Part shown: piece after piece, positions 1 to 35,630 of the stretch
Layout of the letters: the number at the start of each line of letters is the position of its first letter
How positions within the stretch are numbered: position 1 is the first letter of the stretch
Source of the DNA: Bacteroidales bacterium
Lineage (GTDB): Bacteria > Bacteroidota > Bacteroidia > Bacteroidales > UBA932
Assembly: GCA_017561665.1 (NCBI GenBank)
Contig: JAFZBQ010000047.1
Location: forward strand, 1 to 35,630
Reading direction: 5' to 3'
Length of the DNA: 35,630 nucleotides
Notes under the pieces: model-generated
What the model was told of the DNA's origin: nothing
Database searches by the model: none
What the model saw: only the letters and a program-made list of their open reading frames with translations
Translations under genes and position numbers: made by a program

Positions 1-1102
1 CCTTATGCTCCTTTTTATAGAATGTCGCACCAGTAGTCAGCCAGTAATCACTATAAACTTTTTCTCCATCGGCACCATCAGATAAATATACATCGATATA
101 ATTCTTTTCAGTGATGGCAGAGGCAGGTAATTTCACTCTGGCATATAGGAAGTAGTTGTCGGCAACTGCCTTAAGCTCTGTTAACGCTACTGTAGCTGTC
201 TGCCATTCATCCAGTGTGCTGGTAACAACATCAGCGGCTGCCCAGTTGATATTGTCAAGATTGTTTAGGACAATCGGAGTCAGCGGCTGAACGTGAGCCC
301 TTGCATAGGTATAGTCGCCGTTGCCCTTCATCTTCTTGTCTGTTACAAGGGCATAAGCTTGGTTGGATGCGTCATATCCGGTCACGGTAACAGTATTGTT
401 GGCCCACATTTGGGCACCCCAGGCGTAGGGGAGGTATACTTCTGCCTTGCCGCTTACAACGGTGACTTTTCTTGCAAAGGTCTTCTCTGAATCGGTAGAT
501 CCGCCGTCTGCATTCCATCGCCATTGCTCGCTGGATTTAAACACTCCAAACAGGCCGCTGAGTTTAAGGCTGGCGGAAACAAAAGATACTTTTACGGATT
601 TGATTTTGCTGGGGATGTTGTCCAGGGTAAACAGTGATGCACCCGAGCAATGCATAAATGAATATGAGTCGCCTTCGCCCTTGTCGCCAACCATAGGCAT
701 ATCGGCAGAAGGATGGCTTGTCAAATCTTTGAATTCCGGTATGTTGAATTTGAGACCGCTGTAAAGGTGACCTTCGTCTGCGGGGAAGAAGGCATAGTCG
801 CCGAGATGCTCACCGGAAGGAATAGAGCCTGTGAATGTGCTTTCTGCGGCGGTCTCATCTGCCGTAAAGGTATAGAAGTTACCGTCCGAGCACAGTACGG
901 AAATCTGGTCGCCGGCGGTCCAGGAGAAGGTGGTGCCGTTGGCGTAAGATGTCTTGGTAAGGTTCTCGTCGATAGTGGCCGATATGGTCACGGTTTTCAT
1001 TGCCGGATTGGCGTTGTCGTCTTGGAGAGCGGGCTGTTCCTTGGTGCAGGAAACAATCATGCAAGCGAAAATTGCTGCAAAAATAAAAGCGTACTTTTTC
1101 AT
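1..1102 (-). CDS. Surface lipoprotein, fimbrillin-like N-terminus (partial, runs off left edge)
   Basis: The reading frame is open from the ATG at 1102 to the window edge, giving 367 visible codons. It starts with a lipoprotein signal peptide (Lys-rich start, hydrophobic stretch, lipobox ending VSC at about residue 20), so the product is expected to be exported and lipid-anchored. The next part contains the pattern TKTSYANGTTFSWTAGDQIS, which resembles fimbrillin/Mfa-like proteins of Bacteroidales. A strong ribosome site (GGAGGA) lies 8-9 nt before the ATG, which decides the start. The gene follows a 45-codon small ORF in the same orientation, the same layout seen for the lipoproteins at 7371 and 12621. 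The missing C-terminus means I cannot tell whether it also carries a nuclease extension. Function beyond surface attachment is unknown. Confidence 0.85.
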   Translation of the reverse strand, partial: MKKYAFIFAAIFACMIVSCTKEQPALQDDNANPAMKTVTISATIDENLTKTSYANGTTFSWTAGDQISVLCSDGNFYTFTADETAAESTFTGSIPSGEHLGDYAFFPADEGHLYSGLKFNIPEFKDLTSHPSADMPMVGDKGEGDSYSFMHCSGASLFTLDNIPSKIKSVKVSFVSASLKLSGLFGVFKSSEQWRWNADGGSTDSEKTFARKVTVVSGKAEVYLPYAWGAQMWANNTVTVTGYDASNQAYALVTDKKMKGNGDYTYARAHVQPLTPIVLNNLDNINWAAADVVTSTLDEWQTATVALTELKAVADNYFLYARVKLPASAITEKNYIDVYLSDGADGEKVYSDYWLTTGATFYKKEHK

Positions 1103-1120
1103 AATTGTGTCCTCCATTTT

Positions 1121-1258
1121 TTACCAGGGATTGTATTCGCTGTCCTGAGTTAAATCTTCGCCGGAAGAAGTGGGTCCTGTTTCTGAACCGGCAAGAATGG
1201 TTCTGCTAAAGTGCACCAGTATTTCTTCTACTTCAGGTGCAATGTACTTGCATTTCAT
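1121..1258 (-). CDS. Small acidic-tailed peptide upstream of lipoprotein (45 aa)
   Basis: This 45-codon ORF begins MKCKYIAPEVEEI, has a central ILAGSE motif and ends in an acidic, aromatic tail (DSEYNPW). It shares the plan MK..Y..P..E...-[IVL]L[AQ][GT] with the small ORFs at 7218 and 12461, each placed directly before a large lipoprotein gene. There is no signal peptide or membrane segment. It lies 18 nt upstream of the lipoprotein start and probably shares its transcript; a TAnnTTTG box lies 45 nt upstream. Short Bacteroidales proteins of this type are usually annotated hypothetical. Whether it acts as a peptide or as a translated leader for the lipoprotein is unknown. Confidence 0.7.
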   Translation of the reverse strand: MKCKYIAPEVEEILVHFSRTILAGSETGPTSSGEDLTQDSEYNPW

Positions 1259-1302
1259 AATGTATAATGTTAAAAATTGACTTGCCAAAAGGAATTCAAC
1301 TT

Positions 1303-1334
1303 CAAAGTTAGTGAATAACTCTCTTGGTTATCAA
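1303..1334 (-). promoter_or_regulatory. Bacteroidales-type promoter for small ORF/lipoprotein operon
   Basis: On the minus strand a TAACTTTG -7 box (1310-1303) is preceded 20 nt upstream by TTGA, a near match to the TTTG -33 box. The small ORF begins 45 nt downstream of the -7 box. Confidence 0.55.
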
Positions 1335-1392
1335 CGTTTAACCGCAAAAAACGTTTCGTAATATTTCGTTACCGCCTTTGTCCCGAGCCCCT

Positions 1393-1407
1393 CGTTTTGC
1401 CCGGACG
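1393..1407 (+). repeat. Terminal fragment of the array repeat (copy G)
   Basis: CGTTTTGCCCGGACG matches the right end of the full repeat copies (compare 6056-6070). It lies just before the first toxin-like gene, and its TTTG doubles as the -33 box of that gene's promoter. The fragment is short, so shared ancestry is likely but not certain. Confidence 0.45.
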
Positions 1408-1426
1408 AAAAGGATTATTATCTTTG
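1396..1426 (+). promoter_or_regulatory. Promoter of the 1497 toxin-domain gene
   Basis: TTTG (1396-1399), a 19-nt spacer and TATCTTTG (1419-1426) give a perfect Bacteroidales -33/-7 promoter. The -33 box is supplied by the repeat end (copy G). Confidence 0.75.
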
Positions 1427-1496
1427 TCAAGCCGGTTCTCCATCCGGTTCAAATGGAACTGTTAAGACATATTGATGATGATAGGACAGTGCTGGG

Positions 1497-2108
1497 GTGA
1501 TTGTCAGGCAGTTCCGATTTCCCAAACTGACTCAAGTTCTCGCCTCCCGTTGTCCTCAAAGTATGACGTGGATGAAAGCATTTAGCAAAGAAGAGAACTT
1601 TGAGGAGTTTCTCCGTTTGATTGAGGATCCTGATTACACTGAAGTGGTGTTTGACACTGCTTCAGGAGGTCTTGGAGCCATACATAAAGAGCATCACCTT
1701 GACAAAAACAAAGGTGTTTTAGGGTACCGTCGTGGTGAGTATGAGCGCAATGTTGTACGTATCCTGCGAGAATCAGGATATAGAATAATTCTATTGCCAG
1801 AGTACGACAACACCCTTAATGTCAAGCAATGTGATGGCATACTGAATCATTCTCCTGCGGAGATAAAGACTATAGAAGGATTGGGCTTATGGGCAATCAG
1901 GACAAAGATACAGTATGCCGTAAAGCAGGGTGCCGAGGTTCTTATTCTCTACTTCCCCGAACGGTCGTTGTATAGTCCCGACAGAATAACAGAAGGCTGG
2001 CGTCTATTTAGTACTGACCCCTCATCCACACTATTGAACAATACGATAACCAGCATAGTCGTGATTGTAGAAGATGCTATCATAGATACATTAAAACCAC
2101 CCGGGTAG
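1497..2108 (+). CDS. Orphan CdiA C-terminal-like nuclease domain protein
   Basis: The 203-aa product resembles the C-terminal tRNase/PD-(D/E)XK-like toxin modules of CdiA and related polymorphic toxins (CdiA_C-like). Key parts are GAIHKEHHLDKNKG, the block YERNVVRILRESGYRIILLPE-like helix and strand at about 80-100, and a C.DGIL....AEIKTIEGLG stretch at about 115-135, with D and E-x-K placed as in a metal-dependent nuclease core. There is no secretion domain, no signal peptide and no recognisable immunity gene, so it is an orphan module. The listed start is GTG; in-frame ATGs at 1563 and 1572 are equally plausible, since the similarity begins only after them. A 15-codon leader ORF (1453-1500) overlaps the GTG, so an ancestral frameshift at the 5' end is possible. 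The function call rests on motif resemblance only. Confidence 0.6.
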   Translation: MIVRQFRFPKLTQVLASRCPQSMTWMKAFSKEENFEEFLRLIEDPDYTEVVFDTASGGLGAIHKEHHLDKNKGVLGYRRGEYERNVVRILRESGYRIILLPEYDNTLNVKQCDGILNHSPAEIKTIEGLGLWAIRTKIQYAVKQGAEVLILYFPERSLYSPDRITEGWRLFSTDPSSTLLNNTITSIVVIVEDAIIDTLKPPG

Positions 2109-2119
2109 CCAGGTGGTTT
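2094..2119 (+). terminator. Hairpin at 3' end of the 1497 gene, probably bidirectional
   Basis: AAACCACC and GGTGGTTT form an 8-bp stem around the stop codon. AT-rich flanks on both sides suggest it also stops the leftward transcript from the repeat promoter at 2179-2209. Confidence 0.55.
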
Positions 2120-2178
2120 CACGATTGAAGGTTTGAGGAAACAGGAGGGCTACCCCTTTACCCATCTCCCCTTCAACG

Positions 2179-2209
2179 CAAAGATACTCACATTTCTCGA
2201 ACCTGCAAA
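2179..2209 (-). promoter_or_regulatory. Repeat-borne leftward promoter (copy F)
   Basis: On the minus strand TTTG, a 19-nt spacer and TATCTTTG make a perfect Bacteroidales promoter. The same roughly 30-bp sequence precedes repeat copies B and C. It points toward the terminator of the 1497 gene, so a transcript of less than about 90 nt is expected. Confidence 0.65.
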
Positions 2210-2232
2210 TAAAAACGAGCCGATTACGGCTC

Positions 2233-2287
2233 CCGCTCGGTGCAGATGGCCTGCGCTTGCCAAGTGTCTCGGGCAAAAATCTGCCAC
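2233..2287 (+). repeat. Array repeat copy F (left part only)
   Basis: This matches the left end of the other copies from CCGCTCGGTGCAGATGG to AAAAATCTGCCAC. It replaces the 3' half of the GNAT gene, and the right part of the repeat is absent. Confidence 0.8.
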
Positions 2288-2508
2288 ATCCCTTTCTATC
2301 TTGTCATTGAGCAAACTGAAATAGGCAAGTATCTCACCTGACGATTCGTCCTCCACAATATATGTCACAGACAGGTGCTCCTGTCCATAATTTGTGGCGT
2401 TAGGCTCTATTGATCCCTTTTCACGCAAAAAGCCGTTCAAATCTGCATTTCCACAGTCAAACGGCTTTTTTACATCAGTTTCTGATTGAAACTTCCTAAA
2501 GACATAAC

Positions 2509-2667
2509 TCATACCGCAAAAGTGCAATGCTTTTTGATTTCGGCATAAGTATTCAAAATCTCCTCGACCCTTTCTTTAGGCAGAGGAACGACATTCTGTG
2601 CCGCCATTTCAAAGCGGTAGGCATCCTCTCCATAGAGGACCGGTGTCTCTTTAATAGGACTAGCCAT
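2509..2667 (-). CDS. Antitoxin-like partner of the GNAT gene (52 aa)
   Basis: The product begins MASPIKETPVLYGEDAYRFE and ends in a short helical region; this is the small partner usually found before GNAT toxins in Bacteroidales. The start at 2667 is supported by AAAGGAG 9 nt upstream and a perfect promoter at 2692-2722; the longer frame upstream begins before the predicted transcription start. It overlaps the truncated GNAT gene by four bases. With the toxin broken the antitoxin is probably a relic, though its frame is intact. Confidence 0.7.
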   Translation of the reverse strand: MASPIKETPVLYGEDAYRFEMAAQNVVPLPKERVEEILNTYAEIKKHCTFAV

Positions 2668-2691
2668 AGTACGTTTCTCCTTTTTCCAATG

Positions 2692-2722
2692 CAAAGTTAA
2701 TAATCTTGTTCGTGGCAGCAAA
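2692..2722 (-). promoter_or_regulatory. Promoter of the antitoxin/GNAT operon
   Basis: On the minus strand TTTG, a 19-nt spacer and TAACTTTG form an exact Bacteroidales promoter ending 25 nt before the antitoxin ATG. Confidence 0.8.
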
Positions 2723-2871
2723 GTTATATTGCGAATAGTGTACAAAACAGAAAGATTTCGATAATCTGGTCGAAAACAGTTGTTTTCAAAAAGTTCAATT
2801 TGTTAAGAACTCATACACAAGCCTTTAGCAGAAGGAATCAAGATTTTGAAAATATTCAGTATTGATGTTTT

Positions 2872-2899
2872 AAGAAACAGAATATAAGAAACAGAATAT
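2872..2899. repeat. Tandem pair of a 14-bp unit
   Basis: AAGAAACAGAATAT occurs twice head to tail. A related GAAACAGAA pair flanks repeats A (4255-4285) and B (6072-6105), so it belongs to the mosaic flanks of the array. Together with the 9-bp palindrome at 2907-2929 and repeat copy E it fills the 400-base gap between the antitoxin promoter and the DUF1016 gene. Confidence 0.6.
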
Positions 2900-2906
2900 T
2901 TCATTT

Positions 2907-2929
2907 CATACTCTAAGCGATAGAGTATG
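2907..2929. repeat. 9-bp perfect inverted repeat before copy E
   Basis: CATACTCTA and TAGAGTATG pair perfectly around a 5-nt loop. There is no U-run, so it could be an operator or an element end rather than a terminator. Confidence 0.55.
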
Positions 2930-2931
2930 GC

Positions 2932-3063
2932 CCGCTCGGTGCAGATGGCCTGCGCTTGTCAAGTGTCTCTGGCAAAAATCTGCCACTTCCTAATGTCTTT
3001 GGCGCCTTCACAGCCGCCAGGACGGCACGTGAGAACACATCCGTCCGGCGTTTTGCCCGGCCG
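2932..3063 (+). repeat. Array repeat copy E (internally deleted)
   Basis: It carries both ends of the element, but AAAAATCTGCC is joined directly to ACTTCCTAATGTC. The roughly 115-130 bp centre present in copies A, B and C is missing. Confidence 0.85.
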
Positions 3064-3074
3064 GAAACTAGCAC

Positions 3075-4157
3075 TCACAATAGTTGTGTAGCTACTTTCT
3101 CATTCTGTTGAATTTGGAAGATTTCTTTCTGCCTTTCTATCTCACGTTTTAGATCTTCTTCTGACGGCAGATAGGTAAGATATTTTGCAGCGAAGAGTTG
3201 TGGGTTCTCGTTAAGAACAGAATATCTCGCAATATCACGGCTGGTTTCAGTGCAAAGAATAAGGCCAATGGTAGGATTGTCCCCATCTGTTCTTTTAATG
3301 TCATCATACATGCGAACATACATATCCATCTGCCCGACATCCTGGTGACTGATCTTTGTTGTCTTCAAATCTATGAGCAAGAATGCTTTCAAAAGATAAT
3401 TGTAGAATACAAGATCGATATAGAAGTCACCCACATCTGTGGCTATATGCTGTTGTCTTGCCACAAAGGCATAACCCTTACCGAGTTCAAGAAGAAATTT
3501 TTGAATATGTGTCAATATTGCGCTTTCTAATTTCGACTCCGTCAGGTCAATGTTACTTGACAGACCCAGAAATTCCGCGACAACCGGATTCTTAATAAAC
3601 GCATATTTGTCCACTTGCAAAGGGTTTGTCTTTTCTTTCATTTCATATTCAACGGGTTCTTTATGTTGAGATTGCAGCATACGATAGTAGTACTGGGAAC
3701 CAATGTTCCGTTCAAGTGTGCGTACGCTCCAAGATTCAGAAGAAGCTTCGTTCAAATACCAGTCCCGCGCTTGCTCGTCAGACACAGATAAGAGTATTCT
3801 GAAATGCGACCAGGTTATATTTTGCACACGCGTGTGCAATTTCTCGATATCCCTGAATGTCAGATAAAAAAGACGATAGTAAGCCAAGTTTCTAACACCG
3901 AATCCTTTGCCGAATTCCTTTGTCAAGGACTGTGAAAGAAGTCGCAATAATTGAGTTCCATATTCGGCGCGTTGTTTTCCGTGCTGCTCCTCTTGTACGA
4001 TACGCTGCCCTATTCGCCAATACGTATCAATCATCGATGCGTTGACAGCCTTATACGCACTATCTCTGCCTTTTTGAACCAGGCTGATAACATCTGCAAC
4101 GAACAGTTGCTCATTATGAGTTATCATTGATGTACTCTCTACTTTAATTCCCTTCAT
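3075..4157 (-). CDS. PDDEXK nuclease domain protein, DUF1016 (YhcG-like) family
   Basis: The N-terminal half (IDTYWRIGQRIVQEEQ, LAYYRLFYLTF, WSHFRILLSV) is the DUF1016 N-terminal domain. The C-terminal half holds the nuclease core: FYIDLVFYN, then LIDLKTTKISHQDVGQMDMYV, then a conserved GLILCTE strand. The family's usual E-x-K appears as D-x-K (IDLK), a conservative change that may alter but not necessarily remove activity. Members occur in defence islands and beside restriction genes; no partner is seen here. I chose the ATG at 4157 (360 aa); ATGs at 4199 and 4127 are also possible, because no clear ribosome site decides. The gene lies between repeat copies E and A and opposes its neighbours. 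Confidence 0.85.
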   Translation of the reverse strand: MKGIKVESTSMITHNEQLFVADVISLVQKGRDSAYKAVNASMIDTYWRIGQRIVQEEQHGKQRAEYGTQLLRLLSQSLTKEFGKGFGVRNLAYYRLFYLTFRDIEKLHTRVQNITWSHFRILLSVSDEQARDWYLNEASSESWSVRTLERNIGSQYYYRMLQSQHKEPVEYEMKEKTNPLQVDKYAFIKNPVVAEFLGLSSNIDLTESKLESAILTHIQKFLLELGKGYAFVARQQHIATDVGDFYIDLVFYNYLLKAFLLIDLKTTKISHQDVGQMDMYVRMYDDIKRTDGDNPTIGLILCTETSRDIARYSVLNENPQLFAAKYLTYLPSEEDLKREIERQKEIFQIQQNEKVATQLL

Positions 4158-4310
4158 TATGTGCTTTTTTAGTTGTTGTTTTACCAACGCAAGATACACC
4201 GAACGCTTGTCACAAAACGAGACATTTTCTCAATTCTTTCGGGATTGTTGGCCGGAAACAGAAAAAGTTTTTTCAGAAACAGGAAGAATATTTCAAGGAT
4301 GATGGGGAGA

Positions 4311-4567
4311 CTGCATCCGCTCGGGGCAGATGCCTGCGCTTGCCAAGTGTCTCGGGCAAAAATCTGCCCGCCGACACTTGCAAGCTCCGGGCTTATATCT
4401 GCCCCTCGCTCTCTCCGCCACGGTCCGGCCAAAACGCCTACGCGTCAATTTTGGGGCTAGCAGCCCTTGGCGCAATCGCCGCCGGCAATCTTCCTAATGT
4501 CTTTGGCGCCTGCACCGCCGGTAGGACGGCTCGCGAGAACTCATCCGCCCGGCGTTTTGCCCGGCCG
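4311..4567 (+). repeat. Array repeat copy A (full length)
   Basis: This roughly 255-bp copy has the full plan: GGGCAGAT...ATCTGCCC inverted arms, a second nested pair (GCTTGCCAAGTGTC against GACACTTGCAAGC), a third pair around the central CCGG tracts, and the end CGGCGTTTTGCCCGG. It is flanked on both sides by an inverted 30-bp motif (see 4212-4242 and 4630-4660). All open frames inside it look non-coding and change between copies. Confidence 0.85.
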
Positions 4568-4597
4568 TTTTCAACATTTCTGGATTGATTTTAAAAA

Positions 4598-4678
4598 CGC
4601 AATGTAATTCATGTGCAGACAAAAAGTTAAGATTTGAGAATTTGTCTCGTTTTATGGCAAAATAAAGGTTACATTGCG
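4598..4678. repeat. 10-bp perfect inverted repeat upstream of the 4698 gene
   Basis: CGCAATGTAA (4598-4607) and TTACATTGCG (4669-4678) are exact inverted copies 61 bp apart, ending 19 nt before the gene. They could be paired operator sites or element ends. Confidence 0.6.
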
Positions 4679-4697
4679 GCTGAAAAAATAGGATAAT

Positions 4698-5174
4698 ATG
4701 GAGACAGAGAAGGGATTGTTTTCTTACTACGAGGGGCCGCTCGAAGAGTTCTTGAAAGCAGCGATAGTCACGAAAGAGGGGTTGATAAAAAGTATTATCG
4801 CCACAGTATCAAAAAGACTTATCAACGATTTGATTCTACACGGCATCGATACAGATGTCACATGGAAGCACACTATTGACAATAGCGCTGTAAGACACGC
4901 AATCAAGATTCATGGTAATGACAAAGAATCTTTGCGCGGTCAAAGTCAGTTGACGGTATCCGATATGTTAATGATTCCCACAATCGTAAGTTCATACGAC
5001 ACCATCACAACATCGAAGAACAGGCGCAATCAAGACACGATTCTGTACACCAAGACGATGGAATCTGGTGATACTTATTTCTTCGCAGAAGAGGTTCGAA
5101 TGGGCCGTCACGAGCTGGCAGCAAGCACTTTGTATAAAAGAAAAAAGGAAAACTCACCGACGCTAATAGGCTAA
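4698..5174 (+). CDS. Orphan PBECR-like (Barnase/EndoU/ColicinE5-RelE fold) nuclease domain protein
   Basis: The 158-aa product resembles the phage and polymorphic-toxin PBECR RNase modules. Supporting parts are VTWKHTIDNSAVRHAIKIHG at about 52-71, a QLTVSDMLMIPTIVSSYDTI stretch at about 83-102, and the end strand TYFFAEEVRMGRHELAASTL followed by a Lys-rich tail at about 125-150. In known members such modules sit at the C-terminus of phage MuF-type or secreted proteins; here the domain stands alone with no delivery domain or immunity gene. It lies between repeat copies A and D. Substrate and activity are not predictable; family assignment is by pattern only. Confidence 0.6.
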   Translation: METEKGLFSYYEGPLEEFLKAAIVTKEGLIKSIIATVSKRLINDLILHGIDTDVTWKHTIDNSAVRHAIKIHGNDKESLRGQSQLTVSDMLMIPTIVSSYDTITTSKNRRNQDTILYTKTMESGDTYFFAEEVRMGRHELAASTLYKRKKENSPTLIG

Positions 5175-5207
5175 ACTACGCACATTTCGGATTTGTCTCC
5201 TTTTGGA

Positions 5208-5239
5208 CAAAGATAAAAACTTTTATTCAACCATCCAAA
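5208..5239 (-). promoter_or_regulatory. Leftward promoter before repeat copy D
   Basis: On the minus strand TTTG, a 20-nt spacer and TATCTTTG form a Bacteroidales-type promoter facing the 3' end of the 4698 gene. Its sequence differs from the promoters of copies B, C and F, but its place relative to the repeat is the same. Confidence 0.5.
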
Positions 5240-5259
5240 TATAACCGCAGGATCGTGGC

Positions 5260-5478
5260 CCGCTCGGGGCAGATGGCCTGCTTTATAATGACTGGGGCAA
5301 GGCCCCAGACCCCTCGCTCCAGCCTTGCTATTGCACCGCCCGCCCTGCTCGGCTTCCGCTATCGCCTGCAGGCGATTGTGTCTCGGGCAAAAATCTGCCA
5401 CTTCCTAATGTCTTTGGCGCCTGCACCGCCGCCAGGACGGCCCGTGTCGCCGCATCCACCCGGCGTTTTGTCCGGACG
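5260..5478 (+). repeat. Array repeat copy D (different centre)
   Basis: Both ends match the other copies, but about 90 bp after GCAGATGGCCTG are unrelated, including a palindromic GGGGCAAGGCCCC tract. This shows the element is modular. Confidence 0.8.
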
Positions 5479-5494
5479 GAAAAATCAATAAAGT

Positions 5495-5525
5495 TTTGGA
5501 CAATAAAGATTATGTACTACCTTTG
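5495..5525 (+). promoter_or_regulatory. Promoter of small-RNA candidate
   Basis: TTTG (5495-5498), 19 nt and TACCTTTG (5518-5525) match the Bacteroidales consensus exactly; no coding frame follows. Confidence 0.75.
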
Positions 5526-5530
5526 CAGCA

Positions 5531-5598
5531 GCTTCTAAAGTTAGAGGGCACTACGGTGCACCTCCTTGCAGGGAACCTTCGGGTTCCCTGTATTTTTT
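5531..5598 (+). ncRNA. Candidate small RNA, about 68 nt, two hairpins
   Basis: A perfect promoter is followed after about 6 nt by an A/T-rich start, then a hairpin (GAGG-GCAC, TACG loop, GTGC-A-CCTC; 5544-5564), then a perfect 9-bp stem with a UUCG loop (5569-5590) and the run TATTTTTT. No start codon or ribosome site leads to a useful frame. The transcript is independent of its neighbours and lies between repeat copies D and B. It does not fold as a tRNA and I do not recognise a known family. The ends are predicted from promoter spacing and the U-run. Confidence 0.65.
5569..5598 (+). terminator. Intrinsic terminator of the small RNA
   Basis: CAGGGAACC, TTCG, GGTTCCCTG then TATTTTTT: a 9-bp perfect stem with a UUCG tetraloop and U-run. 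Confidence 0.9.
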
Positions 5599-5665
5599 AC
5601 GGATAAACATCTATGACGCCATCTCCATCATACACCCACACTTCTTGGTCTGATATTGAATGCAT
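5597..5665 (-). pseudogene. Possible 3' remnant of an unknown gene (22 codons)
   Basis: A short leftward frame reads DQEVWVYDGDGVIDVYP before its stop, which looks like the end of a real protein rather than random sequence. No upstream part survives, because the 1015-bp duplication begins here. It may be chance. Confidence 0.25.
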
Positions 5666-5687
5666 ATTACAAAGAATGAAGCCGTAG
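5650..5687 (+). pseudogene. Remnant 3' end of a paralogue of the 6217 gene
   Basis: The frame DIECILQRMKP-stop nearly matches DIESLLQRMKP-stop at the end of the 6217 gene, offset by exactly 1015 bp, and is followed by the same hairpin and repeat flank. It marks a tandem duplication whose first copy lost the gene body. Confidence 0.65.
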
Positions 5688-5701
5688 TCTCCTACGGCTT
5701 C
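5678..5701. terminator. 10-bp hairpin, left copy of duplicated segment
   Basis: GAAGCCGTAG and CTACGGCTTC form a perfect 10-bp stem with a TCTC loop. It contains the stop codons of the remnant gene on the plus strand and of the 21-aa ORF on the minus strand, so it likely acts in both directions. Confidence 0.65.
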
Positions 5702-5757
5702 ATAAAAGGTGAACGGTTGCGGAGCTTGAATAAATCGCGCCTATATGCAACTCTCAT
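5692..5757 (-). CDS. Small basic peptide ORF in repeat flank (21 aa, left copy)
   Basis: A 21-codon frame (MRVAYRRDLFKLRNRS... ending MKP) begins 7 nt after the -7 box of the repeat promoter, so its message would be nearly leaderless, and it ends inside the terminator hairpin. The identical frame recurs at 6707-6772. The product would be strongly basic (six Arg/Lys in the first 13 residues). Both copies are identical, which recent duplication alone would explain, so coding status is uncertain; the same RNA could act without translation. Confidence 0.35.
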   Translation of the reverse strand: MRVAYRRDLFKLRNRSPFMKP

Positions 5758-5764
5758 TCTAATG

Positions 5765-5795
5765 CAAAGATACTCACATTTCTCGAACCTGCAAA
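5765..5795 (-). promoter_or_regulatory. Repeat-borne leftward promoter (copy B)
   Basis: TTTG, 19 nt, TATCTTTG on the minus strand, nearly identical to the promoters of copies C and F. It drives a predicted unit of about 80 nt ending in the 5678-5701 hairpin. Confidence 0.65.
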
Positions 5796-5817
5796 TAAAA
5801 CTGACCGATATCTGCAT

Positions 5818-6070
5818 CCGCTCGGTGCAGATGGCCTGCGCTTGCCAAGTGTCTCGGGCAAAAATCTGCCCGCCGACACTTGCAAGCTACGGACTTGATA
5901 TCTGCACCTCGCTATCTCCGCTACGGTCCGGCCCAAACGCCTACGGGTCAAATTTGGGGCGAGCAGTCTTTGGCGCAATCGCCGCCGGCAACCTTCCTAA
6001 TGTCTTTGGCGCCTGCACCGCCGGCAGGACGGCTCGCGAGAACGCATCCGCCCGGCGTTTTGCCCGGACG
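5818..6070 (+). repeat. Array repeat copy B (full length)
   Basis: Full-length copy with all three nested inverted-arm pairs and the CGGCGTTTTGCCCGGACG end. It is the left half of a 1015-bp tandem duplication with copy C. Confidence 0.9.
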
Positions 6071-6171
6071 TGAAACAGAAATGTTTTTTCGGAAACAGAA
6101 ATGCGTTTTTACAAACGTAAATACTTGAATATCTGTCCACTGATTATTGCTGAACAAATATTCAAACTGAC

Positions 6172-6179
6172 TATATTTG
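6172..6179 (+). promoter_or_regulatory. -7 box upstream of the 6217 gene
   Basis: TATATTTG lies 37 nt before the ATG; the -33 region holds only a weak TTGC about 21 nt upstream. Confidence 0.4.
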
Positions 6180-6216
6180 CACTATGACCACATAGGTAGA
6201 AGCTTATTGAAGAGAT

Positions 6217-6702
6217 ATGGATGAGAACGGTTACTACTATTACGATGATGAGTATGGAGAGCGTCTACTAATCAGTCGCGAAGCTGATAAGCGAGAGTTA
6301 CACGGGAATATCCGTGCAGCCAAGGCAATTCTTAATTCATTTTCCAATGTCACAATTGCTATCAATCCTCATTCAAAGAAGATTGGCACCAAGAATCCTG
6401 AGTACACGGTAGAAGGATTGCTTGGCGACAGGAAAGGCATTATGAGCGAAAAGGGAGTCACTGCAGGATTCAGATCTGCTAAACGGCAGGGATGCAAAGT
6501 AGTTGTGATTGATCTTGATGAAAATGTAGGGACTGTGCGTCCTTTTGAACTGTCAAAGTACATATCCAGAAGAAAAGCCGATTTTTCGGACGGAGCTATA
6601 TGTATGTGCTACATTGTGTTCAACGGTAATGCCGTAAGGATAACATCAGAGCAGCAAACCAGAGCTGATATTGAATCCCTCTTACAAAGAATGAAGCCGT
6701 AG
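6217..6702 (+). CDS. Orphan CdiA C-terminal-like nuclease domain protein
   Basis: The 161-aa product starts with a Tyr/Asp-rich stretch (YYYYDDEYGERLL) and continues with a domain similar in plan to CdiA-CT tRNase modules: LHGNIRAAKAIL helix, NPEYTVEGLLGDRK at about 67-80 (acidic metal-site candidates), AGFRSAKRQGCKVVVIDLDE at about 95-115, and the end strands ICMCYIVFNGNAVRITS. It shares this order of elements with the 1497 product but little sequence. There is no signal, delivery domain or immunity partner. It ends in a hairpin that is duplicated, with a 3' gene remnant, 1015 bp upstream. Family call is moderate. Confidence 0.6.
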   Translation: MDENGYYYYDDEYGERLLISREADKRELHGNIRAAKAILNSFSNVTIAINPHSKKIGTKNPEYTVEGLLGDRKGIMSEKGVTAGFRSAKRQGCKVVVIDLDENVGTVRPFELSKYISRRKADFSDGAICMCYIVFNGNAVRITSEQQTRADIESLLQRMKP

Positions 6703-6716
6703 TATCCTACGGCTTC
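6693..6716. terminator. 10-bp hairpin at the end of the 6217 gene
   Basis: GAAGCCGTAG and CTACGGCTTC with a TATC loop include the gene's stop codon. It is the right copy of the hairpin at 5678-5701 and serves convergent transcripts. Confidence 0.7.
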
Positions 6717-6772
6717 ATAAAAGGTGAACGGTTGCGGAGCTTGAATAAATCGCGCCTATATGCAACTCTCAT
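6707..6772 (-). CDS. Small basic peptide ORF in repeat flank (21 aa, right copy)
   Basis: Same 21-codon frame as at 5692-5757, again starting just after a repeat-borne promoter and ending in the terminator hairpin. It converges on the 6217 gene, so the transcript would meet that gene's 3' end. Coding status is uncertain. Confidence 0.35.
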   Translation of the reverse strand: MRVAYRRDLFKLRNRSPFMKP

Positions 6773-6779
6773 TCTAATG

Positions 6780-6810
6780 CAAAGATACTCACATTTCTCG
6801 AACCTGCAAA
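6780..6810 (-). promoter_or_regulatory. Repeat-borne leftward promoter (copy C)
   Basis: TTTG, 19 nt, TATCTTTG on the minus strand, the same sequence as in copy B. Confidence 0.65.
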
Positions 6811-6833
6811 TTAAAACGAGCAAGTAACGACTT

Positions 6834-7086
6834 CCGTTCGGGGCAGATGGCCTGCGCTTGCCAAGTGTCTCGGGCAAAAATCTGCCCGCCGACACTTGCA
6901 AGCTCCGGACTTGATATCTGCACCTCGCTCTATTCGCCACAGTCCGGCCAAAACGCCTACGGGTTAATTCTGGGGCGAGCAGTCCTTGGCGCAATCGCCG
7001 CCGGTAACCTTCCTAATGTCTTTGGCGCCTACACCGCCGCTAGGACGGCTCGCGAGAACGCATCCGCCCGGCGTTTTGTCCGGCCG
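6834..7086 (+). repeat. Array repeat copy C (full length)
   Basis: Full-length copy 1016 bp after copy B, ending GCGTTTTGTCCGGCCGG. It is the last copy seen; the nuclease-lipoprotein cassette begins directly to its right. Confidence 0.9.
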
Positions 7087-7153
7087 GAAAAACGGTCTCA
7101 AAAAGTGTTGATAATTTCGGATAAAATACGTAGTATTTTCCAAAATTAAATCG

Positions 7154-7161
7154 TAATTTTG
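7154..7161 (+). promoter_or_regulatory. -7 box upstream of the 7218 small ORF
   Basis: TAATTTTG lies 57 nt before the small ORF; the identical box lies 46 nt before the related small ORF at 12461. No good -33 box is present in either case. Confidence 0.45.
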
Positions 7162-7217
7162 CAGTTTGTGAGAAAATCCACGATTATTCTAAAATTTTAA
7201 AAATAATAACTACAAAC

Positions 7218-7358
7218 ATGAAAAAACTACTTTACGAACAGCCTTTGGCTGAAATTTTTGAAGTACACCTGCAGAGGAGTGTGCTGCAGGGTGGCAGCCC
7301 TGAATATAGTAGCAAGGGTACAGAATTTATGAAAACTGATTCAGAGGAAGACTTTTAA
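7218..7358 (+). CDS. Small acidic-tailed peptide upstream of lipoprotein-nuclease (46 aa)
   Basis: The ORF begins MKKLLYEQPLAEIFEV, has VLQGGS at about 22-27 and ends in the acidic tail DSEEDF. It matches the plan of the small ORFs at 1121 and 12461. It ends 12 nt before the lipoprotein ATG and is surely co-transcribed with it. There is no signal peptide. A role as co-expressed peptide or as a leader controlling translation of the giant downstream gene is open. Confidence 0.75.
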   Translation: MKKLLYEQPLAEIFEVHLQRSVLQGGSPEYSSKGTEFMKTDSEEDF

Positions 7359-7370
7359 TTACGCAGCACT

Positions 7371-10300
7371 ATGAAGACATTTTTCAAATCTTTAATGTTG
7401 ATCGCAGTAGCTGCTATCACATTTATTGCCTGCACTGAGCAGGAAACCCCCAAGCCAATCAATAATGAAGAACTCGTCACCCTCAAGTTCAATATTCGCA
7501 ATGTTGATGATGCTCCATTAACAAAGGCACTCCTTGGAACGGAAGATGGGAAGAACTTCCTCAACTGGGAGGACGGAGATAAAATTGGTACTTTTTCGAT
7601 TGGCTCGTTTACATCAGGAAGCTCCACTTACACTGAGTCGAAAAACAATGCCGGAAATGTCGAAGTTTCTGGTAATGACTACACGTTGAACGTACAATCT
7701 TTTTATGCGGGAACAGTTACAACTATCTATTCTTATTTCCCGTATTCATCCGGAGCCGGTAAGGACAAAACATCAGCCGTTGTTACCATTCCCGAAACCC
7801 AGCATATGACAGAACTTGGTTTTGATGCAGATGCTATGCCTATGGCAGGAACCCCTGTGACTGTCGATTTAACAACTGCAGCTAATACTGATACTCCTTG
7901 CGGTACTATCAATTTTAGCAATCTTGGTTCCATTATAAAGTTTAGGGTTTACACGAGTGAGTCAACATCTGAGACGCTTACTTCCGTTACTTACAAAGCG
8001 ACTGGTATAGGTGGTGCTTTTTCTATAGACCTTACTGGAATTGATGTCACTGATGAAACCACACTTATTATTACACCATCTGAAACGGTAAATGAACTCA
8101 CCACTTCAATTGTGGGAACCCCTGCCATAAGCGATTTGGACCATGCCATTGACGTATATATGGTTGTTGCTCCTGGTACGTATTCTGGCTCTCAAGTAGT
8201 TGTTACAACTAATGCTCATACCTACACTCTTGATGCTTCCGGTGCCAAGACATTTACCCGTTCACACGTAAAGCCAATTAAGGTTGATATTTCAAAGGGT
8301 ACTCCTGGCTCCCTTCCTACTCCTGAGACTTGGTCTAAGGTGACAAGTGCTTCCGACTTCACTCCTGGTACATACTATATCCTTCGCGCTGATGGTGAAT
8401 ATTATGTTCCAAATGCAAGTGGAAATCCGACTTGCGCTACATATTCAGCCGGTGATCCCATTACGAATGCAATGAAATGGACAGCTACGGCAAGTGGCTT
8501 GGGCCTACAATTCGAAAGCGTTGCCAATGCCGGGTATTATCTCTGGACAACTAACACAGGAAGTGCAAACACGATTTCAGTAGCTCAAACTTCAACTGGC
8601 GCGAATGCTTCAAAAATTTGGACTTTCGCGACAGTAAATGCTAATGAAACGATTTATTATACTGCGACAGCTGGCGCAGATAAGTATTTGGTTTCATACG
8701 GAACGTCCAATTGGCGTTATTATGGGACCAGCAATATTAACGGAAACAATATCCCCGCCGAGTTCTATAAGCTTGATGTGGTTGATAACAGAACTGCTGT
8801 TACTCTTTCATTTGCTGAATCTACTATTAACAAGACGACAGCTAACTACGATGGTTTCATCGGGCAGACGGCAAGTGCAGAACCAAATGAAACCGCTATT
8901 ACCGATAATATCACGTATGCTATAGCAGGTGATGCAATTGGTGATGTCGATCCCTCTACTGGCGATGTGACTCTTAACGGAACAGAAGGTGACGCTACTG
9001 TCACTGCATCATTTGCTGGAGACCAAACATTCAAGCCAGCTTCGGCATCTTACACCATTTCAGTTACTGAGCCTCTTAATAGGTACATAAAAGCTACTTC
9101 TATCGTAAGCGGAGAAAAATATTTGATTGTTGGCGTCAAGAGCGGTAGCACTTATCTGGCTACGCCTATTCCTAGTTCGAAGACATATGCATATCCCGCT
9201 GGTTATAATGTGACTTCCAAGGTTGTTGATGCGAATACAATCGAGATTAATGGTGAAAGTGAGTATTTATTTACTCTGACTACTTCAGGTACTGGCTATA
9301 CGATTAAACAGCCAGACAACAGGTACATCTACGCCAGTGGTTCATACGCTACACTTAATGTTGGCACTACACAAGGTGTTTGGACATTTGTAAAGCAAAG
9401 CAACGATTCATATAAGATCACTGAAACAGCTACAGGAGACAATACTTACATTCAGTTTGGTCAAGGCGATTATACCACCTTTGGCAGGTATTCTTCAGAT
9501 CAAACAAATGCGAGCCTTCCTTTCCTCTATGTCATGGATGATGGCAAGTCCGATGCCGGTATCAGTTATACACCCGCGAGCGCCACTGTTACCTTTGGTG
9601 AAACACTTACTCAGCCGACCCTGAGCAATGAACATGGTCTCACCGTCACATATGCTTCTGATGCAACGGGCGTAGCTACTGTCGAAAGCAATGGCGCTAT
9701 TTCTGTGGTTGGGGCTGGTACAGCTAAGATAACTGCTTCTTGGACAGAACAGGTAATCAATAGCGTTACTTATCGTGCTGGTTCCACTTCTTTCAACCTG
9801 ACGGTTTCAAAGGCCACTCCTACAATTGCAGCATTTAATAATCCTACGACATCTGTTGCTGTTGGAAGTAAAGTGACAAATACAACAACCATCTCCAATG
9901 GTTTAACAATCACCTATTCTTCCAACAACACTTCAGCTGCGACAGTTGATGCAGCAACAGGTGAAGTTACGGGTGTTGCAAACGGCACAGCTGTGATTTC
10001 CGCATCCTTTGCCGGTAATGAAAACTATAATGCAGCAGAATCTGCCACATATACCATTACCGTAGGAACTGGTGGAACCGGCTTTACTCCTGTTTCATTC
10101 TCTTGGACTCAGTCCGCTACCACATCAGGCTACTCATTCACCATGGAGAATGGTGCTTCAAAATCAGGATACATTCAGGATAAGAATAGCACGACCGGCC
10201 TTGATCTTCTCCTCAAAAAGTCAGATAGCTCAGCGTTATTCACAACTCAACCTACGAGTATCAGCATTACAGTCAAGGTTGGTGGAGGCTCTACCAAGGA

Positions 10301-10520
10301 TCCTTTGACTAATAATGTTCTTGCTTACCTGGTTGACAGTAATGGTGATAATATAGCTGCTACCGAAACCGTTGTAACTACGAAAGTAGAAGCCCAAACA
10401 GGAACGGAATATACTGTGACTATGCCGTTGGTTTCTACTGCTTACGGGCTTAGGATTCATCACGAAAAAGAATCTAGCTACAATATTAGAATCTACTCGA
10501 TTTCTTTCACTGCTAATTGA
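7371..10520 (+). CDS. Giant Ig-rich surface lipoprotein, ends at in-frame UGA before nuclease
   Basis: The 1049-aa product has a lipoprotein signal peptide with the lipobox FIAC (Cys21), then a fimbrillin-like domain (about 35-310, with LNWEDGDKIGTFS), two related domains starting WSKVTSASDFTPGTYYIL (about 320-470) and NRYIKATSIVSGEKYLIV (about 570-725), an Ig-like domain between them (about 475-565), two Big_2-like repeats (about 730-815 and 818-900) and a C-terminal beta-sandwich ending ISFTAN. The domain is complete exactly where the UGA lies. The same frame then continues without another stop to 11429 and encodes a nuclease, for 1352 aa in total. The Ig-like part is clearly related to the lipoprotein at 12621. 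The likely role is cell-surface display; what it binds is unknown. Confidence 0.9.
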   Translation: MKTFFKSLMLIAVAAITFIACTEQETPKPINNEELVTLKFNIRNVDDAPLTKALLGTEDGKNFLNWEDGDKIGTFSIGSFTSGSSTYTESKNNAGNVEVSGNDYTLNVQSFYAGTVTTIYSYFPYSSGAGKDKTSAVVTIPETQHMTELGFDADAMPMAGTPVTVDLTTAANTDTPCGTINFSNLGSIIKFRVYTSESTSETLTSVTYKATGIGGAFSIDLTGIDVTDETTLIITPSETVNELTTSIVGTPAISDLDHAIDVYMVVAPGTYSGSQVVVTTNAHTYTLDASGAKTFTRSHVKPIKVDISKGTPGSLPTPETWSKVTSASDFTPGTYYILRADGEYYVPNASGNPTCATYSAGDPITNAMKWTATASGLGLQFESVANAGYYLWTTNTGSANTISVAQTSTGANASKIWTFATVNANETIYYTATAGADKYLVSYGTSNWRYYGTSNINGNNIPAEFYKLDVVDNRTAVTLSFAESTINKTTANYDGFIGQTASAEPNETAITDNITYAIAGDAIGDVDPSTGDVTLNGTEGDATVTASFAGDQTFKPASASYTISVTEPLNRYIKATSIVSGEKYLIVGVKSGSTYLATPIPSSKTYAYPAGYNVTSKVVDANTIEINGESEYLFTLTTSGTGYTIKQPDNRYIYASGSYATLNVGTTQGVWTFVKQSNDSYKITETATGDNTYIQFGQGDYTTFGRYSSDQTNASLPFLYVMDDGKSDAGISYTPASATVTFGETLTQPTLSNEHGLTVTYASDATGVATVESNGAISVVGAGTAKITASWTEQVINSVTYRAGSTSFNLTVSKATPTIAAFNNPTTSVAVGSKVTNTTTISNGLTITYSSNNTSAATVDAATGEVTGVANGTAVISASFAGNENYNAAESATYTITVGTGGTGFTPVSFSWTQSATTSGYSFTMENGASKSGYIQDKNSTTGLDLLLKKSDSSALFTTQPTSISITVKVGGGSTKDPLTNNVLAYLVDSNGDNIAATETVVTTKVEAQTGTEYTVTMPLVSTAYGLRIHHEKESSYNIRIYSISFTAN

Positions 10521-10543
10521 AGCGGATCCGGAGGTAACTCCGG
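10518..10543 (+). other. Putative UGA readthrough site with downstream hairpin (locus 1)
   Basis: UGA (10518-10520), 7-nt spacer AGCGGAT, stem CCGGAG (10528-10533), GUAA loop of the GNRA type, stem CTCCGG (10538-10543). There is no U-run, so it is not an intrinsic terminator. The spacing and sequence recur at 16410, with one compensatory base-pair change in the stem. Readthrough would join the lipoprotein to the nuclease; this is inference. Confidence 0.6.
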
Positions 10544-11429
10544 GGATGGAAACATCACGGATGATTCCGGTTACGGAACGGGGTGGCTTGAGCTGCCCCG
10601 CTCCACCACCGGGACAAGTTTGATGACTGGAACGTACCGGGACGGCAACTCCCAGCGCAACTACACATACTTGTACGACCGGTCCATGTTCACGTCCATG
10701 TGGGTGGCCTATCCATTGTATAAATCCACCTTTACGGGTAGTTCAGCTTACAGCGGCTCTTGGGCACCTGCTACAGGAAACGGCTTTGGAACCAACAATT
10801 CCAACGGTTATCAGATTAACGTTTGGGATGCCAGCTACAATGTACTGCTTAATGAGACGACTTATGTGAATAACGCATCGAGTACCGGTCAGGAATTCTA
10901 CGCCTGCGGCCACCAGATACCGGATGCCGACCGTCAGTACAACCAAACTATGGTTCAGCAGACGTACTACGCCATCAACAGTACGCCGCAGATCCAGAAC
11001 AAGTTCAACGGAAGTATATGGTCTTCCTTAGAAAACGCAGTACGTACTGAAGCCGGAAAGGTCGATACCCTGTACGTCGCAACCGGCCCTGCCTTTGACA
11101 GAGCTGATATAAGCGGCACAGAGACGGTGACCTGGATAACCCCGAAGGGAGACCCCAATAGGTCCTGCCCGGTTCCGAACTACTACTGGAAGGTCCTCTT
11201 GAAGGTGACTAGGGACGGTGACGGAAAAGTTGAGAGCGCTTGCTCGATTGGATTCTGGTTCGTACACCAGCAATACGATAACAGCACCTACGCCGACTAC
11301 GCCGTCAGTGTTAACACTATTGAGGAGCGCACAGGCCTTGACCTCTTCGCCAACCTACCGGATACGATAGAGGAAACGGTCGAAAACAACAGCAACTGGC
11401 AAACGTTCCAGAACTATACGACGAATTAG
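10521..11429 (+). CDS. DNA/RNA non-specific endonuclease domain, in frame after the UGA of the 7371 gene
   Basis: The frame is open from the UGA to the TAG at 11427-11429. It encodes a Gly/Ser linker (SGSGGNSGDGN) and then a DNA/RNA non-specific endonuclease domain of the NucA/EndoG beta-beta-alpha-metal type. The active-site block reads ACGHQIPDADRQYNQ: the general-base His is kept, but the usual DRGH is ACGH. The metal-site region FNGSIWSSLE and the strand LYVATGPAF follow in the expected order. A gene finder would start it at TTG 10620 or ATG 10623, but neither has a ribosome site or signal peptide, and the 34 codons before them are open. A stand-alone product would be a cytoplasmic nuclease; a readthrough product would be surface-tethered. 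A strong terminator follows at 11464. Confidence 0.8.
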   Translation, partial: SGSGGNSGDGNITDDSGYGTGWLELPRSTTGTSLMTGTYRDGNSQRNYTYLYDRSMFTSMWVAYPLYKSTFTGSSAYSGSWAPATGNGFGTNNSNGYQINVWDASYNVLLNETTYVNNASSTGQEFYACGHQIPDADRQYNQTMVQQTYYAINSTPQIQNKFNGSIWSSLENAVRTEAGKVDTLYVATGPAFDRADISGTETVTWITPKGDPNRSCPVPNYYWKVLLKVTRDGDGKVESACSIGFWFVHQQYDNSTYADYAVSVNTIEERTGLDLFANLPDTIEETVENNSNWQTFQNYTTN

Positions 11430-11463
11430 ATCGTAAGCCTCCGACGAAGTACATCGGAAGAAG

Positions 11464-11512
11464 AGTAACGGTTACTAACCCTGAGTAATGGATTAGTGAC
11501 CGTTACTTTTTG
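11464..11512 (+). terminator. Terminator after the first nuclease cassette
   Basis: AGTAACGGTTACTAA pairs with TTAGTGACCGTTACT (14 of 15 positions) and is followed by TTTTT. Confidence 0.85.
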
Positions 11513-11597
11513 AAGTGATGGATTACTAACGGCAGATGTTGCCGGAGTGACAGCGAGGCCCTGGCCTCACCTCGGAGGCATCTGCCGTGCCGAGAAC

Positions 11598-11960
11598 TTA
11601 CGAGAGCACAATCGCGGGGTCAATGTGGAGGCGGGAGACGATGGTGCGAGCTTGCTCGAAGGTGGGATTTGCTTTACCGCTCAGGATTGCGTTGAGTCTG
11701 GCGGCCGTCATTCCAAGGATAGATGCCATCTGCTTTTGAGTCCACTTGTTTTCGACAAGTCTTGAAGTCATAGTGGAAGAGAGAGAAGGCGCCTCTATGG
11801 GAAAATGCTCTTGCTCATATTCCTCAACAATCGAAGACAGTATATCCAGTTCCACCAAACGGACATCGTTTGCCGGAGTATTTTCGTCTGTGGCAAAAAA
11901 CAACTCATCTATACGGGCCATCATTGCCTTGTACTGATTATCATTCTTTATTAGTGGCAT
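11598..11960 (-). CDS. higA: HigA-like antitoxin, helix-turn-helix
   Basis: The 120-aa product has an N-terminal acidic helical region and a C-terminal Cro/CI-type helix-turn-helix (WTQKQMASILGMTAARLNAILSGK, about 74-97). This is the layout of HigA antitoxins encoded after HigB. It follows higB by 9 nt in the same operon. It should bind and neutralise HigB and repress the operon promoter at 12271-12301. The pair sits between two paralogous lipoprotein-nuclease cassettes and is transcribed against them. Confidence 0.85.
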   Translation of the reverse strand: MPLIKNDNQYKAMMARIDELFFATDENTPANDVRLVELDILSSIVEEYEQEHFPIEAPSLSSTMTSRLVENKWTQKQMASILGMTAARLNAILSGKANPTFEQARTIVSRLHIDPAIVLS

Positions 11961-11969
11961 GACTATCTA

Positions 11970-12263
11970 CTATATTGTTGAAACGTTTATTCTATCATAC
12001 TCGTCATGAGTTCCCACGAATCGGATATATACTAAGCATGGCGTAAACTTTACCGCCACTACAAGCCTATAGTCATTGCCCTTGATATTGAACACGTAGT
12101 GCTGGTTGCCGACGTAGTCCACGGAGTTAAAGTCCGCCCGCATATCATTTAATGACTGCCATCTGGCACGGCTCGTTTTTACATACCACTCTTTCAGTGG
12201 TTGCTCGGCTATGGGATGCTTCTCCCAAAACTCCCTCAACGCAGATATCGCAATTATCCTCAT
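11970..12263 (-). CDS. higB: HigB-like toxin, RelE-superfamily mRNA interferase
   Basis: The 97-aa product begins MRIIAISALREFWEKHP and carries the HigB pattern KEWY, W.SLNDMRADF, VFNIKGNDYRLVV and VYIRFVGTHDEYDRI, including the C-terminal HDEYD typical of the family. HigB toxins cut mRNA on the ribosome. The gene comes first in the operon, as usual for higBA, with the ATG 8 nt after a perfect promoter -7 box, so its leader is very short. The full family length is present, so the module looks functional. Confidence 0.9.
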   Translation of the reverse strand: MRIIAISALREFWEKHPIAEQPLKEWYVKTSRARWQSLNDMRADFNSVDYVGNQHYVFNIKGNDYRLVVAVKFTPCLVYIRFVGTHDEYDRINVSTI

Positions 12264-12270
12264 AACAGCG

Positions 12271-12301
12271 CAAAGTTATCAATTATCAAATTAATAACAA
12301 A
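12271..12301 (-). promoter_or_regulatory. higBA promoter with overlapping palindrome
   Basis: TTTG, 19 nt, TAACTTTG on the minus strand. The spacer contains GTTAT...ATAAC and repeated AATTGATAA-type sequence, a plausible HigA operator. Confidence 0.75.
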
Positions 12302-12407
12302 ATTATTTTTCTGATAACAGAATATCCGGCCGACATAGTAGCGGCAGTTATTGATATTTTGTTGAAAATAACCCCTGTTAGCTATTCTTTTTTTGAAAAG
12401 TAATCAG

Positions 12408-12415
12408 TAATTTTG
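12408..12415 (+). promoter_or_regulatory. -7 box upstream of the 12461 small ORF
   Basis: TAATTTTG lies 46 nt before the small ORF, the same box as at 7154-7161; the -33 region lacks TTTG. Confidence 0.45.
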
Positions 12416-12460
12416 AAGGTTATTCGCAAACAGCAAAAATATCATATAAAATCAATCAAA

Positions 12461-12607
12461 ATGAAGAAAGAAATTTATTCCCGGCCTATGGCTGAGTTCC
12501 TCGATTTGGAGATCGAGGATAATCTACTGCAGACGACGTCACCTTACATTCCCGGTGGCGGCGGATCTTATGGTGATGATGACACTAACAACAATGGTGA
12601 TTTTTAA
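12461..12607 (+). CDS. Small acidic-tailed peptide upstream of lipoprotein-nuclease (48 aa)
   Basis: The ORF begins MKKEIYSRPMAEFLDLEIED, has LLQTTS at about 23-28, then a Gly-rich stretch (PGGGGSYG) and the acidic tail DDDTNNNGDF. It is the third member of the family seen at 1121 and 7218. Its stop lies within TAATGGAGG, so the ribosome site of the next gene directly follows it, 13 nt before that ATG. Translation coupling with the lipoprotein is likely. Confidence 0.75.
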   Translation: MKKEIYSRPMAEFLDLEIEDNLLQTTSPYIPGGGGSYGDDDTNNNGDF

Positions 12608-12620
12608 TGGAGGATGCGTT

Positions 12621-15600
12621 ATGAAAAAGATTTTTCAATTTCTGTTGGTGGCTGTAGCAGCCATAGCTCTCTTCTCCTGCACCGGTAAGGAAAAAGTTAA
12701 ATCTCTTGAGAAGAACAGTGTCACTATCAATGTCATCGCAAAGGCAGACAATCTCGCTTCCGATGACATCGAAACCAAGACTTATATCACTACGTACAAC
12801 AACGTAGCCAACACTATCCTTTGGGGATCGAATGAGTACATGAAGTTGGCAGTTACGCCTGAAGGCGGTGCTACCGAGTTTGCGACATCAAAAGATGCTA
12901 CTGCAAATATATTCAACGGTCAGCCGATGGCCACATTTGGTTTTGAAATCGCCCCCGCTGATGCCGATGCCTACACATATCAAGGCTTTTATCCTGCATC
13001 CGCAGCCGTTGCAAGCAACAATACCAAAATTGAAAGTTATAAAATCAACCTCATTGAAACCCAGAATGCGACAGCCAATTCTTATGACCCGGCTGCCTAC
13101 ATTATGGTTGCAAAACCCGAGACTTTCAATGAGGTCAAGACCGACTGGCTCGCTTCTTATCGTCGTGCAACAGCCCTGAACAAGGTAACTCTTAAGAACC
13201 TCCCCGCTGCGGTACAGGAAGCCGGCATCAAGAGGGTTGAAATCACTGCCGATGTAAAAGACCCCCAAGAGAACACCTACCTTACAGGTGCACGTCGCTT
13301 TGATCTTACTACCGGCGAAAGCGGTGAAATTTACAGTGGCAGCGCTACAGTTGCTGTTAAGTATGAAAACCACATCACCGGCAATGCCAATGCTGACGTT
13401 TGGTTCACTTCCTGGGGCGTTGAACTTTCAGAAGGCGATGCCCTCACTGTAGCCGTATATGCAGGTGATAAAATCTATTTACGAATTATCACCCTTGGCA
13501 GCGGCAAGTCCATTTCCTTCAAAGAGGGATACCTGAATACCCTTGGCGTCAATATGGGCGGAAATGATGTAATTATTGCCGACAATACCGAGCTTGAAGA
13601 TGGTGACTATGTGGTGCTGGCCAACAACAACGGCACTTACTATGCCCTGAAAGCCGAGGCCGAAAACACACGTATGGGATACGAATCATATACCGGCAGC
13701 ACCACTGAATATGCCGGCTCAGATAATTCCATTATTTGGACAGTAAGCAAGTCCGGTGACTCATACATCTTCGCCAACGACGGCAACTACCTCGGCTGGA
13801 ATTCCGGTAATACCGCAGCTATGAATGAACCCGGTGAATCCTGGACACCAACCAACTACTTACTGGATGCTACTTTCGATAACATCAACAGCTGCTATAA
13901 AGTAAGCGTTCATAGTGAATCAAGCCGCATCCTGGCAAAGAATACCGGTTCTTCTTATGGTTTCGCTTTCTACGCCGGTTCGGGTTACAACCAGATTATC
14001 TTCGTCCCCGCTACAGTCGACAACCGTGCAGAAGTTTCTCTCTCATTTGCAGAGTTTGCTATTGAGCTTACTACCGAAAACTTTGGCAATTTCTTTGGTC
14101 AGGAGGTAGTCGCCGATCCCGATGTCACAGCAATTACCAATAATCTTACCTGGTCTTATGAGGGTGACGAAGGCGTAATTGAGGATTTGGATGAGGGCTC
14201 GGTAGAGCTTTCAGGCAATCCGGGTACTGTGACTGTAACGGTTACCTTCCCCGGTGATAACAACTACATGCCGGCAACTGCAAGCTACACGATTACCGTC
14301 AGCTCACCTGTTACTGGTCCCGGATGGGTAGAAACAGCTATAACTGCTCTTACATCCAATGATGTGTTTGTAATTGTTGGTGACAATGGTGATACTTACG
14401 CACTTTCTAACGACAATGGTGCGTCTAATGCTCCGACTGCAGTAGCTGTAACAGTGTCTGGAAACAAGCTTATCGGAACTATTGACAATAACATACAATG
14501 GAAAATTTCTGTAGCTGATAATGGTTACTTATTCAGTCCCAATGGCGCCCCAAATAGTTATTTGTACGTTACGGCAACGAATAATGGATTAAGGGTTGGA
14601 TCTAGTGACTATAATAGTTTTGTGATAGTTAATGGCTACCTGAAGGGTAAAGACAGCAAGGATGACGACAGGTATATTGGTATATATAACAGCTCTGATT
14701 GGAGATGCTATACATCTATTAACAATAATATTGCCGGACAGACCTTCAAGTTCTACAAACTCTCAGATTCCCGCGACGAGGCTCCTATGAGCTGGAGTGA
14801 AGAAACAGGTACTGCAACAATGACTGCAAATGGCTTGAGTTACAATTTACCTGATTTGGTTTTCAACTCACCTGCGGCACTGCCTGTCACTTATGCTTCC
14901 AGCGATCCCAATGTGGCAACTGTAGATGCTTCTACAGGCGTTGTTACAGCCGTAAGCGAAGGCACCACAACCATCAGCGCCACTTACGATGGCAGCGATG
15001 ACAATGCTCCTTACCAGACCACTGTTAAGAGCTACACGCTTACCGTTACGGATAGCCGTACAGCTTGTGCAACTCCTACCTTCAGCCCTGCCGCCGGCGA
15101 GGTTACTTCCGGAACAACCGTAACAATTGCCTCTGCCACTTCCGGCGCTACCATCTGGTATACCACCGGCAATACCGAATTCTCTGAGGGTGGCTGGACA
15201 GAATACACCGAACCTGTAGCCGTAACTGAGGCATGCACCATCAAGGCCATCGCAGTGAAAGCGAACTACAAGAATAGCGAGGTGGCTTCTGCTGCCTATG
15301 TTATTACTGTTGCTACTGTTGGTTCGGGCACTGAGCAAGACCCTTACACTGCCGGTGATATTCTTGACAAGTATCCTAACGGTTCGGGCGATGCGTTGGT
15401 ATATGTAACTGGACGAATTACTAGTATTACTGAAGTCAGCTTAAACTATAAGAACGCAACATATACCATCAGTGACGGTAATAGAAGTATTCTGGTTTAC
15501 AGAGGAAAGTATCTTGATGGTGCAGACTTTACAAGTACCGACCAGATTGCCGTAAATGACATCGTTATTGTTTATGGTCAGATTGGAACATATAATAATG

Positions 15601-16412
15601 CTCCTCAGCTGGCTAATGGCAACTATCTTACCTCGTTAACACACATTGCTGTTAATCCCGAAACGTTGACCTGGGCGGCAGGTGAGAATGACCAAAAGCA
15701 AGTCACCGTAACAACCAGCGACAATGCAGGCTTCACCCACAGCATCGTATCCGGAACTTATAGCGACTGGACAATCACTGCTACTGGTGGTACCAAATTA
15801 AGTGTTAAGCCCAAGGCAGCCAATACCAGTACAACCACAGACAAGGTCATCGTGCTGAAGGTAATGCATAACACTGACCCTACCGTATACCAGTTGATTA
15901 CTTGCACACAGTCCAAGGTGAGCAATGGAACACCTTTCACGTACACACTTGATGGTACTATCACTGCGTCTGGTAATGCTTATGCATCAGCATCTACAGT
16001 TACCCAGAATGAAATTGGATGGCAAGTAACGGCTAATACAGAACAGAGTCCCTGGAGGGTCGGTGGCAAGGGTCTTACTGACCAGGATCGTGCTATCTAT
16101 AGCACAACTGCTATTTCTGCCGACATCAACCAGATAAAAGTTGGCTCCGGTTCTGTTGCAGGTGGCCTTACTGTAAATTCTTTGACTATTACCGTACACA
16201 ATTCGGCTGCTGATGCTGCAAGTGGTAGTAATGCAATTGCCACAAAGACCTTTACGTCTGGTATAGCCGGTGCCACTGTTACTTTTGATAAAGAAGACAA
16301 TACCAGCTGGGCAGGCAAGTATTATAGAATTGTCTACAATGTAACCCGCACATCAACTAGTCAAAACGGTTACATTACATTCTATAGTGCTCAGTTCAAC
16401 GGTACCGAGTGA
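12621..16412 (+). CDS. Giant surface lipoprotein, ends at in-frame UGA before Fn3-nuclease
   Basis: The ATG at 12621 has GGAGG 8 nt upstream and begins a signal peptide with the lipobox LFSC (Cys20); the longer frame from 12555 overlaps the small ORF and is rejected. Of 1263 aa, the N-terminal 300 are fimbrillin-like; then follow a DGDYVVLANNNGTYYAL domain, an Ig-like domain starting DNRAEVSLSFAEFAIEL that is clearly related to the 7371 protein, a second display-type domain, a Big_2-like repeat (about 745-810), a chitobiase-C-like repeat (TPTFSPAAGEVTSGTTVTI, about 815-895), an OB-fold-like region (about 905-1010), a BACON-like domain (about 1015-1095) and a terminal beta-sandwich ending AQFNGTE. 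The UGA follows at once, and the frame continues to 17921 for 1766 aa in total. Confidence 0.9.
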   Translation: MKKIFQFLLVAVAAIALFSCTGKEKVKSLEKNSVTINVIAKADNLASDDIETKTYITTYNNVANTILWGSNEYMKLAVTPEGGATEFATSKDATANIFNGQPMATFGFEIAPADADAYTYQGFYPASAAVASNNTKIESYKINLIETQNATANSYDPAAYIMVAKPETFNEVKTDWLASYRRATALNKVTLKNLPAAVQEAGIKRVEITADVKDPQENTYLTGARRFDLTTGESGEIYSGSATVAVKYENHITGNANADVWFTSWGVELSEGDALTVAVYAGDKIYLRIITLGSGKSISFKEGYLNTLGVNMGGNDVIIADNTELEDGDYVVLANNNGTYYALKAEAENTRMGYESYTGSTTEYAGSDNSIIWTVSKSGDSYIFANDGNYLGWNSGNTAAMNEPGESWTPTNYLLDATFDNINSCYKVSVHSESSRILAKNTGSSYGFAFYAGSGYNQIIFVPATVDNRAEVSLSFAEFAIELTTENFGNFFGQEVVADPDVTAITNNLTWSYEGDEGVIEDLDEGSVELSGNPGTVTVTVTFPGDNNYMPATASYTITVSSPVTGPGWVETAITALTSNDVFVIVGDNGDTYALSNDNGASNAPTAVAVTVSGNKLIGTIDNNIQWKISVADNGYLFSPNGAPNSYLYVTATNNGLRVGSSDYNSFVIVNGYLKGKDSKDDDRYIGIYNSSDWRCYTSINNNIAGQTFKFYKLSDSRDEAPMSWSEETGTATMTANGLSYNLPDLVFNSPAALPVTYASSDPNVATVDASTGVVTAVSEGTTTISATYDGSDDNAPYQTTVKSYTLTVTDSRTACATPTFSPAAGEVTSGTTVTIASATSGATIWYTTGNTEFSEGGWTEYTEPVAVTEACTIKAIAVKANYKNSEVASAAYVITVATVGSGTEQDPYTAGDILDKYPNGSGDALVYVTGRITSITEVSLNYKNATYTISDGNRSILVYRGKYLDGADFTSTDQIAVNDIVIVYGQIGTYNNAPQLANGNYLTSLTHIAVNPETLTWAAGENDQKQVTVTTSDNAGFTHSIVSGTYSDWTITATGGTKLSVKPKAANTSTTTDKVIVLKVMHNTDPTVYQLITCTQSKVSNGTPFTYTLDGTITASGNAYASASTVTQNEIGWQVTANTEQSPWRVGGKGLTDQDRAIYSTTAISADINQIKVGSGSVAGGLTVNSLTITVHNSAADAASGSNAIATKTFTSGIAGATVTFDKEDNTSWAGKYYRIVYNVTRTSTSQNGYITFYSAQFNGTE

Positions 16413-16438
16413 GGCGGAACCGGGGAGGGAGACCCCGG
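16410..16438 (+). other. Putative UGA readthrough site with downstream hairpin (locus 2)
   Basis: UGA (16410-16412), 7-nt spacer GGCGGAA, stem CCGGGG (16420-16425), loop AGGGAGA, stem CCCCGG (16433-16438). There is no U-run. From the UGA on, 13 of 16 bases match locus 1, and the changed stem position keeps its pairing (G-C here, A-U there). Confidence 0.6.
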
Positions 16439-17921
16439 GGCGACAGCCACGGTAACGACCGGTAATGCTACGGACGGCAGCTCGACAGGGGCATCCCTGT
16501 CGGGCTCCTGGACCGGAGCGACTGGTGCTGTTTCCGAGACAGGTTTCATTTACGGGACCTACTCTGACATCAGTACCCTCAAGGCATACGGAACCAAGGT
16601 TTTCAACACTGTAAACCTTAGCTCCGCAGACGGTAGTTTTGACAAAGCCGTATCGGGTCTGTCGGCCAATACTACTTATTATTTCCTTGCTTATATCAAG
16701 GAGTATAATGCCAAAACGTCCAGCGTAGAGACACGCTATGCCGCATCGGCCCAGAGCTTCAGGACAAAGGCCATCGCCACAGCAACTGTAAGCACTAACG
16801 CAGCGAGCAGCATCGCCCAGACTACGGCTGTTCTAAACGGTGAGTATACCGGCGCTACCGGCAGTGTGGATTATACCGGCTTCGTCTGGGGTACATCTGA
16901 TAGCAGTTTGACGCACGATGCAATGGGTAGCAGTACGTCATCTCCGTTTACGGCAACCATTACCGGACTGACGGAGAATACGACCTACTACTGCAAGGCT
17001 TATGTGGGCGAGTGGAACGAGAACACCAACAAATACGAGTATCGGTATGGCCCGGTGAAGTCGTTCACGACCCTGTCGACATCCACCGGCAACAATCTTG
17101 GTTATCTGGCAAACTACGAGGTGCCGGATGTGTCGTCTCTTTTGAACGGCCAAAGGACATCCGGAACATACTCCCCGAAAGAAGACAAATGGTATCGGTA
17201 TTACACCACCAACAGCAGCCGGCAGATTGCGATGCATACCTACAATCAGACCCGCACCTATGTAGTGCTATATGATGAGACCAAGTATGCTCCGCTCTGG
17301 AGCGCACATGCGATGAATGACGGTATGTGGCCCAATAACAGCGTCGGTCGTAACCAATCGTGGTGTGATGATCCGGCCATAAGCCTCACCCAGCAGTCAG
17401 GACTCGACAATGCAAACTCCGTCGGATATAGCAGGGGACATTTTGTGGCTTCCAGCGACAGGCAGACCCATCTTTATCAGAACAAGCAGACCTTCTACTA
17501 CAGCAACCAGGCCCCGCAGTGGCAGAATGGGTTCAACGGTAATATATGGTCAAAACTTGAGGACCAGATTCAGGATCTTGTACCCGCTGCCGGCTCCCGG
17601 GACACTCTGTATGTTGTGACAGGTGTGCTTTATGAGAATAATAAGACGTTGCCCAGCGGCAGCCTGGATGTCCCCATCCCCAGCCATTTCTACAAGTGCC
17701 TGATGTTGTGTTCTTTTAATGCGTCAGGAACTATGACAGGGGCCCAGGGTTGCGCGTATATATTTACAAACGAGTACCATACGGAGAATTCCTACGACAA
17801 GCTCAAGAACTTTGCGGCAAAGATAGACGACATTGAGACTCTTGCCGGCTTCGACTTCTTCCCGAGAGTGCCGGCAAATCTGCAAACGACCGCGGAGAAT
17901 TCCAAAGCGGAATTGTGGTAG
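16413..17921 (+). CDS. Two Fn3-like repeats plus DNA/RNA non-specific endonuclease, in frame after the UGA of the 12621 gene
   Basis: The frame is open from the UGA to the TAG at 17919-17921. It encodes a Gly-rich linker (GGTGEGDPGA), two successive Fn3-like repeats (about 10-115 and 116-220; compare SANTTYYFLAYIKE with TENTTYYCKAYVGE) and a nuclease domain. The active-site block is YSRGHFVASSDRQ (SRGH for DRGH, His and Arg kept), followed by FNGNIWSKLEDQ as the metal-site helix and LYVVTGVLY. The first usable start (GTG 16866) falls inside the second Fn3 repeat, so an independent gene starting there would be cut mid-domain; coding clearly begins at the UGA. There is no signal peptide. As in locus 1, tethering to the lipoprotein by readthrough is the simplest way to export it. 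Confidence 0.8.
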   Translation, partial: GGTGEGDPGATATVTTGNATDGSSTGASLSGSWTGATGAVSETGFIYGTYSDISTLKAYGTKVFNTVNLSSADGSFDKAVSGLSANTTYYFLAYIKEYNAKTSSVETRYAASAQSFRTKAIATATVSTNAASSIAQTTAVLNGEYTGATGSVDYTGFVWGTSDSSLTHDAMGSSTSSPFTATITGLTENTTYYCKAYVGEWNENTNKYEYRYGPVKSFTTLSTSTGNNLGYLANYEVPDVSSLLNGQRTSGTYSPKEDKWYRYYTTNSSRQIAMHTYNQTRTYVVLYDETKYAPLWSAHAMNDGMWPNNSVGRNQSWCDDPAISLTQQSGLDNANSVGYSRGHFVASSDRQTHLYQNKQTFYYSNQAPQWQNGFNGNIWSKLEDQIQDLVPAAGSRDTLYVVTGVLYENNKTLPSGSLDVPIPSHFYKCLMLCSFNASGTMTGAQGCAYIFTNEYHTENSYDKLKNFAAKIDDIETLAGFDFFPRVPANLQTTAENSKAELW

Positions 17922-17925
17922 TTGA

Positions 17926-18543
17926 GTGACGCTTAAAGAGTACATAGAGGGTTCGATTTTGCCGCGGTATGAGGGATATGATCCGGCGCACAGGCTGGAC
18001 CATATCGGCGCGGTGATCCGCCGCAGTGCCGGTCTGGCCGCCGGGTTCGATGTCGACCCCGATATGGTGTATGCGATTGCCGCCTATCACGACCTGGGCA
18101 TCTGCGAGGGGCGCGAGACCCACCACCTGACTTCGGCGCGGATGATGCGTGAAGACGCCGCCTTGCGGCAGTGGTTTTCCGAAGATCAGATAGAGACTAT
18201 GGCTCAGGCGGTGGAAGATCACCGGGCGTCGGCCAAGAGTGAGCCGCGGAGCGTGTACGGCCGTATCGTGGCCGAGGCGGATCGGGAAATAGACGCCGAT
18301 ACGATAGTGCGCCGCACCATAGAATATGGCCTGGGCAACTATCCGCAGTATGACCGGCAGGGACAGTTCGACCGCTTCAAAGAACATATAACGGAAAAAT
18401 ATGCCCGCGGCGGCTATATCAAGATATGGATTCCGGAAGGAGAAAATGCCCGCCGCCTGGAGGCTTTCCGGCGTGAGATAGAGAAACCAGGCAGGCTGGA
18501 GGAGATGTTTGACTATTGGTATGATAAACTGACTCAAAAATGA
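17926..18543 (+). CDS. HD-domain phosphohydrolase family protein
   Basis: The 205-aa product has the HD signature: H26 in HRLDH, H55-D56 in AYHDLG and a later AEADREID acidic site near residue 120. HD proteins are metal-dependent phosphohydrolases; the substrate here is unknown. The start is GTG, 4 nt after the nuclease stop. G+C content rises from here on, marking the change from accessory to core sequence. It overlaps the next gene by ATGA. Confidence 0.8.
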   Translation: MTLKEYIEGSILPRYEGYDPAHRLDHIGAVIRRSAGLAAGFDVDPDMVYAIAAYHDLGICEGRETHHLTSARMMREDAALRQWFSEDQIETMAQAVEDHRASAKSEPRSVYGRIVAEADREIDADTIVRRTIEYGLGNYPQYDRQGQFDRFKEHITEKYARGGYIKIWIPEGENARRLEAFRREIEKPGRLEEMFDYWYDKLTQK

Positions 18544-19361
18544 AGAAATTAATTGTCGTGTTGATGCTGGCGCTGTGTTTTGCGGGTTGCCACAATCAAA
18601 AGAAAGTATATACCCAGTCGGATATAGACGGAGAACAGAAGTCGGTGCCCGATGTGGACTGGATTGGCCTGTATCAACGCTGCCACGAGCTGGACAGCTT
18701 GAAGAACATTTTGGAGGCCAGCGCCGTCCACGCCGGACAGCCGTTGCCGGCATTGCCCGACAGCGTGAATGGTTTGTGGACATCCATGCTCTATGAGATA
18801 CTGCTGCGCCACGGCGAAAATGCATTCGGCCTCTATGACAGCCACCGCGCCGATATCGAGAAGTATCTGCGTATGGATTTCCTGGGCTACGGATTTACCA
18901 CGCAGGTTTATCTGCCATACAAGGCAACTGTGAGCACCCGGGAAGAGTACGGTGTGATATGCATAAAGGAGTTGGAGGAGGCTATGTCAAAGGCAGAGAT
19001 GACCAGGATGTACACCGGTCAGGAACCGAGCCACTACGAGGATGTGCTCAAACAGCTCTTCCACGCCTATGTCAACTACGAGAAATACGACGAGGCTGCT
19101 GCGTTTGCCGATATAGTTCTCTCTTACCTGAGGGGCAAGTACGGCGATGAATCCCGCGAATATGCCAATATGCTCAAGAACAAGGCCGATGTGTGCGGCA
19201 AAAGGGGCAGCAACTACTCTGCTATGGTTTCCGGAAAGCAGGCGGTATTGATCTATGACAAACTTCTGGCCGATCCCAATCTCGATCCGGAAATCCGGGC
19301 CAAAATGTCGGAAGACAAAAAAGAGCTGGAGGATAATCTCCAGCTCTGGCAGGGTAAATAA
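18540..19361 (+). CDS. Small lipoprotein with TPR-like helical region, function unknown
   Basis: The 273-aa product has a lipoprotein signal peptide with the lipobox FAGC (Cys17). The C-terminal half is helical, with TPR-like pairs (HAYVNYEKYDEAAAFADIVL, then GSNYSAMVSGKQAVLIYDKL). It overlaps the HD gene by four bases (ATGA) and is probably translated with it. I do not recognise the family. Confidence 0.75.
   Translation: MKKLIVVLMLALCFAGCHNQKKVYTQSDIDGEQKSVPDVDWIGLYQRCHELDSLKNILEASAVHAGQPLPALPDSVNGLWTSMLYEILLRHGENAFGLYDSHRADIEKYLRMDFLGYGFTTQVYLPYKATVSTREEYGVICIKELEEAMSKAEMTRMYTGQEPSHYEDVLKQLFHAYVNYEKYDEAAAFADIVLSYLRGKYGDESREYANMLKNKADVCGKRGSNYSAMVSGKQAVLIYDKLLADPNLDPEIRAKMSEDKKELEDNLQLWQGK
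19322..19347. terminator. 10-bp perfect hairpin between convergent genes
   Basis: AGAGCTGGAG, GATAAT loop, CTCCAGCTCT, inside the last codons of the lipoprotein gene and 20 nt from the stop of the convergent YitT-family gene. There is no U-run, so the terminator role is tentative. Confidence 0.4.
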
Positions 19362-19367
19362 TCCCTT

Positions 19368-20294
19368 CTAGATGTTCAGCGGCCGGTTGTAATCCAGCTC
19401 GCTGTGATTCTTGGAATGCCTCAACCACAGGCCGTAGACCTCTGAAACGCGGCCGGCGGTGATGAAGGCGTGTATGTCCTGATCCTTTATCATCTCCATC
19501 AGTTTTGCAAATTCTTCGTTCGTAAGGATGGCCTGCAGCTCGACCTTGTCGTCCTGGGAATAGCCACCCTTTGCGTTGTATAGCGTGCAGCCGCGCTTGA
19601 GAGTGTTCACCGTAAAGTCGCGGATCTTCTCGTAGTCGGGAGAGATGATACATACGCGTTTCTTGGCATTGAGGCCGGCGGTGAAATAGTCCACCACGAT
19701 GCCGTTGATCCAGGTGCCGATAAAGCCCAGCAGAATCAGATACAGCGTGTTGCCGGGGATGAAGAAGGCGGAACAGCAGATTATTGCGCCCGCAACGGTG
19801 ACGCTGGTGCCTATATCTATATGGAGATATTTATTGACGATTTTGGCCAGGATGTCCAGGCCGCCGGTGGAGGCGTTGATATTGAACAGGATGGCCTGTG
19901 TGGCGCTTAGGATAAAGACGAAGCAGAGCAGGTAGAACCAGTAGTCGGTGGTGCCGTTTGGAAAGCCTAAAAACGTGGCGGGGTCGATGTCATACTTGGC
20001 ATCCAGCCACTCGAAAAGCCGGAGCCAGGGAGAGAGGATCAGTGCCGTATACACCGTCTTTATGCCGAATTCCTTGCCTATCAGGAAATAAGCCAGTACC
20101 AGCAGTATCAGGTTGATGCTGAAGGTGATAGCCGACACTGGGATGCCGGTGAGGCGGTATATTACAATCGAGAGACCGGAAATGGAACCCACGATGAGGC
20201 CACTGGGCTGCATGAAGTAATGCACGGCGATGGCGGCGATACCCATCGCGATGGTCATTAGGAGAAAATCCTTGATTAATTTTTTAGCTTTCAC
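19368..20294 (-). CDS. YitT-family membrane protein with DUF2179 domain
   Basis: The product has about five or six membrane segments (FLLMTIAMGIAAIAVHYF, VSAITFSINLILLVLAYFLI, WFYLLCFVFILSATQAILF and others), with the family motifs QPSGLIVGSISGLSIV and ASTGGLDILA, and a C-terminal soluble DUF2179 domain (KRVCIISPDYEKIRDF, FITAGRVSEVYG). I chose the GTG at 20294 (308 aa, close to the family's usual length), because a TATTTTTG -7 box at 20339-20332 implies transcription starts near 20325; the longer frame to 20390 overlaps murA. The transported substrate is unknown. Confidence 0.8.
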   Translation of the reverse strand: MKAKKLIKDFLLMTIAMGIAAIAVHYFMQPSGLIVGSISGLSIVIYRLTGIPVSAITFSINLILLVLAYFLIGKEFGIKTVYTALILSPWLRLFEWLDAKYDIDPATFLGFPNGTTDYWFYLLCFVFILSATQAILFNINASTGGLDILAKIVNKYLHIDIGTSVTVAGAIICCSAFFIPGNTLYLILLGFIGTWINGIVVDYFTAGLNAKKRVCIISPDYEKIRDFTVNTLKRGCTLYNAKGGYSQDDKVELQAILTNEEFAKLMEMIKDQDIHAFITAGRVSEVYGLWLRHSKNHSELDYNRPLNI

Positions 20295-20343
20295 GGAATG
20301 CTTTGTTTCAATATTATTGACTAAATTAGCAAAAATATACGAT

Positions 20344-21666
20344 ATGTCATCATTTATCATAAACGGCGGCAATTCCCTTAGCGGAGTCATTACCCCTCAG
20401 GGGGCTAAGAATGAGGCTCTTCAGGTGCTGTGCGCAACTCTGCTCACGGGTGAGGAAATTGTGATGGACAATGTCCCCGACATCATGGATGTAAACAACC
20501 TGATCGGGTTGTTGCGCGATATGGGGGTTGAGGTCAGGAAGTTGGGGCAGGGGAGCTGGAGTTTCCGTGCCGCCGAGGTCAATATGGATTTTTGCGGGAG
20601 TGAGGATTTTGCCCGTCGCAACAGCGCGCTGCGCGGGTCGATAATGCTGGTGGGGCCGATGCTGGCCCGCTGCGGCAAAGCCATCGTGGCCAAACCGGGC
20701 GGTGACAAGATTGGCCGTCGCCATATCGATACCCATCTGGAGGGTTTTGAAAAACTGGGCGCCAGGTTTGTCTATGATACGGAAAAGGCAAAATATGTGT
20801 TGACGGCTGGCGAGTTGCACGGCTGCGAGATGCTCCTTTCTGAGGCGTCTGTGACCGGCACGGCAAACGTGGTGATGGCGGCGGTGCTTGCCAAGGGCCG
20901 CACGGTGATATACAACGCCGCCTGCGAGCCGTATGTCCAGCAGCTGTGCCGGATGCTGAATGCAATGGGTGCCCGCATCAGCGGCATTGCCTCAAATCTT
21001 CTGACTATCGACGGTGTAGAAGAATTGCACGGCTGCCGACACACGATATTGCCCGATATGATCGAGGTGGGCAGTTTTATCGGCATGGCGGCCATGACCC
21101 GCAGCGAACTCACCATCAAGAATACATCGTACAACAATCTGGGCATTATCCCCGACAGCTTCCGCCGGCTGGGCATCAACCTTCAGCAGAGGGGAGATGA
21201 TATTTACATCCCGGCTCAGGACGAATACCGCATTGAATCGTTTATGGACGGCTCCATAATGAAGATTGCCGACGCCCCGTGGCCCGGTCTCACGCCCGAT
21301 TTGCTCAGCGTGCTGCTGGTGGTGGCCACCCAGTGCCACGGCAGCGTGCTGATACATCAGAAGATGTTCGAGAGCCGCTTGTTCTTTGTGGACAAGCTGA
21401 TAGATATGGGGGCGCAGATAATCCTGTGCGACCCGCACCGCGCGGTAGTCATAGGCCACAATCACGAGCGCAATCTCAAGGGGCGGGTGATGACGTCGCC
21501 CGATATCCGCGCCGGCATCGCCCTGCTGATAGCGGCCCTCGGCGCCGAAGGGCAGAGCGTTATCCATAACATAGACCAGATAGACCGCGGCTACGAGCAT
21601 ATAGAGAAGCGTCTGGCGGCGCTGGGTGCCGATATCAGGCGCAAAGAGGAGCCGATGACCCACTAG
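20344..21666 (+). CDS. murA: UDP-N-acetylglucosamine 1-carboxyvinyltransferase with Asp in place of catalytic Cys
   Basis: MurA transfers enolpyruvate to UDP-GlcNAc in the first committed step of peptidoglycan synthesis in the cytoplasm. The 440-aa product starts MSSFIINGGNSLSG and keeps the expected N-terminal GAKNEALQVLCATLL pattern (Lys-Asn dyad), RRNSALRGSIMLVGPML, and the active-site loop KPGGDKIGRRHIDTHL. In the loop the usual Cys (Cys115 in E. coli) is Asp at residue 121. This substitution is known to keep activity and to give fosfomycin insensitivity. The gene lies 3 nt before murB and is divergent from the YitT-family gene. Confidence 0.95.
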   Translation: MSSFIINGGNSLSGVITPQGAKNEALQVLCATLLTGEEIVMDNVPDIMDVNNLIGLLRDMGVEVRKLGQGSWSFRAAEVNMDFCGSEDFARRNSALRGSIMLVGPMLARCGKAIVAKPGGDKIGRRHIDTHLEGFEKLGARFVYDTEKAKYVLTAGELHGCEMLLSEASVTGTANVVMAAVLAKGRTVIYNAACEPYVQQLCRMLNAMGARISGIASNLLTIDGVEELHGCRHTILPDMIEVGSFIGMAAMTRSELTIKNTSYNNLGIIPDSFRRLGINLQQRGDDIYIPAQDEYRIESFMDGSIMKIADAPWPGLTPDLLSVLLVVATQCHGSVLIHQKMFESRLFFVDKLIDMGAQIILCDPHRAVVIGHNHERNLKGRVMTSPDIRAGIALLIAALGAEGQSVIHNIDQIDRGYEHIEKRLAALGADIRRKEEPMTH

Positions 21667-21669
21667 GCG

Positions 21670-22659
21670 ATGATTTCCCGCGACCATAAGATTTACAATA
21701 CGTTTGGCCTGGAGGCTGTGGCGGAGAATTACTGCGAGTACTGCTCCCCGGAGGAGTTGCTTGTGGACCTGTCCGTTGCGCCCAAGCCCTGGCTTCACGT
21801 GGGGGGCGGCAGCAACCTGCTGTTTGCAACGCCGCGCGTAGAAGGCACTGTGTTCCATAACGCCTGCAATGCCATAGAAGTACTCTCGCAGGATTCTGAA
21901 ACGGTGGTTGTGAGAGTGGGCGGCGGCGTTCTGTGGGACTTCTTCGTGCAGTGGTGTGTGGCTCGCGTCTGGTACGGAGCCGAGAATCTGTCGCTTATCC
22001 CGGGCGAGGTGGGTGCCGCCGCAGTGCAGAATATCGGCGCTTACGGGGCTGAGGTCAAGGATATAATAGAAAGAGTGGAGACGCTGGACTCCGAGACGCT
22101 GTCTGAGAGGGTTTTTAGCCGTGAGGAATGCGGCTACGGCTATCGCCGCAGCTTTTTTAAGAGCGGGGAGGGGAGGCGTTTTTTCGTGCTCTCGGTGGTG
22201 TTCCGGCTGAGTCTGAAGCCTCGGTATAATCTGGACTACGGTCCGCTGAAAGAGATACCTGCGTCTGAACTGTCGTTGGCCGCCGTCAGGGAAAAGGTCA
22301 TCGCTACCCGCGAGGCCAAGCTTCCCGACCCGGAGAAGATCGGCAGTGCCGGCAGTTTCTTTATGAATCCGGTGGTGCCTGCCCGGAAGGCAGAGGCTCT
22401 GAAGGCAGAGTATCCCGATATGCCGCAGTATCCCGCGCCGGACGGCATGGTAAAGCTTTCCGCCGGCTGGATGATTGACCGCTGTGGCCTGAAAGGCTAC
22501 CGCCGCGGCAATGCCGGCGTCTACGAAAAACAGGCCCTGGTATTGGTGAACCTCGGCGGCGCCACCGCTGGTGAGATTACAGAGTTGGCAAAAGAAGTGA
22601 TAGAAAAAGTAGAGAGTACTTTTGGTGTAACCCTCAGGCCGGAAGTACAGATTATTTAG
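21670..22659 (+). CDS. murB: UDP-N-acetylenolpyruvoylglucosamine reductase
   Basis: MurB reduces the MurA product with NADPH and FAD to give UDP-MurNAc. The 329-aa product shows NTFGLEAVAENY at the start, the FAD-binding HVGGGSNLLF, the IPGEVGAAAVQNIGAYG block and the SAGSFFMNP loop holding the proton-donor Ser, with a glutamate near the end (LRPEVQII). The order of motifs fits the long (type I, E. coli-like) class with its Tyr loop (CGYGYRRSFFK). Directly downstream of murA, so the two steps are co-expressed. Confidence 0.95.
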   Translation: MISRDHKIYNTFGLEAVAENYCEYCSPEELLVDLSVAPKPWLHVGGGSNLLFATPRVEGTVFHNACNAIEVLSQDSETVVVRVGGGVLWDFFVQWCVARVWYGAENLSLIPGEVGAAAVQNIGAYGAEVKDIIERVETLDSETLSERVFSREECGYGYRRSFFKSGEGRRFFVLSVVFRLSLKPRYNLDYGPLKEIPASELSLAAVREKVIATREAKLPDPEKIGSAGSFFMNPVVPARKAEALKAEYPDMPQYPAPDGMVKLSAGWMIDRCGLKGYRRGNAGVYEKQALVLVNLGGATAGEITELAKEVIEKVESTFGVTLRPEVQII

Positions 22660-22680
22660 AGAATAAACTAGTGGGTGGAT

Positions 22681-22754
22681 TGAGCACGAAGTGCGATAGT
22701 AAGTCCCTCCCCCGGGGGGAGGGATTTAGGGTGGGGGTAGCGTAATAGCAAAAT
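22681..22754 (+). repeat. Structured intergenic repeat, copy 1
   Basis: GCAC-GAA-GTGC hairpin, then the perfect 9-bp hairpin TCCCTCCCC/GGGGAGGGA, then TTTAGGGTGGGGGTA. About 80% identical to 32096-32170, with a compensatory change in the small stem. It may also terminate murB. Confidence 0.75.
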
Positions 22755-22805
22755 GTGCGTGGGGTTTTGCCACTACAGTGGCCTTTGTATACTATAAAAA
22801 AGAAT

Positions 22806-22902
22806 GGGTAAGCTGAATATATCGCACCGCTACAACCTTCTACCCTTGCTGCCTTCCGGCCCTGGGGGAGTTCAAAGGGAGCTGGTCGTATATGACTTAC
22901 CC
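22806..22902 (-). ncRNA. ffs: Signal recognition particle RNA, bacterial small type
   Basis: The minus strand carries the conserved SRP core CAGGGCCGGAAGGCAGCAAGG (apical loop and symmetric loop that bind Ffh), flanked by a long stem closed by GGGTAAGTCATATA at the 5' end and TATATTCAGCTTACCC at the 3' end. The length of about 97 nt suits the small form. TTCTTTTTT just downstream is a U-rich end. Ends are taken from the closing stem and the promoter at 22908-22938. Confidence 0.93.
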
Positions 22903-22907
22903 GAGTG

Positions 22908-22938
22908 CAAAAATAGATATTTTTATGATGCCCGCAAA
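22908..22938 (-). promoter_or_regulatory. SRP RNA promoter
   Basis: TTTG, 19 nt, TATTTTTG on the minus strand, ending 5 nt before the RNA. It overlaps the first codons of mnmA, which is divergent. Confidence 0.85.
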
Positions 22939-24115
22939 AAATATTAAAATCGCTGTCGGCCTCTCAGGCGGGGTGGATTCGAGCGTGGCGGCGCTGCTGC
23001 TCAAGCAGCAGGGCTACGACGTGTTCGCCATCTTCATGCAGAACTGGAACGACGCGACGGGCACCCTTCATGGCGACTGCGAGTGGGAAGAGGAACTCTC
23101 CGTGGCCCGTATGGTGGCAAAAAAGATCGACATCCCGTTCCACTTCGTGGACCTCAGCGGCGAATACCGCCAGCGGGTGGTGGACTATATGTTCCGCGAG
23201 TATGAGGCGGGCCGCACCCCGAATCCCGACGTGCTTTGCAACAGCGAAATCAAGTTCGATGCATTCCTTAAGCATGCGATGGATCTTGGGGCCGATATGG
23301 TGGCTACCGGGCACTACTGCCGCCGCGATGTCGTCACCGACGCCGACGGCAATGTCAGCTATCGGCTTTTGGCCGGCACCGACGGCAACAAGGACCAGAG
23401 CTACTTCCTGTGCCAGCTGAATCAGGAGCAGCTCTCGCGGGCGCTTTTCCCCATAGGCCATCTTACAAAGCCCGAGGTGCGTGCAATCGCCCGCCAGGCG
23501 GGTCTTCCAAGTGCGGAGAAAAAGGATTCCCAGGGGATATGCTTTGTGGGCAAGGTCGACCTTCCGGTGTTCCTTCAGCAGCAATTGAAGGCTCGCGAAG
23601 GCGATGCCGTGGAGATTTTCAGGGATTTCTACGACGGCCTAAAGCAGCCGCAGACCTTGGAGGAGATGGCGGAGCCGGTTGTCTATTCCAAGGCCGATGG
23701 CAAGGTGGTCGGGCGGCACATCGGGGCGCAGTTCTACACCATCGGGCAGCGCCACGGCCTGAACATCGGCGGTCACAAGGAGCCGTTGTTCGTAATTGCC
23801 AAGGATGCGGCCCAGAATGTTATCTATCTTGGCGAGGGACAGTCTCATCCGGGTTTGTATCGGCAGGCGCTGGCAATCAAGGCAGAGGATGTCCACTGGA
23901 TACGGCCCGAACTGGCCTTGAACCCGGGACAGGAACTTGAATGTATGGTGCGCATCCGCTACCGGCAGCCGCTGCAGAAGGCCAGCCTGATTTGCAAGGA
24001 AGACAAGATGTATATCCGCTTCGAGCAGCCGCAGCGCGGCGTCACCGCCGGCCAGTTCGCCGCCTGGTATACATCGGACAATGAACTTGTAGGTAGTGGA
24101 GTAATTGAACGTTAG
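22925..24115 (+). CDS. mnmA: tRNA-specific 2-thiouridylase
   Basis: MnmA adds sulfur to U34 of Lys, Glu and Gln tRNAs, receiving it from a persulfide relay. The protein has the PP-loop SGGVDSS at about 13-19, MQNWND, the first catalytic Cys in NPDVLCNSEIKF (about 104), GHYCR, KDQSYFL and the second catalytic Cys in SQGICFVGK (about 205), plus the C-terminal tRNA-binding and beta-barrel domains. The start is ATG 22925 or 22928; the upstream ATG at 22892 lies inside the SRP RNA gene and is rejected. It is followed after 3 nt by the flavoprotein gene. Confidence 0.95.
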   Translation: MMPAKNIKIAVGLSGGVDSSVAALLLKQQGYDVFAIFMQNWNDATGTLHGDCEWEEELSVARMVAKKIDIPFHFVDLSGEYRQRVVDYMFREYEAGRTPNPDVLCNSEIKFDAFLKHAMDLGADMVATGHYCRRDVVTDADGNVSYRLLAGTDGNKDQSYFLCQLNQEQLSRALFPIGHLTKPEVRAIARQAGLPSAEKKDSQGICFVGKVDLPVFLQQQLKAREGDAVEIFRDFYDGLKQPQTLEEMAEPVVYSKADGKVVGRHIGAQFYTIGQRHGLNIGGHKEPLFVIAKDAAQNVIYLGEGQSHPGLYRQALAIKAEDVHWIRPELALNPGQELECMVRIRYRQPLQKASLICKEDKMYIRFEQPQRGVTAGQFAAWYTSDNELVGSGVIER

Positions 24116-24118
24116 ATT

Positions 24119-25375
24119 ATGGTTGATGTACTGGTTATAGGCGCGGGTGCAGCGGGATGTGTAGCGGCCATCAAGGCGGCGGAGGCGGGCTTGAAAGTAG
24201 CCCTGATAGAGAAGAATGCCAAGATCGGCCGGAAAATAATGATAACCGGCAAGGGTCGCTGCAACATAACCAACGCCAAACAGTGGCAGGATTTTTCCAG
24301 CCATCTCCATCCCAAGCCATCCTTTTTCAAGCCCGCCTTCTTCAACTTTTCCAACGAAGCTACGATTGGGTTTTTCAATTCGATAGGGGTGTCGACGGTG
24401 CTTACCCGCGATGACCGCATCTTCCCGGAGAGTATGTCGGCTGCCACAGTGGTGGATGCCCTGGACGCCCGTCTTCGCAAATTGAAAGTAGGATTGATGT
24501 TCAACTGCGACGTCATAAAAGTCGGAAGGGGTGACGAGAGTTTCGAAACCACTTTCGTGGATTCGACCCTGGGCGATGCGGTAGAGGATAAAATCCTTTC
24601 GCATACCGTGATTGTGGCCACCGGCGGGCTGGCTTACCCGTCTACCGGCAGCACCGGCGCGGGATATGCGATAGCAGAATCATTCGGCCATACAATCAAG
24701 CCGACATTCCCGTCGCTGACGGCGCTTGTGCCGGAACATTACGACACACGACTGGCGGGGCAGGAGCTGATAAACGTAACGGCCGCGCTTACTGTGGGTC
24801 GCGATACGGTGGCTTGCGAGTTCGGCGATCTGCAGTTTACCGACGGCGGCATAGAGGGTCCCATCGGATTCAGGATCTCCCGTAAGGCGGTCTGGGCTTT
24901 GATGAACGGCGACAAAGTGACCGTCTCCATCGATCTGAAGCCGGCGGTGAAAATCAATGTCCTCAAGGGCAGGATTGCAGAAGATGCTGCGATCGTGGGT
25001 GTCAACAAGGACGATTTTGAACGCCGGCAGCGCTCTTTCCTCCGCAAATACCTGCCGCAGGCCATCATCGATCCCTTTATCGATGCCAACAATCCGACCT
25101 TGGACAATCTGGCCCAACTGCTCAAGGAGTGGAAGTTCAAGATTGTCGACTATGTCGGATACCGTAGGGCGGTGGTCACTGCCGGCGGCGTCAGTCTGGA
25201 CGAGGTTGTCTCAAAGACGATGGGCAGCCGCAATATGCCGGGGCTGTTCTTCGCCGGCGAGGTGCTGGATATAGACGGCGATACCGGCGGCTACAACCTC
25301 CAGGTCGCCTTCTCTACCGGAGCGCTGGCAGCTTCGGGCGCCGCGCAGTTTATCAGGGAATCTAATAAATCTTGA
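24119..25375 (+). CDS. HI0933/YhiN-family FAD-dependent flavoprotein
   Basis: The 418-aa product begins with the dinucleotide-binding fold VIGAGAAGCVAA and contains KIMITGKGRCNITN, ATGGLAYPSTGSTGAGY and the C-terminal VTAGGVSLDEV...MPGLFFAGEVLDIDG...GGYNLQVAFSTG blocks, all hallmarks of the family. Members are flavoproteins of unclear physiological reaction. It is translated right after mnmA, and its last 14 bases overlap the convergent FAH-like gene. Confidence 0.92.
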   Translation: MVDVLVIGAGAAGCVAAIKAAEAGLKVALIEKNAKIGRKIMITGKGRCNITNAKQWQDFSSHLHPKPSFFKPAFFNFSNEATIGFFNSIGVSTVLTRDDRIFPESMSAATVVDALDARLRKLKVGLMFNCDVIKVGRGDESFETTFVDSTLGDAVEDKILSHTVIVATGGLAYPSTGSTGAGYAIAESFGHTIKPTFPSLTALVPEHYDTRLAGQELINVTAALTVGRDTVACEFGDLQFTDGGIEGPIGFRISRKAVWALMNGDKVTVSIDLKPAVKINVLKGRIAEDAAIVGVNKDDFERRQRSFLRKYLPQAIIDPFIDANNPTLDNLAQLLKEWKFKIVDYVGYRRAVVTAGGVSLDEVVSKTMGSRNMPGLFFAGEVLDIDGDTGGYNLQVAFSTGALAASGAAQFIRESNKS

Positions 25376-25889
25376 TTGGAACAGTTTTCTCTCCGGCGGT
25401 CATCGTGATGGTGTCGCCGGGCTTTACCGTGCATCCTTCGCCGAGTTCCAGGGCAATTATGTCGCCGATGCGGAGGGTGGAGCGGCGGGTGATATCCACT
25501 ATCGCCCTTGCGAAATCTTCTGAATAATCTTTTCCGGCAGCAGAAAAGATTTCGTTGCCGTTCACCTCAAACTTCAGGGTGGTCTGTGCCGGATTGTCCA
25601 TCCAGCCCATATCCATAATCGATGTAAAGTCCATCGACGTGGCGATGGCTTCACTGACGCCGCCGGAGGCATCGGTCAGAAGGCATCCGAAGGCTACTGT
25701 CTTGAAATAGCGCCGCGCAAAGCGCTCCGCAACACATTTGCCCGCCTTGTCGATGTGGGTATAGACTGTCGGCACCGCCTTCAAAAGAGAAACGCCCTCC
25801 GGACACCAGTAGTCGGAGTTGTTGTGGTTCAGGGTGGTGTCGGGACGGCAGCAATAATCGCCGCCAGCCTTATAAGCGACTATTTTCAT
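25362..25889 (-). CDS. Divergent fumarylacetoacetate hydrolase (FAH)-like protein
   Basis: The 175-aa product ends in IGDIIALELGEGCTVKPGDTIT, which resembles the C-terminal strands of the FAH fold, and begins MKIVAYKAG with RPDTTLNHNN, like the start of FAH proteins. It is shorter than the usual 200-plus residues, and the acidic metal-binding triad is not evident, so catalysis is doubtful. It starts within the exonuclease stop (ATGA) and ends the dnaN operon. Confidence 0.55.
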   Translation of the reverse strand: MKIVAYKAGGDYCCRPDTTLNHNNSDYWCPEGVSLLKAVPTVYTHIDKAGKCVAERFARRYFKTVAFGCLLTDASGGVSEAIATSMDFTSIMDMGWMDNPAQTTLKFEVNGNEIFSAAGKDYSEDFARAIVDITRRSTLRIGDIIALELGEGCTVKPGDTITMTAGEKTVPIKIY

Positions 25890-26656
25890 TTGGCGAATTT
25901 GCCCTCCAGGTAGATCTTGGTGAGCACGTTCTTGGTGTCCTGGGTAAAGTCGCCGTTCTGGATCCAGCTGTAATAGCTGGGCTCAACCGCCAGCACCTCT
26001 TTGACCGGTTTGCCCTTGTGCTTGCCAAAGTTGAATATTGGTGTGCCGGTTTCGTCAAGGACGATGCGGCCGGCGTAGTCCAGCATATTGCTGCGCTTGG
26101 TGAATTTGGAGAGGAAGTCGACGTCGTTCTCCAGGTCGGGGTAGCGGTCCAGCTGCGCCTGGAGCACCTCCAGGGTGGCCATAGTGTCGGCCTCGGCGGC
26201 GTGGGCGTCCTCCAGGTTTTTGTCGCAGTAGAACTTGTAGGCTCCGGAGAGGGTGCGCGGCTCCTTCTTGTAGAAAATCACCTGCACGTCCACCATGTCG
26301 CGGTCGTGGAAGTCGGGCTCGATGCCGGCGCGCATAAATTCCTCCGCCAGCAGCGGCACGTCAAAACTGATGCTGTTGTAGCCGGCAATGTCGCACCCCT
26401 CCATCCACTGGTACATGCTTTTGGCCAGCTGGGCAAATGTGGGGCAGTCCTTGACATCTTCGTCGGTGATGCCGTGCACCGCCTGTGCGGCTGCCGGAAT
26501 GGGGATGGTGGGATTTACGCGGCGGGTCTTTACCTGACGGGTGCCGTCGGGCATAACCTTGACCATGGATATCTCCACGATGCGGTCGGTAGAAATATCA
26601 AGCCCCGTGCTCTCTATGTCAAAGAAGAGCAGGGGGCGCTTGAGTTTGAGTTGCAT
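25886..26656 (-). CDS. DnaQ-like DEDDh 3'-5' exonuclease
   Basis: The 256-aa product has Exo I FFDIESTGLD (about 11-20), HGITDEDV, Exo II GYNSISFDVPLL (about 94-105) and the HAAEADTMATLEVL block with the Exo III His-Asp. A C-terminal part (FNFGKHKGKPVKEV...SYYSWIQNGDF) matches the extra domain of Bacteroidota DnaQ-like nucleases. It follows dnaN by 7 nt. A proofreading or repair role beside the clamp is inferred from this linkage. Confidence 0.93.
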   Translation of the reverse strand: MQLKLKRPLLFFDIESTGLDISTDRIVEISMVKVMPDGTRQVKTRRVNPTIPIPAAAQAVHGITDEDVKDCPTFAQLAKSMYQWMEGCDIAGYNSISFDVPLLAEEFMRAGIEPDFHDRDMVDVQVIFYKKEPRTLSGAYKFYCDKNLEDAHAAEADTMATLEVLQAQLDRYPDLENDVDFLSKFTKRSNMLDYAGRIVLDETGTPIFNFGKHKGKPVKEVLAVEPSYYSWIQNGDFTQDTKNVLTKIYLEGKFAK

Positions 26657-26663
26657 AATCTTG

Positions 26664-27782
26664 TTATACCATTACGGGCATCAGCAGGGCGCTGAGGTCC
26701 TCGGATGCGTTGTTGCCGTCGGCAGAAACGATGAGTGCGGGGCGGCAGTTGTCGGCCATCTGCATGCAGATGTTCTCGAAGCAGAAGTTGTTGAGGATGT
26801 CTGCCAGGAACGGAGCCTTGAAGCCGATTTCCAGAGGGGTGCCGTCGTATTCGCAGGAGAGGCGCTCGTAGGCGCTGATGGAGAAGCCGGTGTCCTCTGC
26901 AGAAATCATCAGTTCACCTCCGGTGATCTTGAGCAGCACGTGGCTGGTGGCCTGGTTGGAATAGACGGCCACGCGGCGTACGGCACCCAGCAGTTCGCTG
27001 CGGTTGATGATCATCTTGTTGGGGTTGTTCTTGGGCAGGATGCTCTTGTATGCGGGATAGTTGCCGTCTATCAGGCGGCAAACCAGCAGGGTTTCGCCAA
27101 ACGAGAAGAAGGCGTTGCGCTTGTCAAACTTGATGACCACCTCGTCCTCTACCTTGGCCAGGATGCTCTTGAGGATGGCGGCCGGTTTCTTGTGCAGTAT
27201 GAAAGAGCAGGGGGCATCGCACTTGATGCCGCTCAGGGAGTAGCGGACCAGCTTGTGGGCGTCGGATGCGACCATAGAGAGGGTATCGGTTTCTATATCG
27301 AAGAAGATACCGTTCATCACGGGACGCAACTCCTCTTCTGCAGTGGCGTAGATGGTGTCGCTGATGCCGTTCATCAAAGCCTCGGCGCCGATGGCTACTG
27401 TGTTGAACTCCTCGCCGATGGCGGGCAATGCGGGATAGTCCTCTGCCGGATGGAAGGGGATCTTGGAGGCACCGCTGGCCCAGGTGATTATGAGGGAGGA
27501 ATTGTGATCGGTCGCAAAAGTGAGCGGCTGGTCCGGCAGCGAACGCAGCGAATCGGTGAACAACCTTGCCGGAACGGTGATCTGGCCATCTTCAAAGACC
27601 TTCTCTATGGCGATGTCGGTGCGGAGGGTAGTCTCTCCGTTGGACGCCGTTACAGACAGCGTATTACCCTTAAGGTCAAAGAGATAGTTGTCTAGAATTG
27701 CCAGAGCGGGCTTGCTTGAGATCACCTTTGAAACAGAGTTGAGCCCGATGAGCAGTTGTGTGCTGGATGCTATAAATTTCAT
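26664..27782 (-). CDS. dnaN: DNA polymerase III sliding clamp, beta subunit
   Basis: The 372-aa product matches the three-domain clamp: MKFIASSTQLLIGLNSVSKVI and ILDNYLFDL in domain 1, GISDTIYATAEEELRPVMNGIFFDIE and ASDAHKLVRY in domain 2, and NFCFENICMQMADNCRPALI near the end. The C-terminal LLMPVMV gives the canonical end. The clamp holds polymerase III on DNA. The start at 27782 follows a promoter at 27810-27842; the longer frame to 27812 would begin upstream of the transcript. It is first in an operon with the exonuclease and FAH-like genes. Confidence 0.96.
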   Translation of the reverse strand: MKFIASSTQLLIGLNSVSKVISSKPALAILDNYLFDLKGNTLSVTASNGETTLRTDIAIEKVFEDGQITVPARLFTDSLRSLPDQPLTFATDHNSSLIITWASGASKIPFHPAEDYPALPAIGEEFNTVAIGAEALMNGISDTIYATAEEELRPVMNGIFFDIETDTLSMVASDAHKLVRYSLSGIKCDAPCSFILHKKPAAILKSILAKVEDEVVIKFDKRNAFFSFGETLLVCRLIDGNYPAYKSILPKNNPNKMIINRSELLGAVRRVAVYSNQATSHVLLKITGGELMISAEDTGFSISAYERLSCEYDGTPLEIGFKAPFLADILNNFCFENICMQMADNCRPALIVSADGNNASEDLSALLMPVMV

Positions 27783-27809
27783 ATGCGGATATATTTCACT
27801 TAATTTCCA

Positions 27810-27842
27810 CAAATATAGAAAAAATACCTGTCATTTTTCAAA
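27810..27842 (-). promoter_or_regulatory. dnaN operon promoter
   Basis: TTTG, 21 nt, TATATTTG on the minus strand, about 28 nt before the dnaN start. Confidence 0.6.
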
Positions 27843-27893
27843 ATATGTGGCATATTATTTGACGCAAAACGCTGCATCTAACACTAAATCAAT

Positions 27894-28997
27894 ATGAAGA
27901 CTTTTTTAAAGTGGGTTTGGGGCATTCTGATAACAGCCCTGGTGTGCTATCTGGCATACGATGCATATACTTCCAAGCAGGCTCTCAAGGAGAAAGAGAG
28001 TCAGGACGAGGCCGATAAGATCATTGAGGAGGCCCGCCGGCAAAGTGCAGAAAAGACACGCACTGTGGCTGTCGCCGACGCCCCGTCGTTCTGTGACGCT
28101 GCCGAAATGGCAGTCCGCTCCGTGGTCTATGTCAAAGTCACCAAGAAGGCCCAGGTGCAGGCGCCCGGTTCAATCCTGGACTATCTGTTCGGTTTTGCCG
28201 TGACACCCAAGGACCAGGTGGGCATCGGCAGTGGCGTCATCATTTCGCAGGACGGATATATCGTGACCAACAACCACGTTGTCAATGGCGGCGACGAGTT
28301 TGAGGTGACACTCTACGACAACAGCGTCTACACCGCGACCCTGGTAGGCGCCGACCCCGCCACCGACCTGGCCCTGATAAAGATAAGCAAGACCGATTGC
28401 GAGCCTATCGCGATGGGCGATTCCGACGCGTTGCGCCTGGGCGAGTGGGTGTTGGCCATCGGCAGTCCGTATGACCTGCGAAGCACCATCACCGCCGGAA
28501 TCGTAAGTGCCAAGGGACGCTCGTTCCCCAACTACGACGGCCAGTACCGTGTGGAGTCGTTTATCCAGACCGACGCGGCGGTGAACCCCGGCAATTCCGG
28601 CGGCGCCCTGGTTGACGTAAATGGCGAACTGGTCGGTATCAATACTTCAATTATTTCACTGACAGGCTCTTACGCCGGCTATTCGTTTGCGGTGCCGGTC
28701 AATATAGTGAAGAAGGTTACCGACGACTTTATCAACTTTGGCAGCGTGCAGCGCGCAATGCTGGGCATCTCGATCCGCGAGACGGAGCAGGGAGTGGTGG
28801 TTGCGCAGGTAAAGGATGACAGCGTGGCCAAAGCCGCCGACCTTCGTGCCGGCGATGTCATCAAGGAGTTGAACTTCTCCAAAATCGCCTCCGCGGCCGA
28901 TTTGCAGGTGCAGATGAACAAGTATCGTCCGGGAGAAAAAATAGTGCTTACCATAGAGCGTGAAGGGGCTGTCAAAGAAATGATTTTGAATCTCTAA
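27894..28997 (+). CDS. HtrA/Deg-type periplasmic serine protease, single PDZ domain
   Basis: The 367-aa product has an N-terminal membrane anchor (WVWGILITALVCYLAY), a charged linker, and a trypsin-like domain with the triad His in TNNHVV (about 126), Asp in ATDLALIK (about 155) and Ser in NPGNSGGAL (about 232). One PDZ domain follows (AMLGISIRETEQGVVV...ADLRAGDVI). With one PDZ and an anchor it is DegS-like in layout, but whether it processes a regulator or degrades misfolded proteins is not shown. It lies directly upstream of rpoD and is divergent from dnaN. Confidence 0.93.
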   Translation: MKTFLKWVWGILITALVCYLAYDAYTSKQALKEKESQDEADKIIEEARRQSAEKTRTVAVADAPSFCDAAEMAVRSVVYVKVTKKAQVQAPGSILDYLFGFAVTPKDQVGIGSGVIISQDGYIVTNNHVVNGGDEFEVTLYDNSVYTATLVGADPATDLALIKISKTDCEPIAMGDSDALRLGEWVLAIGSPYDLRSTITAGIVSAKGRSFPNYDGQYRVESFIQTDAAVNPGNSGGALVDVNGELVGINTSIISLTGSYAGYSFAVPVNIVKKVTDDFINFGSVQRAMLGISIRETEQGVVVAQVKDDSVAKAADLRAGDVIKELNFSKIASAADLQVQMNKYRPGEKIVLTIEREGAVKEMILNL

Positions 28998-29014
28998 AAA
29001 AAAGATTATTTTTG
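28985..29014 (+). promoter_or_regulatory. rpoD promoter
   Basis: TTTG, 18 nt, TATTTTTG; the -33 box lies in the last codons of the protease gene and the ATG is 26 nt after the -7 box. Confidence 0.65.
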
Positions 29015-29040
29015 CATTCTTGCATCATTATACTCATTAG

Positions 29041-29901
29041 ATGAGACAGCTAAAGATTACAAAGTCAATTACTAATCGAGAGAGCGCATCCCTCGACAAG
29101 TATTTGCAGGAAATCGGCAGAGAAGAACTTATCTCGGTAGAAGAAGAGGTGGAGCTGGCACAGCGGATAAAGAAAGGGGACCAGGAGGCCCTCGAAAAAC
29201 TTACGCGCGCCAATCTCCGTTTTGTGGTTTCTGTTGCCAAGCAGTATCAGAATCAGGGTTTGAGCCTTCCCGACCTCATCAACGAAGGTAATCTGGGCCT
29301 TATCAAGGCTGCGGAGAAGTTCGATGAGACCAGGGGCTTCAAATTCATCTCTTATGCTGTGTGGTGGATCCGCCAGTCCATTTTGCAAGCTTTGGCAGAA
29401 CAGTCAAGAATCGTGCGTCTTCCGCTCAACCAGGTGGGATCGCTCAACAAGATCAACAAAGCTCTGAGCAAGTTCGAGCAGGAAAACGAGCGTATGCCTT
29501 CACCGGAGGAACTGGCCGAGATTCTTGACATTCCGCGCGAAAAGATCAGTGACACGCTGCGCGTCAGCGGCCGTCACGTGTCGGTGGACGCGCCGTTCGT
29601 AGAGGGCGAGGACAACAGCCTGCTGGACGTCCTTCCCAACAACGATTCGCCCAACGCCGACTCCGGCCTGGTCAATGAATCTTTGAACAAGGAGATTGAG
29701 CGCGCGCTCTCTACTCTCACCGAGAGGGAACGCGACATCGTCAAGAATTTCTTCGGAATCGGCTGTCAGGAGATGACGCTGGAGGAGATTGGCGAGAAGT
29801 TCAACCTCACGCGCGAGCGTGTTCGCCAAATCAAGGAAAAGGCTATCCGCAAACTGCGCAATAGCGCCCGCAGCAAACTGCTGCAGACTTATCTGGGATA
29901 G
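29041..29901 (+). CDS. rpoD: Primary sigma factor RpoD/SigA (Bacteroidota short form)
   Basis: The 286-aa product lacks region 1.1, as usual in Bacteroidota. Region 1.2 begins DKYLQEIG, region 2 contains [33 protein letters not shown] and [13 protein letters not shown], region 3 [19 protein letters not shown], and region 4 the helix-turn-helix [27 protein letters not shown]. It recognises the TTTG/TAnnTTTG promoters listed here. A rho-independent terminator follows. Confidence 0.96.
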
Positions 29902-29921
29902 GCTCTCAAAGCCTTGGAAAA

Positions 29922-29954
29922 AGGGGGTGCCGCAAACCGGAGACCCTCTTTTTT
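29922..29954 (+). terminator. rpoD terminator
   Basis: AGGGGGT pairs with ACCCTCT (one G-U) and is followed by TTTTTT. Confidence 0.8.
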
Positions 29955-29980
29955 AGTTGAAAGACAATAATTGATATAAT

Positions 29981-32071
29981 ATGAAAAGACTTTTTACATT
30001 GATGCTTATGGCAATTACAGTTGCAAGCTGCGCAGAGAAGAATCCCCTGCTCAAGGAGTGGAAGACCCCCTTTGGCGTTCCCCCTTTTGAAGAGATAAAG
30101 AACGAGGATTACATGCCTGCACTCAAGAAGGCAATCGACATAAACAACAAAGAGATAGCCGCCATCGTTAACAGCAAGGAAGCGCCTGATTTCGAGAATA
30201 CCATACTGGCGTTCGACCGCTGCGGCAAGGCACTGGAGCGCATCAGCCTGGTGTTCGAAAACGGCGAAGCCATCGCCTCCACAGAGGAAATCCGCAAGAT
30301 ATCCGCCGAGATGACGCCGCTGCTGAGCAGCCACTACAGCGAGATAATGCAGTCGGAGAAACTCTTCCAGCGTATCAAAGCGGTTTATGACAAGCGCGAG
30401 AGCCTGGGCCTGGAGCCCGACCAGATGCGCCTGACGGAGGAAACTTACCGCCACTTCGAGCGCGCCGGCAGCAACCTCTCCCCTGAGGATAAGGCCAAGT
30501 TGAAAGAGATCAATTCCAAGATCGACTCGCTGCAGCTTCTCTTCTCCCAGAACCTACTTTCCGAAACCGGTTCGTGGACTATGACTATTGACAATGAAGA
30601 GGATCTGGCCGGCCTCAGTCCCGACTTTATCGCCGACGCCGCCCAGCGTGCCGCCGATGCCGGGCAGGAGGGCAAATGGCTGGTTGGCCTGGACAATCCC
30701 AGCGTGATGCCGTTCCTCTCTACCGCCGACAACCGCGAGCTTCGCGTGAAGGTGCTGGATGCCTACAGCAACCGCTGCAACAACAATAACGAGTTCGACA
30801 ACAAGGACATCGTTACCGAAATCATCTCCCTCAAGATGGACAAGGCCCGCCTGATGGGCTTCGACACCTATGCAGCATTCGTACTGGACGACCGCATGGC
30901 CAAGACTCCGGAGGCCGTCTACAAGCTTATGGACGAGGTTTGGCAGCCGTCCCTGGCCGCCGCCCGTGCCGAACTGGCCGATATCAAGGAGTTGGCCAAG
31001 GAAGACGGCATCGAGACTATTCTTCCCGCAGACTGGCGCTACTATGCCACCAAGGCCCGCGCTGCAAAATACTCTTACGACGAAAGTCAGATAATGGAGT
31101 ATCTGCAGTACGACAATGTCCGCGACGGCATCTTCTATACTGCAAACAAACTCTTCGGCGTGAGCTTCAAGAGGGTGGAGGACATTCCCCTGCCGCATCC
31201 CGATGCCGAATGCTTCGAGTGTGTGGACGGCGACGGCACCAGCCGCGGCCTGCTCTATATCGACATGTTTGCCCGTCCCGGCGCCAAGAGCGGCGGTGCA
31301 TGGTGCACCAGCTACCGCGAGCGTGAGGTAGCATCCGACGGCACAGTCCTGCCCGCCATCATGTCCATCGTGGGCAACTTTACCCGTCCCTCTGCCGACA
31401 AGCCTTCACTGCTTACGGTAGACGAGACCGAGACATTCTTCCACGAGTTCGGTCACGCGATTGCCGGCCTGCTGAGCGACGTCCGCTACACCGGCCTGTG
31501 CAATTTTGTCCGCGACTTCGTGGAGGTTCCTTCCCAACTCAACGAGCACTGGGCATTCGAACCCGAGGTACTCAACGTATATGCAAAGCACTATCAGACC
31601 GGCGAGGTAATCCCCATGGAGCTGATAGAGAAAATGCGCCAGTGCGGCAAGTACGGCGTCGGCTTTGCCCAGACCGAGCTTGTGGCCGCAATGTATCTGG
31701 ATATGGATATGTACTCCATGAAGGAGATGCCGGAGAAGTTTGACCTGCTGGCTTATGAGCAGGAGTGCATGGACAAGCGCGGTCTCATCAGCGAGATTCT
31801 GCCCCGCTACCGCACTCCCTACTTCCTGCACATCTTCTCGCACGGTTACGACGCCGGCTACTACAGCTATCTGTGGGCCAATGTGTACGAGTACGATGCC
31901 TTTGAAGCTTTCAAGGAAACAGGTGACATCTTTAACCAGAAAGTGGCGTCCGATTATCGCTACAAGATCCTCTCCAAGGTAAATGAGGAGGATGCGATGA
32001 CCCTGTACACCGATTTCCGTGGCTCTACACCATCCGCAGACCCGTTCCTTAAAGGCCGTGGCCTTAGATAG
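29981..32071 (+). CDS. dcp: M3-family peptidyl-dipeptidase, lipoprotein
   Basis: The 696-aa product starts with a lipoprotein signal peptide (MKRLFTLMLMAITVASC) and then the family N-terminus NPLLKEWKTPFGVPPFEEIK. The zinc site is FFHEFGHAIAGLLSD (His at about 487, Glu next, His at 491), followed by the third ligand region FVRDFVEVPSQLNEHW. The late block YRTPYFLHIFSHGYDAGYYSYLWA completes the M3 fold. Dcp-type enzymes remove dipeptides from peptide C-termini; the lipobox suggests periplasmic-side action. Confidence 0.94.
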   Translation: MKRLFTLMLMAITVASCAEKNPLLKEWKTPFGVPPFEEIKNEDYMPALKKAIDINNKEIAAIVNSKEAPDFENTILAFDRCGKALERISLVFENGEAIASTEEIRKISAEMTPLLSSHYSEIMQSEKLFQRIKAVYDKRESLGLEPDQMRLTEETYRHFERAGSNLSPEDKAKLKEINSKIDSLQLLFSQNLLSETGSWTMTIDNEEDLAGLSPDFIADAAQRAADAGQEGKWLVGLDNPSVMPFLSTADNRELRVKVLDAYSNRCNNNNEFDNKDIVTEIISLKMDKARLMGFDTYAAFVLDDRMAKTPEAVYKLMDEVWQPSLAAARAELADIKELAKEDGIETILPADWRYYATKARAAKYSYDESQIMEYLQYDNVRDGIFYTANKLFGVSFKRVEDIPLPHPDAECFECVDGDGTSRGLLYIDMFARPGAKSGGAWCTSYREREVASDGTVLPAIMSIVGNFTRPSADKPSLLTVDETETFFHEFGHAIAGLLSDVRYTGLCNFVRDFVEVPSQLNEHWAFEPEVLNVYAKHYQTGEVIPMELIEKMRQCGKYGVGFAQTELVAAMYLDMDMYSMKEMPEKFDLLAYEQECMDKRGLISEILPRYRTPYFLHIFSHGYDAGYYSYLWANVYEYDAFEAFKETGDIFNQKVASDYRYKILSKVNEEDAMTLYTDFRGSTPSADPFLKGRGLR

Positions 32072-32095
32072 TGTTGATGAACATGATGAGGGTTT

Positions 32096-32170
32096 TGAGC
32101 CCGAAGGGCGATAGTAAGTCCCTCCCCCGAGGGGAGGGATTTAGGGTGGGGGTAACGTTATAACGAAATG
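32096..32170 (+). repeat. Structured intergenic repeat, copy 2
   Basis: GCCC-GAA-GGGC hairpin, then the perfect 9-bp hairpin TCCCTCCCC/GGGGAGGGA, then TTTAGGGTGGGGGTA. See copy 1 at 22681; the first stem differs by a compensated pair. Confidence 0.75.
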
Positions 32171-32183
32171 CGATGACGCCAGT

Positions 32184-33563
32184 ATGTCCTTTCTAGATAA
32201 AATCGCCCATTTCGTCATCGCAGTCAGCGATGCTGTCTGCGGCTATCCTTTTTTTACCCTGTTGGTGGGCGGCGGCCTCTTCTTCCTGTTCTACAGCGGC
32301 TTTGCACCGATTCGCCACTACGGCAAAGCGATTGCCGCGCTGCGCGTCAAGGAATCGGGCTCGGCCGGGCAGATAAGTTCTTTTGAGGCCCTCTCCACCG
32401 CCATCGCCGCCACTGTCGGTATGGGCAACATCGCCGGCGTGGCCATCGCCATCTCCATCGGTGGCGCCGGCACCATCTTCTGGATGTGGGTCAGCGCCCT
32501 GCTGGGTATGGCCACCAAGTTCTTCGAAGGAACCCTGGCGGTGATGTACAAGGGCAAGGATTCCAACGGCGAGGTGCAGGGCGGCCCAATGTACGTGATT
32601 ACCAAGGGCCTTGGCGAAAAATGGAAGCCGCTGGCAGTGTTCTTTGCCGTCTCCGGCCTCTTCGGCACCCTGTGCACTATGCAGTCCAACCAGATCACGG
32701 AGGCGCTGACCACCACCTTCATCGCCCCGGAAAAAATAACCCTCACCACCCGTTTTATCACCGGCCTGATAATCACCGCACTGGTGGCGCTGGTGGCGCT
32801 TGGCGGCATCAAACGCATCGGCAAGGTGGCTTCGCGCCTGACGCCGTTCATGGTGGCGGCCTATTTCGTGCTTGTGCTATATATCCTGATAACCCACGCC
32901 AAAGCTGTGCCGGGAGTGTTCCGCGACATATTCGTGGGCGCCTTCACGCCGCGTGCGGCACTGGGCGGCGGCATCGCCAGCATCATTACGGTGGCCCTGA
33001 CTGGCGTGCGGCGTGCGGTATTCGTCAACGAGGCTGGCGTCGGAACGGCATCCATGGTGCACGGTGCCTCGCGAAACAGCGAGCCTGTGCGTGAAGGTCT
33101 GGTGGCGATGATGGGCCCTTCAATCGACTCGGGCCTGGTTTGCACGCTTACTGCACTGGCGATATTGATCCAGAAGGATGTAATCCCCACCGCAGGAATG
33201 AGCTCCATGCAGGGCTTGCAGTTGGCGCTGAATTCATTTGCTGCGTCGGTACCCGTGGTGGGCCGTTACCTGCTGCTGGCCATCCTGCTCATATTCGCCT
33301 TCTCCACGATGTTCTCTTATTCTTATTACGGCACCAAATGCGCCAGCTGGCTCTTCGGCGCCGACAAGGGTAAATATTATATCTATTTTTATCTTTGCAT
33401 GATAATTGTCGCGGCGGTGGTGCCGTTGCGGGCGGTTGTCGGCTTTGTGGACCTGACCTTTGCGCTGATGGCTTTCCCCAATATGATAGCGCTGCTGGCA
33501 CTGGCCCCCAGGGCAAAGAAAGAGATGAAACGATATTTCAAAGAGTATAAAAGCAAGAAATAA
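32184..33563 (+). CDS. Sodium:alanine (AGCS-family) symporter
   Basis: The 459-aa product is a multi-span membrane protein of the alanine or glycine:cation symporter family. Landmarks are FEALSTAIAATVGMGNIAGVA near 75 (the family's gate and sodium-site helix), GGPMYVITKGLG, RRAVFVNEAGVGTASMVHGAS and MFSYSYYGTK with about ten membrane segments. It imports alanine and/or glycine with sodium. The stop overlaps the argS ATG (TAATG), so the two are coupled. Confidence 0.94.
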   Translation: MSFLDKIAHFVIAVSDAVCGYPFFTLLVGGGLFFLFYSGFAPIRHYGKAIAALRVKESGSAGQISSFEALSTAIAATVGMGNIAGVAIAISIGGAGTIFWMWVSALLGMATKFFEGTLAVMYKGKDSNGEVQGGPMYVITKGLGEKWKPLAVFFAVSGLFGTLCTMQSNQITEALTTTFIAPEKITLTTRFITGLIITALVALVALGGIKRIGKVASRLTPFMVAAYFVLVLYILITHAKAVPGVFRDIFVGAFTPRAALGGGIASIITVALTGVRRAVFVNEAGVGTASMVHGASRNSEPVREGLVAMMGPSIDSGLVCTLTALAILIQKDVIPTAGMSSMQGLQLALNSFAASVPVVGRYLLLAILLIFAFSTMFSYSYYGTKCASWLFGADKGKYYIYFYLCMIIVAAVVPLRAVVGFVDLTFALMAFPNMIALLALAPRAKKEMKRYFKEYKSKK

Positions 33564-35368
33564 TGAATCTTGATGGATTTATTGCAGAGAAAGTCGCGTG
33601 CGCGATAGAATCATTATATGGAACCCAGGCTCCGGAAGGAGGTATCCAGCTTTCTCCCACACGCAAGGAATTTGAGGGTGACGTTACACTTGTGACTTTC
33701 CCTCTGCTGCGCATCAGCCGAAAGAGCCCCGAGGCCACTGCAGAAGAAATAGGTGCTTATCTGAAGGAGAACCTGCCGCAGATTGAGTCGTACAACGTGG
33801 TCAAGGGATTCTTGAACATTAAGATATCCCCGGCATACTGGTGCGACGTATTCGGCGAAATCGCCGCTGCGAAGGATTACGGCCAGGCTGCGCCCACCGG
33901 CCGCACGGTGATGGTGGAATTCTCTTCTCCCAACACCAACAAGCCGCTCCATCTGGGTCACATCCGCAACAATCTGCTGGGCTGGTCGGTATCCAGGCTG
34001 CTGGAGGCCGCCGGCAACAAGGTCATCAAGGTCAATCTGGTAAACGACCGCGGCATACACATCTGTAAATCGATGTATGCCTGGCTGATGCGAGGGAACG
34101 GAGCTACTCCGCAGAGCACCGGCATCAAGGGCGATCACCTGGTGGGCGACTACTATGTGGAGTTCAACAAGATGCTGACCGAGGAGACCGACGCCGCCCT
34201 TCGCGCCACCGGAATCGATCCCAAGGAGGCTACCGACAATCAGAAGGCAGAGGCTCAGCACAACACCGAGTGCCAAAAAGCTGCCCAGGCGATGCTGCTC
34301 CGCTGGGAACAGGGCGACCCCGAAGTCCGCGCCCTTTGGGCAAAGATGAACGGCTGGGTCTACGACGGATTCGACACCACATATAAGAATCTCGGAATCT
34401 CGTTCGACAAGATATACTACGAGTCGCAGACCTACCTGCTGGGCAAATCGCTGGTGGATGAAGGCCTTGCGAAAGGAATCTTTTACCGTCGCGAGGACGG
34501 CTCGGTATGGTGCGATTTGACCGCCGACGGCCTGGACGAGAAGCTGCTGCTTCGCGGCGACGGCACATCGGTATATATGACCCAGGATCTGGGCACCGCC
34601 TGCCGCCGTCACGAGGAATACGGCTTCGACGAGATGATATATGTGGTCGGCAACGAGCAGAACTACCACTTCCAGGTGCTCAAGCTCATCCTCGGCAAAC
34701 TGGGCTTTGACTGGGCCGACGCCATCTATCATATGTCATACGGCATGGTGGAACTGCCGGAAGGTAAGATGAAGTCCCGCGAAGGGACCGTGGTGGATGC
34801 CGACGACCTCATAGAAAGGATGTACCAGACGGCGAAAGAGACATCTCTGGAGTCGGGCAAACTGGAGGATATGGACCCCGCCGAACAGGACAAGCTCTTT
34901 ATGATGCTTGGCCTGGGCGCACTCAAATACTTCATCATCAAGGTCGACCCTCGCAAGACGATGCTGTTCGATCCGCGCGAATCCATCGATTTCAACGGCA
35001 ATACAGGCCCGTTTATCCAATATACCCACGCCCGCATCAAGAGCGTGCTCCGCAAAGCTGCGGAACAGGGTATGACCCCCGAGGTGAACGGAAGCGAACT
35101 GCTGCCCAAGGAGATAGAACTGGTCAAGATAATGGCGGGCTTCCCCGACAAGGTGGTGGAGGCAGCTGCGGCCCATTCGCCCGCGCTGGTGGCCAACTAC
35201 GCCTACAACCTGGCCAAGGAGTTCAACCAGTATTATCACGATGTATCCATCCTCCGCGAACCTGACAGCAAGGTGCGCGCTCAACGACTGCAGTTGATTG
35301 CCGTCATCGCCAAGGTTCTGGTCAAGGCTATGGACATACTGGGCATCCAGCTCCCCGAACGAATGTAA
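33563..35368 (+). CDS. argS: Arginyl-tRNA synthetase
   Basis: The 601-aa product is a class I synthetase charging tRNA-Arg in the cytoplasm. It has the HIGH motif as HLGHIRNN (about 128-135), after MVEFSSPNTNKPL, and the KMSKS site as GKMKSREG (about 400), plus the C-terminal anticodon-binding helical domain (YAYNLAKEFNQYYHDVSIL and the end PERM). The N-terminal Add-1 domain is present. Its start overlaps the symporter stop. Confidence 0.96.
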   Translation: MNLDGFIAEKVACAIESLYGTQAPEGGIQLSPTRKEFEGDVTLVTFPLLRISRKSPEATAEEIGAYLKENLPQIESYNVVKGFLNIKISPAYWCDVFGEIAAAKDYGQAAPTGRTVMVEFSSPNTNKPLHLGHIRNNLLGWSVSRLLEAAGNKVIKVNLVNDRGIHICKSMYAWLMRGNGATPQSTGIKGDHLVGDYYVEFNKMLTEETDAALRATGIDPKEATDNQKAEAQHNTECQKAAQAMLLRWEQGDPEVRALWAKMNGWVYDGFDTTYKNLGISFDKIYYESQTYLLGKSLVDEGLAKGIFYRREDGSVWCDLTADGLDEKLLLRGDGTSVYMTQDLGTACRRHEEYGFDEMIYVVGNEQNYHFQVLKLILGKLGFDWADAIYHMSYGMVELPEGKMKSREGTVVDADDLIERMYQTAKETSLESGKLEDMDPAEQDKLFMMLGLGALKYFIIKVDPRKTMLFDPRESIDFNGNTGPFIQYTHARIKSVLRKAAEQGMTPEVNGSELLPKEIELVKIMAGFPDKVVEAAAAHSPALVANYAYNLAKEFNQYYHDVSILREPDSKVRAQRLQLIAVIAKVLVKAMDILGIQLPERM

Positions 35369-35377
35369 ATAGTATAG

Positions 35378-35630
35378 ATGCTGACGCCGTTTACCATACC
35401 CACAAGTAAGAAAGAGATGGAGGCGCTGGGATGGGACCAGGCCGACGTCATCTTGTTTACCGGGGATGCCTTCATAGACCATCCTTCGTTTGGTACGGCA
35501 GTCATAGCGCGTGTGCTGGAGAGCCGCGGCTACAGGGTGGCGGTAATCCCGCAGCCTAACTGGCGCGACGACCTGCGCGATTTCAAGAAATTGGGCCGGC
35601 CGCGCCTCTACTTTGGCGTTTCGTCCGGCG
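35378..35630 (+). CDS. YgiQ-family radical SAM protein (partial, N-terminus)
   Basis: The visible 84 codons from the ATG at 35378 begin MLTPFTIPTSKKEMEALGWD and continue with ADVILFTGDAFIDHPSFG and YRVAVIPQPNWRDDLRDF, the N-terminal domain of the YgiQ family of radical SAM proteins. The Cys motif lies beyond the window. The gene follows argS by 9 nt. Confidence 0.85.
   Translation, partial: MLTPFTIPTSKKEMEALGWDQADVILFTGDAFIDHPSFGTAVIARVLESRGYRVAVIPQPNWRDDLRDFKKLGRPRLYFGVSSG

What the first reader, a model, noticed from the sequence alone, without database searches (positions are those of the whole stretch)
10518..16438. Twin in-frame UGA codons joining surface lipoproteins to nucleases, with matching sequence and hairpin
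Two paralogous cassettes each place a complete lipoprotein and a complete DNA/RNA non-specific endonuclease in one frame interrupted only by UGA. The 16 bases from each UGA (TGA-R-GCGGA-W-CCGG-R-G) match at 13 positions although the surrounding proteins have diverged. The shared code is standard, since UGA ends several other genes here. No independent start or signal peptide serves the nuclease parts. I infer programmed readthrough giving a minor tethered-nuclease form.
Basis: partly seen in the sequence, partly recalled or inferred. Interest (0 to 1): 0.92.

Follow-up and report, generated by a model that had tools for sequence, protein, structure and literature searches.

The report
UGA readthrough element joining lipoprotein to nuclease
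A group of gut bacteria, many of them from the rumen, appears to use a folded stretch of messenger RNA just after a stop codon to let some ribosomes run on and add a nuclease to the end of a surface protein, a kind of control known mainly from viruses and animals.

Summary
Both cassettes are a lipoprotein ORF, an in-frame UGA and an open Endonuclease_NS extension, with hairpins 7 nt after the UGA. Across one Bacteroidales family I analysed 67 such junctions (66 distinct); 58 have extensions over 250 aa. All 38 distinct junctions reached through protein similarity use UGA. The element has two RNA folds, both with covariation. Loop-length differences are 3 nt; the extension is under purifying selection (median dN/dS 0.21). 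A model without the UGA hits only bases right after junction UGAs (12 of 12, 269 genomes), and nothing below E 0.34 in 56 nuclease loci of other architectures. Sense fusions of related heads to related nucleases lack both UGA and hairpin. tRNA-Sec exceeds cutoff in 0 of 24 element genomes. Best reading: programmed UGA readthrough stimulated by a 3' RNA structure, giving a minor nuclease-tipped lipoprotein. There are no expression data; readthrough itself is inferred. Seven extensions are broken, so the nuclease is dispensable in some lineages.

The parts
7371..10517 (+). Cassette 1 head: lipoprotein (signal + lipobox MKTFFKSLMLIAVAAITFIAC), bacterial Ig-like (Big_2) domains
   Evidence: Pfam Big_2 1.6e-10; lipobox by eye and by pattern
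10518..10520 (+). In-frame UGA of cassette 1
10521..10527 (+). 7-nt spacer (AGCGGAT)
   Evidence: 7 nt in 30 of 30 aligned type I junctions
10528..10543 (+). Hairpin 1: CCGGAG-GTAA-CTCCGG
10545..10556 (+). Hairpin 2: GATG-GAAA-CATC
10521..11426 (+). Readthrough extension 1: Gly/Ser linker + Endonuclease_NS (302 aa); its RGH-type motif reads CGH (His kept)
   Evidence: Pfam 5.9e-32; motif
12621..16409 (+). Cassette 2 head: lipoprotein (MKKIFQFLLVAVAAIALFSC), Big_2, CHB_HEX_C_1, Fn3_assoc
16410..16412 (+). In-frame UGA of cassette 2
16413..16419 (+). 7-nt spacer (GGCGGAA)
16420..16438 (+). Hairpin 1: CCGGGG-AGGGAGA-CCCCGG
16439..16448 (+). Short hairpin 2: GGC-GACA-GCC (3 bp, shifted relative to the consensus)
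16413..17918 (+). Readthrough extension 2: linker, Fn3-like repeats (my reading, no Pfam match), Endonuclease_NS (502 aa)
   Evidence: Pfam 1.4e-40 for residues 281-488

Best explanation
The UGA is a programmed readthrough site. Most ribosomes stop there and release a complete surface lipoprotein (head). A folded mRNA element that begins 7 nt downstream (type I: two successive hairpins; type II: one long two-stem hairpin starting 8-10 nt downstream) sits at the mRNA entry of the ribosome when the UGA is in the A site. It slows or disfavours release, so that a near-cognate tRNA sometimes decodes UGA. The ribosome then goes on in the same frame through the element (a Gly/Ser-rich linker in type I) into a DNA/RNA non-specific nuclease. 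The product is a minor lipoprotein with a nuclease at its tip, anchored on the cell surface. Shown by sequence: the architecture, UGA in every protein-found junction, frame, covarying structure, selection on the extension, head/tail exchange at the junction. Inferred: readthrough itself, near-cognate decoding, surface display, a low ratio.
For: Stop identity: an unfiltered table of 86 protein-found rows (L110 and L154 handled apart) has 39 with a long in-frame head and no own signal whose stop is TGA, and 2 with TAA (L114, L205), which are not lipoprotein heads: L205 has its own start right after the stop and L114 shows a signal pattern inside its ORF. With C89 and L110 and without 3 duplicates that is 38 of 38 distinct junctions with UGA. 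Rows with a signal of their own are preceded by TAA 18, TAG 7, TGA 12, and the extensions end in TAA 23, TAG 21, TGA 14 of 58. Type I covariation: 91.2% of cells paired, 43 two-sided changes, score 0.335 against 0.108 shuffled and at most 0.094 slid (30 sequences, selected without regard to structure). Type II: 93.6% paired, 6 pairs with two-sided changes, 0.385 against 0.175 shuffled (6 sequences). 53 of 53 type I elements are more stable than the mean of synonymous recodings, mean z -1.74. The element is itself read in frame: 12 of 30 rows differ by exactly 3 nt in the loop. Extension dN/dS median 0.21, maximum 0.33 over 21 pairs with dS < 1.5. Model without TGA: 12 hits in 269 genomes, all starting right after a junction TGA, 8 of them among its training sequences; 56 nuclease loci of other architectures give nothing below E 0.34. 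Related heads fused in sense to related nucleases lack UGA and hairpin. Heads start with a lipobox-like N-terminus in 63 of 67, three of the other four being cut by contig ends.
Against: No ribosome profiling, proteomics or reporter data. Seven of 67 junctions have an intact head and element but an extension that closes within 9-54 codons; three further junctions left out of the 67 are also imperfect: L110 has a TAG inside the nuclease, L162 an extra in-frame TAA 85 codons before the UGA, and L174 its head in another frame. So the extension is dispensable in some lineages, or some of these are errors. W2, C89 and L187 are individually not unusual under synonymous recoding, and type II only in 1 of 13. 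The free exchange of heads and tails at the junction would also fit a recombination role. In E. coli reporters predicted structure did not correlate with readthrough (PMC11126739, passages read).
Confidence: 0.8

Rival explanations
1. The element is mainly a DNA junction for module exchange: a conserved palindromic stretch at which heads and nuclease tails recombine, with the UGA just the head's own stop.
For: Same tail on unrelated heads (L273/L277, 83% tail identity, no head similarity found) and same head end with distant tails (L115/L274, 78% vs 29%); the UGA state needs 10 changes on the nuclease tree, at least 5 forced by well-supported branches.
Against: Does not explain why the stop is UGA in 38 of 38, why frame is kept, why the structure starts at a fixed 7 nt, why two unrelated folds do the same job, nor why stems covary while their sequence changes. 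Sense fusions of related heads and tails exist without the element. It could be an additional effect, not the sole role.
Confidence: 0.08
2. Termination-reinitiation: the nuclease is a separate cytoplasmic protein started by ribosomes that have just terminated at the UGA.
For: Translational coupling is common in bacteria (recalled); the 5' arm of hairpin 1 often holds GGAGG.
Against: Frame 0 would not be needed; only 6 of 58 extensions have a Met in the first 40 residues and none a signal-like stretch; GGAGG is lost in other stems (GGCGG, GTCGG, GCCGG); indels in the element are multiples of 3.
Confidence: 0.05
3. The UGA encodes selenocysteine and the hairpin is a bacterial SECIS.
For: A bacterial SECIS also lies just downstream of the UGA (recalled).
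Against: tRNA-Sec above cutoff in 0 of 24 element genomes (5 of 14 control genomes are above it); the sub-threshold hits examined by ARAGORN are ordinary tRNAs, mostly Ser and Leu. The UGA lies between a head and a linker, not in an active site. SelA/SelB were not searched.
Confidence: 0.02
4. UGA is a sense codon throughout this clade, or a dedicated suppressor tRNA reads it.
For: An in-frame UGA inside a long open frame is what a changed code looks like.
Against: UGA ends many other ORFs, including 14 of 58 of these very extensions. The tRNAs that ARAGORN names at the 35 tRNA hits of the window's genome include no UCA anticodon, two hits (C125, C51) being unresolved; but the genome is incomplete (89.9%) and tRNA-Trp is among those not seen.
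Confidence: 0.02
5. The extensions are decaying pseudogene remnants and the RNA structure is a by-product of Gly/Ser codons.
For: Seven of 67 extensions are broken, and L110 has a TAG in the nuclease.
Against: dN/dS 0.21, nuclease motif kept (RGH-type in 56 of 58), covariation in hairpin 2, where the amino acids vary (GVGNY, GGGNS, GGQTP, GEGDL), and 53 of 53 type I elements more stable than their synonymous mean.
Confidence: 0.03

Closest known systems
Viral stop codon readthrough with a 3' RNA structure (murine leukaemia virus gag-pol and others)
   Same: In-frame stop, and a minor C-terminally extended product that adds an enzyme to a structural protein (Gag-Pol readthrough: passages of PMC5009743; start of the abstract of PMC4178896). 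That a structure a few nt downstream stimulates it is recalled.
   Different: Here it is in bacterial chromosomal genes, with UGA (MLV uses UAG), simple hairpins and no known pseudoknot, spread over many species and many head proteins.
Phage Q-beta coat protein / A1 readthrough
   Same: Leaky UGA in a bacterium makes a minor, extended surface protein; the abstract gives Trp insertion at about 1 in 15 (PMC8067240, abstract and passages).
   Different: The passages read mention no stimulating structure; one viral gene, not a cellular gene family.
Bacterial SECIS / selenocysteine insertion
   Same: UGA followed by a coding hairpin that changes its meaning (recalled).
   Different: No tRNA-Sec over cutoff in 24 genomes; the junction UGA lies between domains.
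Sense-fused or stand-alone Endonuclease_NS lipoproteins of the same bacteria
   Same: Same nuclease family, sometimes the same head domains.
   Different: One uninterrupted ORF, usually with its own lipobox, without UGA and without the element.

Membership tests
Programmed stop codon readthrough | In-frame stop followed by a long open frame under protein-coding selection | tested here: met
   58 of 67 extensions over 250 aa; dN/dS median 0.21 over 21 pairs
Programmed stop codon readthrough | Conserved cis-acting stimulator next to the stop | tested here: met
   Covarying structures 7-10 nt downstream; that they stimulate is inferred
Programmed stop codon readthrough | Leaky stop identity conserved | tested here: met
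   UGA in 38 of 38 distinct protein-found junctions
Programmed stop codon readthrough | Extended product made above background | not testable with these tools
   Needs reporter, ribosome profiling or mass spectrometry
Selenoprotein | tRNA-Sec in the genome | tested here: not met
   0 of 24 element genomes over cutoff
Selenoprotein | SelA and SelB in the genome | not tested
   No search made
Known Rfam RNA family | Match above gathering score | tested here: not met
   Window 10400-16700 only: one weak histone stem-loop hit elsewhere, below its gathering score
Endonuclease_NS (PF01223) | Match above Pfam gathering score | tested here: met
   111.6 and 139.7 bits, cutoff 23
Endonuclease_NS (PF01223) | RGH-type motif | tested here: met
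   56 of 58 by pattern; cassette 1 reads CGH with His kept, L197 also falls outside the pattern. That this motif is catalytic is recalled
Intrinsic transcription terminator | GC-rich stem followed by a T run | tested here: not met
   Neither junction is among the 15 terminator-like sites
Surface lipoprotein | Signal peptide and lipobox | tested here: met
   Lipobox-like N-terminus in 63 of 67 heads by pattern, 3 of the others cut by contig ends; surface exposure itself not tested

The most novel reading that the evidence does not exclude
A dedicated bacterial recoding system: two unrelated families of mRNA elements evolved, or were recruited, to set a fixed or regulated fraction of surface lipoproteins tipped with a nuclease, possibly helped by a trans-acting factor or by a growth-state change in release factor 2. 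It would be the first widespread class of structure-driven, non-selenocysteine stop codon readthrough in bacterial chromosomal genes, used as an interchangeable head/tail connector.
Probability: 0.45. Interest if true: 0.95.

Novelty: new variant of a known kind. Interest (0 to 1): 0.88.

Why it matters
Structure-stimulated readthrough is well known for RNA viruses and reported for animal genes; in bacteria functional UGA readthrough is known to me mainly for selenocysteine and Q-beta (partly recalled). A cellular bacterial class with more than 60 natural variants, two folds and sense-fused controls would give a ready-made system to measure how mRNA structure blocks release by RF2. Standard gene calling would split these proteins, so a family of surface-tethered nucleases would be missed or misnamed. 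A set ratio of nuclease-bearing to bare lipoprotein would be a new way to tune a possibly costly surface enzyme.

Tried and rejected
Exact-sequence motif (TGARGCGGAWCCGG) as the conserved signal: rejected, because the 7 nt after UGA vary while pairing is kept. Three pattern hits in other genus genomes (L086, L088, L089) are not junctions. Element tied to other downstream domains: none seen; of the 25 R1 hits fetched afresh 24 start at the UGA of a long ORF, and the 22 model-found extensions over 250 aa all match a nuclease profile built from the 36 protein-found ones (E 3e-54 or better). Element outside the family: 0; of 393 order genomes only the window's own has R1 hits at E <= 0.001, with filters that lose weak matches. 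Selenocysteine: no tRNA-Sec over cutoff. Transcription terminator: not met. Reinitiation: see rivals. My first structure string for type II was mis-registered (poor scores) and was redone from RNAalifold. An alignment starting at the stem misplaced its gap and was remade with the spacer. My first pass over minus-strand loci had the wrong orientation and was redone. The script kept TGA stops only, so its 'all TGA' proves nothing; one search recounts without that filter. R1 and R2 contain the UGA columns, so UGA at their hits is not independent evidence. Rows dropped before the counts on 67: L176 and L203 (not junctions), L297, L318, L319 (weak model hits that are not junctions), L162, L174 and L110 (imperfect junctions).
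Full report
What is there. The window is contig C75 of a 2.2 Mb, 127-contig, 89.9% complete genome. Cassette 1 runs from a 1049-aa lipoprotein ORF (7371-10520) through UGA 10518-10520 into 302 open codons; cassette 2 from a 1263-aa lipoprotein (12621-16412) through UGA 16410-16412 into 502 open codons. Both extensions match Endonuclease_NS (5.9e-32 and 1.4e-40), and the heads carry Ig-like and related domains. Hairpins start 7 nt after each UGA. A third copy lies on contig C89 of the same genome (L004/L038) and a fourth in a genome of the same genus, G015:C114. The genome has five Endonuclease_NS matches; the other two have no such UGA: C92 is one long ORF and C123 has its own lipobox.

How far it reaches. 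I aligned three Fn3-like-plus-nuclease extensions (A1) and searched named genomes: 26 loci, all from MAGs labelled Bacteroidales or Bacteroidia except one Prevotella and one Candidatus Cryptobacteroides; 10 of the 26 titles name a rumen or another forestomach. Of the 26, 14 are lipoprotein-UGA-nuclease with an open extension, and a fifteenth, L110, has the UGA and hairpin but a TAG inside the nuclease (I had missed it at first). The same alignment matched 284 of 398 genomes of the window's family at E <= 1e-20. From a list that the tool cut short I fetched 60 regions, mostly the strongest, some chosen for open-frame length; 24 of the 60 show the junction, among them the imperfect L162 and L174, the others being nucleases in an ORF of their own or cut by a contig end. 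A covariance model of type I (R1, built from 30 junctions) gave 48 hits in 39 of 398 family genomes. I fetched the 25 hits not seen before: 24 begin exactly at a UGA ending an ORF of 591-1498 aa, one (L297) does not. A type II model (R2, 6 junctions) gave 12 hits in 11 of 398 genomes; the 10 strong ones are junctions and the 2 weak ones are not. Together that is 45 of 398 genomes with a junction at these thresholds. In 393 genomes drawn from the order only the window's own has R1 hits at E <= 0.001. The statistics below rest on 67 junctions, 66 distinct.

Stop identity. R1 and R2 include the UGA, and the script kept only TGA, so the fair count is the unfiltered one over 86 protein-found rows: a long in-frame head and no signal of the extension's own occurs 39 times with TGA, twice with TAA (L114, L205), never with TAG. 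L205 has its own start right after the stop, and L114 shows a signal pattern inside its ORF, so neither is such a junction. Adding C89 and L110 and removing 3 duplicates gives 38 of 38 distinct junctions with UGA. Rows with a signal of their own are preceded by TAA 18, TAG 7, TGA 12.

The RNA element. Type I: UGA, 7 nt, hairpin 1 (CCGGAGG-CGGAA-CCTCCGG and variants such as CCGGCG..CGCCGG, CCGTCG..CGACGG, CCGCC..GGCGG, CCGAGGG..CCCTCGG), one base, then hairpin 2 of 4 bp with a 4-nt loop (GATG..CATC, GTAG..CTAC, GGAG..CTCC, GGCA..TGCC, GAGG..CCTC, GGTG..CACC). On the 30 protein-found sequences 91.2% of cells pair; 43 cells change on both sides; covariation is 0.335 against 0.108 (sd 0.018) shuffled and 0.034-0.094 when slid. 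Hairpin 2 is weaker than hairpin 1 (82.5% against 96.5% paired). Related sequences inflate such scores, so the slid controls and the number of pair types matter more than the shuffles. Type II: a stem of 7 pairs, a 2x2 internal loop and a second stem of 6 pairs; 93.6% paired, 6 of 13 pairs with two-sided changes. Against synonymous recodings with local codon use 53 of 53 type I elements are more stable than the mean (20 of 53 at 5 of 200 or fewer), type II 11 of 13 (1 of 13 at 5 of 200 or fewer). W2, C89 and L187 are individually unremarkable in that test. Rfam has no match at the two window junctions.

Link of element and stop. Model R3, built without the UGA columns, gave 12 hits in 10 of 269 family genomes, every one starting on the base after the UGA of a known junction; 8 of the 12 are among its own training sequences and 4 are not. 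In 56 held nuclease loci of other architectures its best hit had E 0.34. Five sense-fused ORFs (L181, L154, L103 and the near-twins L169, L172) carry heads related to UGA-type heads up to the head's end (for example L181 and L204, 71% over 150 aa) and run into the nuclease without UGA and without the hairpin linker. So UGA and structure come and go together.

The extension is protein. Over 21 pairs with dS < 1.5 the median dN/dS is 0.21 and the maximum 0.33. The element itself is read in frame: in the type I alignment 12 of 30 rows lack exactly 3 nt in the loop. The extensions end in TAA 23, TAG 21, TGA 14 of 58. They show no signal-like stretch and only 6 of 58 have a Met within 40 residues, whereas 63 of 67 heads start with a lipobox-like signal. 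Of 47 ORFs in the comparison set 41 show a lipobox-like signal by my pattern; 4 of the 6 that fail look like signals that the pattern misses, and L206 is cut by a contig end (my reading). All 22 model-found extensions over 250 aa match a profile of the 36 protein-found nucleases.

Evolution. Heads and tails recombine at the junction: L273 and L277 share 83% of the tail and no detectable head similarity; L115 and L274 share 78% of the head end and 29% of the tail; type I and type II elements occur behind related heads (L293, L194). On a nuclease tree of 58 UGA rows and 47 others the state needs 10 changes, at least 5 forced by well-supported branches (the long branches L286 and L192 are insecure, and L206 cannot really be classed). 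Seven junctions keep head and element but have an extension that closes within 9-54 codons, so the head seems useful alone.

Mechanism. Near-cognate decoding of UGA, favoured by a structure at the ribosome's mRNA entry, fits all of this. Selenocysteine is unlikely: tRNA-Sec above cutoff in 0 of 24 element genomes; near misses examined are ordinary tRNAs, mostly Ser and Leu. In the window's genome the tRNAs named at the 35 tRNA hits include no UCA anticodon, with two hits unresolved and tRNA-Trp among the missing. What I cannot show is that the long product exists, how much of it, and with which residue at the UGA.

Literature. Ten searches of the open PubMed Central library listed no paper that I could recognise as describing such readthrough in Bacteroidales or a structure-driven, non-selenocysteine class in bacterial chromosomal genes; subscription papers and preprints are not held, and I saw mostly listings, so this is weak evidence of absence. 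I read passages of PMC5009743, PMC11126739 and PMC8067240, and otherwise only listings and starts of abstracts. Firth et al. 2011 on 3' structures in readthrough was seen only as a reference and is not held.

Noticed in passing
window 11598-12263 (-): A HigB-type toxin (Pfam 4.9e-32) with an HTH antitoxin-like gene sits between the two cassettes.
   Followed up: partly
window 12461-12607 (+): A short ORF (MKKEIYSRPMAEFLDLEIEDNLLQTTSPYIPGGGGSYGDDDTNNNGDF) ends just before the cassette 2 lipoprotein; a short ORF also precedes the lipoprotein in L109.
   Followed up: no
window 4698-5174 and 6217-6702 (+): Small ORFs with a PBECR3 nuclease match (5.5e-17) and a weak CdiA_C match (0.004, below cutoff) lie upstream of the cassettes.
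   Followed up: no
L312 (G421:C15), junctions at record positions 13056 and 16635: Tandem copies of a lipoprotein with identical last 250 residues; only the first has an open nuclease extension.
   Followed up: partly
L174 (G308:C37): The head is in a different frame from the UGA, next to an A run; an indel or an assembly error.
   Followed up: partly
L110, positions 1230 and 2013: A UGA junction with hairpin in a short contig labelled Prevotella sp., with a TAG inside the nuclease and the head cut by the contig end.
   Followed up: partly
window 16413-17130 (+): The repeats before the cassette 2 nuclease weakly resemble part of an NCBIfam arabinosidase model (3.3e-12, far below its cutoff).
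   Followed up: no
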